From positions 1 through 64,000 of the forward strand of contig JAOUJW010000009.1 in NCBI GenBank assembly GCA_029882975.1: a stretch of 64,000 bases of DNA, read 5' to 3'. The DNA is from Gammaproteobacteria bacterium (lineage in GTDB: Bacteria > Pseudomonadota > Gammaproteobacteria > SZUA-152). Shown here piece after piece: positions 1 through 64,000 of this stretch; the stretch's first letter is position 1, and every line of letters starts with the position of its first letter. Position numbers and translations under genes: made by a program. Under the pieces are notes generated by a model. The model made no database searches. It was not told the origin of the DNA and worked only from the letters and a program-made list of their open reading frames with translations.

Positions 1-19
1 GTGATTTTCGTAAAATAAG

Positions 20-130
20 TACTAACAAAAGCTTAAACCCGGACCATTTTTTCGCTGCACCTTTTTTGTTTCGTTTCACTCTAACAAAAAAGGTGCAGCG
101 AAAAAATGCCCGGTTAAGCAGTCGTTATGA
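20..130 (+). repeat. attC-like recombination site (cassette 1 left border)
   Basis: A long imperfect palindrome runs from a CTAAC box (22-26) to a GTTATG box (124-129). The inner arms around 31-70 and 73-119 pair almost completely, with a short unpaired loop near 71-72 and a few extra bases, as expected for a folded attC bottom strand. The box spacing and the outer AAC/GTT pair fit the R'' and R' boxes of integron attC sites. It lies just upstream of the first cassette gene. Seen directly; the attC assignment rests on known architecture of the family. Confidence 0.7.
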
Positions 131-145
131 TACGGATTCAAGACA

Positions 146-910
146 ATGAAGTTGGAATATAGAAAACCCTACTGTGAAGATTTTTTGTGTGAGTATTTCA
201 GGATACATGAGTTATCGAATATTGATGAATTGATATCTGAGGTAAAGAAAAGAACTGAGGAAAGTCCTGATTATAAATATTTAGTCACGCTAGATGATAT
301 TGGACAAGCATCATATACGTCTATGCATTCTAAAATGTACAACGCACTTGATGGGGGAGACTGGATAGCGAAAGAGAAAATTGATGGCTCTTGGATGGAT
401 GGAGACTACCTTCGAGATGATCTTGGATTTGAGCAAAAATTTTTGATCCGGAGGTTTGGTTTCAAGCACGGGTTAGAGGGGGTTGGTTTTGATGACATAT
501 ACGAAAAACTTCTATATTTGGATGGAGAGTCAAGGGAAGAGCTAATTGAGGCGAATCAAAACCTGGTTACCTTAATGGATAAAGAAGCATATCTACTTAA
601 GGTACCAGTAAGATATAGCTACGAATCTATCTATGCATTCCCAAATGGGTATTTTTCATGTGACCTTTCTCCTTTCGAGAACTATCATCTAGCCAAGCAC
701 TTAGAGGTAAACTATGACTACCATTTGTTTGGTATCGGAGCTAGTTATATAGCGTTCCGGAAAGGCGTGGGTTTTAAAAAGGAAGATTTAAGTGGTTTGA
801 TAGACCTCCTATCCAAGATCTATGTGAAAGATAAGGATGAAGAGTTAATAGAGTTTCTACAAGAAACTATTATGAATAAACAAATACTTACCTTGAGATA
901 CTCTGAGTAA
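146..910 (+). CDS. hypothetical cassette protein, 254 aa
   Basis: An AT-rich gene starting at ATG 146, lying between two attC-like palindromes (20-130 and 916-1016), so it is the single gene of an integron-type cassette. The protein is acidic, with many Asp, Glu and Tyr residues, and has no signal peptide, membrane segment or motif I recognise. A central portion around residues 75-110 is rich in Gly and Asp. The start lies 16 bases after the attC end, typical for cassette genes, which often depend on an upstream promoter. Function unknown; base composition differs from the chromosomal genes further right, consistent with acquisition. Confidence 0.7.
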   Translation: MKLEYRKPYCEDFLCEYFRIHELSNIDELISEVKKRTEESPDYKYLVTLDDIGQASYTSMHSKMYNALDGGDWIAKEKIDGSWMDGDYLRDDLGFEQKFLIRRFGFKHGLEGVGFDDIYEKLLYLDGESREELIEANQNLVTLMDKEAYLLKVPVRYSYESIYAFPNGYFSCDLSPFENYHLAKHLEVNYDYHLFGIGASYIAFRKGVGFKKEDLSGLIDLLSKIYVKDKDEELIEFLQETIMNKQILTLRYSE

Positions 911-915
911 ATGAA

Positions 916-1016
916 ACATAACAAGGACATTTTTACTTTTGGTTCTTTTATGTTTCCATTGCATTACAACATAAAAGAGCCAACACCAAAAATGCCTGTT
1001 ATGTAGTGCGTTAGCC
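916..1016 (+). repeat. attC-like recombination site
   Basis: Directly follows the stop of the 254-aa gene. An ACATAAC box near 916-922 and a GTTAGCC box at 1010-1016 flank a long palindrome whose arms (about 916-950 and 974-1003) pair with a few bulged bases around a central loop. The bulges and non-identical arms are typical of attC sites. The sequence differs from the site at 20-130 apart from box positions and fold, as in mobile-type cassette arrays. Confidence 0.7.
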
Positions 1017-1031
1017 AGTAAGGATTATGAA

Positions 1032-1552
1032 ATGAGTCAATTAGCAACATTTTACACATTACCTAAAAATCAGTCAGATGCTCTTGTGTCTCATCAGCAG
1101 TTCCAGGAACTAAGTTAGTCGAACGGAAAGGGCTGATTTTCAAGAAAAAGCAAGTAGAAAAAATCGATCACTTCTGGAATTTTCTTAATGAACATGCCAC
1201 TGAACAACAAAAATATCAGTACTCTGGATCTGGATTCTGTGATCTTGATTTGATACTCGAAGAGAAAGGATTCATGCTATTTGATTCTGGCATTATCGAT
1301 CTAACCCAAAAAATATCTGAGGCCAGGGCAACATCCATTGCAGTATTCGACTATAGCACGGCCACTACGGCGTTAGAAAAATTGAAAGAAGTAAAACTTA
1401 CTGAATCCGAAACTAGAAGATATATTCGTGATAATTATTCACCGGAAGATGAAGGATTAGGAATAAATGCGATATTTGCTGCCCTTGAAGTACTAAATAA
1501 TTGGCTGAAGACAGTCAGTAGTAGCGAAGTTGGTTTATTTATCGTCGGCTAA
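1032..1552 (+). pseudogene. frameshifted cassette gene, unknown family
   Basis: Translation from ATG 1032 gives a start MSQLATFY... that ends at a TAG at 1116-1118 after 28 residues. A different frame, open from 1067, continues through residues GLIFKKKQ... to the stop at 1550-1552, giving about 160 residues in total. Neither part looks complete: the second has no start codon near its beginning, and the two halves join naturally if one base was gained or lost between about 1067 and 1115. The C-terminal half ends in a hydrophobic strand (GLFIVG). The stop codon overlaps the R'' box of the next attC. Either a decayed cassette gene or a sequencing error; family not assigned. Confidence 0.55.
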
Positions 1553-1624
1553 CAACACAATCGTGTGTGACTGCCAACCCGCCGCTTCGCTCTGGGTTGT
1601 CAGCCACACAGTGCAGCGTTAGCC
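1547..1624 (+). repeat. attC-like recombination site
   Basis: Boxes GGCTAAC (1547-1553) and GTTAGCC (1618-1624) are exact reverse complements. Between them the arms TGTGTGACTGCCAACCC and GGGTTGTCAGCCACACA pair around a short GC-rich loop. This is the cleanest attC of the window. The stop codon of the preceding gene is built into the left box, a common arrangement in cassettes. Confidence 0.8.
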
Positions 1625-1642
1625 ACAGAAATTGAGTGACCA

Positions 1643-1792
1643 GTGACCAAAGTGAATAAAAGCGATTTGGGATTTCTGCCGGAAAAACACACAGACTTTG
1701 TATTTGCTGTTATTGAATATGACTTCATTAATACAGTATTACTAATTATTTTAGTTTTTATTTTGATCTGGTATTTAATTAAAAAGCGATAG
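1643..1792 (+). CDS. small single-pass membrane protein, 49 aa
   Basis: A short open frame from GTG 1643 (an in-frame GTG also at 1652) to TAG 1790-1792. The peptide has a hydrophilic N-terminus with Lys, Asp and Glu, then a strongly hydrophobic stretch rich in Leu and Ile over about the last 20 residues, ending in a Lys-Lys-Arg tail, so a C-terminal membrane anchor is predicted. It starts 19 bases after the attC at 1547-1624 and lies 24 bases upstream of another small membrane protein with no attC between, so both may share one cassette. No ribosome-binding site is obvious. Function unknown. Confidence 0.4.
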   Translation: MTKVNKSDLGFLPEKHTDFVFAVIEYDFINTVLLIILVFILIWYLIKKR

Positions 1793-1816
1793 TAGATAGC
1801 ACTGTCAATAAGCAAG

Positions 1817-2074
1817 ATGGAAAAACCCAAACTAAACTATATACCCATAGCAAAGTCACTAATTTATATTGTCGGCTTTTTGCTAAGCCTTTATGCTTGG
1901 TACACACGTTATTATTTGTGGATTGATTGTTTCAACGAATTAGGTCGCTGCTATAACCCTGATGGTTCTAATCAAGTATATACAGATAGTGGTATAATAT
2001 GGATATTTCCTGCAACCGTTTTCTTGCTATTGACTATAAAAAATATACGCAAAGCACTCAAACATAATCGCTAA
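1817..2074 (+). CDS. small two-pass membrane protein, 85 aa
   Basis: Starts at ATG 1817 and ends where the next attC-like palindrome begins. Two hydrophobic segments (about residues 11-29 and 57-74) are separated by a loop with two Cys residues and many Tyr, likely periplasmic or extracytoplasmic. The C-terminus is basic. No family recognised. It probably shares a cassette with the 49-aa membrane protein just upstream. Confidence 0.55.
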   Translation: MEKPKLNYIPIAKSLIYIVGFLLSLYAWYTRYYLWIDCFNELGRCYNPDGSNQVYTDSGIIWIFPATVFLLLTIKNIRKALKHNR

Positions 2075-2157
2075 CCATCAATTCAACCTGACCACCATGA
2101 GCTACGGCCTAAAAAGCAGGCCTCCGCTCACGGTGCCAGGCTATTAAATCGTTGGGA
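2069..2157 (+). repeat. attC-like site joined to an IS3 remnant
   Basis: The left box CGCTAAC (2069-2075) overlaps the stop of the 85-aa gene. A central palindrome pairs ACCATGAGC with GCTCACGGT and GGCCT with AGGCC around a short loop. A GTTGGGA sequence at 2151-2157 could be the right box. The IS3-family transposase fragment begins right there, so the right border may have been lost or replaced by the insertion. Confidence 0.5.
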
Positions 2158-2341
2158 TAATACACATATGGAATCATTCTTCCATGCACTGAAAACCGAG
2201 ATGATCTATTTCCAGCATTTTGCTACTCTTGAAGAAGCAATGGCGTATATTATTGACTATATTTATTTTTACAATAACCAACGAATCCACTCCGCACTGG
2301 GTTACCTGACACCAGTGGAGTGCGAACTAATGAAGGCGTAA
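2144..2341 (+). pseudogene. IS3-family transposase C-terminal fragment
   Basis: The open frame reads RWDNTHMESFFHALKTEM and continues with YNNQRIHSALGYLTP to a TAA at 2339-2341. These are the hallmark C-terminal motifs of the IS3-family OrfB integrase core (WDN..ESFF...KTE, then the catalytic-region tail YN..R.H..LGY..P). Only about 65 of the normal roughly 270 residues remain, so it is a dead 3' remnant. A sequence typical of an element end (around 2345-2378) follows. The remnant sits between two cassettes. Confidence 0.8.
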
Positions 2342-2428
2342 AATGGGTGTCAATTATATCGGGGTAAGGTCAGACGGCTTGCTTCCCTGCGCCACCCCAC
2401 CGCTTTAACGTTAAATTTGTTCGAAGAT

Positions 2429-2782
2429 ATGAAAACACTTTCAAATGCCGAAATAGATAATGTTGAATCTAAGCAGCGTGTTACGCTTCCGAGGTTTTAT
2501 CGAAAACTTCTCCTTGAAGAAGGATACGGTCAAACCGAAGATCAAAAAGAGATTTATCATCCGTCTGAAATAAATGAATTGTATGAATTGAAATTTGATG
2601 ATGAATCACTTTTATATAATAAATACTTCCCAATCGGGTGTAACAATAGAACTCAAGAGTTATGGATTATTGATGTTACAAACGACAAGATTGCCTCAAT
2701 ATGGCATGAAACTCATGAAGATGATTGGCCAAACGAAAATTGGTCAGAGTATGAAGTGTGGATAGAAAATAATTTTGAATAA
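2429..2782 (+). CDS. SUKH-domain (SMI1/KNR4 family) protein
   Basis: The ATG at 2429 is preferred over an upstream in-frame TTG at 2417 because a GAAG stretch lies just ahead of it. The 117-aa product has the SUKH-superfamily layout: an N-terminal helix, LPRFYRKLL motif, then a strand-rich acidic body ending with an aromatic WSEYEVWIE segment. SUKH proteins commonly act as immunity proteins against secreted nuclease or deaminase toxins. No toxin gene is adjacent, so it may be an orphan immunity gene carried as a cassette. A GTTAAAT box (2410-2416) lies directly upstream and an attC-like palindrome downstream. Family call fairly sure, role inferred. Confidence 0.65.
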   Translation: MKTLSNAEIDNVESKQRVTLPRFYRKLLLEEGYGQTEDQKEIYHPSEINELYELKFDDESLLYNKYFPIGCNNRTQELWIIDVTNDKIASIWHETHEDDWPNENWSEYEVWIENNFE

Positions 2783-2790
2783 AAAACGAA

Positions 2791-2860
2791 ATATAACCAA
2801 GCATTTCGCTCAGACTCGTCGCCGCAATGCGGCTCCTCGCTGGCGAGTGCAACGTTTTGG
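2791..2860 (+). repeat. attC-like recombination site (imperfect)
   Basis: An ATATAAC box (2791-2797) and a GTTTTGG box (2854-2860) flank an imperfect palindrome with paired segments such as ACTCGTCGCC against GGCGAGT. It follows the SUKH gene by eight bases. Weaker than the other sites because the right box departs from consensus. Confidence 0.5.
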
Positions 2861-2900
2861 GGAATAGTAATGAAGTATTGGAGGATATAAATGCATACAC

Positions 2901-3790
2901 CTATAGATTTTTTACATTGCTACCGTGTTCCCAGGCGCGATGAGGAGTAGCAAAGTAAAACCTGGCCGAGGTTTGTTTTTCTATATGCGGGCACTGATGA
3001 AGCTCAGTATCATTATCGGCCGTAATAGTTTTAAGAGTTTCGGGGAACCGGTTTATGAGAGAAATAGTTCGTTTATTGTTTATTGAGAGAGGCCGCGGTT
3101 CGATCTTTAAGCCTACCGATGATGACAAAACCAGTCTTTATCTCGTTCAGGGAAACGATGCAGTCATTCGTACCACGCCCCATGACTGTGTCTATTTCCC
3201 AATGACCGATTGTTCGGCGAGACTCTACGGCTTTTTTGGGCCGTTCTGAAATATGGCGCTTATCGGCCAGGCGGCCTCGACTATCATAGGCCCGATAACG
3301 CTTGCGGCGCTGCCTAGGGGATTGGCAATGATGCTGCCACAAGTTGCCCCCGTTGGCTTTATCACGCCAAATGTACTGGCAGATAGTGTCATGGCTCGTT
3401 CGTCGTTGCATGAGCCCAAAACTTCGGATATGGTCAACGATCTGCTCGGGTGACCACTTTTTTCGCAAGTAGTGGCGTACGATGTAAAAGTCAGCATCGC
3501 AAGAGTGGCGATTTCGACGAGACCGACTGCGTCGAGCCCGTGTTCTGCGTTCGGCCTTGCTGGGACGATAGGCACCGTCTATATGGTGGCAGCCGATTCG
3601 TTGCAGATCCCGATATATGGTACTGCGATGAAACCCAAATGATCGGTTATCATCTGAACAGAAAGGCCTTGTTTTTTGAGAGCACTCAAACTATACCTGT
3701 CATGTGAGGTGAGGTGAACTGTTGATACTTCATATTGTAAATTCACTTCTTGGCGGGAGAGAAGATACCTTGGTATCATAGTTCACCTCA
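2901..3790 (-). pseudogene. IS30-family transposase, frameshifted and truncated
   Basis: Three minus-strand frames together make an IS30-type transposase. The N-terminal helix-turn-helix (LTSHDRYSL..LKKQGLSV) is at about 3580-3720. The middle (KKWSPEQIVDHI, HWEIDTVMGRG) is at about 3073-3470. The integrase core (TITADNDTELHQ, then a RAWEHGSN motif) is at about 2905-3030. The DDE signature is partly visible (D in HWEIDTV, D in TADND, E missing with the truncated end). At least two frame changes and a missing C-terminus make it non-functional. An inverted repeat (3711-3728 with 3773-3789) marks the upstream end. Confidence 0.8.
3711..3790. repeat. inverted repeat at the 5' end of the IS30 remnant
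   Basis: GAGGTGAACT followed by TGATAC occurs at 3711-3728. Its reverse complement, one base shorter in the middle, occurs at 3773-3789. The outer copy is probably the terminal inverted repeat of the IS30-like element; the inner copy lies within the start of the transposase. Confidence 0.5.
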
Positions 3791-3908
3791 TTTTTAAAAT
3801 GAAATGTCGCACTTAGTATATGAATTCGCCTGCGCTAACAAGCCATTTCTGACACCAAAAATCGGCGCTGCTTAAGGGTGGCGGTAGGCTAAAAAATGGA
3901 AATCTTCT

Positions 3909-4667
3909 ATGTTTGAATGGCTAACAAGTCCAGAGGCATGGATTGCTTTGGGTACGCTAATAGCCCTCGAAGTTGTACTGGGTATAGATAACATTATTTT
4001 TATATCGATCTTGGTTGGCAGGCTACCAGAACACCAGAGGAATATGGCGCGGCAATTGGGTTTAAGCTTAGCAATGCTTACCCGCCTCGGACTGCTATTT
4101 AGTCTTGTCTGGGTAATGGGGTTAGTAGAGCCATGGTTCTCTGTATTTGAAATCGAAATATCTGGAAGAGACATAATATTGATAGTGGGCGGTCTATTTC
4201 TACTGGCTAAATCTACTCATGAAATACATAGCAGCCTAGAAATAGTGCAAGAGACAGAATCGGAAGTCAGATCTGTGGGGTTCTATTCAGTTCTAGTACA
4301 AATTACCATTCTGGATATTGTGTTCTCTCTTGATTCTGTTATTACCGCAGTTGGTCTAGTTGAGCATCTGTCGATTATGGTCATTGCCATAATCACTGCC
4401 GTAGTCGTTATGCTTTTTTCTGCAAAACCGATTGGAGAATTTGTTGATAGAAATCCAACAATAAAGATGCTTGCCTTATCCTTTTTGATATTAATTGGAT
4501 TCACATTGATTGCAGAAGGCTTCGACGTCCATATACCTAAAGGATACATCTATTTTGCAATGGCGTTCTCAGTTGCTGTTGAAATTCTAAATATTAAAGT
4601 TAGAAAGAAAAGAGAAGCCGCGCCAATCCAGTTGGCAAAAATATTAAAAGATGAAAACCTTGGCTAA
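3909..4667 (+). CDS. TerC-family integral membrane protein
   Basis: The 252-aa protein has the TerC layout: about seven hydrophobic segments with conserved acidic residues inside membranes. ALEVVLGIDNIIFI lies near residues 18-31 and ILDIVFSLDSVITAVG near 133-148; these two Asp/Glu-containing repeats are thought to carry metal ions. Family members are linked to tellurite resistance or to metal (manganese) export during protein secretion. The length matches the short YgdQ/YoaE-type members without CBS domains. A CTAAC-type box (3833-3839) lies upstream and an attC-like site follows the stop, so it appears to be a cassette gene. Substrate not determinable. Confidence 0.85.
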   Translation: MFEWLTSPEAWIALGTLIALEVVLGIDNIIFISILVGRLPEHQRNMARQLGLSLAMLTRLGLLFSLVWVMGLVEPWFSVFEIEISGRDIILIVGGLFLLAKSTHEIHSSLEIVQETESEVRSVGFYSVLVQITILDIVFSLDSVITAVGLVEHLSIMVIAIITAVVVMLFSAKPIGEFVDRNPTIKMLALSFLILIGFTLIAEGFDVHIPKGYIYFAMAFSVAVEILNIKVRKKREAAPIQLAKILKDENLG

Positions 4668-4733
4668 CAATTCGCTCGTTTGGATGCAAATTACGCTGCA
4701 CGCCATTTGCTCCGCACAGCTTGGTCGTTATTC
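4662..4733 (+). repeat. attC-like recombination site (last in the array)
   Basis: The left box GGCTAAC (4662-4668) contains the stop of the TerC-family gene. The right box GTTATTC is at 4727-4733. GCAAAT (4686-4691) pairs with ATTTGC (4704-4709), and flanking GGA/TCC bases extend the stem. No further attC-like site was seen to the right, so this may be the distal end of the array. Confidence 0.65.
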
Positions 4734-4806
4734 CAGTAGGATCACCAATGAAGAAACAGAAGGTTCCGGTGAATAATCGTCGGTTAAGCACTATTAGGAT
4801 GAGACT

Positions 4807-5877
4807 ATGAGCAAACTTCTGATCGGGTTGCTAATATCAGCCGCTGCGTTGTTAGCCTTTTTCTTGATGCACCAGTCTGGCGTAACAAACTCCTCTGATT
4901 CGTCACGGTCTGAGTTAACTGCCAAGCGTACCATCCAAACAGCCGCCCCCCTCTCCGTTCCCAAGGTTCCCGACCAGCCGCCCAAAAACACTGCATATCT
5001 GCCGAATAATATATACGAAGTTGTTTGCAAGCTGGGTCATCCGTTCATGGTAAAGAGCTGGGACCTTGATCCAGACACACGTTTTGTATACTTCGTCGGT
5101 CCTTTCACCTCCAAACCTGACGAATCGAATCCTACCGTCTACAACTACATGTATATATCCATCCCAGGCATCAATCGTACGCGCTCGCAAACTACGCTGT
5201 TCATGGAATCGGTTGATGCAGAGCCTACGGAGGTTCAACACGAAGAACTGTCCCGTTTTCTTATCCCACGCATTCAGGGCATCCCCGACCGCCTGGCCGA
5301 AGTTAAAAAAACACTCGGTGAAGCTGCCGCAGAGCGGGAGCTTTCGTCCGGTCGAACCCGAATGGTGTTTGACGGACACATGTGTGTCGGTGAGCAATAC
5401 CTTGCAGGCATGTACATAGATGTAGAAAACGGACAAATTGTAAAAGCAAAAGGCGTAGAACACCCGGAAAAGCTAAAGTGGGTTTTAAGCGGCGGACGGT
5501 CTCCGTTGCCTGATACCGAACCTACTTATTACACGGACATGTATATGCGCACGCCGGATGCTCAAAGTAGGCTACTTATATTTTTAGAGTTAAGAGAGAA
5601 AGGTGACAAGGAGGGCGCCTCTGAGCATCTGGCGTTAGGATACTTTCCCTTTCCCAATCTGGTAGATGAAATCACTGTCGATCCACATCCGCAAGGTAAG
5701 CTGGAGTTCGATACCGCGACATATCAGACACTACGCTATTCTCTGGAAGAGATGGAAATTAGAACTACCTACCAACTCGATACGGGCGTTCATGTGAAGG
5801 CCATCTATAAAATGAGGCTACAGGATGAGAGATGGGGAGTGAGCCAGCTTGTTTCGGAAGAGACCACCATTCCTTAG
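4807..5877 (+). CDS. hypothetical N-terminally anchored protein, 356 aa
   Basis: Begins with a short basic start and a hydrophobic segment (residues 4-20), then a Ser/Thr/Pro-rich linker, predicting an inner-membrane anchor or signal peptide with a periplasmic body. The soluble part has repeated aromatic strand-like stretches (for example around residues 95-120) and Cys residues near 74 and 193. No family recognised. Start ATG 4807 follows an AGGATGAGACT stretch that can act as a ribosome-binding site. A 20-codon frame (4754-4816) overlaps its start but has no independent support. It lies right of the last attC-like site. Confidence 0.65.
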   Translation: MSKLLIGLLISAAALLAFFLMHQSGVTNSSDSSRSELTAKRTIQTAAPLSVPKVPDQPPKNTAYLPNNIYEVVCKLGHPFMVKSWDLDPDTRFVYFVGPFTSKPDESNPTVYNYMYISIPGINRTRSQTTLFMESVDAEPTEVQHEELSRFLIPRIQGIPDRLAEVKKTLGEAAAERELSSGRTRMVFDGHMCVGEQYLAGMYIDVENGQIVKAKGVEHPEKLKWVLSGGRSPLPDTEPTYYTDMYMRTPDAQSRLLIFLELREKGDKEGASEHLALGYFPFPNLVDEITVDPHPQGKLEFDTATYQTLRYSLEEMEIRTTYQLDTGVHVKAIYKMRLQDERWGVSQLVSEETTIP

Positions 5878-6334
5878 TCGATTAAAGGCTGAAATAAGTT
5901 GAAACCTTGTCAGTAAGTGAACGCCATACAAACGGAATAACAATTCATTCTGTAGACCGCCCATATTTAGTACCAACCCTAATCAGAGACTTCTGGGTGA
6001 CGAAGAAGCAAATACTCTTTAGGGTTACATAACCATTTATAGTACAATTGGATTAACCTAAGGCTAAAGAAAGCAATGTGGCTCTTTCTAATAAAAACGA
6101 GAACGATTAAGGCTACTTCTGTCGAAACAATAGATGGAACATTAGAGCCAAAATAATTGAGGATATAGCCAAGGAACCTCTGATTAACTCCGTGTATGGC
6201 ATATATGAGGCCTAAATTGTCAATTGCTTCGTTGAAAAACTTGAAATTATTCCCGATATTCCCTGCGTTTTTCGCCTCGCACTTATCAGAAATTAATCAG
6301 AGGTACCCTAAATTCATCGGATAAAGGAAGTCTT
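5878..6334. other. intergenic stretch holding an inverted-repeat element
   Basis: AT-rich and multiply stopped in all frames. The only structure I see is the 135-bp inverted-repeat element at 6173-6307, listed separately. The remaining bases look like eroded sequence. Confidence 0.5.
6173..6307. mobile_element. MITE-like inverted-repeat element, 135 bp
   Basis: The left end GGAACCTCTGATTAA (6173-6187) matches the reverse complement of the right end TTAATCAGAGGTACC (6293-6307) at 14 of 15 positions. The interior (about 105 bases) holds no gene. Short length, terminal inverted repeats and no coding capacity fit a miniature inverted-repeat element mobilised by an IS5-like transposase in trans. 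No clear target duplication is visible in the flanks. Confidence 0.5.
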
Positions 6335-6778
6335 ATGAATAAAGATAAATATTTGTCTGTACAATGGAATAATTTCCTGATGCTTGGATTAGGCATCCCA
6401 GCGTTATCATATGCCTCTGTTGTCTTTTTTACATCTTCCATATCAGAAAAATCCGGTTTTTTCGGTATGGTTGCTGCTGGGATCGTATATTGTCTGATTG
6501 TTGAACCGCATTCATCGATGTTGCTCAAATGGCGAAATAAGAATAATAGCGAATATGTTCCAGAAAAATATAGTTACTTAGAAAGGTTTGTAGTCGTGAT
6601 ATACAATCTAATATGGTGGACACCTATAGTATTCCCGTTTGCAGGCATAGTTGGCTATAAATCTGGTTCGATAATATTCTTTCTTATAACATTTGTGAGG
6701 GCGATGCTCAATCTATACCGCATCAATATTCTTAGACCAGAGGTGGCTTTTCATTTCCCTTTACGGGGACCTAATTAA
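6335..6778 (+). CDS. hypothetical membrane protein, 147 aa
   Basis: Starts at ATG 6335 behind AAAGGAAG, a good ribosome-binding site. Hydrophobic segments at about residues 14-33, 40-56, 84-102 and 104-121 suggest a four-pass membrane protein with a central basic hydrophilic loop (KWRNKNNSEY). No family recognised. The inverted-repeat element ends 28 bases upstream, so its promoter may lie in or be affected by that element. Confidence 0.6.
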   Translation: MNKDKYLSVQWNNFLMLGLGIPALSYASVVFFTSSISEKSGFFGMVAAGIVYCLIVEPHSSMLLKWRNKNNSEYVPEKYSYLERFVVVIYNLIWWTPIVFPFAGIVGYKSGSIIFFLITFVRAMLNLYRINILRPEVAFHFPLRGPN

Positions 6779-7147
6779 TGGGGTTGAGCTATGTGCTTTT
6801 GGGTATCATGTCTAAATTGCTGCGGAATAATGTGCATTTACACCTGTCACTAATCGCTTTCATTCACCAGAACGCTCGCTCTACTTATGGACTTGAGCTT
6901 GGCTTTAGTAATACTATAATAAATGAGTATATTGAAATTTTTTAGCGGTGCCGCATTAGCTATGCCAGGTTCCGGCAATACGTTATTTTACTATGTATGA
7001 ATGAGTTAGAAGACAAATTAAACCCATTTTTTTGAAAAGCACCAGTGCAGTTGCCTTCGCAAGAGCTTGCAGGTTACCCTTGGTATTAAATGTTATCTGA
7101 ATGTACAAATCTATTCTCAGTAATTCCAGAGTGGGCAGTTTCAACAA
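6779..7147. other. intergenic stretch with two tiny overlapping frames
   Basis: No convincing gene. A 25-codon frame near 6924-7001 (MSILKFF...) and a 12-codon frame overlapping its stop look like a shredded gene start rather than real products. No attC or terminator was seen. Confidence 0.35.
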
Positions 7148-7537
7148 TTGAATATTGAATTGATAATTGTGGGCAGTGGGTTTTTGGGGATGGGAATATC
7201 AATGGGGTTTAAAACCGTTATATTTTTTTCAAAATCCAAAAAGACAACAGGAAAGATCGTCAGGCTTAATTCAAACAGTAGTACTACGTCTAACTATTAT
7301 ACTTTTGCGCCAGTTGTAGAATATTCAGTAAATGGTAAGGACTATTTGCATGAGTCTGCGCAATACTCCCGCCGCTATCGAAACAAACAAAGTTTTGATA
7401 TTGTGGTTCACTACGATCCCAAGAACCCTTCATATTGCATTGTCGGAACAGTATTCGACTTTATGGTAATTGAACTTATCGCCGTATTCATTGGGTCTAT
7501 TGCTTTGGTATCCGGCTTACTCGGATTCAAAGCATGA
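7148..7537 (+). CDS. DUF3592-like membrane protein
   Basis: Starts at TTG 7148 after a GTGGGCAG stretch; no better start lies upstream. A hydrophobic N-terminus (residues 5-27) is followed by a strand-rich middle with TTGKIVRL, YTFAPVVEYSVNGKDY and VVHYDPKNPSYC, the pattern of DUF3592 domains, then a C-terminal membrane segment (about 106-126). Such proteins usually display a small beta domain between two membrane helices; their function is unknown. Stands alone in a gene-poor stretch. Confidence 0.6.
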   Translation: MNIELIIVGSGFLGMGISMGFKTVIFFSKSKKTTGKIVRLNSNSSTTSNYYTFAPVVEYSVNGKDYLHESAQYSRRYRNKQSFDIVVHYDPKNPSYCIVGTVFDFMVIELIAVFIGSIALVSGLLGFKA

Positions 7538-7723
7538 AATAGATAACCCACACCAACTTGAATACACGCTATCCATCAGCCACATTTGAACAGGGGGACG
7601 TATTCGGACAAAGAGCTGTGTGAACCAGTTTGCATGTAGCCATAATCTTTTATTTATTCATGTTTGGCTATTGGCGAACCAGACGGCGATGATTTCGGGC
7701 CAGCGCTAATTAGGAACAATGCC

Positions 7724-8788
7724 ATGTGGATTAAATACGTATATAAATGCAGGAAGATATTTGTGTTGTCCTTTATCATACTTACACCTATGTCCAGTAT
7801 AGCCGACCCGGTCAAGGTGAAGCCAGGCTCTACTCTGGTGGGGCTCAGTAAAGGCGATTTTGCTAACCCTAGAATCTCTCCTGATGGTAAATATCTGGTT
7901 TATAACGAAGTATACCGAGATGGTATTGGTTTTCATCTAATGGACCTGCAAAGCACACAAAGTCGCCGACTGTTATCCATCAGTGAATCAAAGAGACGGG
8001 GCATCTATCACGGTCAAGTGACCACCTTACGTTGGCAGGATGAACGCAAACTTCTTGCTGAAATTCACGACGGCGATGTGGGTGTAACCACTGTGGTGGT
8101 TGACGCTTTACAAGGAAAAATCATTACCTCGGAATTCTCGGTCGGAGCCATTCCCCCGCCCACGGTCGAGGATATTGATGCCCGGGAAAAACTGAAAACG
8201 CTATACCCCAAGCTGCATCCCGAAATACCTCCCCACGTGTTTGAAGAAGTTATCGACAGTAAACGATATTACCTGGATGATAAGCAGGTTATTTTTCAGA
8301 AAAGATATGCCGATGAAGACCGCAACATCTGGCTTTCCACGCTGGACAATCCTGAGCTCACATCCCTGGTGTTCTTACCGGGAAGCCATAATGCCTTCGG
8401 CGGTGGCGTCAGTGTAGCCGATAAAGTCATTTTCAGTGTCAAGGATCAGCACAGAGCCCACATATATGAACTGGAAGGTTATATTGCAAAGAAAATTGCC
8501 ACCATCCCCCAGTCAAGACAAATTCCGATTCTGGCGGTGCGTGAGCAGACAAAAGATATTGTTTGGTTTTTAATTCAGTCGGTACAGACTTACGAAATCG
8601 GCAATAATCCCGCCTATATGTACGACGGTAATCAGTTGGTGGCACTTGGCGATTTTGAATACCTAAATGACATGGACGTCTCCATAAAAGCAAACCTCGC
8701 GGTTTTTAGCTTCTGGCAAAACAACCAACGCCACCTTCTGGTGCGTAAACTAAACACCTGTAAACACAACGGCTTGCCCCGTTGCTAA
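7724..8788 (+). CDS. secreted TolB-like beta-propeller protein
   Basis: The ATG at 7724 is chosen over an upstream TTG (7664) because AGGAAC lies before it and a signal peptide follows directly (hydrophobic core ending near SSIADP). The 354-aa body contains PRISPDGKYLVYNE, the hallmark of a TolB/WD40-like propeller blade, and further strand repeats. No catalytic domain of the S9 peptidase type follows the propeller, so it is either a stand-alone propeller or a truncated peptidase. The C-terminus has two Cys residues that could form a disulfide. Probably periplasmic; function unknown. Confidence 0.6.
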   Translation: MWIKYVYKCRKIFVLSFIILTPMSSIADPVKVKPGSTLVGLSKGDFANPRISPDGKYLVYNEVYRDGIGFHLMDLQSTQSRRLLSISESKRRGIYHGQVTTLRWQDERKLLAEIHDGDVGVTTVVVDALQGKIITSEFSVGAIPPPTVEDIDAREKLKTLYPKLHPEIPPHVFEEVIDSKRYYLDDKQVIFQKRYADEDRNIWLSTLDNPELTSLVFLPGSHNAFGGGVSVADKVIFSVKDQHRAHIYELEGYIAKKIATIPQSRQIPILAVREQTKDIVWFLIQSVQTYEIGNNPAYMYDGNQLVALGDFEYLNDMDVSIKANLAVFSFWQNNQRHLLVRKLNTCKHNGLPRC

Positions 8789-9033
8789 GAATCGAGAGGT
8801 AACCGCACACGATCCAGTTCAGTCCGTAAGCTCTTACAATCACTTTTCCGGTGAATTTCTTTTTGCAATTGTTGATTACAAATATCTCTAGTTGGTGTGA
8901 CGAGCAGTAGATAGGATTGTGACTCATCTCTTTCATATTTCCAGGTTCAAGCTATAATCTCTTTGATAATATTGGACACTAAGTGATCTTGCGCGGTAGG
9001 CGCTGTGAATAGCAATGTGTACAGGAGAAGTAT

Positions 9034-9345
9034 ATGCTCAAAGGTTATTGGATCGTTCATGTAGATGTTACAGAGCAAGATCAATTCAAAAAATACGCAG
9101 AAGCCAACGCTGATGCACTCAATAAATATGGCGCAAAATTCCTTGCCAGGGCCGGCCAATATACCGTCCCGGAGGGTAGCACCAGAACACGAAACACCAT
9201 TGTAGAGTTTCCTTCTTATCAGGCTGCTGTAGACTGCTGGAATTCTCCTGAATATCAGGCTGCGCTTAAACATCGATTGTCGGCTTCAGAGATCGATCTT
9301 GTTATTGTTGAGGGCTATGATGGCCCACAACCCTCCCAACCTTGA
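9034..9345 (+). CDS. DUF1330 family protein
   Basis: A 103-aa protein with the DUF1330 (ferredoxin-like, dimeric alpha-beta barrel) pattern: GYWIVHVDVTEQDQFKKY at the start, then KFLARAGQ, TIVEFPSYQAAVDCWNSPEYQA and a final strand ending EGYDGPQ. The family is small, soluble and of unknown enzymology. Start ATG 9034 is preceded by CAGGAGAAG, a strong ribosome-binding site. Single gene with upstream spacing large enough for its own promoter. Confidence 0.85.
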   Translation: MLKGYWIVHVDVTEQDQFKKYAEANADALNKYGAKFLARAGQYTVPEGSTRTRNTIVEFPSYQAAVDCWNSPEYQAALKHRLSASEIDLVIVEGYDGPQPSQP

Positions 9346-9447
9346 CCTCAAGCTTCAGCTTATGCAAGCGCCCGGTACAACGTTCGCAAAATACCGCCCG
9401 TTGCCAGTGCCCGCCCCCACTGAGCCACTTGCTCGCAAGAAATAGTT

Positions 9448-9642
9448 ATGAAAGATATAGTCGCAATATTTTTATTACTGTTGTCTGAAGACTTTAAAGT
9501 GCGATCTACCCCTGGTTCGCCAACTTCGCAGAGGGACTTCGACTGCGGAAAAATATTCCCCCTGTCCGAGGCCGCGCGCCGGAACTACACAAGGCACTCC
9601 GGGATGATCGAAAGCATGTTACCTGAGTACAATCAGAATTAA
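9448..9642 (+). CDS. doubtful small ORF, 64 aa
   Basis: ATG 9448 opens a 64-codon frame with a hydrophobic start (IVAIFLLLL) followed by a polar, low-complexity body. No ribosome-binding site of note and no recognised motif. It ends eleven bases before the HEAT-repeat gene, so it could be a leader or a chance frame. Confidence 0.2.
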   Translation: MKDIVAIFLLLLSEDFKVRSTPGSPTSQRDFDCGKIFPLSEAARRNYTRHSGMIESMLPEYNQN

Positions 9643-9652
9643 AGGTTAGATT

Positions 9653-11776
9653 ATGGGATTCTCAGTGGAAGCTATCTGCAGGTTTAATAGCTGTGAAAAT
9701 CGGGACAATTTTTTTAGTACATTCAATGGAGTGTCATGCGAAGAAAGTGGCAGTAAAGATTGGATCAGAATGCATTTCAAAGAGCCTCCGGCTCAAATCG
9801 ATACGATAGATGCTTTCTACTATGGCTATGATGATTTTTATGAGTTTTCCCAGCTGGATAGACTGGAAAATAATTCCTTGTTCATAGAAATGCATGGCAG
9901 AACCCCTTGCGGATATTATGAGTTTTTTGGAGAGATTTTAAGTAATTTCGGTGCTACTGAATACTTTTCAGTTACCAATGACGACACCGCCGGATATACA
10001 GAGATAAACGTCCTTAAAAAGGGTAAAATCACGACTCTGCTTGAATTGGATGACTGTAATATCGATAAACAACGTATATTTGAACTGTTTAACTATTATG
10101 AATCCGGGAAGGACTTAAACGAGATTCTTCTAGAGGAACTCGATCAGGATGAAGATATCTCCCTGGAAAATACCCATGACAAGATCAATGAGCTATCATC
10201 ACTTTTAAAAACCACTAAACATGAAGACGTAAAAGAAGCCATTATAAAAATAATGTCCGACATAGGAACGGAGCAATCTGCAATAGCACTAGTGAACGCA
10301 CTTACCGACGAAAAAATTCAGAGAAAGGCGCATGAAGCTTTGTGTGGGACTTATTCACCCCGGATCGTAGAGCCGTTATTGAATATTGCAAAAACAAGTG
10401 ATCATAAATGGACTCGGCATTATGCTATAGCGTGCCTTCAAAACTATCCACTGGACAGAGTGATTACTGAATTATGGAATCTTTTTGATGATGAAAATGC
10501 TTTAGACATATCCGATGACATTATCGATGCACTGGTAAAAATTGGTGCAAGTGGTTTATCTGAAAAATTACTGGAAAAGCTCGACATCCCCGGACTACGG
10601 GAGTCTACCATTCAGTCGATCTGCTTGGGACTGGAAAAATCACCTAATTCAAATGCTGACAGCACCCTTAAAAAGATTGCTGAAAGCGAACATTATAGCA
10701 TGTGGACACGTCGAAGTGCTCTAATTGCACTTGCAACAAGCAATGGCGAAGAGTATTTTGACTACATACTCAAATACATTGCTCATGAAAACATGGCTTC
10801 CGCCTCCTGTGAAGCGCTGCTACGAACAGGAGACCAAAGGGCGATAGAACACGTCATCAAGCTATATAGCACTGAATCAGACCTTTGGCGCATTTATGAC
10901 TGCGTAGCAAAATATGGTGAAACTGTAATTCCACAACTTGTCAACAGCATATCGACTGAATCTGCGTTGTTACCCATAAATATACTTCGGACTCTAAACA
11001 GAATAGGTACAAGCTCTGCTTATAGAGCGATACATGAATTATACCCAGCATTCAAAGATATGGGCATGCTACGTGAAATTGCAAATACCGTTGTTGAGGC
11101 GGAGAACACAGAGTGCTTCCACATGCTGATGGAACTTATGCATGAACAAGAGTATGTCGATTGTCACAGATTTACTCATGCATTGAAGAAATATGGTGAA
11201 ATCGCAGTCAAATCGTTACTTGAGTTTATTGACGATAGAAATCACCCGAATTATCCCTGCGCACTTGAAATCCTTGGTCAATTTGGCGACAAAAGAGTCT
11301 TACCGATTATCCTGCAGTACTGGGAGTCAGCTGATTCCAGAGAGCGCCAAAAGCTCGTGGAGGCCTGCGAAACGACCGCGGACGAACGTGTCTTTGATCT
11401 CATGGTAGAATGCTTGGACAGCCCATACTATTACCATAGTGCTGTACATGCACTTCAAATTATCGGCACAGCTGATGCCCTTGATGTTTTGCTCAAGAGA
11501 CTGGAAAAGTCGCCTGATCACACAATTATCCATTCGATCGCACGCATTGCCGATCCGCGATCGGTACCTATCTTGAGCAATGTTTTGAGAAAGAAATCGG
11601 TTGATAACAATATACGTTGTGCAGTATTGAGTGCTTTACGCTACTTCTCCAGAGACGATGTATTTGAGATTGTTAGTGAAATGGCAAAAAAGGATAAAAA
11701 CTCGAAAGTAAAGAAGGAAGCCAAAACTATACTCCGCGAATGGGAAATACAAGATATGCTATCGAAATGGATGTGA
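9653..11776 (+). CDS. HEAT-repeat protein, 707 aa
   Basis: After an N-terminal domain of about 150 residues of unknown fold, the protein is built from helical repeats of about 30 residues. Repeated segments such as AIALVNALTDEKIQRKAHEAL, EPLLNIAKTSDHKWTRHYA and ALDVLLKRLEKSPDHTI are typical of HEAT or PBS-lyase-type HEAT repeats. These form solenoids that bind proteins or act in phycobilin-like modification systems, but no lyase partner is nearby. No signal peptide or membrane segment. Start ATG 9653 follows AAAGGTTAG. Large lone gene in an AT-rich region; function unknown. Confidence 0.75.
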   Translation: MGFSVEAICRFNSCENRDNFFSTFNGVSCEESGSKDWIRMHFKEPPAQIDTIDAFYYGYDDFYEFSQLDRLENNSLFIEMHGRTPCGYYEFFGEILSNFGATEYFSVTNDDTAGYTEINVLKKGKITTLLELDDCNIDKQRIFELFNYYESGKDLNEILLEELDQDEDISLENTHDKINELSSLLKTTKHEDVKEAIIKIMSDIGTEQSAIALVNALTDEKIQRKAHEALCGTYSPRIVEPLLNIAKTSDHKWTRHYAIACLQNYPLDRVITELWNLFDDENALDISDDIIDALVKIGASGLSEKLLEKLDIPGLRESTIQSICLGLEKSPNSNADSTLKKIAESEHYSMWTRRSALIALATSNGEEYFDYILKYIAHENMASASCEALLRTGDQRAIEHVIKLYSTESDLWRIYDCVAKYGETVIPQLVNSISTESALLPINILRTLNRIGTSSAYRAIHELYPAFKDMGMLREIANTVVEAENTECFHMLMELMHEQEYVDCHRFTHALKKYGEIAVKSLLEFIDDRNHPNYPCALEILGQFGDKRVLPIILQYWESADSRERQKLVEACETTADERVFDLMVECLDSPYYYHSAVHALQIIGTADALDVLLKRLEKSPDHTIIHSIARIADPRSVPILSNVLRKKSVDNNIRCAVLSALRYFSRDDVFEIVSEMAKKDKNSKVKKEAKTILREWEIQDMLSKWM

Positions 11777-11984
11777 TCAAAATAAATAGTCCGGCCACGC
11801 GTTTACGCAGTCACTATAGAATAGAGAAAATCGAATTAAAACGCTCCGTTTTTGGCGTGAGCGGATTTCCCAGGAAAAGTAGATGCGTATTTTTTGATTG
11901 GAAAATTGTGCACTTCTTAAACCAATAGCGGCTAAAGTGCAGCATGCAGAATCGATAGTGCACACACCCAACCAGGAGCAAACC

Positions 11985-12392
11985 ATGACTAAACTGACCT
12001 TTGTTTTGTTAACCGTTGCCATCACAATGCTAAGCGGTGTGTCGTATGCTGATTCAGCATAGTCAGAAGCCGAACGTACGGCTTTCGTGTCCGGCTGCGC
12101 ACTTGGCATCATCACCCCCGCAAAGCGTGATTATGCCACGGCCGCAGAAAGAGCAGGCAACGCGAAGCCAAAACCATTCCCGGAGGATCAATTGCGCGCA
12201 TCTGTAGAACCAATGTGTCGCCGCTTAGCGGATCGAATGGCAGAAGAAGGAGTGTATTATCTTGACGCCATTAATAACTCAAATGCAGTCACGCCAATGA
12301 TTAAAGAAGCAATGAGTGGAGGCCGGTGCAAGCCGGGAGGACTGCTGGGGCAAATACTAAACGAAAAACGCCTCAGGTCCGGAACCAAATAA
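11985..12392 (+). pseudogene. secreted protein interrupted by an in-frame TAG
   Basis: ATG 11985, behind an AGGAGCAAACC ribosome-binding site, begins a clear signal peptide (hydrophobic core, then SYADSA). A TAG at 12060-12062, codon 26, interrupts it right after the predicted cleavage site. The same frame then continues as a coherent 109-codon segment (SEAERTAFVSGC...) to TAA 12390-12392, with three Cys residues. The upstream signal peptide and downstream mature domain clearly belong together, so one base change made the stop. A GTG at 12087 could restart translation, but without the signal peptide. Nonsense pseudogene, sequencing error or readthrough are all possible. Confidence 0.55.
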
Positions 12393-12467
12393 GCGCATAA
12401 CCAACACAAGCGCCGGCGGACCCTAAGGGGTATTGTTAAGTACAATTGGGAGCACAGGGATATAGAG

Positions 12468-13292
12468 ATGTCTGTAGAAGATTATAAAGCGTATAAAAAG
12501 ATAATTGTTGATTCCTACGACGAGCGAAGCAAGCAATACGCGCAAAGTAACTGGCATAGATTACTAGCTGAACAATTAGTAGACTATGCCCCTCCTAAGG
12601 AGGGTAATTCAGTTTTGGATATAGGAACAGGAACCGGAGCGGCTGCGCTTTATTGTACCGGCTTGGTAGGGGCGACAGGCCGAGTCTTAGGAATCGATAT
12701 TTCCAAAGGCATGATTGCAGAAGCAGAAAAAACTAGAACCGAACGGAAGTGTGGTAATTTGGTTTTTAAGGTGGAGGACGGCGAACGCCTGGAGTACCCG
12801 GACCGTAGTTTTGATCGGATATATTGCGCATCGGCGTTTTTTTGGATAGCAGATAAACCCAAGACACTCTCTAATTGGCAGCGACTATTGAAGCCCGGCG
12901 GCGTTCTTGGGTTTCACGCCTGGCCGGAGACCTCATACGTGTATGGCCACATCGCAAGGCTGGTACTTAAAAAGTATGGAGTGACGTACTTGGGGCACTC
13001 TCCTACCGGCTCACAGCAAATATGTCGGTCGCTGCTCGAAAAGGCGGGCTATTCCAACATCGAAATCATAGAAACCAACGAAGGCCATTTTATTAGCCTG
13101 GAGGACGCCAAGGCAGCCTGGATATCAGAAGACCATTATCCTATAGGCCAGTACCCCCATCCCGCCACATCAGCGCCGCCGGAAATACTGGAAAAGGCTA
13201 AATTGGAATATGACATGGAAATGGAAAGGCTGGCTACCGATGAGGGTGTTTGGAATGATACGTCTATGTACTACGTCTACGCAGTTAAATAG
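12468..13292 (+). CDS. class I SAM-dependent methyltransferase
   Basis: A 274-aa protein with the canonical methyltransferase core: motif I LDIGTGTGAAAL (about residues 50-61), acidic motif II end GIDISKGM (about 74-81), motif III-like EDGERLEYPDRSFDRIYC, and motif after LLKPGGVLGFHAW. It resembles UbiE/Methyltransf_11-type enzymes. The C-terminal third is variable and would define the substrate, which I cannot tell. Start ATG 12468 follows GGGATATAGAG. Stands alone between the amber-interrupted gene and the convergent molybdoenzyme operon. Confidence 0.85.
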   Translation: MSVEDYKAYKKIIVDSYDERSKQYAQSNWHRLLAEQLVDYAPPKEGNSVLDIGTGTGAAALYCTGLVGATGRVLGIDISKGMIAEAEKTRTERKCGNLVFKVEDGERLEYPDRSFDRIYCASAFFWIADKPKTLSNWQRLLKPGGVLGFHAWPETSYVYGHIARLVLKKYGVTYLGHSPTGSQQICRSLLEKAGYSNIEIIETNEGHFISLEDAKAAWISEDHYPIGQYPHPATSAPPEILEKAKLEYDMEMERLATDEGVWNDTSMYYVYAVK

Positions 13293-13329
13293 TAAATGGA
13301 CCGACAATTTGACGGAAAGGACTGCAAGA

Positions 13330-14520
13330 TCAATTTAATTGCGCACCGAAAATAGTTCGATAAGCCTCTGTTACAAATTTCTGTGATTGACGACAGCGCA
13401 TACAGGTTGGTTCATCCACATTGTCACAATACTCCCTACCGCAACAATCGCATACTCTACAGCGATGTTGACTGAGCCGTTTACCAGCCTGTGACACAAC
13501 ACCGATACCGGCGGCAAAGAATTTGAAGGCCCGCTCAGGACAAATATGTTCGCATTGGCCACAGGCAATGCATGCAACAGGATCTAAATCTACACCTACC
13601 ACGCCTTCTAATTCATAGGTTCGCAATGCTTTAGTCGGACACAGCGCAACGCAATGTCTATGGTTTCGGCAACTCTGAGCGTCAATCTCGGCGTGTGGAA
13701 AAAATCGCGCCGGTATGCTCTGTCCACGCTGCGTAGCAATAGTGTTCAACAGGTTGTACAAGCGCTCCCGTTCCGTGGCGCGTAGCGAATGGCGGCGACT
13801 ATCTGCTTTGGAAACTTCCTGGAATTCTTGCGTACTCAATTGTTCAACAGCAAACTGCACAGCCATTATCGCTTCCCCGGCAAGTTGATCGAAAAACGCT
13901 CGCCGGCTCATACCCGCTTCATTGCGGGCTTTGGGTATGTGGTTGCGGCGCCGGTGACGGGGTAACGGTTTGAGTACGAGTAACGGCTGCTCATCTTGCG
14001 GAACGAAAAGATCAGAAAGCCAAGCTTTGGCCTCAAGCAAAACCGAATGCACCGGATTGTTTCCGTCTTTACTGGCAGGACAATCTGAACACCAGTTTCG
14101 GTCCAATATTAAAAGCGGTCGTCCCTCCGCCTGAATGCTGAGATAGAGCAAATCACTCAGAGAAATCGAGCCCAAACAAGGTACGCGCAAGCTACCCGGT
14201 GGTGACAATTCGGGCGGTACCTTGCAACAATCAATACAGACGTATTGATTATCACTACGAATCTGTAGGTTGTTTAGAGATGGCCCATCCATAGTAAGTG
14301 CTCCAGTAGGACAAACCGAGGCGCAACGGCCGCACCCCAAACATCCCTCATTTAGCTCCAACATTTCGGTGTTCAGCATCAAAACATGAGCAGGGCAGTT
14401 TGCCATACAACTATCGCAGATCTCGCAAGACGATTGTAGGGCCAGGCAGCTTTTTACGTCGAATCGAAGCGGAACTGACGTGCCCAACCTCGGCCGATCA
14501 TCCTTAGATGGTATGTTCAT
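13330..14520 (-). CDS. polyferredoxin with four 4Fe-4S motifs
   Basis: The 396-aa protein has two ferredoxin domains. Near the N-terminus CEICDSCMANCP and CGCGRC-type motifs (GCLGCGRCASVCP) lie at about residues 33-71; near the C-terminus CRNHRHCVALCP and CIACGQCEHICP lie at about 281-328. A middle domain with scattered Cys (DCCKVPPE, NWCSDCPAS) and a Cys-rich tail (CRVCDCCGREYC...CMRC) may bind further metal. It is the last gene of the molybdoenzyme operon and overlaps the chaperone gene by 17 bases, so a role as an electron-transfer partner or maturation factor of that enzyme is inferred. No signal peptide; cytoplasmic. Confidence 0.75.
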   Translation of the reverse strand: MNIPSKDDRPRLGTSVPLRFDVKSCLALQSSCEICDSCMANCPAHVLMLNTEMLELNEGCLGCGRCASVCPTGALTMDGPSLNNLQIRSDNQYVCIDCCKVPPELSPPGSLRVPCLGSISLSDLLYLSIQAEGRPLLILDRNWCSDCPASKDGNNPVHSVLLEAKAWLSDLFVPQDEQPLLVLKPLPRHRRRNHIPKARNEAGMSRRAFFDQLAGEAIMAVQFAVEQLSTQEFQEVSKADSRRHSLRATERERLYNLLNTIATQRGQSIPARFFPHAEIDAQSCRNHRHCVALCPTKALRTYELEGVVGVDLDPVACIACGQCEHICPERAFKFFAAGIGVVSQAGKRLSQHRCRVCDCCGREYCDNVDEPTCMRCRQSQKFVTEAYRTIFGAQLN

Positions 14521-15394
14521 CGGCTAAAACCTCGGAGAATCCAATATCTGCTGCACGACAGCGCGGACAAATGTCGAGATAGTCTGTGGCTAACCCTTGC
14601 GCGTTGAGTTGACGCCGCATCTTATACACATCATGCCACACCGCAAAGGATTCAGCGCATACCGCACAACAGACTGTATGCGGCACTGTACCCCGACGTT
14701 CGTTATCCGGTAGGTGTGACGACTTTTTCAAATCGACACGTCGAACGGATTCCGTTGTCAATCCTAGTCTGTGTATATCGTGGCGAGCAACAATTTGCAA
14801 AAAATCGACCAATTCAGCATATAAACTGTTCGGCCCTATTTCCTTAACGTACGCCAAGTCATTTATAAGACCGGGCAACCAGCTCGCCACGTAGTACCGT
14901 AGAAACGTTCCGGCTTGGAGCTGGTAATCACGCGACGCATCGGTATCACCTTTTGCCTCCTTATTGTGAGCAACCGCAAAGAGATACGCGACGAACTCCA
15001 GTAGTGAAGTGATATGGTCGGGGGTATCACAGAAATTGGGCGATTTTTCCAAGCCATGCTGGTGATAGGCGAGGTCAATTTCAGAAACACTCGCACCCAT
15101 CAAGACCCCGTCAATATATATACCCGCGTTCAGGTGCGCCGGAATTGGAGGGACAAGAAACAGGCGACTATACAATTGCAAACAAGCGTCGTGACCTTCC
15201 ATCCCTTGTAATTGGTCCCGTAAGGCATGCACATTCGCTTCGAGCGAGTAGCCCAATTCCGTACTCAGATCTGCAAGATCATCGGCCAAATACTCGCGCA
15301 TGGCGCGGTACTGATTTACCTCCATCGGCGGTAGAAAAGCACGAGCGACGCATAGATAGAGTTCTGCGCGCTCAGTTAACTTTTGAGCCGGCAC
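14504..15394 (-). CDS. TorD/DmsD-type molybdoenzyme chaperone
   Basis: An all-helical protein with the TorD-family signature: YSRLFLVPPIPAHLNAGIY and a later DTPDHITSLLEFVAYLFA. Such chaperones bind the Tat signal and apo form of the catalytic subunit until the Mo cofactor is inserted. GTG 15394 is preferred because AAGAGG lies nine bases upstream and it starts 13 bases past the NrfD stop; an ATG at 15448 would overlap the NrfD gene by 41 bases. The C-terminal part has two CxxC pairs (CCAVC and CPRC), unusual for TorD and suggesting a small zinc-binding extension. Confidence 0.8.
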   Translation of the reverse strand: MPAQKLTERAELYLCVARAFLPPMEVNQYRAMREYLADDLADLSTELGYSLEANVHALRDQLQGMEGHDACLQLYSRLFLVPPIPAHLNAGIYIDGVLMGASVSEIDLAYHQHGLEKSPNFCDTPDHITSLLEFVAYLFAVAHNKEAKGDTDASRDYQLQAGTFLRYYVASWLPGLINDLAYVKEIGPNSLYAELVDFLQIVARHDIHRLGLTTESVRRVDLKKSSHLPDNERRGTVPHTVCCAVCAESFAVWHDVYKMRRQLNAQGLATDYLDICPRCRAADIGFSEVLADEHTI

Positions 15395-15407
15395 TAGTGT
15401 TAACCTC

Positions 15408-16580
15408 TTATCGATTTGGCAAATCGTCAAGACGAAACAATTTGTCACCTAGCGAATAGATGGCAAACACCAAAGCAAAGCCCACACCCGTAATTAGCCA
15501 CTCTGTGACTGAGGGCACATAGTTAATCAGCCCTGAAATCCAACTGCCCTTAAACAGCGGTACGAGCTGCCCCGAAATGACATACTCGTAACGACCAATG
15601 AACAATGCCAAAATAACCAGAACCGCCGAAACAATTTGCCACTTGGCTTGGATACGTAGAGCAGGCGAAATCATCAATACGAAGGGGAGCACCAGTCCTA
15701 CCCATAGCTCAAAGTGAAACCAAGGAGAACGCACCAACTCTTGATAGACTTGCATGCCATCTAAGTTAGTCCACAACCCGGTGATCACGCGGGATACTAA
15801 AATAAGGATTGTGATACCAATGGTAGCCGCAAATACCTTTGGTAGAGTGCTGCTCGATGTTAGGGCTCGCGCCCTGTCGGGCATTGTATCTTGGCGAAAT
15901 CCGTAAGCCAGATAGGTAAAGAACACTGCAAAAGCGACTCCGGAAAGCGCCGCCGAAACCAAGAAATATATTGGCATGATGCTACCATACCACATTGGAC
16001 GCATTGCCATCATACCAAACACGAGCCCCAGCGTGCTGTGAGCAATGACCACCGAGACAAACGACGCGATGCCAAGCGTGCGGCTTAGAGCACTGCTCCA
16101 GTCACCTTTATTGATACACCAAAACTTAGCAAGCAGAAATATCAGGTAAATACTGTAGAATACACCCATCCAAAACATAGGCGACCGGAATTGCAGACCC
16201 GTAGGAATTGTCCATAGCATACGGAACGGGTGCCCGAGCTCCATTGCAAGCGCGGTAAAACCGGCTATCAGTGTCGCTATAGCCAGCCACACACAGCGCT
16301 TTGCCACCGGGTAGAATGCCTCAACACCAAAGACCGTTGCAAGTGATGCTAGAAACGTAAGCCCCGTTGAGGTTAGCACGAGAAAAACATAGGTGATGAT
16401 CGGCAGGCCCCATGCAACGCCGGAACTGCTTGTGTTAAACGCGGCGTGACCTTGCGAATAGAGTATGTAGAACGTGACTCCAAGCAACAAGAGCAGAACA
16501 CCAGCTGAAACAACCATAACGCGGCCGGCGATAGGTCTGTCACCTTGATCGTAGAATTCGGTATGTGCTGTTTTCATCAT
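15408..16580 (-). CDS. NrfD-family membrane subunit (quinone-interacting)
   Basis: A 390-aa polytopic protein with about ten hydrophobic segments and the NrfD/PsrC pattern, including a GHPFRMLW motif near residue 115 and RYEYVISGQLVPL near the C-terminus. NrfD subunits anchor periplasmic Mo-FeS dimers and exchange electrons and protons with quinones. It follows the FeS gene by 20 bases with AAGGGG before the start (two tandem ATG codons, 16580 and 16577). Direction of electron flow (quinol oxidation or quinone reduction) cannot be read from the sequence. Confidence 0.85.
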   Translation of the reverse strand: MMKTAHTEFYDQGDRPIAGRVMVVSAGVLLLLLGVTFYILYSQGHAAFNTSSSGVAWGLPIITYVFLVLTSTGLTFLASLATVFGVEAFYPVAKRCVWLAIATLIAGFTALAMELGHPFRMLWTIPTGLQFRSPMFWMGVFYSIYLIFLLAKFWCINKGDWSSALSRTLGIASFVSVVIAHSTLGLVFGMMAMRPMWYGSIMPIYFLVSAALSGVAFAVFFTYLAYGFRQDTMPDRARALTSSSTLPKVFAATIGITILILVSRVITGLWTNLDGMQVYQELVRSPWFHFELWVGLVLPFVLMISPALRIQAKWQIVSAVLVILALFIGRYEYVISGQLVPLFKGSWISGLINYVPSVTEWLITGVGFALVFAIYSLGDKLFRLDDLPNR

Positions 16581-16600
16581 GGTACTACCCCTTCATAGAA

Positions 16601-17347
16601 TTAAGTGGCACGCGAACTCGAAATGGCGACCGCCTCTCCTGCAAGATAGTAGACCTGCGGTTTGTTACCGAGATGGTCGAGCAAACGCACACCGCGTTTT
16701 TGGGCGATAAGTCGACTTACCTTGCTGTGCGGGTTGTCGAGGTCACCGAAATAACGCGCCCCAGGCGAACAGGTGACGACACAGGCAGGCGTGAACTCAC
16801 GTAATTTTGGATCATTTGGATCCAAGTCCGGTGTTCCGGGCGGCGCTTTTGATACCCGGTGATAACAGAATGTACACTTAGATACCACTCCTGGAGGCTG
16901 GATACCGACTCCGTGACGCCGATCTTCCTGTGAGTCCGGCATCTTCCACGGCGGATTCCATGTTCGATTTCCGTCACCCGGAAATATGGAACGGATATTG
17001 GGCTCTAACAACGGTTTCTCGTCGGAGTAAAAACGCACGCCGTATGGACAAGCTATAATACAGAATTTGCACCCAATGCAACGGTCCCAATCAATCAAAA
17101 CCAAACCGTCATCAGTCTTGTAAGTTGCACGCACCGGACACACATGCACGCAGGACGGATTCTCGCAATGCATGCATGGACGTGGAAACCATTTTAGCTG
17201 AGCGCTGGGATAGGTGCCTTCGGTGTAATATATCACATCCTACCAATGCTCATCCGGCAGTCGGTTATTCTCCATCGCACAAGCGACCGAGCAAGCCTGA
17301 CAACCGGTACATTTCTCAAGGTCAATGACCATTCCCCACTTTGCCAT
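16601..17347 (-). pseudogene. 4Fe-4S ferredoxin subunit with in-frame amber codon
   Basis: ATG 17347, ten bases after the catalytic-subunit stop and behind AGAGGTG, starts [16 protein letters not shown] with the first Cys cluster (Cys13, 16, 19, 23). TAG at 17242-17240 is codon 36, after ..PDEHW. The same frame continues without shift through DVIYYTEG, then CMHCENPSCVHVCP, CIGCKFCIIACPYG and later CTFCYH and PACVVTC motifs to 16601. A continuous product would be 248 residues, the usual size of PsrB/TtrB-like subunits carrying four clusters. The stop separates one cluster-forming Cys set from the rest. GTG 17236 could restart but would lack it. Nonsense mutation, sequencing error or readthrough. 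Confidence 0.75.
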
Positions 17348-17358
17348 GATGCACCTCT

Positions 17359-19854
17359 TTATATTCTCTGTACGGTTACCTTACCGGTGTAATACCCGGC
17401 CAAACCGGAGATCGGGTCAGATACATTTTCGGTTACTTCACCGGAATGTCCGGGCATCCTATTTTTGGCCCACCGACCCATTGCCCAGTGGCCATGCTCC
17501 ATCGGCAATACCACGGTATCGGGGCGTGTACCCTCAAAATATCGAGCGTAGGCGTCGATCGTGCCCACAGATGATTTGATTCGAACTTTGTCATGGTTAC
17601 GGATACCACGACTGCGGGCCGTTTTGGGGTGAATCTCAAGGAACACGGTTTTATTACCACCGAGAGATGGCTGCAACAGGTTAATCGCGTGTGGTAAATT
17701 GGAGCCACGACCCTCCGCATGCATAGCAACCTTGGGTGTAATCAGATGTAAATCGCCCCCGCCGGTGTGGCGTGGCTCTATCCATTGAGGGAAACCCACC
17801 CGATCTTCCTGGATACCTAGTTTGCGATTGATGAATTCAGCGTGTTTCTCAAGATAGGCAGACTTAAACTCGAACTTACCCGATGGGGTTTTAATCAATT
17901 TTTGCTTAACCTGCTCGGCGGTCATGAGTCGATTGTAACCGCCTCCGTCCCATTCATAGAATTTGCCACGCTGCTGCCGCCACAGATAGGGTTTTTTGTA
18001 CCACACCCCTTTCTCCTTCCAAGACTCGAAACCATTAACACCATTGTCACCTGGATCCTGCTCAAAGCCTTTGGCGATGTGGCGTAACACGTTTTCTGTA
18101 TTCTTAGTCTTCTCGTAGTATTCTGCGATACCGCCCTTTAAGCGCTTGCCGACTTCCATCAGGACGTCACTGTACAACATCGTGTTATACAAAGGCTTTA
18201 CCGCCGGCACTCGCAGATTGGCGAGTGGATACCCCTGATAGGGGTAAGTTGGTGTATCTTGGAGTCTCTCGAGGTAAGTGTGATCCGGCAAAATGAGATC
18301 CGCCATCATGGCTGTCTCGCTTGGAAATGGGGAAGTATCGATGACAAAAATTTCTTTTAGCGCCTCCTCCCAGACTCTCGGATCGGGTGACGTAAAAGTT
18401 GGATTTGTTAGATAGAAAATCGCAGTATCCAGTTTGTATGGATTACCTGCCAGGTGGTTTTTGGCGACTTCCTGCATCATGTTCTTGGCCATAGGCCACT
18501 CGTCCGTACCAACCTTGTCAATACGAGGATGCTGCTTGCGATCCTCCGAGGCTGCATAGTCATCCTGATAGTCCTTGTAGTCCGCAGGCGGCTTGCCGTA
18601 GGATGGCCCAATCTGGTAGAACAATCCGCCTTTGGCAAAAAGCGAACCCGTTAGCGCATTTAAAGCATGGATCGCCATACCATTGTAGGTACCGTTACTA
18701 TGTGATGTAGGTCCACGTTCGAACAGTGCCATAGCCGGACGCGTAGTGCCAAATTCCCGGGCTACGGTTGTAATATCATTTTCGGGGACCGAGGTTATTT
18801 TTTCGGCCCAGGCAGGCGTGCGATCTTTGACCTCTTGGTTCCACCACTCAACCAGCCCCTTAACCCAGACTGACTCAAAAGTCGAGGGATCTACTGGAAC
18901 CCCGCCCGGACGAAAACGATTTACCTTGTCTTTAAAGTCTCCAACAAATTCTTTATCCCATAACCCTTCAGCTAAAATCACATGGGCAATGGCGAGCGCG
19001 AGGGCCCCATCAGTTCCGGGTTTGACAAGCAACAACTGGTCGGCAGCGGCTCCGGTGGCATTCAAATGCACCTCAACTACTGTGACGCGAGTTTTCGGGC
19101 TTTTGCTGCGCATCTTACCCCAGGCCTGCATGTTACCGTTGTACGGTCGAAAAGCATCCAGAAACCCTGCGCCAAAATTGAGCAGGTAGTTCGTGTTTGC
19201 ATAATCGTAGGCGCTGTAGGAGTAGTTACCATCCGTTGCCAATTTCACCTTCTTACCCGCATCTGCACACATAGAGGAATGCCCGATAATATTGGGCGTC
19301 CCATAGAGCTTAGCGAAAGGCTTCTGCATACCGGCATCCGACTCACCCCAGCCGCGACCGTAGAAAATAGAGAAACGATGTGATTCACCCCTATCCCGCA
19401 AAGCTTGTAACCGAGCGGCGAATATATCCAGAGCTTCGTCCCAACTAATGGGCACAAAACGGGGATCCTCATTGCGCCCTTTCTTTGGATTTGAACGTTT
19501 CATCGGACCCTTGAAGCGATCGGGATCGTATAGGATGTAGGCACCCAAGTGCCCCTTGGGACAAAGCTTACCGTTAGAGATCGGGTGATCAAGCGCACCG
19601 TATATAGCATGCACACGCCCATTGGTTGTATAAACATCGATGCCACATCGAGCGGGGCATTGATGACAAACGTTTTTGGTAACAACGGTGTCACCTTGCC
19701 GATTCGACTTTGGTGCTGCAACCTCAGCATGACTTAACGCAGAGAAACCGGGTAGGGTCCCAAGCCCCATGGCGCTTGCACCTGTTAACCCAACCGTACC
19801 GCTTACCTGGAGAAACCGCCGCCGTGTCAACCGGAACTGTTCGAGCGTGTTCAT
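17359..19854 (-). CDS. Tat-exported molybdopterin oxidoreductase catalytic subunit
   Basis: An 831-aa CISM-family enzyme. The Tat signal has TRRRFLQ (residues 10-16) and a hydrophobic core. A 4Fe-4S motif comprises Cys63, 66, 70 and 98 (CHQCPARC ... GKLCPKG). A likely Mo-ligand Cys196 lies in GHSSMC. The final quarter has the Mo-bis-PGD-binding fold with KTPSGKFEF and MEHGHW segments. A Cys ligand plus a Tat signal fit the PsrA/PhsA/ArrA side of the family, acting in the periplasm on a sulfur compound or oxyanion. First gene of an operon that continues with FeS, NrfD, chaperone and polyferredoxin genes. Substrate not determinable. Confidence 0.85.
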
Positions 19855-20206
19855 AACCGTCTCCCGATTTCAATAACTTCTATTCCACCACCAAATTGTC
19901 TTATCTGAAATGATATTTGAATGGCTCAGCTTCGTTCGAAACCACTCGCCGTTAAGTCGGGGAAAGTTACTGCCAGTTGAATGAAGCTTGCGACCGCAAT
20001 GGTTAACGTCAGCAAAACCTTTCAAAGGAATCCACTAAGAAACATTTCCCTTTCTAGTAAAATAATAATAGAGGATCTGTTCTACAGTGATGATCTGCGT
20101 CAAACATATCGAGCGCACCTGTTCGCCACAGCAGCTACAAGTGAGAAAAACCAATAAAAATAAAGCCTAGTCACTCAAGAGTGGCTAGGCTTTGGTACCG
20201 CTAATT
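19855..20206. other. intergenic region between two minus-strand genes
   Basis: Holds the terminator of the subtilase gene at 20162-20193 and, to its left, about 300 bases that must contain the promoter of the molybdoenzyme operon. No specific operator or sigma-54 site was identified with confidence. Confidence 0.5.
20162..20193 (-). terminator. Rho-independent terminator of the subtilase gene
   Basis: A stem pairs 20162-20176 with 20179-20193 (14 of 15 positions). Read on the minus strand the hairpin is followed by a T-rich run (TTTATTTTTATTGG). It lies 13 bases past the stop of the peptidase gene. Confidence 0.85.
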
Positions 20207-23200
20207 CTATCTATTATCTACATTCACCAAGGTATACCCCATCACGCCATTATTACCGCTGTGAGATAAGGCCCCCAGATGCCATTGCCCCGCAGCGGCG
20301 TTGGTCCAACTAAATACCAACGCCGCATCCTCACCAAGCATGGCGGCATTGGGTGCGGAATTGATAACCAAATTACCGCCGGGAGTGGCGGGAATTAGCC
20401 AACTGTACATTTGGTAGTCGGAGGAACCGCCAATGGTTTGCCAACCGTGGACATAAACGGTCCAGGTACCGTTTATGGGCTGTTTTATGTCGATAAGCTC
20501 GTCGGTACCGGCTTTGAAGCTCGCGGCTACAAAATTACCGTTCGGGTCAAAGACAAAAATATCCAAATCCGTATCGGGTGAAGCGACGGAATCCGGTGGC
20601 ATGGCTATTCTCAGCAAGGCGGCATTGGAGACGTCAAACTGATGTTCATTACTAAAACCGTCAGTCGGGTCAAAATCTTGATCCGGATCTTGTAGAACAT
20701 TATCAGAGGTAACTACTGCCGGTTCTAAGCCATGGGCTGCAGCAAGATAATTGCCGGTATAACCAAAGCGAACCGTAAAATCTCCAGAGCCGTCGACACC
20801 ACTTAGGTCAACCTGGCTCGGCGAGCTGAATAAAGTGGCCCGCACCGCAATGGGACTGCGAACTTCATAGTGACGGTAGCTTTCACGCCGGTTTCTATTG
20901 CCGGCCACCGCGGGATTACATTGAGGGGCATTTGCATCATCTTCGTCCAATTCATGATCTTCCCAGGTTAATGACCCAAAACGCCATTCGCCAATGGGTG
21001 CGTTCTTGTTGGAAATGATGACCTGATAAGTGACAGCCTCGCCTTGTTGTAACGTGAATTTTTTCGGGGTGACGGTAATATCAAATCCCGGCGGCTCATC
21101 CACATCCACTTCATAGGTTCTACAACCTGACTCATTGGCCACACTGGTCACCGTGCGCATGACAACCTGCTTTCCGGCCAATTCGGCAACACCGATGGAA
21201 GGCAAGTTAAGGTTATACGCTTCGGTCTGAATACCTAAAGCCGCAAACAAACCACAAGTCCCCGCCGGGTCCGAGAAGACAGAGGGACTGGCATCGCACA
21301 TAAATCCCAGATAGTCGTACAAACCGGCGTCGTAGGCCAAGCCCGGCTCAAACATAGAATCCTTATTGGCTTTAGCGCTGGTATTCACATGTCCGGCACC
21401 AAAATCGAAGGGATCCGCCGCAGTGGTGTAGTCACGCTTAACCACCTTTTGATGCGCGGTCGTCATCAGGGCTGACTTGGCTACGGCAGGACTCCAGTCC
21501 GGACGCGCCTGCTTGATCAATGCAAAAAGTCCCGCCACGTAGGGGCTGGACATGGACGTTCCCATAATCGCCTGGAACGACTCCCCCTGCGCTGCCGAGC
21601 CATTGTGCACCGGGCTGGCGCCAGCCAATATATTGATACCCGGCGCAGTCACATCGGGCTTAATAATATCCAAAGCGACAGAGTCCGGGCCTTGAGAGCT
21701 GAACGAGGCCATATAGGTTTTTACCCGTGAATCTTCGCGAGCGTTGCGCGTTTCACCTTGCGTAAAACTGATTTGCACTTGGCCTGTATGAGACATCAAG
21801 TAATCTTTTAGGGGCTGCCCCACGTCTTTAAGCATATGCACTGTGGGTAAGGGATGGTTATCCGTAGGCGTCATATTGGGGTGGGCGGCCGACACGTTGT
21901 GCAACAACACAGCACCTGCGCCACCTTCGGCCACGTTGCTTGCACGGCGGGTTCGGGCCACACCAAAATCATACCGGTTACATAAAACGGCGTCATTCGC
22001 CTTGAACGTTCCGGGAGGAAAAGGCAACAAACATTCACCGTTGCTACCGTCCCCTACGGTGTCAGCATCTACCAGGTTGTAGTTTTCAATACCATTGGTT
22101 ACAGAGCCACCCCACAGTTTTTCAGGCGCTTTTCCCGGGCCGCTAAGGGATATCTCACTGATAAATGCCTGATCACCGGAGCTGGCTCCTACGCTGGTCA
22201 ACCAGGGTACGGATGCCGGGCCGCCAATGGTACCCGGGTCTGGACCGTCGTTACCGGCAGAGGTGGCCACAAAAACACCCGCGTCTGCGGCAAACAGAAA
22301 GGCGATGTCATCCGGACCTTCCAAGCTGGGCCCACCTCCCACAGAGTAGTTAATAACGTCGACGCCATCTGCCACCGCTTGATCGATGGCTGCCGCCAGA
22401 TCCGAACCAAAACCACCAAATAAACCCAAACCTTTATAAGCAATAATACGAGCCCGTGGAGCAACTCCGGAAACCGTACCTCTGGGGATACCAAAAATAC
22501 TGGCTGCAACTCCGGCATTACCGGCGGCGGTTGAACCGGTATGGGTACCGTGACCGTCATCGTCACGGGCAGAATCAAATTCAGAGGCTTCGATACCGAC
22601 AAATTCTCGGTAGGTATCTAACATTTGGCGGGCACCTAACAGCTTATTGTTGCACTGAAACACCGCGTCTTTTTCATTGTGTGCAGCGTTACCAAAATGA
22701 CAACTGGGACGTGTTTCATCCAGCACTCCAACCGGAGACGGACCGTAACTGCCGTCGTCGGCAAAGCTGGGGTGTTCGGGCCATATCCCGGTATCGATTA
22801 TACCCACTACCACGTCTTCACCCGTCGCCCCTCTTATCCAGGAACCCGCGGCATCGCTGAATCCCAGAGACACGGATCTGTTTTCGGAAGTTTTGTAACG
22901 AATAATATCTGGGCGCACTTTAACCACACCCGGCTGCTTAGCCAACTTGGTTGCCTGATCTTTGCTCAGTTTTGCAGTGAATCCATTGAGGGCGACACTA
23001 AAGTCGTGAATTTTTTTATCAGCCCTAACACCGGCCCCCTGGAGTGCACCATCGTGCTTGGATTTGAGATGTTTGCGATATTTCTTAACATCTTCATTTT
23101 TCGAATCAAAGCGCTTACCCTGCTTGGGTTTTGTGGCTTTAAACCCGGAGAGATGACCTTCGTACAAAACAGCTGGATCCAAGTCCATTTGAACGAAATA

Positions 23201-23359
23201 AACCCATGATTCGCTTTTGTTCTCCAGCGCTTTTTTCAGCTTTGGATGTAATTTGTTTTCGTCGGGATGTTTTGCGTGAGTGAATGTAGACACCGATAGA
23301 AAAAGACTACATGTGACCAGAGTGGCGATAGCGACGCCGTTGATTTTGGTTCTTGCCAA
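20207..23359 (-). CDS. secreted subtilisin-like serine peptidase (S8), 1050 aa
   Basis: A signal peptide (about residues 1-29) is followed by an I9-type inhibitor propeptide (SWVYFVQMD to QPGVVKVRPD, about 50-155). The S8 domain has catalytic Asp in GIIDTGIWPEHPSF (near 190), His in DDDGHGTHTGS (near 270) and Ser in GTSMSSPYVAG (near 600). The long interval between His and Ser contains a PA-like insertion. The C-terminal 400 residues have Fn3-like and pre-peptidase-type beta domains. The layout resembles large extracellular subtilases. It likely degrades external protein. Own terminator downstream; an AAGGAGG-type ribosome-binding site (plus-strand ACACCTCCTTG) precedes ATG 23359. Confidence 0.9.
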   Translation of the reverse strand: MARTKINGVAIATLVTCSLFLSVSTFTHAKHPDENKLHPKLKKALENKSESWVYFVQMDLDPAVLYEGHLSGFKATKPKQGKRFDSKNEDVKKYRKHLKSKHDGALQGAGVRADKKIHDFSVALNGFTAKLSKDQATKLAKQPGVVKVRPDIIRYKTSENRSVSLGFSDAAGSWIRGATGEDVVVGIIDTGIWPEHPSFADDGSYGPSPVGVLDETRPSCHFGNAAHNEKDAVFQCNNKLLGARQMLDTYREFVGIEASEFDSARDDDGHGTHTGSTAAGNAGVAASIFGIPRGTVSGVAPRARIIAYKGLGLFGGFGSDLAAAIDQAVADGVDVINYSVGGGPSLEGPDDIAFLFAADAGVFVATSAGNDGPDPGTIGGPASVPWLTSVGASSGDQAFISEISLSGPGKAPEKLWGGSVTNGIENYNLVDADTVGDGSNGECLLPFPPGTFKANDAVLCNRYDFGVARTRRASNVAEGGAGAVLLHNVSAAHPNMTPTDNHPLPTVHMLKDVGQPLKDYLMSHTGQVQISFTQGETRNAREDSRVKTYMASFSSQGPDSVALDIIKPDVTAPGINILAGASPVHNGSAAQGESFQAIMGTSMSSPYVAGLFALIKQARPDWSPAVAKSALMTTAHQKVVKRDYTTAADPFDFGAGHVNTSAKANKDSMFEPGLAYDAGLYDYLGFMCDASPSVFSDPAGTCGLFAALGIQTEAYNLNLPSIGVAELAGKQVVMRTVTSVANESGCRTYEVDVDEPPGFDITVTPKKFTLQQGEAVTYQVIISNKNAPIGEWRFGSLTWEDHELDEDDANAPQCNPAVAGNRNRRESYRHYEVRSPIAVRATLFSSPSQVDLSGVDGSGDFTVRFGYTGNYLAAAHGLEPAVVTSDNVLQDPDQDFDPTDGFSNEHQFDVSNAALLRIAMPPDSVASPDTDLDIFVFDPNGNFVAASFKAGTDELIDIKQPINGTWTVYVHGWQTIGGSSDYQMYSWLIPATPGGNLVINSAPNAAMLGEDAALVFSWTNAAAGQWHLGALSHSGNNGVMGYTLVNVDNR

Positions 23360-23764
23360 TTTACACCTCCTTGTTTACTTCTTATTAGTAGTGGATTGCA
23401 ATTCATAACTCTGTGACCGCCTTTCAGTCATAAGGGACATACTCAAAAACCGAGGAGTATCATTTTTAATCAGTTGCTGATGAAGCCTGAAGGACGAATA
23501 TACTGCAGGAACTACTGCCTTAGCAACAATGCATTATTTCGCCGGTTTGGCATGAAATTGAGTTTATTAATCGTACAACATTCGTCGTATTCGATTATAA
23601 ACTGTAGGAGATATACCACACACAGATAGTATTATTGTGCATCGTAATGTTTGCAGCACCCTACTGCCGAATTGTCAGTACCGAATTCATACAAGAGATT
23701 CATGCAAGACGGACAAAGAACTCCAGGGGCTTGAATAATGAGCAACGCGTATAAGCAGCGACAG
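23360..23764. other. intergenic region, no gene seen
   Basis: About 400 bases without a supported gene or clear repeat. It should hold the promoter of the subtilase gene on its left side and the end of the MAPEG operon transcript on its right. Confidence 0.5.
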
Positions 23765-24169
23765 TTACGCAAACAATAACCATATCGCAGGTACTACAAA
23801 CGCAGCATAGGTCATAAACATACCTATGGCCTTTGGCGCGGGATTGCTGGTATACAAAACACTCAATGCATGAATACACCGACCTGCTATCAACAAACTA
23901 CCCACCGCCCACGTAAGAGAAATCGAAGCATTGTGATATTCCATTAATGCCAGCATAACAACGCACATGGGCACATATTCAACAAAATTTCCAAAGGCCA
24001 CTCTGCGGCGCTTTAAAATCTCATCATTCCCATCGCCAAAAGCCACACCACCAATGTCACCCATAGCCTTACCCAGTTCGATTCGTCGCAAGGTAACCTG
24101 CATGGTTAAGGGCAGCATAATAATTGCCAGAAAGGACGCCACTGTCGATGTCACCGTTAAGCTATTCAA
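23765..24169 (-). CDS. MAPEG-family membrane protein
   Basis: A 134-aa protein with four hydrophobic segments and the MAPEG features: a basic loop after the first helix (LRRIELGK) and RRRVAFGNFVEYVPMCVVMLAL, where FGNFVEYVP matches the conserved glutathione-site region of the family. A later AGRCIHALSVLY segment fits too. Members include glutathione-dependent membrane enzymes; many bacterial ones lack a known substrate. Third gene of an operon with ArsR and SRPBCC genes, overlapping the latter by four bases. Confidence 0.85.
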   Translation of the reverse strand: MNSLTVTSTVASFLAIIMLPLTMQVTLRRIELGKAMGDIGGVAFGDGNDEILKRRRVAFGNFVEYVPMCVVMLALMEYHNASISLTWAVGSLLIAGRCIHALSVLYTSNPAPKAIGMFMTYAAFVVPAIWLLFA

Positions 24170-24639
24170 TTTGGTTCTCCTTTGTATTCAGTCATTTCCA
24201 AATATTTTTCCAGTCTGTGTAATGTTCCCAGCCATCCTTCAGCGTGACGGGAGCGCATACCGGAATCTTTTAATTTAATCTGAGAAACAATAATTTCCGT
24301 GGTTTCGCCATTGCTTACAAAATCTATGCTCACTACCGTTTCAATATCAGCGTGCGGGTCCGGTTTTTCCCAACAGAACGAAAAAACCAGATGTGTCGGC
24401 TCTGTTATTGTTTGGAAAGAGCCAAGCAATGAGGTGACAATCCCCTCAGACAGGGTGAATTCCATGCGATAAGCACCACCCTCACAAAAATCGTATTGGG
24501 TCACGTGAGTGCGGATACTATCATCCGGAGCGAACCATTGTTTAACGGCGTCGGCCGTTGAAAACGCGTTAAACACCCGGTGTATATTGTGGTGATAGAC
24601 TCGACGTATTACTAAGGGCCCCGCGTCAGTATTCATCAT
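24166..24639 (-). CDS. SRPBCC/AHSA1-family protein
   Basis: A 157-aa protein with the AHSA1-like START fold: VIRRVYHHNIHRVFNAFSTAD at the start, VKQWFAPDD, then FCEGGAYRMEF, LVFSFCWEKPDPHAD and a final helix (RHAEGWLGTLHRLEKYL). Such proteins bind hydrophobic ligands and commonly pair with ArsR regulators. It overlaps the regulator gene by four bases and the MAPEG gene by four bases, so all three are translationally coupled. Confidence 0.85.
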   Translation of the reverse strand: MMNTDAGPLVIRRVYHHNIHRVFNAFSTADAVKQWFAPDDSIRTHVTQYDFCEGGAYRMEFTLSEGIVTSLLGSFQTITEPTHLVFSFCWEKPDPHADIETVVSIDFVSNGETTEIIVSQIKLKDSGMRSRHAEGWLGTLHRLEKYLEMTEYKGEPN

Positions 24640-24974
24640 GCACCTGTTTCATTGTCCAAATATTTCTCCAGTTTCTGTAAACTACTTTCCCAAAAAGCGA
24701 GGTGGCGTTGCAACCACGCGTCAGCCTCTTTAAGAGGGGCAGCGTTTATACTGAAAAAGTGCTGCCTGCCATGTACTTCCCTTACCAGCAGCCCGGCGTT
24801 TTCCATGACCTTTAAATGTTTTGAGACGGTGGGTTGCGACGAACTGAACAAGTCCACTAACTCACCCGCAGAACATTGGCCTCGATGACTGATTGTTGCC
24901 AAAACCTTACGCCGTGACTCATCACCTAAAGCGTGAAATATACGATCCAGACTTTTTGAAGCATGTATAGCCAT
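24636..24974 (-). CDS. ArsR-family winged-helix regulator
   Basis: A 112-aa protein with the ArsR helix-turn-helix: HALGDESRRKVLATIS, then CSAGELVDLFSSSQPTVSKHLKVMENAGLLVREVHGRQHFF. The CxC-type metal site of arsenic sensors is absent, so it is probably one of the non-metal ArsR proteins that repress an SRPBCC gene. First gene of a three-gene operon, so likely self-regulating. Confidence 0.9.
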   Translation of the reverse strand: MAIHASKSLDRIFHALGDESRRKVLATISHRGQCSAGELVDLFSSSQPTVSKHLKVMENAGLLVREVHGRQHFFSINAAPLKEADAWLQRHLAFWESSLQKLEKYLDNETGA

Positions 24975-25118
24975 ATGGCTATACTTTATCAGCGCCGGCC
25001 GTTTCAGTCAAACTCTCTGATTTGCGAAATAACAACAAGAAAACGCAGCAAGTGAAAATCCATAATCCAAACAAAGGCCGGTGCAGGACCGGCCCGGTTT
25101 CCACAACCCCGCGGCACA

Positions 25119-25448
25119 TCAAGCCGTCTTTTGCGCCTCGACCAGCACCCGTTCCGGCTGACCTTGTGCATGCACTCGAAATACCAGTAAGGTGGCACTT
25201 TCATTCTGAGTTTCTATGGTATGAACCTTTTTAAACGGAACTACACCAACGTCACCTTTGGTGAAACTCACATCATCCTCGCCTTCTTGATGTAAGATTA
25301 AGGAACCATCCAGTACGTATGCAAACTCTTCACCCGGGTGCCAATGCATAGGCAAACGGGTGTAAGGCGGAATACTCACATGGCTTACCACGACTTCTGT
25401 ATTTTGGACTCCAACAAGTGGAGCAATAAGCAAGTTATCGAATTTCAT
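25119..25448 (-). CDS. cupin-domain protein, 109 aa
   Basis: A small single-cupin protein. The metal-binding motif 1 is visible as PMHWHPGEEFAYVLDGSL (His, His, Glu ligands, about residues 33-50), with motif 2 near GDVGVVPFKKVHTIE. No signal peptide. Lies 65 bases downstream of a second, secreted cupin gene in the same direction, so the two may be co-transcribed. Function unknown; similar proteins are often annotated as quercetinase-like or pirin-like without proof. Confidence 0.85.
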   Translation of the reverse strand: MKFDNLLIAPLVGVQNTEVVVSHVSIPPYTRLPMHWHPGEEFAYVLDGSLILHQEGEDDVSFTKGDVGVVPFKKVHTIETQNESATLLVFRVHAQGQPERVLVEAQKTA

Positions 25449-25513
25449 TTTCTGTCTCCAATACGTTTCAGATTTGCTGGTTTTGCTTTAGCCTCTATTT
25501 AGTGACTCTCTGA

Positions 25514-25984
25514 TTAATGCTTATCCACAAAGTGAATTTCCCAGGGACCAATGCCGGTTATTTGCATCACCGCCCCTTTAACCATCCATACTTTATGAAC
25601 ACTGCCGCGTTTGTTGATGTAATAGTCACCGGGACCAAACTCTTTGGCATCTTGCCGGGTAGCCTTTTCTCCAAACGCCACAGCCGCTTCGCCCTCCAGC
25701 AAGGTGACACGCTCGTCTTTCGGGTGAGTGTGTGGCGGCATATAGAAATCCCCCGTAGCACGAAAACGTACGGTGAACATATCGGGTTTTTGCGGATGCC
25801 CCGACAGCACGATCATTTCGCAGTTTTTGGGGACATTGGGCGGACACGGTTTCCACTGAATTTGTTTCGCGTAGACAGTATGCTGCACTTGTCCTTCGGC
25901 GAAACGGGCAACGCCAATTTCCTGGGAATAGGCAACCGTGGTGCTTGCAACCAATAAACATGTGATTCCGAAGACATTTTTCAT
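25514..25984 (-). CDS. secreted cupin-domain protein, 156 aa
   Basis: The ATG at 25984 is chosen, although the frame is open further upstream, because it begins a typical signal peptide (MKNVFGITCLLV to VAYSQE). The mature part holds a cupin with FYMPPHTHPKDERVTLLEGEAAV (metal His, His, Glu) and motif 2 GDYYINKRGSVHKVWM. Two Cys residues near the start of the mature region could form a disulfide. Periplasmic; substrate unknown. Divergent to an AraC-family regulator with a 142-base shared upstream region, so that regulator may control it. Confidence 0.8.
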   Translation of the reverse strand: MKNVFGITCLLVASTTVAYSQEIGVARFAEGQVQHTVYAKQIQWKPCPPNVPKNCEMIVLSGHPQKPDMFTVRFRATGDFYMPPHTHPKDERVTLLEGEAAVAFGEKATRQDAKEFGPGDYYINKRGSVHKVWMVKGAVMQITGIGPWEIHFVDKH

Positions 25985-26126
25985 TTTGATACCCTCTATA
26001 TGTTTGTATTTACAGTTACTACCTGACCATGGAAAATAGAATAGCGATATCGAGGGATAAGAAATTGACCATAGGGGCCACGCTTTTGACCGCGAGAGAC
26101 AAAATGCGAAAACGTAGAGAAATTGG

Positions 26127-27134
26127 ATGGTAGAACACCGAAATACTACTGCCACCGTACGCATGGTACTCAAAGCCTGCGAGTCGGCCGGCGTGGATAC
26201 AGACGAGCTGTTGCAACTGGCGGCAATCGAACGACAAACCGCACTACACCCTGACGGTGAAGTGACGTTTGTGCAAATGCGCGATTTTTGGCAAAACGCA
26301 TTCCGCCTATCCGGGGACCCGTTCTTGGGCATGCGTGCCGCACAACATGTGGAAATGGGCGACTTTAAATGCCTGGATTATCTCAGCGCCAATGCGGCCA
26401 CACTGGGTCAGTGCCTTGAGAGTTTTTGCCGCTACATGCCATTGCTAAACACGTGGATCGCCTGGGAAATTGCAAAAGACGACCATCAGGTTACCTATCG
26501 AATGCTGTCTCATGCAGGCGTTATTCCACCTCACTCCTACGAATTTGTATTTAGCGTCTACGTTAAAAGAGCCCGTGAAGTTAGCCACACAGATTGGGCA
26601 CCTGCACTGATTCGATTTCCCTTCCCAAAACCTGCAGACCAGCAGCAACATCTAAGCTTTTTCCGCTCACCCATAGAATACGATTGCCCTGCCGGCGAAC
26701 TTGTTCTTTCCAAGGAGCATTGGAAGCTACCCTTACCCTACAGCGACGAACATCTCATGCGCGTACTGGACGAACACGCGCGTCTACTACTGGCACAACG
26801 GCCGATACCGGAAGACTTTGTAGGGCGGGTGCGCCGGGAAATCGTGCGTGAACTTCACGGTGGCGAGGCGCTGCGTGACACCATCGCTAAAAAATTGCAT
26901 ATGAGCCCGCGCACCCTGCAACGACGCCTGGACGAAAACGGTATTGCTTATGCGGATCTTTTAGATGAAGTCCGCGCAGATCTGGCCAAGAATAAACTCC
27001 AAGCTTGTGAGCTTTCGCTCACAGAAATCGGTTTTCTGCTGGGGTTCTCTGAACAAAGTGCTTTTACTCGCGCTTTTAAACGCTGGACAGGAAAAACTCC
27101 GCTGGAGTACCGGCGCTTGAACAGCACAATATAA
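26127..27134 (+). CDS. AraC-family transcriptional regulator (arabinose-binding-like N domain)
   Basis: A 335-aa regulator. The N-terminal 200 residues match the Arabinose_bd/OruR-type ligand domain (FWQNAFRLSGDPFLGMRAAQHVE). The C-terminal AraC domain has two HTH motifs: DTIAKKLHMSPRTLQRRLDENG and SLTEIGFLLGFSEQSAFTRAFKRWTGKTPLEYR. Divergent to the secreted cupin gene. Ligand unknown. Confidence 0.9.
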   Translation: MVEHRNTTATVRMVLKACESAGVDTDELLQLAAIERQTALHPDGEVTFVQMRDFWQNAFRLSGDPFLGMRAAQHVEMGDFKCLDYLSANAATLGQCLESFCRYMPLLNTWIAWEIAKDDHQVTYRMLSHAGVIPPHSYEFVFSVYVKRAREVSHTDWAPALIRFPFPKPADQQQHLSFFRSPIEYDCPAGELVLSKEHWKLPLPYSDEHLMRVLDEHARLLLAQRPIPEDFVGRVRREIVRELHGGEALRDTIAKKLHMSPRTLQRRLDENGIAYADLLDEVRADLAKNKLQACELSLTEIGFLLGFSEQSAFTRAFKRWTGKTPLEYRRLNSTI

Positions 27135-27381
27135 CTCAACACCCTGCCAGCCGGGGAATTCTTTTCGCCGCACCATGAGCTCAAACCACCGAGGTTTATT
27201 TGTGTGAATATTACCATTTACTCGAAAAGGAGAGCGAAAGTGCGCCTATAAGCAGTTCGGTATTTTTGTTAACATAATGAAATCATTAAATAAATCAAAG
27301 ATTATTTCTGGGTGCGCACGCCAGTTCAGGGTTTGCCCCAGAATTGCTCCCTTTAATTTACGTTGGTAGAGTAGAAAAACT

Positions 27382-28386
27382 ATGGGCATGATTCTCGTAT
27401 TTACATTCATTCTTGCTGTTGGCGGCCTTTTTGGCGTAGCAATCAGTGTCTCACATATATTCCCCTTTTCTACGGGATCAATAGGATGGGCTCTGCTTAC
27501 TGTGATATCGATTGTGCCTATTGTCATTTTTATAAACGTATATATGGGGACCTTCCACTCAGAAAAATTAGCCCATATGAAAAAAGAAAATAAAACCGAA
27601 CCAATGACGATTCATCCGGACGTTGGATCCATGTTGGAACCGGCTTCCCAGTTTCCCGGGAAAAACGATCTTCGTAACACGGCAGATTTCCAAACTGCCG
27701 TGTTGCGCTTGGAAAACACAGATTACGAGTCCGAAAAGTGGACCAGCGCGTATGCGGTTCGGCCCAAAGGAAAAGAGCCTTTTTTGCTGGTTAACTACTC
27801 GAAGGAACGCATCGTAAAACAATGGTCCGCGACGGAATCACAGTTACAATCCACATCGCAGAAAGAATACACCATTAACGATTATACGCCCGAGAAAATT
27901 GAACCTCTTTCAGGTCTACGCTCCGAGCACTGGCGGCGGTTTCGAATAGTGGACGCCATGGTTTTAACCGAAACCCAAATTTTGTTTGTTTTCGAAATCT
28001 GGAAAACCAACCCGTCTTATGTTAGCTATTTATACAATTCCACATCCCGTGAATTTCATCCTATTTCCCCTGAAGACATTGCACCAATATCCGTGATCGA
28101 TGGCGTTTATGTACGAACCCATCACCTGTCTGCTGATACCGTGTTGGTACAACACGAATCAAACCGAGTCCGATTAGCGGCAGAGTCCTACAGAAATTAT
28201 TCCAGTCACCTCGTCCTGGTGTCTCCCTATTATCCACAAGGCATAGAATTTTTACAGCTAGGCATAGACCTGGGAACCATTCAACGCTTAAGTCTGTCCG
28301 GCAATGAACTTTACCTGGAACTCCTTGGAAAGACACCGCCGTCCAGCATAAGCCATCTGAACATTACGAAGCTACTAAAAAAATAG
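27382..28386 (+). CDS. hypothetical membrane-anchored protein, 334 aa
   Basis: Two hydrophobic segments at the N-terminus (about residues 2-23 and 31-53) are followed by a basic stretch and a long soluble domain with many strands and few recognisable motifs. No family recognised. The lipase gene follows after 31 bases in the same direction. The three genes 27382-30829 look like a unit; in effector loci such a membrane protein can be an immunity or adaptor protein, but that is inference only. Confidence 0.6.
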   Translation: MGMILVFTFILAVGGLFGVAISVSHIFPFSTGSIGWALLTVISIVPIVIFINVYMGTFHSEKLAHMKKENKTEPMTIHPDVGSMLEPASQFPGKNDLRNTADFQTAVLRLENTDYESEKWTSAYAVRPKGKEPFLLVNYSKERIVKQWSATESQLQSTSQKEYTINDYTPEKIEPLSGLRSEHWRRFRIVDAMVLTETQILFVFEIWKTNPSYVSYLYNSTSREFHPISPEDIAPISVIDGVYVRTHHLSADTVLVQHESNRVRLAAESYRNYSSHLVLVSPYYPQGIEFLQLGIDLGTIQRLSLSGNELYLELLGKTPPSSISHLNITKLLKK

Positions 28387-28417
28387 GCAAAACCACTAAA
28401 TCAGCGAGAGAATTATC

Positions 28418-29743
28418 ATGCCAAAAGGAAATACGCTTACACCACTTGAAGCGGCACAGATTGCGACCAACGTCTACTTTACTCTGGACAGCTGGATTCA
28501 CTTTACGCCTCGGGCAAATACCGAATCCATGAAGAACATACAAAACCGGGTTTTAGGTAATGCCAGTGTCGGCAGCCCTCAACCGGGGTCCGGGCGAACT
28601 CACGTTAACAGCTCCCTAAAGGGTGGTGGCCTGGGTTCAGCACAAATTGCCAATGTTCATTCCGCAACCACCGGGGTTTTGTTAACCCAAACCTCGGGGT
28701 TTGGATATACGCTGAGTTTCCAGGGCGACGGAAGCAAGCATGTAGTCATAGCCACCCGTGGAACCCGGCCGGAAATGAACGCCATGCCGGACTTAGTGAC
28801 TGATTTGCGAGCAACCATGCGCAATTACGGCGACTACGGCCCGGTACACACCGGCTTCTTAAAAACCTATGAAAGCATTGCGGCGAATTTAGACCGGGAC
28901 AAAGCCTTAATCGAAAGTGCCGATGTGATTCACTGTGTGGGTCATAGTTTAGGGGGAGCCATTGCGACCTTAATCGCCGGCCGCTACGCGGGGAGTGGTA
29001 AGAAAGTAAAACTGTATACCTTTGGCTGCCCACGGGTAGGTGCAGGCAATACTTATCTGAATTTTGAACGTAGAATAGGCGTGGAAAACATACATCGAGT
29101 CAGCCACGACCTCGACCCGGTCACATTGATTGGCCCTTATCCCTTCATCCACATACAGCCCAGGTTTGACGATCGAAGCAACCTGATTCTGCCATCACGC
29201 AGCGGGAGCTTCTTAACCGCTGCCAATCACGATATGGATTTGTACATACAGTCCGCCGCCGGCAAGCAATGGTCGGATTTACGACTGGAGAAAGCCGAAA
29301 TTAAACACAAAGACGATATCCTGGCCAGCTGGCTGTTGCGTGACGACAATACCGGATGGGTCCGCTATGCATGTGTTAAAACACTATCCTATCTGTTCAG
29401 GCTGTTTCGTAGCGCCTTACGCGTGTTGAGTACCGCAGTCGTGCTGGGATTGTCCATGATTGATGTCGTAGCCGAAATATTGATACGAGGACTTCATCTG
29501 GTTGGCCAGTTCAGCAAACAACTATTGCAACTACTGGAACACACAGCCTATTGGGCCACCGGAATCCGTATCAAAGGAAAAGAAAACTTTACCTCCGAGT
29601 TAATTCGCGAGTTATTGGAGAAAATGTTTCAAGTTGTTAAAACCACCAGCATTGAAGCCATTGGAAAAGTGCAAAGAAACATTAAACCTGTCGCACTATC
29701 GGTCGGCACCACCTGGGCGTTGTCCAGCTTCAATGTCATATAG
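28418..29743 (+). CDS. class 3 lipase family protein (possible secreted effector)
   Basis: A 441-aa protein with a Lipase_3 alpha/beta-hydrolase core. The nucleophile Ser sits in HCVGHSLGGAIATL (about residues 171-184), an Asp in SHDLDPVTL (near 230) and a His in AANHDMDLY (near 273). HTGFLKTYESI and TFGCPRVGAGN are further family motifs. The last 130 residues are hydrophobic and amphipathic, suggesting membrane insertion. No signal peptide. It is followed by an ankyrin-like gene six bases later. Antibacterial phospholipase effectors of type VI secretion (Tle2-like) have this domain and neighbouring immunity genes; no T6SS component is in the window. Confidence 0.8.
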   Translation: MPKGNTLTPLEAAQIATNVYFTLDSWIHFTPRANTESMKNIQNRVLGNASVGSPQPGSGRTHVNSSLKGGGLGSAQIANVHSATTGVLLTQTSGFGYTLSFQGDGSKHVVIATRGTRPEMNAMPDLVTDLRATMRNYGDYGPVHTGFLKTYESIAANLDRDKALIESADVIHCVGHSLGGAIATLIAGRYAGSGKKVKLYTFGCPRVGAGNTYLNFERRIGVENIHRVSHDLDPVTLIGPYPFIHIQPRFDDRSNLILPSRSGSFLTAANHDMDLYIQSAAGKQWSDLRLEKAEIKHKDDILASWLLRDDNTGWVRYACVKTLSYLFRLFRSALRVLSTAVVLGLSMIDVVAEILIRGLHLVGQFSKQLLQLLEHTAYWATGIRIKGKENFTSELIRELLEKMFQVVKTTSIEAIGKVQRNIKPVALSVGTTWALSSFNVI

Positions 29744-29749
29744 CTTTGT

Positions 29750-30829
29750 ATGGATATGAATTTAACAAAATACTGCTATTTGTTGGTCAACACCAACAAC
29801 CTGAGTGATTTCCTGTTTCAACAGGAACTGTTGAGCTTTGCTGCCAACCTCCCTGTAGAGCAGGAGCCCGTTGACGCAGCCGAACAAGAAGCAATACTGG
29901 AGGCCAGTCTGGCGGATCTGGACTTTAGCCATCTTAGCGAAATTGACTATGGACAACCCTCGCTTCCATACCCAGGTTCGGCGAATATGGAAAATCCGGT
30001 TATGGACACCGAAGTCACAGGAGACACGCACACCAACAGCCCTGTCAGTGTAAATGGCGAAAGCTACGAAAAAACACTATTGGAATCCTACGCCACCATG
30101 GAATCCATGCAGGCAGTTTTCAGCGCTCTTTATGCAAAATCCGATCTCGACTATCTTAATTCATTACAAGCTGCACTACCCCGGCACTTAACATCCCTTG
30201 AGCAAGCGTTAACTGCACAAGACATTGAAGCCTGGCTGCCCATGTTAAAAGATAATGATGCTTTTATCGCCTTGGCCAATTGTGTACGCCAACTAATGCC
30301 TAACGAGGACGATTTTAATCAAGCAATTTTGCTTGGTGACCTTGAAACGGTAAAAAACAACTTGGATCTCTTTGCGATCGGAGAGCCGCAATTGGAAGCC
30401 ACGGCAAGAGCGAAAAACGTTGAGATGTTTCAGCTATTGCTCAGCAAATGTAAGCCCACGCCCTATGGCATCAAATCCATTATGCAGGAAGTCATAGACG
30501 ACCCGATTTATTTTGATATTTTTGTAAACATTTTAAAACCGGATGAGCCGTTGTTGGCAGATTTACTGGTTCCGGCATTGTATAACGGTTGCGAGGAAGT
30601 GGTACGGTTTCTTGTAGCCAAAACGGATTTAAACAACTCCCATCTTTTCCCGGACAATCTGCCTTTGGTCTATGCTATTCGGGGCCAAAACCTTGAACTG
30701 GCGCAATTGATGCTGGACAACGGCGCTGATCCGTTGGCACAAAGCAAGGAAGGAACACCGATGGAAATCGCCCAATCCTGGTTACCCCAGGGGCACGAGT
30801 TAATTGATTTGCTCAAAACTGCGCAGTAG
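29750..30829 (+). CDS. ankyrin-repeat-like protein, possible immunity partner
   Basis: A 359-aa soluble acidic protein. The C-terminal third has ankyrin-type repeats: LPLVYAIRGQNLELAQLMLDN then GADPLAQSKEGTPMEIA. The N-terminal half contains helical segments with no recognised motif. It starts six bases after the lipase stop and so is very likely co-translated with it. Ankyrin-like proteins are common immunity partners or regulators of toxins. ATG 29750 is used; ATG 29756 is a close alternative. Confidence 0.65.
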   Translation: MDMNLTKYCYLLVNTNNLSDFLFQQELLSFAANLPVEQEPVDAAEQEAILEASLADLDFSHLSEIDYGQPSLPYPGSANMENPVMDTEVTGDTHTNSPVSVNGESYEKTLLESYATMESMQAVFSALYAKSDLDYLNSLQAALPRHLTSLEQALTAQDIEAWLPMLKDNDAFIALANCVRQLMPNEDDFNQAILLGDLETVKNNLDLFAIGEPQLEATARAKNVEMFQLLLSKCKPTPYGIKSIMQEVIDDPIYFDIFVNILKPDEPLLADLLVPALYNGCEEVVRFLVAKTDLNNSHLFPDNLPLVYAIRGQNLELAQLMLDNGADPLAQSKEGTPMEIAQSWLPQGHELIDLLKTAQ

Positions 30830-30840
30830 CATTCTCTTCC

Positions 30841-30862
30841 CGGCAGATTGTCCCATCTGCCG
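30841..30862 (+). terminator. hairpin after the lipase cluster
   Basis: CGGCAGAT (30841-30848) and ATCTGCCG (30855-30862) pair perfectly around a six-base loop, twelve bases after the stop. No T-run follows, so it may be a processing or Rho-associated hairpin rather than a classic terminator. Confidence 0.4.
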
Positions 30863-30959
30863 ATTCGCGATTACCGCAATCCTGCTGTTAACAAAATAGT
30901 GACCGCACACCAAGTTCAAGGCATAATCTACGGACGATCCGGATTATAAGTCTATTCGC

Positions 30960-31373
30960 ATGTATAATTTGAAAAACAAACTGGAACACTTTGGCAATTT
31001 ACTGGTAGACAGTTTCCATCTAATTGCTTTATTTGTCATTGGTTTTACGGTCATCTGGTCCGCAGCCCACGAATATATTTCCATTATGAGCAAGGGCGCT
31101 GCCGACCTCAAGGATATCCTGTTGTTGTTTATATACCTGGAAATTGGCGCTATGCTGGGCATTTATTTCAAAACCAAGAAACTGCCTGTCGTTTTCTTAA
31201 TTTACATCGCCATTACAGCACTGACCCGAGTGCTGGCTGTGGACATAAAGAACATGGATGGCTTGAAAACCCTCAGTGTAACCGGCGCTATCCTGATTCT
31301 AGCGGTGTCCGGCTATGTTTTATCTCAATCCAAACATAACCGACTGGATCAAAAACCCGGCGACACGGATTAG
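30960..31373 (+). CDS. PsiE-family membrane protein
   Basis: A 137-aa protein with four membrane segments and the PsiE pattern: ILLLFIYLEIGAMLGIYFKTKKLPVVFLIY followed by IAITALTRVLAVD. PsiE is a phosphate-starvation-induced protein of unknown activity. Its gene is convergent with dctM-type permease gene. Start ATG 30960. Confidence 0.85.
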   Translation: MYNLKNKLEHFGNLLVDSFHLIALFVIGFTVIWSAAHEYISIMSKGAADLKDILLLFIYLEIGAMLGIYFKTKKLPVVFLIYIAITALTRVLAVDIKNMDGLKTLSVTGAILILAVSGYVLSQSKHNRLDQKPGDTD

Positions 31374-31389
31374 CACCAATTCACGCGAT

Positions 31390-32706
31390 TTATTTCATAC
31401 TGTCCATCAAATCCGGTAACCAGGATGTGACTTGAGGGTAAAACATGACCACAAGTAATGCCAACACTTGAATAATGATAAATGGAATGACGCCGCGATA
31501 GATTTGTTGGATTCTTACAGAGTCCGGGGCAGCCGCTTTCAAATAAAACAGAGAAAATCCAAAAGGCGGAGTGAGAAACGAAGTCTGCAGATTCAAAGCG
31601 ATTAATACGGCAAACCACATAAGGTCCAACCCAAAAAAAGCCGCAATGGGCGCCAAAATGGGCACCACGATAAAACAAATCTCGATAAAGTCCAGAAAGA
31701 ACCCCAGCACAAATATAATTACCATGCTGACCAGGAGAAAACCCCAGGCACCGCCGGGAAGGTTGGTCATAATTTCTTTGACCAAGTCATCCCCACCCAT
31801 ACCGCGGAACACCAAACCAAAGGCTGTCGCTCCCAATAAAATAATAAACACCATGCTGGTCATTTGTGTGGTGCTAAGCATGGACTCGCGCAGCTTATTC
31901 CAATCCAATTTGCGGTGAGACAGAGCCAACAACAGAGCACCCATCGCACCCACCGCTGCCGATTCCGTCGGCGAAGCCACACCAAAGAAAATGGACCCTA
32001 GAACAGCAAACACCAGGAACAGTGGCGGCAAAAGGCTTTTCACGACTCGCCGCCCCAACCCTGCGGCTAGTGATTCCCCCCGGGAAACAAGGGGCGGTGC
32101 CAAGTGCGGTTTCATCCGTGCCAACACCAGGATATATACAATAAATAAAACCACCAACAATAATCCGGGAACGACAGCCCCCATGAATAAATGCCCCACG
32201 GGCACCCCGATCACATCCCCCAGCAAAACAAGAATAATACTCGGCGGAATGATTTGTCCTAAAGTACCGGAAGCGGAGATCGTGCCGGTGGCCAATTCTT
32301 TTTGATAACCGTGCTTTAACATGACAGGCAGGGCAATCACTGTCATGGTAACAACTGTTGCGCCGACCACTCCTGTAGTGGCCGCCAGCAGGGTCCCCAC
32401 CAGCACTATGGACACCCCCATACCGCCCGGTATTTTACCGAACAGCTGCCCCATGGTTTCCAAAAGCTCTTCTGCCAAACCGGACTTCTCCAGGATGACG
32501 CCCATAAAGACAAACAGGGGTACGGCCAACAGGGTGAAGTTAACCATCACGCCCCAAATACGCAGTGGCAACAACTCAAAAAAATCAAAGCCCAGGAATA
32601 TGGTACCAAACAACACCGATACTGCACCCAGGGTAAAGGCTACCGGATAGCCCAGCATGAGCAAGGCCACCGCCACCAACAACATGATCAAGGCCCATAC
32701 TTCCAC
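31390..32706 (-). CDS. TRAP transporter large permease (DctM family)
   Basis: A 438-aa polytopic protein with the DctM signature regions: MLGYPVAFTLGAVSVLFG at the start, TGVVGATVVTMTVIALPVMLKHGY, GTLGQIIPPSIILVL, and near the end FIEICFIVVPILAPI and LNLQTSFLTPPFGFSLFYL. Together with the small permease upstream (one-base overlap) it forms the membrane part of a sodium- or proton-driven TRAP uptake system for organic acids or related solutes. No DctP-type binding-protein gene is adjacent, so the substrate cannot be guessed. Confidence 0.92.
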   Translation of the reverse strand: MEVWALIMLLVAVALLMLGYPVAFTLGAVSVLFGTIFLGFDFFELLPLRIWGVMVNFTLLAVPLFVFMGVILEKSGLAEELLETMGQLFGKIPGGMGVSIVLVGTLLAATTGVVGATVVTMTVIALPVMLKHGYQKELATGTISASGTLGQIIPPSIILVLLGDVIGVPVGHLFMGAVVPGLLLVVLFIVYILVLARMKPHLAPPLVSRGESLAAGLGRRVVKSLLPPLFLVFAVLGSIFFGVASPTESAAVGAMGALLLALSHRKLDWNKLRESMLSTTQMTSMVFIILLGATAFGLVFRGMGGDDLVKEIMTNLPGGAWGFLLVSMVIIFVLGFFLDFIEICFIVVPILAPIAAFFGLDLMWFAVLIALNLQTSFLTPPFGFSLFYLKAAAPDSVRIQQIYRGVIPFIIIQVLALLVVMFYPQVTSWLPDLMDSMK

Positions 32707-33257
32707 TATTTCACCTCACCGGAACCGTCGGATTCAACGTTGGTTTCCGGAAAAAACAGCTGCAACACACGGCGTAAAAAATGCGCAAATCCTTGCAAGA
32801 GTAGCAAGCTGAACCCCAAGGGAATGGCCGATTTGAGTATGAACCGCATGGGCAGGCCACCCGGGTCCGGTGAGCCCTCCATGATATAGAATGCCGCACT
32901 GACAAACGGCATGGAACTAATGATGACCACGACACAGAAGGGTAGCAGGAAGAATAGAAACCCCAATAAGTCCACCCAGGCCTGATGACGCGGCGAAAAT
33001 CGGCCACGGTAGAATATATCCACCCGTACATGCCCTTCGTGCTTAAAGGTATAGGCAGCACCAATCAAGAAAAGCAAAGCAAATAAGTGCCACTCCAGCT
33101 CCTGCAAGGTCACAGAGCCTATTTTAAAGAAAAATCTCATAAAAACGTCATATACGACGATGAGCACCAACAACAACACTGTCCAGGACATGAGACGGCC
33201 GCTGATTTCGCTGATGTTCTCGATGGCTTCTATGAATTTTGAAATGCGCGCTTTCAT
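32706..33257 (-). CDS. TRAP transporter small permease (DctQ family)
   Basis: A four-helix membrane protein with the DctQ pattern: YDVFMRFFFKIGSVTLQELEWHLFALLFLIGAAYTFKHEGHVRVDIF in one unit (quoted in parts: LQELEWHLF, HVRVDIFY). ATG 33257 is preferred over an upstream TTG at 33287 because the DctQ fold begins shortly after it. Partner of the large permease directly downstream. A TRAP system normally also needs a periplasmic DctP, absent here. Confidence 0.88.
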   Translation of the reverse strand: MKARISKFIEAIENISEISGRLMSWTVLLLVLIVVYDVFMRFFFKIGSVTLQELEWHLFALLFLIGAAYTFKHEGHVRVDIFYRGRFSPRHQAWVDLLGFLFFLLPFCVVVIISSMPFVSAAFYIMEGSPDPGGLPMRFILKSAIPLGFSLLLLQGFAHFLRRVLQLFFPETNVESDGSGEVK

Positions 33258-33396
33258 GCAGTTATTATGATTTTTTGGAGGCTGCAAACCCCGCTGGTTT
33301 ACTTACCCGACCGGCGCTATTCTACCCTATTTGCGCTGCCAAAAATACGCCACCCGGTAGAGCCTGAGCGCTTAAAAGCCGGCAGATCGTCGGGTT

Positions 33397-34947
33397 TTAA
33401 GCCGCTCGCTGCGCCAGCTGTAAAGCTAAGTGTGCTTGCGCTACCAACTGCACAAAACTTTGATGTTCCTCCAGCGAAATCGGTTTGCTGCTTTTAGCCT
33501 TATCGGCATAGAAAACACCAATGGGCTTGCCGTTAACCACCAAACCGGCCAAGCTGAAACCCGTCACACCGGAATCCAACAGAAACTTAGGCAACCGGCC
33601 TGCCTGTGCCTCCGCATCAATCACCAATACATCCCTACCATCATGAATTCGCTGAGAAAACAAATCATCCCCCACACTCACACGGTTAAACGCATTCTTG
33701 AGCTTATCCACACCCTTGCCCTCTACCATACGTCCCGTGTATGAACGGTGATCGGTGCTCAACAAGCATAACATTACGCGGTCGTAGCCCAACGCTGTGT
33801 GTACTGCATCCAGAACCGCCTTAAATACAGTATTTACGGGTGTTTTGGCCGCGATCAGTGTCGTTAGCTTTTGAATAGCATCCAATAGCAACGACGGATT
33901 GACTTGTGAGGCAGCGGCACCGGATACAGAAACCTCGCGGGGTGCCGCGTTGTAGCCATCATCTTCAGTGTCATCCTGCGTCACTTGCATCGCCTTAGAG
34001 CCTGTAAAATCACTCAGTTGCTGATATATTTCCTGAAAACTTTCATCCTGCCCCGGCTGCGTTCCGGGCATGAGCAATGATTTGCTCAACCCAAACTCCA
34101 CCGCCATATCACAGGAGTTTTTGAAGGAACTCTTTAAACTGCTCAGCGCAGCGTCCTCCTTTATACCGGCTGCTTTAGCAATGGATTTGAGTACTTTACT
34201 AAAATCGCGCTTCGGAACAGATGTTTTCGAATACATCATCGCCATCAACTCGTGGGTCAACCCCGCAATGGTACGGTTAAACAACACTTCGTCTTTTTTC
34301 ACACAACCGCTGGTGCTGACCGGTGCTAAGGTTTTCACCACATTCTCCGGAAATTCCCAACGCTCCACCACGGCGCGCCCCACATCCAGCAAAGACATAC
34401 CAAGAACCTTTTTTTGCGATTGTAACGCCGACAGCTGCTCACTGTGTTCCTGCATTTCCAAATAAGCTTCCGGCAAACAATATGCAACGATGATTTCGCC
34501 AAGGTTGTAAAGCAAACCACAGATATAGCTGCGCTCCACCTGCTTTTGGCCGCACTCTGTCGCCAGATCCCGAACGAAACCTGCAGCCATGTATGAACTC
34601 ACTAACATCGCGCTTAAATCAACCTCCGGGTTTTGTTCCTGAAAACTGTCAATGATTTTGAGCGTTAGCACACAACTTTTAATTGCATCAAAACCCAACA
34701 ACACTATGGCTCGGGATAAAGTGGAGAATCGGTTGCCGCCGCGATTATAGAAAGGAGAGTTAGCCAGCTTGAGCACTTTTGCTGACAAATCCACATCCTT
34801 GAGCATTTCCATCGCCAAGGCCACCGCATCCGAATCGGGGTCGGAACTGATCATCTGGACCTTATTGACACTGGCACTAAAAATGGGTAAATCGCCCCGC
34901 TGATCCATGCGGCGTAAGATGGTGTCTATTAAGCTTTGCTGCTCCAT
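33397..34947 (-). CDS. HDOD-GAF signalling protein
   Basis: ATG 34947 is preferred over an in-frame start 45 bases upstream because AGAGGACA lies ahead of it. The N-terminal HDOD domain (about residues 10-230) has LKLANSPFYNRGGNRFSTLSRAI-type helices and FDAIKSCVLTL. The C-terminal part is a GAF domain (LGYDRVMLCLLSTD, then KPIGVFYADKAKS). HDOD proteins act in signal transduction and cell-cycle or stress control; no catalytic HD motif is present. Divergent to the first TraF-like gene. Confidence 0.85.
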   Translation of the reverse strand: MEQQSLIDTILRRMDQRGDLPIFSASVNKVQMISSDPDSDAVALAMEMLKDVDLSAKVLKLANSPFYNRGGNRFSTLSRAIVLLGFDAIKSCVLTLKIIDSFQEQNPEVDLSAMLVSSYMAAGFVRDLATECGQKQVERSYICGLLYNLGEIIVAYCLPEAYLEMQEHSEQLSALQSQKKVLGMSLLDVGRAVVERWEFPENVVKTLAPVSTSGCVKKDEVLFNRTIAGLTHELMAMMYSKTSVPKRDFSKVLKSIAKAAGIKEDAALSSLKSSFKNSCDMAVEFGLSKSLLMPGTQPGQDESFQEIYQQLSDFTGSKAMQVTQDDTEDDGYNAAPREVSVSGAAASQVNPSLLLDAIQKLTTLIAAKTPVNTVFKAVLDAVHTALGYDRVMLCLLSTDHRSYTGRMVEGKGVDKLKNAFNRVSVGDDLFSQRIHDGRDVLVIDAEAQAGRLPKFLLDSGVTGFSLAGLVVNGKPIGVFYADKAKSSKPISLEEHQSFVQLVAQAHLALQLAQRAA

Positions 34948-35200
34948 AGCGACGTGTCCTCTCCCTGTCGGAATTCCGTGGAATAAAAACACTAGCGGAT
35001 TAGAGGGAGAAACCTTGAGCGTCTATAATGAGACAGAATTGCTAAAGAAGACCCGGCAGCACGCCGATGATTGATAAGATACGCTAGGTGAATTTTGTGC
35101 ATTTAACAATAGTTTTACAAACGTTTCGCCGATTTACCCCACAATTGAGGGTTAACGACAGGATTTTATTAAGGCTCTGGCCTAAACCACGGAGACCAAT

Positions 35201-36637
35201 ATGAAAGTTTTTAAAAAAACACTGATCACGACAGCAATTCTGGCACTGGGTAGCGGATCCGGCTGGGCGGGGCCTATTAATCACCCCAGTGGCTCCAATT
35301 TGACATACGGTTATAGTAGCAATGGCCAGTCTATTATGTCGGATATTAACAACCCTGCTGCCGGTGCCGCCATTCTGGAAAAGGACGGTGAAGGTCAGTT
35401 TCGATTTGGGCTCATCAGCTCTATTGGTTTTGGTGCAGAAATTGGTGACGTAGCCGAACTCTACAATGAAGTTGACGCTGTTTCTCAGTCGTTTCAGGGA
35501 GATTTTGCCAATTTGCTGGGCCCGGTACCGGATGTGGGCACTGCATTAAGTACCATGAGCACCGAATTCAACCGCGTGAATAATTTTCTGGGTCTGGTAG
35601 AAGAACAAGGTTATGCCAAAGCCTTTGTATCCGGACACGTACCTCTAATGCCATTAGTGATCACCTCCAAAGGCCTGGGCGGCAGCTTGGTTTTGGATGC
35701 CAATTTTACCGCAGGGGCGCAAATGAACTTTTTGGGGCAGGACATTGCTTTCGACCCTACTGAGGCAACGGCTAACCAGCTTTTCGCGGACTTCATTGCT
35801 GCTATCAGCGGTTCGCCGACTACCGACAATCAGTACATCAACGGCGACTTTTTGGTAAATTATACCGGCGCAACTGGTCAGTATAGCTATGCCATGGCAG
35901 CCAATGACAGCAGCATTGTGATCAAAGCCGGTGGCATCGCTGAAGTCGCTCTGGGATACAGCACACTTATGATGGGTGGCGGCGACAACAGCCTGTTTTT
36001 TGGGCTGCGCGGCAAGTACTACCAAACGGAGCTGTACCGCTATGTGCAGGCTTTTGATCTGAATACCGCCGGCTCCCAAACCACTTTTGACAACGCCGAC
36101 ACCACCAATGCAACCAGCACCACCGGGTTTGGCGTGGATGTGGGCTTGTTGTGGGCCATGCGTAATATGCGTCTGGGCGCCACTCTAACCAATATTAACG
36201 AACCCAGCTTTGACTACAACACAACTGACACGGGCGGATACACCTATACCGACCCCCGCATCAGCGCCGAGATAGCCAAAGGTGCCACCTATACCATGGA
36301 ATCCCAATTAAAATTTGAGGCGGCCATTTACAGTGACAGCCGCAATTGGGTGTTGGGCGCCACTTTTGATGCCAACCCGATAGAGGATGCTTTTGGCGCG
36401 GAATATCAGTGGGCCACCGCCAGTGTCGCCTATGCCAGTGATACTTTTATCATTCCCGGACTACGCGCCGGAGTACGTAAAAACTTGGCCGGCAGCGAAT
36501 TGACCTACGCCAATGTGGGTATGACCTGGCTATTTATCAATTTGGACGCAGGCATGGCCATGGACAAAATTGTCATTGATGATCAAGAAACCAGCCGTGC
36601 GGCGATGGTTAATCTTGGGGTGCAATTTACATTCTAA
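35201..36637 (+). CDS. TraF-like outer-membrane protein (PF13729 type), 478 aa
   Basis: A signal peptide (MKVFKKTLITTAILALG to GWAGP) is followed by a protein of alternating strands ending in an aromatic strand (LGVQFTF), typical of an outer-membrane beta-barrel. The region around SDINNPAAGA matches the TraF_2 family, which has a FadL-like barrel shape and is not the conjugation protein of F plasmids in function. ATG 35201 follows CCACGGAGACC. Convergent with a paralogue across a perfect hairpin. Confidence 0.75.
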   Translation: MKVFKKTLITTAILALGSGSGWAGPINHPSGSNLTYGYSSNGQSIMSDINNPAAGAAILEKDGEGQFRFGLISSIGFGAEIGDVAELYNEVDAVSQSFQGDFANLLGPVPDVGTALSTMSTEFNRVNNFLGLVEEQGYAKAFVSGHVPLMPLVITSKGLGGSLVLDANFTAGAQMNFLGQDIAFDPTEATANQLFADFIAAISGSPTTDNQYINGDFLVNYTGATGQYSYAMAANDSSIVIKAGGIAEVALGYSTLMMGGGDNSLFFGLRGKYYQTELYRYVQAFDLNTAGSQTTFDNADTTNATSTTGFGVDVGLLWAMRNMRLGATLTNINEPSFDYNTTDTGGYTYTDPRISAEIAKGATYTMESQLKFEAAIYSDSRNWVLGATFDANPIEDAFGAEYQWATASVAYASDTFIIPGLRAGVRKNLAGSELTYANVGMTWLFINLDAGMAMDKIVIDDQETSRAAMVNLGVQFTF

Positions 36638-36650
36638 TAATATTTGGTCC

Positions 36651-36680
36651 GCCGATACGGGTGGATGACCACCCGTATCG
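36651..36680. terminator. perfect 13-bp hairpin between convergent genes
   Basis: CCGATACGGGTGG (36651-36663) and its exact complement (36668-36680) enclose an ATGA loop, 14 bases past one stop and 48 before the other. No long T-runs flank it, but its position suits a bidirectional terminator. Confidence 0.7.
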
Positions 36681-36727
36681 GCTCCATCACATCACTAGAG
36701 GCTTTGAATACCTACAAATACCGATCA

Positions 36728-37804
36728 TCATAGCTGCAGACTGAACTGGGCAAACAAGCTTTCCTCGTCCTCGTTCACCATACCGGCCACATCGACAATA
36801 TAACCAAAAACTTCCATGCCAATACCATAAGAAATGGTGGGTAAAACTTCTCCGACCAAACTTTGCCGATATCCGGCACGTACAGACAGGCCTTTAACCA
36901 GCTTATGCTCCAAACCCGCGGAAAGATACTGTGTCTCCCCATCGTGACCCACATGCGCTGAGCGCCTTAAATCCAAATCCACTTCGTAAATAGTACGTCG
37001 ACTGCGATAAGCGAAGCCGGCCCGAATCTGCGGCTCAACCTTGATACTATCCCCCAGCCCCAAATCGTGCGCGCGAGAAAACAGGTTTTTAATCACCAAA
37101 GCGGTTTTCCACACCCCCACCTCGCGGGCAATGCCAAAATCCAGGTTCAAACCGGAGCTCTGCACCGATTCGTTGCTGCGAACATGGTCAACGGTAGCGG
37201 TAGAGGCCGCTTGATCATCGGCGTAGCCCTCCACCAGTAACAATTTCAGACCGGCACCCACTTTGATCTTACCGATCCCCCTAAACTCAATGTCCAGGGG
37301 AACACCCAAGTTAAACCCCAACTCGCGCATGTCTGCTGAGCGGTGTTTTACAACAGGCACGCTCACATCAGTGGAAATGGTGTGATAGCTTAGAGAATTG
37401 TAAAAGACGGAACCGGACACAATGACGCTGGGTACACCGAAAGCAAAGGCCGTATTATCACGTTCTCGCAAGGTTAAACCGGACATGGCCTGTAGATTTG
37501 CGGGAGTGGTGTTGGCTGTATAGGCCTTAATTTTCGAATCCAGCCCCCCCGGCGCAGCATAAGATTCACTGTAAGCGGGCGCAATGGCGTACCAATCGTA
37601 GGATTCATCATTGGTGGCCAATAAAGCCGGATTGTAAAAGGAAGCATTGCGGGTTTCAGTCGCAACCCCCACCCCTCCCATTGCCGCCGACCGAGCTTCG
37701 AAGGTCAAAAAGGAAAATGCCTGGGTATTGCCTGCAAAAACCAGCCAGCCCATTAACACCGCCCCCACCACTGTCATTTTTTTTGTTTGCATAACAACTC
37801 TCAT
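36728..37804 (-). CDS. TraF-like outer-membrane protein (PF13729 type), 358 aa
   Basis: An N-terminal signal peptide (core VGAVLMGWLVFAG, cleavage near TQAFS) precedes EARSAAMGGVGVATETRNASFYNPALLA, the TraF_2 hallmark, here split as RSAAMGGVGVAT and ASFYNPALL. Amphipathic strands and the aromatic end FAQFSLQL predict a beta-barrel. ATG 37804 has an in-frame ATG at 37792 as alternative. It follows serB by 19 bases and is convergent with its paralogue at 35201. Confidence 0.75.
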   Translation of the reverse strand: MRVVMQTKKMTVVGAVLMGWLVFAGNTQAFSFLTFEARSAAMGGVGVATETRNASFYNPALLATNDESYDWYAIAPAYSESYAAPGGLDSKIKAYTANTTPANLQAMSGLTLRERDNTAFAFGVPSVIVSGSVFYNSLSYHTISTDVSVPVVKHRSADMRELGFNLGVPLDIEFRGIGKIKVGAGLKLLLVEGYADDQAASTATVDHVRSNESVQSSGLNLDFGIAREVGVWKTALVIKNLFSRAHDLGLGDSIKVEPQIRAGFAYRSRRTIYEVDLDLRRSAHVGHDGETQYLSAGLEHKLVKGLSVRAGYRQSLVGEVLPTISYGIGMEVFGYIVDVAGMVNEDEESLFAQFSLQL

Positions 37805-37823
37805 GTCGTTCTCGTTTGAGCCC

Positions 37824-38678
37824 CTATGACTTCGAGGCCTGAATCAAATGCAGAATGGCGTCTAAGCCGTGATAATTTAACACAACATTCGCCTGTTGCT
37901 GCACTGTTGGCTTGGCATGATAAGCAACGCCCAATGCGGCTTCCTGCATCATTTTCAAATCATTGGCACCGTCTCCCACGGCAATGGCTTGTTGGGTGGA
38001 TATCCGCTCCTCAATGCAAATTTGCTTTAAGAACCGCGCTTTTACCTCGGCGTTGACAATTTCCCCGCTGACCTGACCGCTGAGCTTACCGTCGGAAATA
38101 TCCAATTCATTGGCCAAAACATAATCCAGATCCAATTCTTCGCGAATGCGAGCAGTAAAAAACGTAAATCCTCCGGAAACCAGCGCCACTTTCGCCCGGT
38201 TGGCTTTCATTCCCGCCACCAACTCTCGCGCCCCGGGATTCAAGCGCAACCGCCGCTCATACACTTGCTGCAGCACGTCCACCGATAAGTCTTTTAAGGC
38301 AGCCACCCGCTGTTGTAAGGAAGCATTAAAGTCCAGCTCTCCCCGCATGGCGGCCTCGGTCACGGCCGCCACTTGGGCTTTTTTCCCGGCAAAATCGGCA
38401 ATCTCATCAACACATTCTATGCTGATCAGGGTGGAATCCATATCGCTGATGAGCAAACGTATATCCAGTGTTTCAGGGATATCGTTGATATCCACCCCGA
38501 GCTCGGAGCGGAATTTCTGCAATACAGTTTGGTCCAGGGATTGTGGAATCTGAGCCCGGTAATACAGACCGCGATCTTCCAGGGCGACACCCAGAACGGA
38601 TTCAATAGATTGCAAAGCCGAAGGGTTGGGACTATGCGCCGGATCCAGCGCTTGGTTATGTACAACAACTATGGACAT
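37824..38678 (-). CDS. serB: phosphoserine phosphatase
   Basis: A 284-aa HAD-family enzyme that hydrolyses phosphoserine to serine, the last step of serine synthesis. The catalytic motif DMDSTLISIECVDE (about residues 80-93) includes the nucleophile Asp. Motif II is ALVSGGFTFF, and the GDGANDLKMM motif with metal-binding Asp lies near residue 245. An ACT-like N-terminal region precedes the core, as in gammaproteobacterial SerB. Followed by a TraF-like gene in the same direction and preceded by the fructosamine-kinase-family gene. Confidence 0.95.
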   Translation of the reverse strand: MSIVVVHNQALDPAHSPNPSALQSIESVLGVALEDRGLYYRAQIPQSLDQTVLQKFRSELGVDINDIPETLDIRLLISDMDSTLISIECVDEIADFAGKKAQVAAVTEAAMRGELDFNASLQQRVAALKDLSVDVLQQVYERRLRLNPGARELVAGMKANRAKVALVSGGFTFFTARIREELDLDYVLANELDISDGKLSGQVSGEIVNAEVKARFLKQICIEERISTQQAIAVGDGANDLKMMQEAALGVAYHAKPTVQQQANVVLNYHGLDAILHLIQASKS

Positions 38679-38716
38679 AAATAACTCTGACGGTTGGTTT
38701 TATTGTTACTGTGCGG

Positions 38717-39589
38717 TTAAGCTAACTCGCTCAACAATTGCTCAATCATTCTTTGCGCCTGCCCTAAATAGGCACCGCCAAATAGATTTAAATGATTCAG
38801 TATGTGATACAGATTGTACAATGTTTTCCGAGTTTTATAACCACTATCCAAAGGCAGAATTTCGTTGTAAACGCGGTAGAAATCTGCTGAAAATCCGCCA
38901 AACAACTCGGTCATGGCCAAATCGGTTTCCCGGTCACCATAATAGACGGCGGGGTCAAAAATCAGGGCATTACCTTGGGAATCGTATGCATAATTACCTG
39001 ACCACAAATCGCCGTGCAACAAAGAAGCCTGAGGTGTATAAGTACTGAAAAACCCCGCCAACTGATCCAGCAGCCGCTCGCCCTTGGACTGCAAAGCGCC
39101 GCTGTAACCCTTTTTAGCCGCCAGCTGCAATTGAAACGCCAAACGCTTGTCCCGCCAAAAATCCACCCAGCGATTTTCGTATGCGTTAATTTGGGGTGTG
39201 GCACCAATAGTATTGTCTCGAAACCACCCAAATTGGGACTGATGAATCTGGTGCATTGCCGCCAGATCGGTTGCCAACTGTTCACTATTAGTGGAACCCT
39301 TGGTCAGAGGCACATATTCCATCACTAAATAAGCCTGCCCATCACCCACACCGCAACACAGAGGCTCAGGAACGCGAATGGTGCCACTTTGAGCGATTTC
39401 GTTCAGCCCATCCATCTCTGCTTCAAACATGGACAGGGTACCCGGCCCATTGGTTTTCACAAACAACTGAGTCTCAGCATCAGCCAACATCAATGCATTA
39501 TTGATACATCCGCCACTGACTCCCTGCTGTCGCGACGGGGTGAACTCCCGCCCTAATACTTCACTGATGTGTTTTAGTAAAAGATCCAT
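38717..39589 (-). CDS. fructosamine-kinase-family protein
   Basis: The chosen ATG 39589 is near an upstream GTG at 39610. The protein has the fructosamine/ketosamine-3-kinase pattern: GGCINNALML near the P-loop-like region, FVKTNGP, and the catalytic LLHGDLWSGNYAYD with Asp and Asn, then IFDPAVYYGDRETDLAM with the metal-binding Asp. Such kinases phosphorylate ketoamine-modified proteins, aiding deglycation. Upstream of serB by 38 bases in the same direction. Confidence 0.92.
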   Translation of the reverse strand: MDLLLKHISEVLGREFTPSRQQGVSGGCINNALMLADAETQLFVKTNGPGTLSMFEAEMDGLNEIAQSGTIRVPEPLCCGVGDGQAYLVMEYVPLTKGSTNSEQLATDLAAMHQIHQSQFGWFRDNTIGATPQINAYENRWVDFWRDKRLAFQLQLAAKKGYSGALQSKGERLLDQLAGFFSTYTPQASLLHGDLWSGNYAYDSQGNALIFDPAVYYGDRETDLAMTELFGGFSADFYRVYNEILPLDSGYKTRKTLYNLYHILNHLNLFGGAYLGQAQRMIEQLLSELA

Positions 39590-39817
39590 ATTCAATCCCA
39601 GCTTATCCACATGAATCTGTGGATAAGTCTGTTAATAAAGTCAATGTACGTAGTGATTTAGTTGTACTGTTATCCTTAGCAACTTGGAACATAATGCTGC
39701 AAACAAACATTTATTTATAAAAAACAGTGAGATACAGACTTTCCTTTGCGCCAACAGTAAACCTTGGCGGCTTATCCCCTGATATCACATCATGTGCATA
39801 AATAAATAACAGGGCAT

Positions 39818-39847
39818 AAAAAAAGCCAGCATTAAGCTGGCTTTTTT
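39818..39847 (-). terminator. Rho-independent terminator of the cytochrome gene
   Basis: AAGCCAGC (39823-39830) pairs with GCTGGCTT (39836-39843), and the A/T runs extend the stem to AAAAAA/TTTTTT. It lies 15 bases past the cytochrome stop, and on the minus strand the T-run follows the hairpin. Confidence 0.9.
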
Positions 39848-39862
39848 GATCAGACGGATCGA

Positions 39863-40189
39863 CTACAAAGCAAGTACGAAATCAACCAGTTTTTCAATGT
39901 TGGCATCAGAAACTCGTGGAGAGTAAGGAGGCATTGGTGCGCCCTTGGTAATTTCAGTCCAGTTACCTTTACCACCTTTTTTCACTTTATCGACCAGCGT
40001 AGCTTTAGCGTCAGCGTTGCCTTTGTATTTGGCAGAAACGTCTTTCCATGCAGGACCCACTACTTTCTTTTCAACGCTGTGACAAGCCAGGCAACCGCTT
40101 TTCTTAGCCAGATCCAGGTCTGCACTTGCTTGTCCAGAAATCATAATAGCCGCCATTGCAGCGGGAATTGCTAACCATTTTGCTTTCAT
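39863..40189 (-). CDS. small class I cytochrome c (c551/c8-like)
   Basis: A 108-aa protein with signal peptide (to about residue 23) and one heme c motif CLACH (Cys33, Cys36, His37). A Met in GAPMPPYSP (near 86) is the likely distal ligand. Size and motif match the soluble c551-type periplasmic carriers that feed terminal oxidases or nitrite reductase. Own terminator downstream. Confidence 0.92.
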   Translation of the reverse strand: MKAKWLAIPAAMAAIMISGQASADLDLAKKSGCLACHSVEKKVVGPAWKDVSAKYKGNADAKATLVDKVKKGGKGNWTEITKGAPMPPYSPRVSDANIEKLVDFVLAL

Positions 40190-40567
40190 TTATATCCCCT
40201 CGTATAGTGATAAATTTTCCATGCGACGTGTCGCATCCTCCCCACAGATATTGCTTTGTACCAGAGCCATTTCTGATTCTAACTACATAAAATGGAGAAT
40301 ACCCTGTCGGAGCCAAATACAGGCTCCTGATCCTCGACAGATCTGGGGGGTTTTTATGCCATTCCCTCCAGTGTGTGTCAAGCACAATATCATCAGGGTT
40401 GATGCACACATCCCGTACATTCATCACTATAACGTGGCCCAAGGCCAAGATCCGTCACTAAAAAAATCGATAATTCAAATTCATATGTTTACTTTGTTAA
40501 CATTTTGTACGAGCAGCAACCAATTGAATCATTAATTGACTATATAATAATGTTCTTTATGGTCTGT
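40190..40567. other. intergenic region upstream of the cytochrome gene
   Basis: No gene seen. Holds a GGAGCC/GGCTCC hairpin (40309-40327, seven-base loop) and the likely promoter of the minus-strand cytochrome gene. Its right side receives the end of the LOG-protein gene, with no clear terminator found. Confidence 0.4.
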
Positions 40568-41293
40568 TTACAGATCCAACATAATTTGTTGCTCTTCGGC
40601 CGATGGCTCGAAACCGCAGTGTTCATAATGACTGAATATAGCCTGCACTACCTGATCCGGCTCATCCAACAATTTGAACAAGTCCAGATCTTCGGCATCG
40701 ATCATCCCTTCAGCAAGAAGGCTGCTCTTAAACCACTCAATCAATCCCTGCCAATAGCCGCTACCCACCAGAATAATTGGAATACGCCGAGTCTTGCCCG
40801 TTTGCACCAGAGTTAAAATTTCCGCCAACTCGTCCAAGGTGCCAAATCCACCGGGCATCACCACGTAGGCCGCAGCATACTTTACGAACATCACTTTTCG
40901 CGAAAAGAAGTGACGAAAACTGATGGAAATATCCTGATACCCGTTACCGGACTGTTCATTAGGCAGCTGTATGTTCACCCCAATGCTGGGCGATTTACCG
41001 GCAAAAGCGCCTTTATTTGCCGCCTCCATAATGCCCGGACCACCGCCACTTACCACACTGAATCCTGCGTCGGACAATCGCCTGGCGATGGTTTCGGCTA
41101 AAGCGTAATATTCATGATCCCTGTCGGTGCGAGCAGACCCGAAAATACTAACCGATGGCCGCACGCGTGCCATACGCTCAAAACCTTCCACAAACTCCGC
41201 CATTATCTGAAAAATTTTCCACGATTCCCGCGTTAACATGGTATCGTTAACAGGCGTCATGCCGGGGTGCGCGGATTTGTTATTGTGCGACAT
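40568..41293 (-). CDS. LOG-family protein (TIGR00730 type)
   Basis: A 241-aa protein with the LOG/lysine-decarboxylase-like motifs: VSGGGPGIMEAANKGAF and VMPGGFGTLDELAEIL (the PGGxGTxxE nucleotide monophosphate-binding motif). LOG enzymes release cytokinin-type nucleobases from their monophosphates; bacterial members probably cleave nucleoside monophosphates. Divergent to polA. Confidence 0.9.
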   Translation of the reverse strand: MSHNNKSAHPGMTPVNDTMLTRESWKIFQIMAEFVEGFERMARVRPSVSIFGSARTDRDHEYYALAETIARRLSDAGFSVVSGGGPGIMEAANKGAFAGKSPSIGVNIQLPNEQSGNGYQDISISFRHFFSRKVMFVKYAAAYVVMPGGFGTLDELAEILTLVQTGKTRRIPIILVGSGYWQGLIEWFKSSLLAEGMIDAEDLDLFKLLDEPDQVVQAIFSHYEHCGFEPSAEEQQIMLDL

Positions 41294-41484
41294 AGGTGAC
41301 CTCTGGTTCCTTTGTATTAGTAGTTACAATCATAAACAAACATTGACTACGACATTAGCGTTTGTGTGCTTAAGCGGTTAACAGTTAAACATGAACAACA
41401 AATGTTAAGACCTTATTGGACAGCATAGACTCCTAAATGTTATTCCTAAATCAACTTTTTTAAAAACTGAACAGAAGTAAAGCA

Positions 41485-44214
41485 ATGCAAAAATCCAGCC
41501 CAATAATTTTAGTTGACGGTTCCTCTTACCTGTATCGCGCCTTTCACGCCATGCCATCACTGAACAACTCCAAAGGACAACACACCGGCGCTGTGTATGG
41601 TGTTATCAACATGTTGCGGCGTCTGCTCCAGGACTACCAACCCCAATATATGGCGGTGGTATTCGACGCCAAAGGCAAAACCTTTCGGAATGATATTTAC
41701 CCTGAATATAAAGCCAACCGCCCACCCATGCCGGACGAATTGCGGGCACAAATCGAACCCTTAAACCGGGTCATACAAGCCATGGGCTTACCGTTGATCT
41801 CCATCTCAGGTGTCGAGGCCGATGATGTCATCGGCACCCTGGCCACTGAGGCTGAAAAGTGGAAGAAAAACACCCTGATTTCTACCGGCGACAAAGACAT
41901 GGCGCAGCTGGTAAACCCCCATGTCATGCTCATCAACACCATGAGCAACACTCTGATGGACCGTAAAGGCGTGAAAGAAAAATTCGGTATTGGCCCCGAT
42001 TTAATTGTGGATTATCTGGCTCTCATGGGCGACACATCGGACAATATTCCCGGTGTACCTAAGGTTGGTCCAAAAACGGCGGTAAAATGGTTATTGGAGT
42101 ATGGTTCTCTCGTTAACATTATGACCCATGCGGACCAAGTGAAAGGCAAAGTGGGTGAAAATTTGCGCGCCAGTTTGGAGCAACTGCCCATGTCCAAAGA
42201 GCTGGCGACTATCAAATGTGATTTGGAGCTGGATCTCAATCTGGATGATCTTGCCATTCAAAAACCCGATACGGAAACACTCAAATCCATGTTTGCCGAG
42301 CTGGAATTTAAGACCTGGCTCTCGGGCCTGTTACATCCCGGTGACCGCAACAGCCCCACCAGAACCAGCAACACTCCCAAGCAATCAGACGCCCCTAAAG
42401 TCAGTAAAATTGATTACCAAACTCTGTTTACGCAACAACAACTGGATACCTGGATCGAAAAACTACAACAGGCAAAACTTTTTGCTGTGGACACTGAAAC
42501 CACAGACTTGGATTATATGCTGGCGCAAATTGTAGGCATCTCCTTTAGCATCACACCGGGAGAAGCCGCCTATATCCCTATGGGCCACGACTACCCCGAT
42601 GCACCGGCACAATTGAGCCGGGAAAGTGTGTTAGCGCAACTCAAACCGCTGCTGGAAGATGCCCGGCAGGCCAAAGTGGGACAAAACCTCAAATACGATT
42701 TAAGCGTGCTGGCCAACTATGGCATTCAACTTAAAGGGATTGCACACGACACCATGCTGCAATCCTACGTATTGGACAGCACCGCCACTCGCCACGACAT
42801 GGACTCGTTGGCACTGAAATTCCTCGGCCACAAAACCATTCATTTTGAGGATATTGCCGGTAAAGGCAAAAACCAGCTGACATTTGACCAGATCCCTGTA
42901 GACAAAGCGGCTCCCTATGCGGCTGAGGACGCCGATATTACCTTACGACTGCACCAAACCCTGTGGCCACGTCTGCAACAACAAAAAGCCATGGCGAACC
43001 TGTACCGGGACGTGGAAATTCCTTTGATTGAAGTCTTATCCCAAGTGGAACGCAACGGCGTGCTCATAAATTCTGAAATGCTGGCCAAACAAAGTGCCGA
43101 ATTGGAAAATCGCATGGCCGAACTGGAGCAGGAAGCTTTCGAAATTGCCGGCGAAGAGTTTAACCTGGGGTCAACTAAACAAATTCAAACCATTTTGTAT
43201 GACAAAATGAAACTACCGGTCTTAAAAAAGACGCCAAAGAAACAACCCTCCACCGCCGAACCGGTATTACAGGAGTTGGCACTGGACTTCCCCTTGCCCA
43301 AATTGATTTTGGACTACCGCAGTGTCAGCAAACTCAAATCCACATATACGGACAAATTGCCCTTACAAATCAACCCGAACACCGGACGGGTGCACACTTC
43401 TTATCACCAGGCAGTGGCCAGCACCGGCCGCCTCTCTTCCGCCGATCCCAATTTACAAAACATACCCATACGCACCCAGGAAGGGCGCCGCATACGCCAG
43501 GCTTTCGTAGCAGCCAAAGGCAACAAAATTGTGGCGGCAGATTATTCTCAAATCGAGCTACGCATTATGGCGCACTTATCCGGTGACGAAACCCTGTTAC
43601 AAGCCTTTGCCGACAACCAGGATGTGCACACAGCCACAGCCGCCGAAGTCTTTGGCGTATCCATTGCGGCCGTAAGCCAGGAAGAACGCCGCCGAGCCAA
43701 AGCCATTAACTTTGGGCTGATTTACGGCATGTCCGCCGAAGGTTTACGCAAACAACTGGGGATAAGCCGCAGCGAAGCCCAGCACTACATTAATACCTAT
43801 TTTGCTCGATACCCCGGCGTGAAAAGCTTCATGGACACCACCCGAATGGAAGCTCACGATAAAGCCTACGTGGAGACCCTGTTTGGTAGGCGCCTGTATT
43901 TACCCGACATCAAATCCAGTAACGGCATGCGCCGCCAAGCCGCTGAACGAACCGCCATCAACGCACCTATGCAAGGAACCGCTGCGGACATCATCAAAAT
44001 GGCCATGATAAAAACTCACGATTGGCTCCGCAGCAGTGATTCCAACATCAAAATGATTATGCAAGTGCATGACGAGCTGGTGTTTGAAATCCCGGAAACC
44101 GAGGTGAGTACAGCCGTGGAGAAAATCAACCACACCATGTCTTCGGTAACCCAATTGCGCATTCCGCTACAGGTCGACGTGGGTATTGGAAATAATTGGG
44201 ATGAAGCGCACTAG
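41485..44214 (+). CDS. polA: DNA polymerase I
   Basis: A 909-aa enzyme with all three domains. The 5' nuclease is about residues 1-290 (ILVDGSSYLYRAFHA; EADDVIGTLA). The 3'-5' exonuclease near 330-500 keeps motif VDTETTDLD. The polymerase has motif A AADYSQIELRIMAH (near 685), motif B RRRAKAINFGLIYGMS and motif C MQVHDELVFE (near 861). It fills gaps and removes RNA primers. Followed by a candidate sRNA locus and convergent engB, the gene order known around Spot 42 and ErsA. Confidence 0.97.
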   Translation: MQKSSPIILVDGSSYLYRAFHAMPSLNNSKGQHTGAVYGVINMLRRLLQDYQPQYMAVVFDAKGKTFRNDIYPEYKANRPPMPDELRAQIEPLNRVIQAMGLPLISISGVEADDVIGTLATEAEKWKKNTLISTGDKDMAQLVNPHVMLINTMSNTLMDRKGVKEKFGIGPDLIVDYLALMGDTSDNIPGVPKVGPKTAVKWLLEYGSLVNIMTHADQVKGKVGENLRASLEQLPMSKELATIKCDLELDLNLDDLAIQKPDTETLKSMFAELEFKTWLSGLLHPGDRNSPTRTSNTPKQSDAPKVSKIDYQTLFTQQQLDTWIEKLQQAKLFAVDTETTDLDYMLAQIVGISFSITPGEAAYIPMGHDYPDAPAQLSRESVLAQLKPLLEDARQAKVGQNLKYDLSVLANYGIQLKGIAHDTMLQSYVLDSTATRHDMDSLALKFLGHKTIHFEDIAGKGKNQLTFDQIPVDKAAPYAAEDADITLRLHQTLWPRLQQQKAMANLYRDVEIPLIEVLSQVERNGVLINSEMLAKQSAELENRMAELEQEAFEIAGEEFNLGSTKQIQTILYDKMKLPVLKKTPKKQPSTAEPVLQELALDFPLPKLILDYRSVSKLKSTYTDKLPLQINPNTGRVHTSYHQAVASTGRLSSADPNLQNIPIRTQEGRRIRQAFVAAKGNKIVAADYSQIELRIMAHLSGDETLLQAFADNQDVHTATAAEVFGVSIAAVSQEERRRAKAINFGLIYGMSAEGLRKQLGISRSEAQHYINTYFARYPGVKSFMDTTRMEAHDKAYVETLFGRRLYLPDIKSSNGMRRQAAERTAINAPMQGTAADIIKMAMIKTHDWLRSSDSNIKMIMQVHDELVFEIPETEVSTAVEKINHTMSSVTQLRIPLQVDVGIGNNWDEAH

Positions 44215-44298
44215 GCTAAAATGAAGCGGCTAAATAATATACAAATTGGTCAGTCGAGCACCAAAAATTAAGAATATAAAGATTTTTTAATTTAGGGT

Positions 44299-44326
44299 GA
44301 AACTTTTTTTCAATCCCTGCATCTTA
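44299..44326 (+). promoter_or_regulatory. sigmaE/AlgU-like promoter of the sRNA candidate
   Basis: GAAACTT (44299-44305) resembles the -35 GAACTT of the envelope-stress sigma factor. TCTTA (44322-44326) resembles its TCTRA -10, with a 16-base spacer. Transcription would start near 44332. Predicted only from motif spacing. Confidence 0.4.
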
Positions 44327-44331
44327 ATTAT

Positions 44332-44464
44332 CGAGCCGTTTGAGAAAACAGCTCACCCGCTTCTCCTCCCTATAGCGGGTAAACCTAAACTCAGTCTCCC
44401 CAGACTGAGACTGCTACGCCCCGGCGCTCTCGCTTACCCCTATTTGCCGCCGGGGCTTTCTTTT
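44332..44464 (+). ncRNA. candidate Spot42/ErsA-type sRNA between polA and engB
   Basis: The locus between polA and engB encodes Spot 42 in enterics and ErsA in pseudomonads. Here the region after the sigmaE-like promoter holds no ORF but three hairpins: ACCCGC (44355-44360) with GCGGGT (44375-44380) around a pyrimidine loop containing TCTCCTCCC; CTCAGTCT with AGACTGAG (44390-44409); and the GC-rich terminator (44418-44464). The loop could pair with Shine-Dalgarno sequences. Predicted length is about 130 nt, close to what is known for ErsA. Sequence homology was not testable here. Confidence 0.55.
44418..44464 (+). terminator. Rho-independent terminator of the sRNA candidate
   Basis: GCCCCGGCG (44418-44426) pairs perfectly with CGCCGGGGC (44448-44456), followed by TTTCTTTT. 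Strong terminator geometry on the plus strand with a 21-base loop. It also protects the convergent engB gene from readthrough out of polA. Confidence 0.85.
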
Positions 44465-44526
44465 GCTTATTCTAATCTCGTTACGTAGCCATGCTATTTT
44501 AACCCATTTTGTTGGAAATGGAACCA

Positions 44527-45126
44527 CTAAGCCAATTGCAACCAGCCATTTAAAACAGCTTCCAACTGCTCCAGACCACTGCGTTTTAAGGAAGAAAAAA
44601 CCTGAACGCTACAGCGATCCCGATGCTCTTTAAGGTGACCTTGCACCAGACTCAATTGCTTACTGGCAGCATTGTTTTTGAGTTTATCCACCTTGGTCAA
44701 CAACACGTGAACCGGCATGGTATTGTCGATACACCATTGCAACAACATCTGGTCTACATCTTTTAGAGGGTGGCGAATGTCCATCAATATGACCACACCG
44801 CGTAAACATTGCCGGGTGGACAAATATTCCTGCATAGTACGCTGCCACTGATTTTTGGTTGATTCCGCCACTTTGGCATAGCCATAGCCCGGTAGATCCA
44901 CCAAGCGGCGCTCAGCATCCAATTGAAAAAAATTAATCATCTGAGTCCGCCCTGGCGTCTTACTGGTTCTCGCTAGGGCTTTTTGACGCGTCAATACGTT
45001 GATTGCACTGGATTTCCCTGCGTTGGACCGGCCTGCAAAGGCCACTTCAAAACCGCTATCTTCGGGAACTTGGGATATTTTCGCGGCACTGGTTAAAAAA
45101 CCAGCATTTTGATATAAACTATTCAT
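44527..45126 (-). CDS. engB: ribosome-biogenesis GTPase EngB (YihA/YsxC)
   Basis: A 199-aa GTPase of the EngB family that helps mature the large ribosomal subunit. Motifs: G1 [14 protein letters not shown] (about residues 31-44), [14 protein letters not shown] as G2, G3 DLPGYGYA, G4 LLTKVDKL and a G5 SSLK. Convergent with polA and the sRNA candidate. Confidence 0.95.
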
Positions 45127-45305
45127 GTATTAATATATATGTAGGGCTATAAAGTTTCATTTTTGTATCTTTTTTTATAATTCGCCAAGATAATAATAGC
45201 AATTTTGTGCCGAGTGAAATAACCTAATAGCTTACTAAGGGATATCAACGGCCCTCCATTACCGACTCATAATTGCAATTATCAGTGCCAAAATGGGGAA
45301 ACCCG

Positions 45306-45623
45306 ATGCACATAACAATAAAGAATACTATATTTCTGGGCATCCTGGTTATTTCGCTTATGCCGCTCACCAGTTTGGCGCAGGGCGATTCTGAAGCCGG
45401 CAGGAGCAAAGCACGCGCTTGCCAAGTATGTCATGGAAAAGGTGGGAAAAGTAACAACCCCACTTATCCCAGGCTCGCCGGGCAACACGCAAAATATATC
45501 GTAAAACAATTGAAAGCGTTCAAAGCCGGAATCCGCAAAGATCCGATTATGAACGGTATGGCGTCAACATTAAACGAGCAAGACATGGAAGATGTAGCTG
45601 CGTTTTTTGAAAGCAACAGTTAA
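45306..45623 (+). CDS. mono-heme class I cytochrome c
   Basis: ATG 45306 starts a signal peptide (IFLGILVISLMPLTSLAQG); a start 33 bases upstream is open but lacks this reason. One heme motif CQVCH, then a distal-Met region (MNGMASTL). It resembles half of cytochrome c4 or a c553. Operon with the dihaem cytochrome 37 bases downstream. Confidence 0.88.
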   Translation: MHITIKNTIFLGILVISLMPLTSLAQGDSEAGRSKARACQVCHGKGGKSNNPTYPRLAGQHAKYIVKQLKAFKAGIRKDPIMNGMASTLNEQDMEDVAAFFESNS

Positions 45624-45659
45624 AATATCCTCCTTCTTGTTCTATCGTCTGGAGAAACC

Positions 45660-46298
45660 ATGGTGAAACGATCCAAATACCCATTACTTCACTTCTCTAT
45701 ATTAGTAATTACTTATACCCTAATAAACACAACTTTTGCCGGTAACCCCGCCATGGGACAACAAAAATCCGGCCTATGCCAGGGTTGCCATGGCCCGGAC
45801 GGCAACAGCCTGGGGCCCGATTGGCCCAATTTGGCAGCCCAACATAGCAGCTATCTGGAAAAACAGATTAAAGACTTCAAACAAGGTAAACGGGTCGACC
45901 CCACCATGAGCAACATGGTCCTGGACTTGTCTGACGAAGATATTGCCGATATTGCCGCGTATTTTTCCAGCCAAAAACTCAATCCCAGTGCCAATAGCAA
46001 TGCGGACGCAAGCGCATTATCCACCGGCAGAAAAATCTACAAAGGCGGCAATACCTACAACCAAGTTCCCGCTTGCGCCGGCTGTCACGGTCCCAATGGG
46101 GTCGGCAATAGTCCGGCTAACTTCCCACGAATTGCCGGCCAGCAAAAAAGCTATCTCATAAAAGCACTTAAGGATTTCCAGTCCGGCAACCGAACCAACG
46201 ACCCCAATAATATGATGCAAGACATAGCGGCTAAACTCACAGCAAAGGAAATAGAGGCTGTCGCAACTTATGTATCCACCTTGGGTAGTGGCGAGTAA
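45660..46298 (+). CDS. cytochrome c4 (dihaem)
   Basis: A 212-aa protein with signal peptide and two heme sites, CQGCHG (about residues 39-44) and CAGCHG (about 138-143). Each half has GPDGNSLGPDWPNLAAQH- or GPNGVGNSPANFPRIAGQQ-type loops and a distal Met, the two-domain layout of cytochrome c4, an electron donor to cytochrome oxidases. Follows the mono-heme cytochrome. Confidence 0.93.
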   Translation: MVKRSKYPLLHFSILVITYTLINTTFAGNPAMGQQKSGLCQGCHGPDGNSLGPDWPNLAAQHSSYLEKQIKDFKQGKRVDPTMSNMVLDLSDEDIADIAAYFSSQKLNPSANSNADASALSTGRKIYKGGNTYNQVPACAGCHGPNGVGNSPANFPRIAGQQKSYLIKALKDFQSGNRTNDPNNMMQDIAAKLTAKEIEAVATYVSTLGSGE

Positions 46299-46485
46299 TC
46301 CACTGCCCAATCGGCTACCCAGGGACGGCCTGAAAAATAACTCCCTGAATTTTCCCCGGTATTTGCCGCTAATTTATGGAGCCTCGAATTATTTCACCGA
46401 GCCTCTGATTGATTCCTGAATGGGCAGAGATGCTGCAGGCATCAGAGGCCCTGGATGAGGTGCCTAATTCAGTTCATGGACGAAA
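46299..46485. repeat. intergenic inverted repeats
   Basis: GCCTCTGAT (46401-46409) and ATCAGAGGC form a nine-base perfect inverted repeat about 40 bases apart, and CAGGGA/TCCCTG lies upstream. The CCTCTGAT core matches the end of the element at 6173-6307, so it may be a decayed copy or a structured leader of the CheW-LysM gene. Confidence 0.4.
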
Positions 46486-46491
46486 TTGCAA

Positions 46492-48144
46492 ATGCCGGCT
46501 TTGGATCAACAAAATGCCCTGCTTTTATTTCGGGTAGCCTCCGTGTATTGCTGCGTGGGTACCGGCAGCGTGTCTTATTTAGTGCAAAACAGCCACAGCG
46601 TCCATGCCAAAACTGTCCGCATTAACAACAAGTTCACTAAAATCATCGATCTAAATCATTGCTTTGGGTTTCCGGCAAAAACCACGGGGCAAATGGAACC
46701 CATTATCGTCACAGCCTTGAAAAACGGCTATTTTGGATTTTGGGTTGATCAAATACTGGAAGTGGTACAAATACCTGCCAAAGGCTGGGAAAATTTGTCT
46801 TCTCATTTCAATAACACGCCGTTTCGTCGCTCTCTAATGCTGCATAACCTAATCTATCTGGATGTGGACCTGGAGACTTTGAGTACCGGAATCCGCTTAG
46901 CGACCCCTATTATTAAGTTACTGAGCCAGGCACCCGGCAACACCGCAAATCTAAAACGGTTGCCTTCCATTAGCAATATAGCTCGCCCAGACCCACAACC
47001 CGCTCTGCCGCAAACCACAGCAACAAGCACGGCCACAATCACTAGCACTGGTACTGGCACAACGGCCACCAACACATCTATGAGTTCCACCGTGACGGAT
47101 AAAACCCAGGCCATAGCATCGGACTCAATGCCAAAAAAAACCACCGCGCCCACCTCACCCTCGCCTTTACCGCAGCCGAGTCGTTGCCGTACGCAATATA
47201 GAAAACCGGCCGCAACGAGACAAAATGCTTGGATACCCGGAAACCTGAGCATTCCTTCCAAAACCAATAAATCGGTATTACCGGATTGGAGCGGTCCGGG
47301 GCAATCCAGTCCCGTGGATGGCGCTGACGGTACCGCGCGACACAGACGCACGGAAGTACTGAGCACAATATGGCACAACCGCGAAATGCCCACCGGCTTG
47401 AATCCAATCCAAAGCAACGCCTGCGCCCGCTCCAGCAACAGCAACAGCAATGCGGCATCAACCCCGTCGTTTTGGTTTCCCCTGCTGTTGCTGGGAAGTG
47501 TATTGTGTTTCAGCGCTATCTTCGCCGTTATCTGGTTTAAGTCCCGCGAAAAACCGACGACAGAGGCCTCGGTTAGAACCCTATCCGCGCGGGTCCTGCC
47601 CGTTCAGATTCCGGAAAATGAAAAGGAACACGGTGAAGTGAGCAAGGATGAAAAAGGTTATACCATCACCATCCACACTCATGAATCTTTGGAGCAATTT
47701 AGCCCCCCGACAAAGACATTAACCGCGGCACCGGAGCTGCTTGCCGACTCTAAGGGCTCAACAGCAACCGAAACCAACGGCACCCACACGACAGCGGACC
47801 TGGCAAACAATAAACATCCACCACACCAATATCCACTGATGCAGAAAAATCGCACTTTTAGTACATTGGAAATAGAAGTTACCCACCCATTGGCCGTTTC
47901 GACTGAACCCAAGGTCTCATCACAAAAAACAAAAATCCGTATGGGGACCAACCGGCGGGAATTTATTCATATCGTGGTAAAAGGCGATACCCTTTGGGAT
48001 ATTGCCCGCCGGTATGTGCGTAATCCTTGGTTATATCCGGAGCTGGCAAAACTCAGCCGGATCAAGAACCCCCATTTAATCTACCCGGGAGATCAGGTGC
48101 GTATTGTTGTCATCAAGCAGGATCGGCGCATGAAACACCGCTGA
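46492..48144 (+). CDS. CheW-like domain fused to a LysM domain
   Basis: ATG 46492 is preferred over a TTG six bases upstream. Residues about 1-140 form a CheW-like domain (FTKIIDLNHCFGFP, GFWVDQILEVVQIP). A long Thr/Ser/Pro linker follows. A single membrane segment (WFPLLLLGSVLCFSAIFAVIWF) lies near residue 330. A C-terminal LysM domain holds VVKGDTLWDIARRYV and LIYPGDQVRIV. CheW couples chemoreceptors to CheA in the cytoplasm, and LysM binds peptidoglycan in the periplasm, so this protein could link the wall and a chemosensory array. Confidence 0.75.
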   Translation: MPALDQQNALLLFRVASVYCCVGTGSVSYLVQNSHSVHAKTVRINNKFTKIIDLNHCFGFPAKTTGQMEPIIVTALKNGYFGFWVDQILEVVQIPAKGWENLSSHFNNTPFRRSLMLHNLIYLDVDLETLSTGIRLATPIIKLLSQAPGNTANLKRLPSISNIARPDPQPALPQTTATSTATITSTGTGTTATNTSMSSTVTDKTQAIASDSMPKKTTAPTSPSPLPQPSRCRTQYRKPAATRQNAWIPGNLSIPSKTNKSVLPDWSGPGQSSPVDGADGTARHRRTEVLSTIWHNREMPTGLNPIQSNACARSSNSNSNAASTPSFWFPLLLLGSVLCFSAIFAVIWFKSREKPTTEASVRTLSARVLPVQIPENEKEHGEVSKDEKGYTITIHTHESLEQFSPPTKTLTAAPELLADSKGSTATETNGTHTTADLANNKHPPHQYPLMQKNRTFSTLEIEVTHPLAVSTEPKVSSQKTKIRMGTNRREFIHIVVKGDTLWDIARRYVRNPWLYPELAKLSRIKNPHLIYPGDQVRIVVIKQDRRMKHR

Positions 48145-48175
48145 ATGGCTTGAGCGTTTCCAGGAAGCGATGAAT

Positions 48176-49627
48176 CTATTGCTTCATACACCGAATGCGT
48201 TGATCCAGTTCCTGCATATCACGCTGCATTTCGTCACTAAAAATTTCGTAACGGTTACCACCGCCGTGTTTAGCTTTATACATGGCCAAGTCCGCTTCCA
48301 GCATAAATTCCTCGCTGGTTTGCACTCTACCGGGGTAATAGCTGATCCCGATGCTACAACCGATGTGCACATCGCGACTGTAAATTTGGTAAGTTTGCTG
48401 TAGCGCGTACAGTATTTTCTTTGCGGGTAGCTCTGCTGCACACCCGTCACTGATATCGTCCAGAATAACAGCGAATTCGTCGTCTCCCAAACGCGCTACC
48501 GAATCGCTCTGACGCACACACTGTTTAATACGCTCCGCAGCCAACATCAACAGTTTATCTCCCACCCGTCGACCCAGGCCCTCATTAACCCGCCGAAAAC
48601 CATCTATGTCTATAAAAATCAACACCGCCGTACAGTCATTGCGTTCCGCCCGCTGCATAGAATGCGCTAGTCGATCCAGGAAAATCGAACGGGTGAGCAA
48701 CCCTGTCAGGGGATCGTATTGTAAAGGTTCGACATTTTGGTACAGTCGCGCGCCCAAAAACAGGGACCACAGGGTTTCCCCTTTGGACGTAGCGCTGCTT
48801 ACTGTTGCGGCCACGGTTAAGGTATCCCCACTACGGGTGCAAACGGACAAATCGTAAGTGGCACCCTGCTCACCGAACAACTTTAAGACCGTGGATTCCG
48901 GCGCCATACCGACGGGCTCAGCCAACACGTCAAATATATTCAACCCGATCAAAGTACCGGACGGATACCGTAGCAGTGTGTGCACGGATCTCCCGGCGTT
49001 ACGTATTTCACCCACCTCGTCAAACACCAGTGTATTGTCGGCTTTATCGCTTTCATTAGCCGTTAAATCCAAATGTTTTTGCTCCCCACGCTCCCAAAGG
49101 AAGGATAAAGCAAACAAAAACACAGCAATAACGCTAATGTATACCAGCAGTAATATATTGGCCAACCGGGTAATCCCACGGATGTCCTCTAACAATACAC
49201 GGCGGTCAAAGGTTATGTGCAACACGGAGCGATCCCGGTTTTGTATAAGCACATTGACTTCAAAGGTATTGGTAGTATTCACTCCAGGTTTAAGAAAATG
49301 AAAACTATCTTCCCCAGCTTCCACTAAACGCACGGAAACCACATCATCTTGCAACAAAACTCTTCTCATTAAAGACTGAAGTTGTTGCGGACGATCGGAT
49401 GGGATGTTCTCAACCAGCAGGCCGATCGTACCGGCGCGAGTCTGAGCGTGTTGCGAAAATTGGTAGTCTTGGGCCTGTTTAACCATACCCAACAATACGG
49501 AATACAGAAATAACCCCAAAACCAGGTGCAAACCGAAAAGGCCCAGTACCACCCGTGTTCTAAGCTTGTTTGGAATGAACTCGCCGGTTTTGCGCCAAAT
49601 CACTATAAAAAAACCTGTTCCGCTCAA
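48176..49627 (-). CDS. membrane GGDEF-domain protein, 483 aa
   Basis: Two membrane segments (about residues 25-48 and 155-178) enclose a periplasmic sensor region, followed by a PAS-like portion and a GGDEF domain with FIDIDGFRRVNEGLG and active-site LGDDEFAV. The site reads GDDEF rather than GGDEF, a variant still found in some active cyclases. It probably makes cyclic di-GMP. Convergent with the CheW-LysM gene. Confidence 0.88.
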   Translation of the reverse strand: MSGTGFFIVIWRKTGEFIPNKLRTRVVLGLFGLHLVLGLFLYSVLLGMVKQAQDYQFSQHAQTRAGTIGLLVENIPSDRPQQLQSLMRRVLLQDDVVSVRLVEAGEDSFHFLKPGVNTTNTFEVNVLIQNRDRSVLHITFDRRVLLEDIRGITRLANILLLVYISVIAVFLFALSFLWERGEQKHLDLTANESDKADNTLVFDEVGEIRNAGRSVHTLLRYPSGTLIGLNIFDVLAEPVGMAPESTVLKLFGEQGATYDLSVCTRSGDTLTVAATVSSATSKGETLWSLFLGARLYQNVEPLQYDPLTGLLTRSIFLDRLAHSMQRAERNDCTAVLIFIDIDGFRRVNEGLGRRVGDKLLMLAAERIKQCVRQSDSVARLGDDEFAVILDDISDGCAAELPAKKILYALQQTYQIYSRDVHIGCSIGISYYPGRVQTSEEFMLEADLAMYKAKHGGGNRYEIFSDEMQRDMQELDQRIRCMKQ

Positions 49628-49799
49628 GAAACACCCGCCTTTTTGTTAAAAGCAGGTCCTGTTTATAGTTCGGCAGATGCGGCGCAATGTTGATAGCAAA
49701 GACAGAAAATTGTGGACTGTACCAGACAAGTTAACGGTTTTTTGACATAAGCCCCCAGCAGCACCCCCACCCTGGAGGCGCATACCGGCACCCAGCGGA

Positions 49800-50288
49800 T
49801 TACTTCCGTCCGGGTGAGTAAAAATAGTTGGCGAATGTTGTGATATCCTTGCTCACCCGACGAAACAGGTGATCCAGGCTGACAATAGCATGCTCTGCCA
49901 GATTAACAGCAATATAAGGATGCTCGACCCGCAAGCGCTTATACATGGCGCGGGATAACCGCAACATGCGCGTGTCATTTTTTGCCGCCCTTAGACGCAC
50001 CGTACGTGGGCGTCGATCAAAAAAGGACATTTCCCCCAACAGCTCTCCTTCCTTGACTCTGGCAACTTCGTTTTCCTTGCCTTCATCATCGCGATACAAA
50101 CCGATCTCACCGCTAATGACAAAAAACAAGGCTTCTCCCACCTCTCCGATCTCCGCGACCACATCCCCTTTATTAAACGTCACCGTTTCCGTATAGTCGA
50201 TCAAAGTCTGCACTTCATTGATAGTGAGTGACTCGCAAAGATACTGCTGATTCAAAAACTGAGTCAGTTCAACTCTCTCTTCAGCCAT
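49800..50288 (-). CDS. cyclic-nucleotide-binding-domain protein
   Basis: ATG 50288 is chosen over an upstream in-frame start because the domain begins there; the product is 162 aa. A cNMP-binding domain runs through FNKGDVVAEIGEVGEALFFVISGEIGLY and a phosphate-cassette-like GELLGEMSFFDRRPRTVRL. No DNA-binding HTH follows, so it is a stand-alone regulatory or membrane-linked sensor domain, not a Crp-type activator. Confidence 0.85.
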   Translation of the reverse strand: MAEERVELTQFLNQQYLCESLTINEVQTLIDYTETVTFNKGDVVAEIGEVGEALFFVISGEIGLYRDDEGKENEVARVKEGELLGEMSFFDRRPRTVRLRAAKNDTRMLRLSRAMYKRLRVEHPYIAVNLAEHAIVSLDHLFRRVSKDITTFANYFYSPGRK

Positions 50289-50551
50289 GCAAAAATACTC
50301 CTTGATTTGTTCGTTTTTTCTAAAACTGATCGTACCATAAAGCAGCAATACACCTAGCGAATTTTACTGAGCACGATAAATAATTTCAGATATTTGCCTT
50401 TAAAAGACGATTTGGATAGGCTTTGGAGTTGGTTTATGCGAAACTTCGCCGGATGTGGGCCGTCAGAACGTTATACGGGAACTCACTTGGGAAAAACCCC
50501 CACGGAGTCATTCTAAGGAATCCAAAGATAAAGACCTAGAGGTTTGAATAA

Positions 50552-51181
50552 ATGACCAGCACTACAAAATCTATTTTGATGCTATTGTCGCTATGCCTGC
50601 TGATCCCAGGTGTTGTAATGGCAGCCAATTACAAAGAAAGCATTCATTATCAACGCATCGTACCCCCCCAACCCACGACAACCGCGGACAAAGTCGAGGT
50701 GGTGGAAATGTTCTGGTACGGCTGCCCCCATTGCAACAGCCTGGAGCCCTATGTGGAGCGTTGGTTGAAACGTATTCCGAAAAACGCGGAATTTGTACGT
50801 ATCCCAGCCATTTTCCGGCCCGAATGGGAATTGCATGCTCGCGCTTTTTACACCGCAGAAATTCTGGGTGTGTTGGAAAAAACCCATTCTGCCATGTTTG
50901 AAGCTTTACATAGCCAAAAACGCCGCCTGCGAACCGACGAGGAAATTATGGAATTCTTCGCCGAACAAGGTGTTAAGCAAGGTGATTTTAAGCGTGTATT
51001 CCGTTCCTTTGCCGTGGAAGCCAAAATTCGCCGCGCCAAAGATCTGAGTCAACGCTACGGTATCGAGGGAGTTCCGGCTTTGATCGTCAACGGCAAATAC
51101 CGCACCGGTGCCCGAATGGCCGGCGGTAACGCAAATATTTTCAAAGTCGTTAACCATTTGGTTGAAAAAGAATCAAAATAG
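50552..51181 (+). CDS. dsbA: thiol:disulfide interchange protein DsbA
   Basis: A periplasmic dithiol oxidase: signal peptide, then thioredoxin fold with active site GCPHC (Cys58, Cys61) and a cis-Pro in GVPALIVNGKY near residue 170. The helical insertion between them fits DsbA. It introduces disulfides into exported proteins. ATG 50552 follows a weak ribosome-binding site. Confidence 0.94.
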   Translation: MTSTTKSILMLLSLCLLIPGVVMAANYKESIHYQRIVPPQPTTTADKVEVVEMFWYGCPHCNSLEPYVERWLKRIPKNAEFVRIPAIFRPEWELHARAFYTAEILGVLEKTHSAMFEALHSQKRRLRTDEEIMEFFAEQGVKQGDFKRVFRSFAVEAKIRRAKDLSQRYGIEGVPALIVNGKYRTGARMAGGNANIFKVVNHLVEKESK

Positions 51182-51191
51182 AGCAGTCACC

Positions 51192-52823
51192 ATGAAGGCC
51201 TCCGAGCTGTTTATCAAGTGCCTTGAGCAGGAAGGCACAAAGTACATATTCGGCATACCGGGGGAGGAAAACCTGGATGTGATGGATTCATTGTTGGATT
51301 CATCCATTCAATTTGTCACCACCCGGCACGAACAGGGCGCTGCTTTTATGGCAGATGTCTATGGCCGCATCACCGGCAAAGCCGGCGTCTGTATGGCTAC
51401 ATTGGGCCCCGGAGCCACCAATCTGATCACCGGCGTGGCTGACGCCAATATGGATCATGCCCCTTTGGTCGCCATTGCCGGCCAGGCGGACACCCACCGA
51501 TTACACAAAGAATCCCACCAAGTTTTGGATTTGGAAGAGATTTTTCGACCTATCACCAAGTACTCGTCGCGTATTTTGGCTCCGGAAATTATTCCGGAGG
51601 TGGTTCGCAAAGCCTTTAAACTGGCACAAACCGAGAAAATGGGAGCCTGTTTTGTCGAGTTTCCTGAAAATATCGCCAAAATGACACTGGACAGCGAACC
51701 CCTGCCCATCAAGCAACCCAGTTTGTCAGAGCCGCCGTTGGAACGCGTGCAAAAGGCAGCTCAAATTCTCTCGGAAGCGAAGCAACCCATTATATTGGCA
51801 GGCAATGGGGTAATTCGTACCGGTGCCTGGGAACAGTTAGCGGATTTTGCCGGTAAGCTCAATATTCCTGTGTGCAATACCTTTATGGCAAAGGGTGTGG
51901 TTCCTTTTAAACACCCCATGGCTTTGGGCAGTGCCGGTTTGCAATCACAGGATTACATCAATTTCGGCTTTGCCAAAGCGGATGTGATCGTATGCGTGGG
52001 TTACGACCTGGTCGAATATCACCCTCATTTATGGCACCCCAGTCGGGATCGGCAAATCATTCATATTGATACGGTTTCTGCAGAAGTGGACGCCAGCTAT
52101 CCGGTTGCCGTGGGCGTGGTTGGGGATATTCGTCATTCTTTAAATCGGATTGCGGAACTTACCAAGCCCCAGCAAAGTCATACCTTAAGACCGCTTCGAG
52201 AAGCTCTCATCGACGAGATGCGATCCCACCGTAATGATTCGAGCTTTCCACTGAAACCTCAAAAAATCATTTGGGATTTACGAACCGCCATGGACATGGA
52301 TGACATCGTCATTTGCGATGTTGGCGCTCACAAAATGTGGATGGCGCGGATGTTCCGTTGTGAACACCCCAATACCTGTATAATTTCCAATGGATTTGCC
52401 AGCATGGGAATCGCCGTACCTGGCGCTATTTCTGCAAAACTGGCCAAACCGGAGAGAGCAGTTGTCGCGGTTACGGGTGATGCAGGTTTTCTGATGAACT
52501 CACAGGAAATTGAAACCGCGTTGCGTTTAGAAGTGGCTATAGTTATTTTAATATGGAATGATTCCGGATACGGATTGATAGAGTGGAAACAAATGAACCA
52601 GTTTGGGCGACCGGCTTATGTTTCCTTTAACAATCCGGATTTTGTCACTTATGCCCAATCTTTTGGCGCAAAAGGGTACAGAATCACACATTCCGACGAA
52701 TTAATGCCTGTTTTAAAGCAAGCCTTGTCCGATAACACTGTAAGTATCATTGATTGCCCAGTTGATTACAGTGAAAATCTGAGGCTTACGGAGAAATTGG
52801 GGGAAATGATTTCTCCTTTTTAG
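51192..52823 (+). CDS. acetolactate synthase-like TPP enzyme
   Basis: ATG 51192, eleven bases after dsbA, starts a 543-aa enzyme. Motifs: FGIPGEENLDVMDSLL at the start, catalytic-type Glu in TRHEQGAAFMADVYGR, then ATLGPGATNLITG, and the TPP-binding GDAGFLMNSQEIETALR...NDSGYGLI (GDA..N type). It matches the catabolic acetolactate synthase large-subunit class. It would condense pyruvate; other TPP reactions cannot be excluded. Followed by an EEP-family gene. Confidence 0.85.
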   Translation: MKASELFIKCLEQEGTKYIFGIPGEENLDVMDSLLDSSIQFVTTRHEQGAAFMADVYGRITGKAGVCMATLGPGATNLITGVADANMDHAPLVAIAGQADTHRLHKESHQVLDLEEIFRPITKYSSRILAPEIIPEVVRKAFKLAQTEKMGACFVEFPENIAKMTLDSEPLPIKQPSLSEPPLERVQKAAQILSEAKQPIILAGNGVIRTGAWEQLADFAGKLNIPVCNTFMAKGVVPFKHPMALGSAGLQSQDYINFGFAKADVIVCVGYDLVEYHPHLWHPSRDRQIIHIDTVSAEVDASYPVAVGVVGDIRHSLNRIAELTKPQQSHTLRPLREALIDEMRSHRNDSSFPLKPQKIIWDLRTAMDMDDIVICDVGAHKMWMARMFRCEHPNTCIISNGFASMGIAVPGAISAKLAKPERAVVAVTGDAGFLMNSQEIETALRLEVAIVILIWNDSGYGLIEWKQMNQFGRPAYVSFNNPDFVTYAQSFGAKGYRITHSDELMPVLKQALSDNTVSIIDCPVDYSENLRLTEKLGEMISPF

Positions 52824-52838
52824 TAAGGGGTGGTATAT

Positions 52839-53618
52839 ATGACGCAAGTAACTGATTTGAGACAACGGGTTCGCCTGCTCAGTTACAATATACAAGTGGG
52901 TATGGCATCCGTAGCGCCTTCCCATTATCTCACTGGGTGTTGGAAACACTTGTTACCACACGCACAACTCTATGAAAACCTTCATCGTATTGCAGATGCC
53001 ATCAACAACTTTGATATTGTGGCATTACAAGAGGTCGATGCCGGCAGTTTACGCAGTAGTTTTATTAACCAGATCCAGTTCTTAGCCAATAGAGGGGGCT
53101 TTCCCTACTGGTACCACCAAATCAACCGGGAAATCGGCATCCTCACCAAACACAGCAACGGTGTGCTGAGTAAATACCAGCCCCTTGAGGTGGATGACTA
53201 TAAACTGCCTGGTCGCATCCCCGGACGCGGCGCCATGGTGGTCCGTTATGGCAATCCCCATGACCCCTTGGTGCTGATCACCCTACATCTGGCCTTGGGC
53301 AAACGCACCCGAAAACGTCAGCTGGAGTTTGTCAGTGAAATCGTCAATTGCTACGATCATGTAGTGGTTATGGGTGACATGAACTGCCAACCGGGAAGCG
53401 CTGAAATGAACTACCTGTTGGAAACCACCAACCTGGTAGATCCGGAACACGGCTTAAAAACTTTCCCCAGCTGGAAACCCTCGCGACGGCTTGACCATAT
53501 CCTGGCCTCTCCTTCCCTGGAAATACACGATGTACATGTATTGGATCACGTGCTTTCTGACCATTTGCCCATTGCCATGGAGCTCAGCTTACCGGCAGAC
53601 ATGATGTTGGCAGCCTAA
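52839..53618 (+). CDS. endonuclease/exonuclease/phosphatase-family protein
   Basis: ATG 52839 follows AAGGGGTGG and is preferred over a GTG nine bases upstream. The 259-aa product has the EEP fold motifs LLSYNIQVGMA, ALQEVDAG, GDMNCQPGS and LDHILASPSL...SDHLPIAMEL (catalytic His/Asp). It cleaves phosphodiesters or phosphate esters; substrate unknown. Near-overlapping with the preceding TPP-enzyme gene. Confidence 0.9.
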   Translation: MTQVTDLRQRVRLLSYNIQVGMASVAPSHYLTGCWKHLLPHAQLYENLHRIADAINNFDIVALQEVDAGSLRSSFINQIQFLANRGGFPYWYHQINREIGILTKHSNGVLSKYQPLEVDDYKLPGRIPGRGAMVVRYGNPHDPLVLITLHLALGKRTRKRQLEFVSEIVNCYDHVVVMGDMNCQPGSAEMNYLLETTNLVDPEHGLKTFPSWKPSRRLDHILASPSLEIHDVHVLDHVLSDHLPIAMELSLPADMMLAA

Positions 53619-53739
53619 ACGCGGCCAACATCACAGCTTTACATTTCTGTTTCATTTAACCACTTAATCCTGCTGAACCATTGGCCGCTAGTGCTCGAGT
53701 ACGGGTGCGAACTGCGCAGAAAATCAGGGATCGGTTTAC

Positions 53740-55473
53740 ATGGAATCAGACTGGAAACAAAAGTATCTGGACAGCCTTGACCAGTTGGAACAAAAGGAAA
53801 AACACTGGGAAAGCATCGAAACCCTGTTGTGCCTGGGTATCAACCGCGTCGCCCTGGCAGCGGAAGGTGTTGACAGCGCTCTGGATAAACAACTGGAGCA
53901 TTTACGCAAAACGATACGTTCCGGAAAAAACTATTCCGGGTTAGAGGACATCGTCGAGTCTATCTCCAAAACCCTGAAACGCCTGGACACCCAAAAAGAC
54001 GAACACAGCAACCATCCCATGGCCGCCTGGGAACGATTGCTGGATAAGCTGCAAATTCCAAAATCCCAAAGCAAAGCACTGAAACAACTGCGCAAGAACC
54101 TTAACAAAGCCAACCCGGAAGACACAGACAGTATCGTTCAAAACGTTGCGACGCTCATCAACACCCTGCTACCGGCAACGCCCGAAACCGAAACCAGCGC
54201 AGGTTTTTTTGACCGGTTCCGCAACAAAGACGCCGCAGATAAAGAGCCCTCAGCGCAGAGAGAGCCTTCAGCGAATAAAGAGCCCTCAGCCCAGAGAGAG
54301 CCTTCAGCGAATAAAGAGCCTTCAGCCCAGAGAGAGCCTTCAGCGAATAAAGAGCCTTCAGCGAGCACGGACCCCCTCCCCTCGGCCAGCGCCACACCCA
54401 ACGGAACTTTCGCCCAACCACGCAACGAAACGGCAGTGATCAGCCAGTTCGGTTTAAAATTGATCGAGTATCTGGACTTTCCTGAGGAGATCAACGAAAA
54501 GGTGTTACAGCTTCGCGATCGCCTCAGCAACAATGCTATTGGTGGAAAACACGAAGTTTTGAGTGCCTTAGCCAATTTGCTCACCGTAGCTCGCTTGCAC
54601 CTGGAACGGGAAAAATCCGACTTGCAGAGTTTTCTACACAGCCTGAATGAAAACCTACAGGATATTTACGCTAATATTTCCGGCGCAGAAACGGCACAAC
54701 AAACCAGTGCCGGAAACAACAAAAAATTCGGTGTTTCTATGCAAAACCATATGCAGGCCATGGAACACTCGGTACAAACCGCGTCGGAACTGGAGTCACT
54801 GAAATCCGGAATACAAACCCAACTGCACGCCATCCGCAAAAATCTGCATGTCCACATGGAAGAGGAATCACGCACTCAACAAGCGCTGGCCCGCGCATTA
54901 AAACAAACCACGGCTCAGCTGCGCAACATGGAGCAGGAAACCCAGTTACTCAAGGAACGCTTATACCAAGAACACCAGCAAGCCATACAAGACCCGCTGA
55001 CCGGGCTGCACAACCGCTTGGCCTATGAAGAACACATAGATCAAGAGTATCACCGCTGGAATCGTTACCGGCAACCCTTGGTAATCATGGTAGTGGATAT
55101 CGATTTTTTTAAAAAAATCAATGATACCTACGGCCACCGCGCCGGCGACAAGGCACTACGGCTCATAGCCGGGAATTTGCAGTCCAAACTACGCCAGACC
55201 GATTTCCTGGCTCGCTACGGCGGTGAGGAATTTGTGGTATTGATGCCACAAACTCATCTGGAAGCGGCCTTAATCGCTGCTAACAAACTGCGCACCGCGG
55301 TACAAAGCTGCGAATTCCATTACCAATCCCAACGGGTACAAATCACGATTTCCTGCGGATTGACCGAGTTTGAGGGTGATGACACTATTGAAACGGCATT
55401 CCAACGTGCCGATAAAGCCTTGTATCAAGCCAAGCAAAACGGCCGTAATCGCTGCGAAGCCATTGCACGTTAA
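53740..55473 (+). CDS. diguanylate cyclase with repeat linker, 577 aa
   Basis: A helical N-terminal part (about 165 residues) is followed by a linker of three 12-residue KEPSAQREPSAN repeats encoded by 36-bp DNA repeats. A coiled-coil region then precedes a canonical GGDEF domain: DPLTGLHNRLAYEEH, VVDIDFFKKINDTYGH and active-site GGEEF. An RxxD inhibitory site (RQTD) lies five residues before it. It should make cyclic di-GMP and be product-inhibited. No membrane segment. Confidence 0.88.
   Translation: MESDWKQKYLDSLDQLEQKEKHWESIETLLCLGINRVALAAEGVDSALDKQLEHLRKTIRSGKNYSGLEDIVESISKTLKRLDTQKDEHSNHPMAAWERLLDKLQIPKSQSKALKQLRKNLNKANPEDTDSIVQNVATLINTLLPATPETETSAGFFDRFRNKDAADKEPSAQREPSANKEPSAQREPSANKEPSAQREPSANKEPSASTDPLPSASATPNGTFAQPRNETAVISQFGLKLIEYLDFPEEINEKVLQLRDRLSNNAIGGKHEVLSALANLLTVARLHLEREKSDLQSFLHSLNENLQDIYANISGAETAQQTSAGNNKKFGVSMQNHMQAMEHSVQTASELESLKSGIQTQLHAIRKNLHVHMEEESRTQQALARALKQTTAQLRNMEQETQLLKERLYQEHQQAIQDPLTGLHNRLAYEEHIDQEYHRWNRYRQPLVIMVVDIDFFKKINDTYGHRAGDKALRLIAGNLQSKLRQTDFLARYGGEEFVVLMPQTHLEAALIAANKLRTAVQSCEFHYQSQRVQITISCGLTEFEGDDTIETAFQRADKALYQAKQNGRNRCEAIAR
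54241..54363 (+). repeat. 36-bp tandem repeat within the diguanylate cyclase gene
   Basis: Three units (54241-54276, 54277-54312, 54313-54348) plus a partial fourth, with a few base differences. Each encodes KEPSAQREPSAN. Copy number can vary by slippage, altering linker length. Confidence 0.85.
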
Positions 55474-55529
55474 GCCGCATTTCGTACAATACATACTCCA
55501 GTTCAAAGGCGTACAGCCTTGGGTATATC

Positions 55530-55952
55530 ATGCCGAAACATAATGCCAACAAGACCGGTAAAGCCCCCACCGCACTGACACGGTTACGTATCGACAAATG
55601 GCTCTGGGCGGCCCGGTTTTACAAAACCCGATCTTTGGCCAGCGAAGCCATTAAAGGTGGAAAAATCCACCACCAGGGCGACCGCGCCAAACCCAGCAAG
55701 GAGCTGGTGGTGGGCGACGAACTGACAATAAAACAAGGCTATACTGAGAAAACGGTGATCGTGCTTGCCTTATCGGATAAACGCGGTCCGGCACCACAAG
55801 CCGCGTTGTTGTACCGGGAAACGCCCGAAAGCATCCAGAAAAGGGAGAACTTCAAGACGGTTGTCAAAACCCAACCGGCATACCGTGATACGGGCAGCGG
55901 CCGTCCCACCAAACGCGAACGTCGTAAGATTATTCAGTTCACCCGCTCCTGA
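55530..55952 (+). CDS. S4-domain heat-shock protein Hsp15
   Basis: A 140-aa RNA-binding protein. The S4 motif LRIDKWLWAARFYKTRSLASEAI (near residues 19-40) and KVVVGDELTIKQG-type strand fit Hsp15, which rescues stalled 50S subunits carrying nascent chains. The C-terminal basic extension (RPTKRERRK) is typical. Stands between the cyclase and ubiA. Confidence 0.88.
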   Translation: MPKHNANKTGKAPTALTRLRIDKWLWAARFYKTRSLASEAIKGGKIHHQGDRAKPSKELVVGDELTIKQGYTEKTVIVLALSDKRGPAPQAALLYRETPESIQKRENFKTVVKTQPAYRDTGSGRPTKRERRKIIQFTRS

Positions 55953-56111
55953 TCCCGTCTCTTCGACAAAACAGGAAATCTGCGACGAATTGGAAAAATA
56001 GTGCGCACATCGCAAGCAATTCCTTTTTCACTGCATTATGATGAGGTTATAGAATTCATGCCTGGACAAGGCGCACTGGAAAATTAAGCTTAGCAAAAGT
56101 AATATTTAAAC

Positions 56112-56999
56112 ATGTCCAAATTGAAAGACCGCAGTTTGCAATATGCGCTGCTTATGCGCTTTGATCGCCCCATTGGCATCTACCTTCTGTTGTGGCCAAC
56201 TCTATGGGCGTTATGGATTGCCGGCAAGGGCTTCCCCAGCGTGGCCGTCACCTTTATTTTTCTCATGGGTGTCATCCTCATGCGTGCCGGCGGCTGTATT
56301 ATCAATGACTATGCGGACCGGGGTATTGATATGCATGTATCGCGAACCCAGAATCGCCCCTTGGCCATGGGGCGAGTCACATCCAAAGAGGCGCTCAGCC
56401 TGTTTGTCGTCACCTGCTTGGCAGCCTTTGTGCTGGTATTGTTTACCAATACACTGACCATCCTCATGTCGGTCGTTGGATTATTTCTTGCGGTTCTGTA
56501 TCCCTTTACCAAACGCTATACCTACATGCCCCAAGCTTTTCTGGGGTTGGCTTTTGGCTGGTCCGTTCCCATGGCCTTTGCAGCGCAAACCGGCACAGTC
56601 CCCAACGAAGCCTGGCTGATTCTGACCGCTACGGTGTTGTGGGCCACATCCTATGACACCATGTATGCCATGGCTGACCGGGAGGACGATATTCGAATTG
56701 GTGTTAAATCAACAGCGGTGTTGTTTGGCGAAGCTGATCGACTCATCATCGCCATGATCCAGTGCTTATTCTTATTTACCATGATTGTTGTGGGAGAAAA
56801 ATTGGAACTCAAATTCTACTACTACATAGGATTGGGCGTCTCCACTATTTTTTTGGCCTATCAACATTACTTGCTCAAGGACCGGGACCCACAACGCTGC
56901 ATCAAAGCATTTGCCAATAACAGCTGGCTGGGCGCCTGTATTTTTGCTGGAATTGTCATGGAATACGCCAGTAAAACCGGCACCCCGACCAATGTATAG
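56112..56999 (+). CDS. ubiA: 4-hydroxybenzoate polyprenyltransferase
   Basis: A 295-aa membrane enzyme of ubiquinone synthesis. It attaches a polyprenyl chain to 4-hydroxybenzoate. The first Asp-rich motif is [21 protein letters not shown] (near residues 67-87; key Asp residues in NDYAD and GIDM). The second is [16 protein letters not shown]. About nine membrane segments. Starts at ATG 56112. Confidence 0.93.
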
Positions 57000-57225
57000 A
57001 CATGCCGGCCGCGAAGCCAAGCGACCGCACTGGATGGCGGAAGTTACGTAGCCACGGACGGATACGGTAGACAATGTCTGGAACTTATTGTCGAGAGCAA
57101 CGCACGGAGCAGTTGCCGAGATGTGCGAGAGCGGCCATTGTATAGGGACATACCGGTGCCGCGAAGCACAAGGATGTGCGAGAGCGGCCCCCTGATCCTT
57201 TTGAAGCGCCTCCGCTTCAGGTATC
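57000..57225. repeat. intergenic region with duplicated 17-mer
   Basis: GATGTGCGAGAGCGGCC occurs at 57120-57136 and 57173-57189. A TGAAGCG/CGCTTCA hairpin follows near 57203-57219. GC-rich and unlike neighbouring intergenic DNA; perhaps a decayed repetitive element. Confidence 0.5.
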
Positions 57226-58227
57226 ATGGTTCGTTTTGATGACGGACTGATTATCCCACTCATGTTGCTGTATGTTATCGCTATTATTGCCGGATTCGCT
57301 GTCCTGGTTTGGAGTGCCGACCGGTTTGTCCTGGGCGCTTCTGCCTTGGCGCGCAACCTGGGAGTCTCCAGCCTCATTGTGGGTATGATTATTATTGGAT
57401 TCGGCACTTCGGCGCCGGAAATGTTTGTCGCCGCAGTGGCTTCACTGAACCAAAATCCCGGCCTGGCACTGGGAAACGCCATTGGCTCCAATATCGCCAA
57501 TATAGGCCTGGTTTTAGGAATCGGCGCCTTGATCACCCCATTAACCGTTCAATCTCAAACCCTGAAACGGGAATACCCGGTCCTTTTACTCATTACCATC
57601 ATTTTACTGACATTGCTCTGGGATCAGGAGCTTAGCCGCCTGGATGGCCTGCTGTTATTGGTCGGTACAGTAATCATGATCTCCTGGCTCACCTGGCTTA
57701 GCCGCAGCTCGGGCGAAGACCCCTTGGCCCAGGAAATACAATCAGAGCTTCCAGACGACATGTCGACGGGCAGGGCATCCGCCTGGACTCTGGCCGGTTT
57801 AGTGCTGTTGGTGGGCAGTTCCCACCTGCTGGTCTGGGGCGCCACCCATGTCGCCACCGCTTTAGGTATCAGCGAATTGGTGATCGGTCTGACCATCATT
57901 GCCGTGGGAACCAGCTTGCCCGAAATCGCTGTCGCCATCAGCGCTGCGCTGAAAAAAGAACACGACATTGTCATTGGCAACGTGATTGGGTCTAATATGT
58001 TTAACAGCCTGGCTGTCATTGGCGTGGGTAGCAGTATTACACCGTTTCAGTTTCCTGATGTAGTGTTACTGCGCGATTACAGCACCATGGCTGCGCTAAC
58101 TCTGGCCCTGTTGATCATGGCGTACGGATTTAGAGGCCCAGGCCGCATTAATCGCGTTGAGGCTTCGTTATTATTAGCTGCCTATGTGGGATATATGGTA
58201 TCACTTTACATTACTGAGGCCGCATGA
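57226..58227 (+). CDS. yrbG: calcium/sodium antiporter family protein (YrbG)
   Basis: A 333-aa cation antiporter with duplicated alpha-repeat motifs: IIGFGTSAPEMFVAAVAS...GNAIGSNIANIGLVLG and AVGTSLPEIAVAIS...GNVIGSNMFNSLAVIG. This is the K+-independent CaCA family. In gammaproteobacteria it heads the lpt operon, and it overlaps kdsD by four bases here. ATG 57226 with a nearby alternative at 57262. Confidence 0.9.
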   Translation: MVRFDDGLIIPLMLLYVIAIIAGFAVLVWSADRFVLGASALARNLGVSSLIVGMIIIGFGTSAPEMFVAAVASLNQNPGLALGNAIGSNIANIGLVLGIGALITPLTVQSQTLKREYPVLLLITIILLTLLWDQELSRLDGLLLLVGTVIMISWLTWLSRSSGEDPLAQEIQSELPDDMSTGRASAWTLAGLVLLVGSSHLLVWGATHVATALGISELVIGLTIIAVGTSLPEIAVAISAALKKEHDIVIGNVIGSNMFNSLAVIGVGSSITPFQFPDVVLLRDYSTMAALTLALLIMAYGFRGPGRINRVEASLLLAAYVGYMVSLYITEAA

Positions 58228-59198
58228 ATCAGGAAAAACTCATTACATTGGCAAAAGCCGTCATTGAAAATGAAGCCAAAGCCATAGAAGCCCTGTCTGA
58301 CCGAATTGACGAGGACTTTTTCAAGGCCTGCAGCATTATGCACGCCTGTCATGGGCGTATTGTCGTCATGGGTATGGGCAAATCAGGACATATCGGCGGC
58401 AAAATAGCCGCAACCCTGGCCAGCACAGGCAGTCCGGCGTTTTTTGTTCACCCCGGTGAAGCCAGTCATGGCGATATGGGCATGATTACCCAGAGTGACG
58501 TGGTCCTGGCTTTTTCCAATTCCGGCGAAACCGACGAAATCAGCACTTTATTACCCCTAATTAAGCGTAAAAACGTACCTTTGATTGCCCTGACCGGGAA
58601 CGTCAACTCCAGCCTGGCCCGTGCTGCCACCGTACATATTGATGTCAGCGTGGAAAAAGAAGCCTGCCCCTTAGGGCTTGCCCCCACCACCAGCACCACA
58701 GCGGCATTGGCCATGGGCGACGCCCTGGCAATCGCTCTATTGGAATCCAAGGGGTTTACCGCCGATGATTTCGCTTTATCGCACCCAGGCGGTCAGCTGG
58801 GCCGGCGACTCCTGCTCAAGGTGGACGATATCATGCACAGCGGCACCACCATACCTAAGGTCAGCAACAGCGCCATGCTCAGCGAGGCTCTGATGGAAAT
58901 GACTCGCAAAGGCCTGGGAATGACCACCGTTGTGGATACCTCTGAGAATTTATTGGGTATTTTTACCGATGGAGATCTGCGCCGAGTACTGGACCACGGC
59001 GATGTCAATGTGCACAACATTAAAGTCACCGATGTGATGACCAGCCCATGTAAAAAAGCCGAATTGGGCATGCTGGCGGTAGAGACATTACGTATTATGG
59101 ATCAATATAAGATAAACTCTTTACCTGTGGTCGATGCCCAAGGACAGGTAGTGGGAGCGATGAACATGCACGATTTACTAAAAGCAGGCGTGGTGTAA
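58224..59198 (+). CDS. kdsD: arabinose-5-phosphate isomerase
   Basis: A 324-aa enzyme making D-arabinose 5-phosphate from ribulose 5-phosphate, the entry to Kdo synthesis. The SIS domain holds MGMGKSGHIGGKIAATLASTG and SNSGETDEI; two C-terminal CBS domains follow (VDDIMHSGTTIPKV, VTDVMTSP). Overlaps yrbG by four bases and kdsC by one. Confidence 0.95.
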   Translation: MNQEKLITLAKAVIENEAKAIEALSDRIDEDFFKACSIMHACHGRIVVMGMGKSGHIGGKIAATLASTGSPAFFVHPGEASHGDMGMITQSDVVLAFSNSGETDEISTLLPLIKRKNVPLIALTGNVNSSLARAATVHIDVSVEKEACPLGLAPTTSTTAALAMGDALAIALLESKGFTADDFALSHPGGQLGRRLLLKVDDIMHSGTTIPKVSNSAMLSEALMEMTRKGLGMTTVVDTSENLLGIFTDGDLRRVLDHGDVNVHNIKVTDVMTSPCKKAELGMLAVETLRIMDQYKINSLPVVDAQGQVVGAMNMHDLLKAGVV

Positions 59199-59731
59199 TG
59201 CTGGACATCTACGAAAAAGCCAAAAAAATTAAACTCATCATTTTCGACGTTGACGGCGTGCTCACTGACGGTAGCCTGTTTTTCGGTGATGACGGCCAAG
59301 AATACAAAGCCTTTAATGCAAAAGATGGCCATGGCATGAAAATGTTACAACGCAGTGGTGTGGAGGTCGCTATCATCACTGCCCGTAGCTCGGAATTGGT
59401 GAAACATCGTATGAAAAACCTGGAAATCAAACACGTGTACCAGGGCCAAAAGGACAAATTGCCGGCATTTAAATCTTTGATTGATAAGCTAAAAATACAC
59501 TCTGATGAAGTGGCTTACGTCGGTGATGATGTAGTGGATTTACCCATAATGATTCGCGTCGGCCTGGCAGTCAGCGTGGCGGATGGGCACCCACTCAGCA
59601 AGAAACACGCACACTGGATTACCCCTACCCCCGGCGGTCGGGGCGCTGCACGCGACATCTGCGAATTGATTATGCAAGCACAGGGCACACTGGAACCCAT
59701 GATCCAGGAATACTTAACCATGAATCCTTAG
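59198..59731 (+). CDS. kdsC: Kdo-8-phosphate phosphatase
   Basis: A 177-aa HAD phosphatase of Kdo synthesis. Catalytic motif IFDVDGVLTDGSL (residues 14-26), motif ITARSS and GDDVVDLPIM late in the protein. Lies between kdsD and lptC, all overlapping or nearly so. Confidence 0.95.
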   Translation: MLDIYEKAKKIKLIIFDVDGVLTDGSLFFGDDGQEYKAFNAKDGHGMKMLQRSGVEVAIITARSSELVKHRMKNLEIKHVYQGQKDKLPAFKSLIDKLKIHSDEVAYVGDDVVDLPIMIRVGLAVSVADGHPLSKKHAHWITPTPGGRGAARDICELIMQAQGTLEPMIQEYLTMNP

Positions 59732-59732
59732 C

Positions 59733-60278
59733 ATGCAAATCCGCATTATATTTCCATTGGTCTTACTGCTCAGCGCCGCCTTGAGCTGGTGGTTTGTAAC
59801 ATCTTTGGATTTTACCGCCCTGGAAGAACCCGAGAACGATACCAGAAAACCGGATTATTTCATGCACGGTGTGCGCACGGTGGTAATGGATAAAAAAGGC
59901 AAGCCTAAACAAGAATTATATGCAAACTTCCTGGCTCACTATAAGAAAGAAAACCGAACCGAATTGACCCAGCCCAACCTAACTGTACACCGCGCAGATG
60001 GCTCAGTTTGGACCGTTACCGCCGAAACGGGCACCATCTATGATGAAATGCAGGAAATCCTCCTGCAAGGCTCTGTACTGATAGAGCAAGAAAAATCCAA
60101 CGTCACTATCAAAGCCCAAGACATAACCATCTATCCACAAACTCATACGGCAGAAACCAATAATGCAGTTACGATAGTATCCAGTGAAAGCACGGTCCAA
60201 GCTAAGGGTATGCATGCAGACTTCAAACAGCTCCGGCTCAGATTAGACGCCAAGGTAAAAGGCACATATGTTCAATAG
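59733..60278 (+). CDS. lptC: LPS export protein LptC
   Basis: A 181-aa bitopic inner-membrane protein of the LPS transport bridge. An N-terminal membrane helix (about residues 5-22) is followed by a beta-jellyroll with MHGVRTVVMDKKGKPKQELYA and DITIYPQT repeats. Overlaps lptA by eleven bases. Confidence 0.92.
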   Translation: MQIRIIFPLVLLLSAALSWWFVTSLDFTALEEPENDTRKPDYFMHGVRTVVMDKKGKPKQELYANFLAHYKKENRTELTQPNLTVHRADGSVWTVTAETGTIYDEMQEILLQGSVLIEQEKSNVTIKAQDITIYPQTHTAETNNAVTIVSSESTVQAKGMHADFKQLRLRLDAKVKGTYVQ

Positions 60279-60807
60279 TCGATTGACCCTCTGCCTCTTT
60301 GCGCTAACGCTGGCATTCACCCCGGCGGGAAATCCGGCGGCGAAAGATAAAATGCAACCCATAACCATAGAAGCCGATCGAGCCACTTTGGATGAAAAAA
60401 AGGGCGTGAGCACCTATTCCGGTCATGTACTGTTAACGCAAGGCGGCATCAAGATCAACGCCGACACCCTGATCGTCCACAGCGACAAGGGAGATTTAAG
60501 CCACGTCACCGCGATAGGATCCCCGGTGCGTTATGTACAGGAAGGCAAAATCAATAGCGAAAACATTAAGGGCGAAGCCAATACCATGGAGTACTTTGCC
60601 CGGGAAAAACGCCTGTTGCTGTTGGAAAATGCGCGCCTGACCCAAGGAGGTAATGCATTTAGCGGCAATCGAATTGACTACGATACCCAGAAAGAAGTCG
60701 TCACCGCAGCGGTGGATGAATCCGGACAACAACGTGTACAAGTTACTATTCAACCCCCATCCCAGGAATCCGAAAACGATCCGGCGAGTATAATAAAAAT
60801 ACCATGA
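60268..60807 (+). CDS. lptA: LPS periplasmic bridge protein LptA
   Basis: A 179-aa OstA-like protein with signal peptide ([12 protein letters not shown]) and a jellyroll beginning [23 protein letters not shown]. It links LptC to the outer-membrane complex. Overlaps both lptC and lptB, so translationally coupled. Confidence 0.93.
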
Positions 60808-61529
60808 GCCGACTGGAAGTTAAGAATCTGGCAAAACGTTTTCAAAACCGCATTGTGGTTAAAAACGTGTCGCTGAAAGTCAACAGCGGCGAAGTCGTAG
60901 GGTTACTGGGGCCTAACGGTGCCGGAAAGACTACATCCTTCTATATGATCGTGGGCCTCGTTCCTTGTGATGAAGGCGCAATTCTCCTTGAGAATCAAAA
61001 TATTGCTGCATTTCCGCTGCATGCCCGTGCTCAGCTGGGTATCGGCTATTTACCACAAGAAGCATCTGTGTTCCGCAAGCTCTCTGTGGCCGATAACATT
61101 CTTGCAATCCTGCAGACTCGATCTGACTTAGACAGCCGTCAACAACAAGCTAAACTTAAAGAGCTACTGGAAGAATTGCATATCAGCCATATCAGTGACA
61201 GCCTGGGCATGAGCCTGTCCGGTGGCGAGCGAAGGCGCGTTGAAATTGCCCGAGCCCTGGCGACGGAACCCAAATTTATATTGCTTGATGAGCCGTTTGC
61301 GGGAGTGGATCCCATATCGGTAATTGATATTCAGCGAATCATTAACCAATTAACCAAAAAAGATATCGGTATACTTATAACCGATCATAACGTCAGAGAA
61401 ACATTGGGCGTGTGTCATAATGCTTATATTATGAATGATGGTCGGGTGTTGGCCCACGGCAGCCCACATGAGATTTTGGAAAACCAGGAAGTAAAACAGG
61501 TTTATTTGGGAGAAAGCTTTAAACTATAG
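60804..61529 (+). CDS. lptB: LPS export ATP-binding protein LptB
   Basis: A 241-aa ABC ATPase that powers LPS extraction. Walker [14 protein letters not shown]-loop [10 protein letters not shown], signature [15 protein letters not shown], Walker [14 protein letters not shown] and H-loop ITDHNV are all intact. Overlaps lptA by four bases. Confidence 0.96.
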
Positions 61530-61743
61530 CAGCTTGTGTGCAGCACTGCCGTTTCTAAAAAGTAAAAAAACACGTAATGCACTCAAAATAAGCACAACAA
61601 CGCATTTCCTGAAACTTTTTCAGTCAGTAGCTGTGATTTGGCTGCACACTTGGCTCAATTAGTGCTATTAATTACTATGCGGAACCAATAGAATTTTCAG
61701 GGATAGGATTGAATTAAAGATTTAAAACAAACTTAACACTTTT

Positions 61744-63201
61744 ATGAAGCAGACGTTACAACTTAAACTTGGGCAACAACTTACCATGACGCCCCAGTTG
61801 CAACAGGCTATTCGCCTGCTGCAATTGTCGTCATTGGAACTGCAATCTGAGATTCAAGAAATCTTGGAATCCAATCCCATGCTGGATACGGAAGAGTCCG
61901 GCGACAACCAGAATGATGACAGTAGTCAGAACGACGAAAATATTGTTGCGAAGGACACATCGGACAAAGATGTTGACCACACAGTAGATATGGATATCCC
62001 CAATGATCTGCCAGTGGACAGCGATTGGGGCGATACCTTTGATACTTACACGCCGATTAAATCTTTGGATCCGGACGACAACCGGATCATGGAACAACCC
62101 CAAAACAGCGGGGAAAGCCTTAATGAACATTTGATGTGGCAAATGCGCCTCACCCCCTTCAGCGAAGTGGACATGGCCATTGCGACCTCCATCATCGACT
62201 CCATAGACGAAAGTGGATTTCTTACCGCTGCCGTAGAAGAATTACACCAAAGCCTGGTAGAACAAGGGCTGGATATTGAATTGGACGAAGTGGAGTCCGT
62301 GCTGCGCCGCGTGCAAAATTTCGATCCTCCAGGGGTAGGCGCGAGAAACCTGCAAGAAAGCATGGTGTTGCAGTTGGGATACTATGATATGGAAACACCA
62401 TGGTTAACCGAAGCCAAGGCTATCATTAAAGACCATTTTGATTTGCTGGCCAATCGGGATTACCTGTCTCTAATGCGCCGCACCAAATTGTCAGAGAAAC
62501 AATTACAGAACACCTTGGTTCTCATCCAGTCTCTCAATCCCAGACCCGGCAGCCAAATCACCGACACCCAGCCGGAGTATGTAGTACCCGATGTTTTTGT
62601 CCGTAAAATCAAAGGCCAATGGAAAGTAGAGCTGAATCCGGAGGTCACCCCCAAGCTTTCCATCAATGCTCTTTACGCCAATTTAGCCCAAAAAAACAGC
62701 AATTCCAGCGATACCACCTACATGAAGAATCATTTACAAGAAGCCCGCTGGTTCCTGAAGAGCTTGAAAAGCCGCAACGATACGTTATTGAAAGTGGCCA
62801 GGTGCATTGTAGAACGACAAAAGGACTTCTTCGAGCATGGTGATGAAGGGATGAAACCGCTGGTCATGCACGATGTCGCTGAAGTGGTGAGTATGCATGA
62901 ATCTACCATCTCACGCGTCACCACCAAGAAGTATATGCATACCCCCAGAGGCATTTACGAGCTGAAATACTTTTTCTCCAGCCACGTCAGCACGGCCAGC
63001 GGCGGAGAATGTTCAGCTACGGCAATACGTGCCATGCTTAAGAAACTGATTGCCGCCGAACAAGCCAACAAGCCCTTAAGTGATAACAAGTTAGCGATTC
63101 TTTTGGGAAAACAGGGCATCAATGTAGCACGCCGAACCGTGGCTAAATATCGCGAAGCGATGTCCATACCACCCTCCAACGAAAGAAAACGATTGATTTA
63201 G
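61744..63201 (+). CDS. rpoN: RNA polymerase sigma-54 factor
   Basis: A 485-aa sigma factor. The activator-interacting region I is LKLGQQLTMTPQLQQAIRLL; an acidic region II follows; the core-binding region and HTH (VSMHESTISRVTTKKYM) come next; the RpoN box ARRTVAKYRE lies near the end. It directs transcription from -24/-12 promoters with bEBP activators. Confidence 0.97.
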   Translation: MKQTLQLKLGQQLTMTPQLQQAIRLLQLSSLELQSEIQEILESNPMLDTEESGDNQNDDSSQNDENIVAKDTSDKDVDHTVDMDIPNDLPVDSDWGDTFDTYTPIKSLDPDDNRIMEQPQNSGESLNEHLMWQMRLTPFSEVDMAIATSIIDSIDESGFLTAAVEELHQSLVEQGLDIELDEVESVLRRVQNFDPPGVGARNLQESMVLQLGYYDMETPWLTEAKAIIKDHFDLLANRDYLSLMRRTKLSEKQLQNTLVLIQSLNPRPGSQITDTQPEYVVPDVFVRKIKGQWKVELNPEVTPKLSINALYANLAQKNSNSSDTTYMKNHLQEARWFLKSLKSRNDTLLKVARCIVERQKDFFEHGDEGMKPLVMHDVAEVVSMHESTISRVTTKKYMHTPRGIYELKYFFSSHVSTASGGECSATAIRAMLKKLIAAEQANKPLSDNKLAILLGKQGINVARRTVAKYREAMSIPPSNERKRLI

Positions 63202-63531
63202 GAATTTTCTGCGACATTTCCGGATGAGCGGAAAGAACAGAATGTGACCGCCAGAGGCAGCCATGCCTCACCCACTCTTGCGCCAACTTGGTGGAAAATG
63301 CAAATATTGGAAATATATCTAAGCTTTTCAGCGAAACAGACGATTCTGTTCTTATTAACGAGAGATTCTTACAACATTTACGCAAGTGCTACAGAGATGA
63401 CTGGTATTCCGCCGCATAGGGCGGTATTATCCCCGGTTTCGTGCTCGATGCCGGACATAATAACAATAAAGACGCACAATCGTTTACACGGCAACGTAAA
63501 CGGCTAAGTTTCACCGATACAGGAGATTTTT
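63202..63531. other. rpoN-hpf intergenic region
   Basis: No gene supported. A CGTTTAC/GTAAACG hairpin lies at 63481-63502, just ahead of the hpf ribosome-binding site (ACAGGAG), where it could influence hpf translation. Confidence 0.45.
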
Positions 63532-63855
63532 ATGCACATCACCATCACTGGCCACCATTTAGAAGTAACACAATCATTAAAAGACTACGTTCAAGAAAAA
63601 ATGCAAAAACTCGAGCGCCATTTTGACCAGGTGACCAGTATCGATGTGATTCTCAGCGTTGAAAAACAACGTCACAAAGCCGAGGCCACGATCCCGGTCA
63701 ATGGCAACAAAATTTTTGCTAACGCTGAAGACCAGGATATGTATGCCGCCATTGACGCTTTATTGGATAAACTGGATCGGCAAATTATCAAGCGGAAAGA
63801 AAAAACAACTGACCATCACCGCAATGAGGGTTCTCCCAAAAAAGCCCAGATGTGA
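63532..63855 (+). CDS. hpf: ribosome hibernation-promoting factor (short form)
   Basis: A 107-aa protein with the HPF/YfiA fold: MHITITGHHLEVTQSLKDYV then EKMQKLERHF and AEATIPVNGNKIFANAEDQDMYAAID. The short length without a C-terminal dimer domain fits the gammaproteobacterial hibernation factor that acts in stationary phase. Start follows ACAGGAG. Downstream of rpoN. Confidence 0.94.
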   Translation: MHITITGHHLEVTQSLKDYVQEKMQKLERHFDQVTSIDVILSVEKQRHKAEATIPVNGNKIFANAEDQDMYAAIDALLDKLDRQIIKRKEKTTDHHRNEGSPKKAQM

Positions 63856-63889
63856 TTTTGATTGGATGTAACCAAAAACGTAGAATAAG

Positions 63890-64000
63890 ATGGAAATTCA
63901 AGACATTATTACACCGGATCGGGTCGTCAACGATCTAAATGTCAGCAGCAAGAAAAGAGCATTGGAAACTGTCAGCGAGATCCTCGCCAGAGGCAGTCAA
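63890..64000 (+). CDS. ptsN: PTS EIIA-Ntr protein, partial
   Basis: The gene begins at ATG 63890 and runs off the window. The first 37 residues (MEIQDIITPDRV...) match the start of EIIA-Ntr, the nitrogen-linked PTS regulator always found after rpoN and hpf. Catalytic His is beyond the edge. Confidence 0.9.
   Translation, partial: MEIQDIITPDRVVNDLNVSSKKRALETVSEILARGSQ

Follow-up and report, generated by a model that had tools for sequence, protein, structure and literature searches.

The window, as we call the whole 64,000-nucleotide stretch of DNA that was analyzed, carries polA (positions 41485-44214, + strand) and engB (also yihA or ysxC; 44527-45126, - strand), two ORFs that converge on a gap of ~310 bp. 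polA is the upstream neighbor and was used as a synteny marker for relatives. No further ORF of at least 100 amino acids is present in the gap. A small-ORF (SpfP-like) reading of the RNA described below was rejected, as no plausible start or ORF was found in any frame across it. Small c-type cytochrome genes (CxxCH) are located around the polA-engB pair, at 39863-40189, 45273-45623 and 45660-46298 of the window.

The predicted sRNA gene occupies positions 44332-44464 of the + strand (~133 nt), with the 5' end placed from the promoter and the 3' end from the terminator. It is preceded by an A/T-rich tract (44271-44294) that may be an UP element and that recurs at the equivalent position in nearly all same-family gaps. 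Downstream of this tract are a sigma-E-type -35 element, GAAACTT (44299-44305; canonical form, GGAACTT), which is conserved across same-family gaps, and, after a 16-base spacer, a -10 element, TCTTA (44322-44326), which appears as TCATA or TCTTA within the family. The RNA itself begins with hairpin H0 (GAGC.GUUU / AAAC.GCUC; 44333-44354), followed by H1 (44355-44380), whose C-rich, anti-Shine-Dalgarno loop UCUCCUCCCUAU (equal to TCTCCTCCCTAT) spans 44362-44373. Hairpin H2 (CUCAGUCU-CCCC-AGACUGAG; 44390-44409) presents a second C-rich loop, and the terminator hairpin H3 (GCCCCGGCG...CGCCGGGGC; 44418-44464, including its U tract) contains ACCCCU in its loop. The predicted fold, with three hairpins and a terminator hairpin, has a minimum free energy of -52 kcal/mol (z -5.9), and none of 200 shuffled sequences was equally stable. 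An earlier note on this DNA had made out most of this anatomy, and our analysis agrees with it on a gap devoid of genes, the promoter pattern at 44299-44326, the three hairpins with a strong terminator, the exposed anti-Shine-Dalgarno loop, a locus shared with Spot 42 and ErsA, and an ErsA-like length near 130 nt (133 nt as compared to 132 nt for ErsA).

The sigma-E pattern was rejected as stand-alone evidence in the window's own genome, where GRAACTT-N16/17-TCWTA matches four times in 5.18 Mb and the reversed control also matches four times. Because these counts are equal, the pattern by itself is uninformative, while its conservation is informative. The stretches upstream of other copies of the RNA were searched for the strict pattern [GAC]AACT[TA]-N15-18-TC[AT][TAG]A, with expectations taken from dinucleotide shuffles. 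It was found in 21 of 23 same-family copies (0.06 expected), 21 of 48 other gammaproteobacterial copies (0.06 expected) and 29 of 47 betaproteobacterial copies (0.20 expected). We take this conserved GAAACTT-N16-TCTTA-type promoter to be of the RpoE/AlgU type. An RpoE orthologue is encoded in the same genome, above its curated cut-off (316.8 bits), together with two subsequent reading frames that by inspection resemble its anti-sigma partners, and Hfq is encoded as well. Upstream of rpoE, GAACTA...TCTAC is a putative rpoE promoter, although it is a loose match only. The degenerate -10 element of the window would also suit a real sRNA with a housekeeping sigma promoter, as would the sigma-70-like promoters of some betaproteobacterial copies (e.g., L058, TATGAT-like) and the qPCR table for Burkholderia ncS04, in which no condition produced a significant change in expression (PMC5688073). 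This alternative is unlikely, given a promoter that persists in 21 of 23 same-family gaps and the presence of RpoE in the genome. Judged from these sequence patterns, the envelope-stress sigma factor apparently activates the window sRNA. At another locus (L011:1501-1602), the RNA is inverted within the gap, on the engB strand and opposite polA, with its own GAACTTTT-TCATA promoter.

All 4227 Rfam families were compared permissively with the region, and the sole meaningful match was to RF02837 (anti-hemB) at 44353-44463 (38.2 bits, E 6.6e-7), which covers the full length of the model (positions 1-81 of 81) and falls below its gathering score of 49.5 bits. The earlier note had proposed a covariance-model search for Spot 42 and ErsA as a check. 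At E <= 5, neither RF00021 (Spot 42) nor RF01719 (ErsA) matched the window, nor did RF02232 (sX13), and the window stayed below their gathering scores (80, 50 and 50 bits, respectively). RF02837 matched 37 of 57 genomes; among the 24 own, same-genus and same-family genomes, 23 were positive. Across the class, 124 of 274 genomes matched this model at E <= 0.001 and only 13 exceeded the gathering score, a cut-off that shuts out most polA-engB orthologues. Within the same 274 genomes, RF01719 matched in 10, RF02232 in 12 and RF00021 in none, the last with its E. coli positive control found. One RNA from a same-family orthologous locus (L008) fell just short of the RF01719 cut-off (47.3 against 50 bits) and scored 45.2 bits with RF02837.

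A covariance model, R2, was constructed from 58 gammaproteobacterial RNAs that had themselves been found via the RF02837, sX13 or ErsA models or an H1 pattern; the window and representative Burkholderia, sX13 and ErsA loci were held out. R2 scored the window at 66.0 bits (44328-44464; R1, 33.5 bits), well above the background maximum of 17.3 bits, i.e., the best chance match in 800 kb of the own genome, and this places the window RNA in the R2 family. Betaproteobacterial anti-hemB copies scored 37.7-75.1 bits (Burkholderia ambifaria, 47.4) and two sX13 (RF02232) loci scored 39.9 and 36.4 bits, also well above background, whereas an ErsA-model locus exceeded background more weakly (22.2 bits) and E. 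coli Spot 42 (spf) had no R2 match. Overall, R2 matched 200 of 369 class genomes, some of which had supplied training sequences.

Conservation of structure was assessed in alignments of several kinds. In a sequence-only alignment of ten same-family RNAs, seven pairs were double-changed, compared to 1.5 in shuffles. In a model-fitted alignment of the 58 gammaproteobacterial RNAs, 96% of cells pair and 362 are double-change cells (93 after shuffling and no more than 62 in slid controls); a wider model-fitted set of 89 distinct rows left this picture unchanged, and both of these alignments lean to the fitted structure, which inflates their pair counts, although the slid controls are nonetheless far lower. 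RNAalifold on a mixed MAFFT alignment recovered the terminator alone because the hairpin arms were misaligned, and the model-based alignments were used for that reason. Stem covariation was seen in H0 and H2, and in H1, which lies within the RF02837 match, all six modeled stem pairs are double-changed in relatives. The loops of the same RNAs are nearly invariant: of the 58, 57 have CUCCC in the H1 loop and 47 have CCCC in the H2 loop. The stems covary, then, and the C-rich loops stay fixed. The earlier note had also called for an alignment of related gaps, and here the outcome was favorable, with the promoter, the covarying stems and the loop all retained. A stand-alone small regulatory RNA gene in the polA-engB gap is strongly supported.

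In order to describe the genomic context of the RNA independently of its neighbors, the H1-hairpin pattern was used in a context-blind scan of ~85,000 genomes. Among the matches listed, 80 loci were read; engB was convergent downstream in 69 of these, hemB (-) was upstream in 49 and polA (+) was close upstream in seven. polA (+) and/or engB (-) adjoined 25 of the best 30 loci of the class-wide search, and polA and/or engB adjoined most of the RF02837-found loci fetched from relatives. The RNA is located in the hemB-engB gap in betaproteobacteria, from which the name anti-hemB derives, and in the polA-engB gap in gammaproteobacteria.

Several loci depart from this arrangement or carry extra copies. 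Tandem arrays of four copies occur at G193:C33:13148-13906 (L165; within the polA-engB gap), G300:C8:6557-7495 and G284:C3:217579-218301, which suggests dosage effects or loop diversification through duplication. Three differing copies, one of them with a divergent engB, are found on contigs C190, C195 and C203 of a same-family metagenome-assembled genome (MAG; G015, loci L002, L034 and L035), which is likely a mixed bin. A MAG labeled Klebsiella pneumoniae (L107) has a betaproteobacterial-style hemB/anti-hemB/engB locus and is probably a mislabeled bin. A Pseudomonas putida ASAD contig (L099) matches the H1 pattern at a site distant from engB, polA and hemB, with weak similarity (R1, 10 bits). 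In one genome (G038, L018:540-720 and 1501-1604), an anti-hemB/sX13-like RNA that does not adjoin engB is found ~0.8 kb from a gene for 6S RNA.

Taken as a whole, these data are best explained, with a probability of about 0.8, by a window RNA that is the polA-engB member of a large, widespread beta- and gammaproteobacterial sRNA family and that acts as a sigma-E-driven anti-Shine-Dalgarno repressor; the family's named pieces in Rfam would be anti-hemB, sX13 and, more distantly and probably, ErsA. For the window RNA we infer transcription, sigma-E dependence, repression and targets as follows. An RpoE/AlgU-type sigma factor with RNA polymerase would transcribe the sRNA from GAAACTT-N16-TCTTA, and the transcript would end at the terminator near 44464. 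The H1 loop, CUCCUCCC, with help from the CCCC loops in H2 and H3, would pair with purine-rich or G-rich Shine-Dalgarno sequences, and this pairing would block ribosome binding and repress translation of the targets. Under envelope stress, selected and perhaps exported proteins would in this way be made in smaller amounts.

Shine-Dalgarno sequences of the GGGAGGAG type are complementary to the H1 loop, and when the genome was searched for GGGAGGA ahead of ATG, 36 sites were returned as compared to 18 in the reversed control. The strongest such site with a convincing gene is AGGGAGGAGGG, ahead of the start of the gene for an exported cytochrome c7-like protein (Pfam PF14522). Its predicted duplex with the sRNA (-24.4 kcal/mol) was lower than those of all 732 start regions sampled, which came from 40 stretches of the own genome, and its purine-rich Shine-Dalgarno sequence is kept across the same family. 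This gene was picked post hoc and is a candidate target only. No co-variation of loop and Shine-Dalgarno sequence was seen for it across genera (g3 and g6 share the Shine-Dalgarno sequence and differ in loop), and c-type cytochromes were not significantly enriched as a target class (p 0.07). Target prediction is weakly specific here because anti-Shine-Dalgarno loops pair with any strong Shine-Dalgarno sequence. With several C-rich loops per molecule and tandem copies in some genomes, the RNA could instead be a titrating one, in which a C-rich-binding protein or a second sRNA, and not the ribosome-binding sites of mRNAs, would be captured by the loops. We regard this as improbable, as the precedent of sX13 is to target G-rich motifs in mRNAs (PMC3771888) and strong Shine-Dalgarno sequences are complementary to the loop.

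The earlier note had proposed a Spot 42/ErsA-like sRNA. The sRNA gene is well supported; kinship with Spot 42 did not hold up, and that with ErsA is indirect, by way of the 47.3-bit score of L008. Spot 42 resembles the window RNA in position (polA-spf-yihA in E. coli) and size, but a sequence or structure match is absent in both directions. Its kinship by covariance model was rejected, with RF00021 silent in the window and in 274 genomes and R2 silent on spf. As for its control, the title of a reference in PMC3771888 describes Spot 42 as repressed by cAMP-CRP. ErsA (Pseudomon-1, RF01719) shares with the window RNA the polA-engB gap, a length of ~130 nt and C-rich hairpin and terminator loops, and an ErsA-model hit (L164) has a promoter of the GAACTT-N16-TCATA (AlgU) type, as in the window. 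ErsA is 132 nt long and sigma-22-dependent; its gene order, polA-ersA-engB, is given in PMC8575079. It differs in having a U-rich single-stranded domain, with no counterpart in the window, and it is through this domain II that ErsA pairs with anr (PMC8575079); to activate anr, ErsA requires Hfq. A strict Spot 42 or ErsA orthologue, pairing through unstructured stretches in place of C-rich loops, would account for the common gap, the similar length, the AlgU-type promoter and the near-cut-off RF01719 score in the same family, but it is decidedly improbable when RF01719 misses the window RNA, the anr-pairing domain is lacking, and Spot 42 orthology is already largely refuted by the two model searches. 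A mere transcription terminator between convergent genes, for which H3 would serve polA well, is very improbable, since the H0-H2 stems show covariation and the C-rich loops are invariant, a conserved sigma-E-like promoter lies just upstream, the betaproteobacterial element is flanked by hemB (-) and engB (-), where no gene on the + strand would need terminating, and in Burkholderia the homologue is transcribed as a discrete RNA (PMC5688073).

By sequence, anti-hemB (RF02837) and sX13 (RF02232) are the nearest of the described relatives; the earlier note named neither. Anti-hemB, the Burkholderia ncS04, has in common with the window RNA a C-rich H1 hairpin, CCCGCUUCUCCUCCCU(G)AGCGGG, a terminator, a convergent engB downstream and, in most of the betaproteobacterial copies read, a sigma-E-like promoter. 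It differs from the window RNA in its H2 and in its upstream neighbor, which is hemB on the other strand in place of polA. In B. cenocepacia, it is a mapped transcript of 105 nt with mapped ends (PMC5688073). The sX13 RNA of Xanthomonadaceae resembles the window RNA in its location downstream of polA, its three hairpins and its C-rich apical loops. The window RNA, in comparison, has C-rich loops in H1, H2 and H3 and an extra 5' hairpin, H0, and no GAACTT promoter is obvious at the two RF02232 loci over the cut-off. The sX13 RNA is 115 nt in length, with homologues reported in Xanthomonadaceae only, and its C-rich loops repress mRNAs that have G-rich motifs near the start in an Hfq-independent manner (PMC3771888). 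The same paper noted that Spot 42 and alpha-r7 RNAs are likewise located at polA and asked if other polA loci encode sRNAs (PMC3771888).

We lean toward a single origin for these RNAs, in which one ancestral sigma-E-controlled sRNA with C-rich loops gave rise to anti-hemB, sX13, ErsA and the window RNA and was kept beside engB in approximately half of the beta- and gammaproteobacterial genomes sampled, such that the polA-locus sRNAs of Xanthomonas, Pseudomonas and Burkholderia would be one system. ErsA, sX13 and anti-hemB have each already been described, and the interest lies in bringing these three families together; in a search largely outside subscription journals, no paper was found that joins sX13 with ErsA or anti-hemB with both, or that names RF02837. 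Thus far, sX13 and ErsA have been treated as lineage-specific regulators, and anti-hemB is almost without literature. If the single origin is true, it would provide an answer to the question raised by the sX13 paper regarding related sRNAs at other polA loci (PMC3771888), and there would be, beyond enterics, a widespread sRNA that is a candidate sigma-E-controlled repressor. One engB-side family would also allow data on targets and mechanism to be transferred among sX13, ErsA and anti-hemB.
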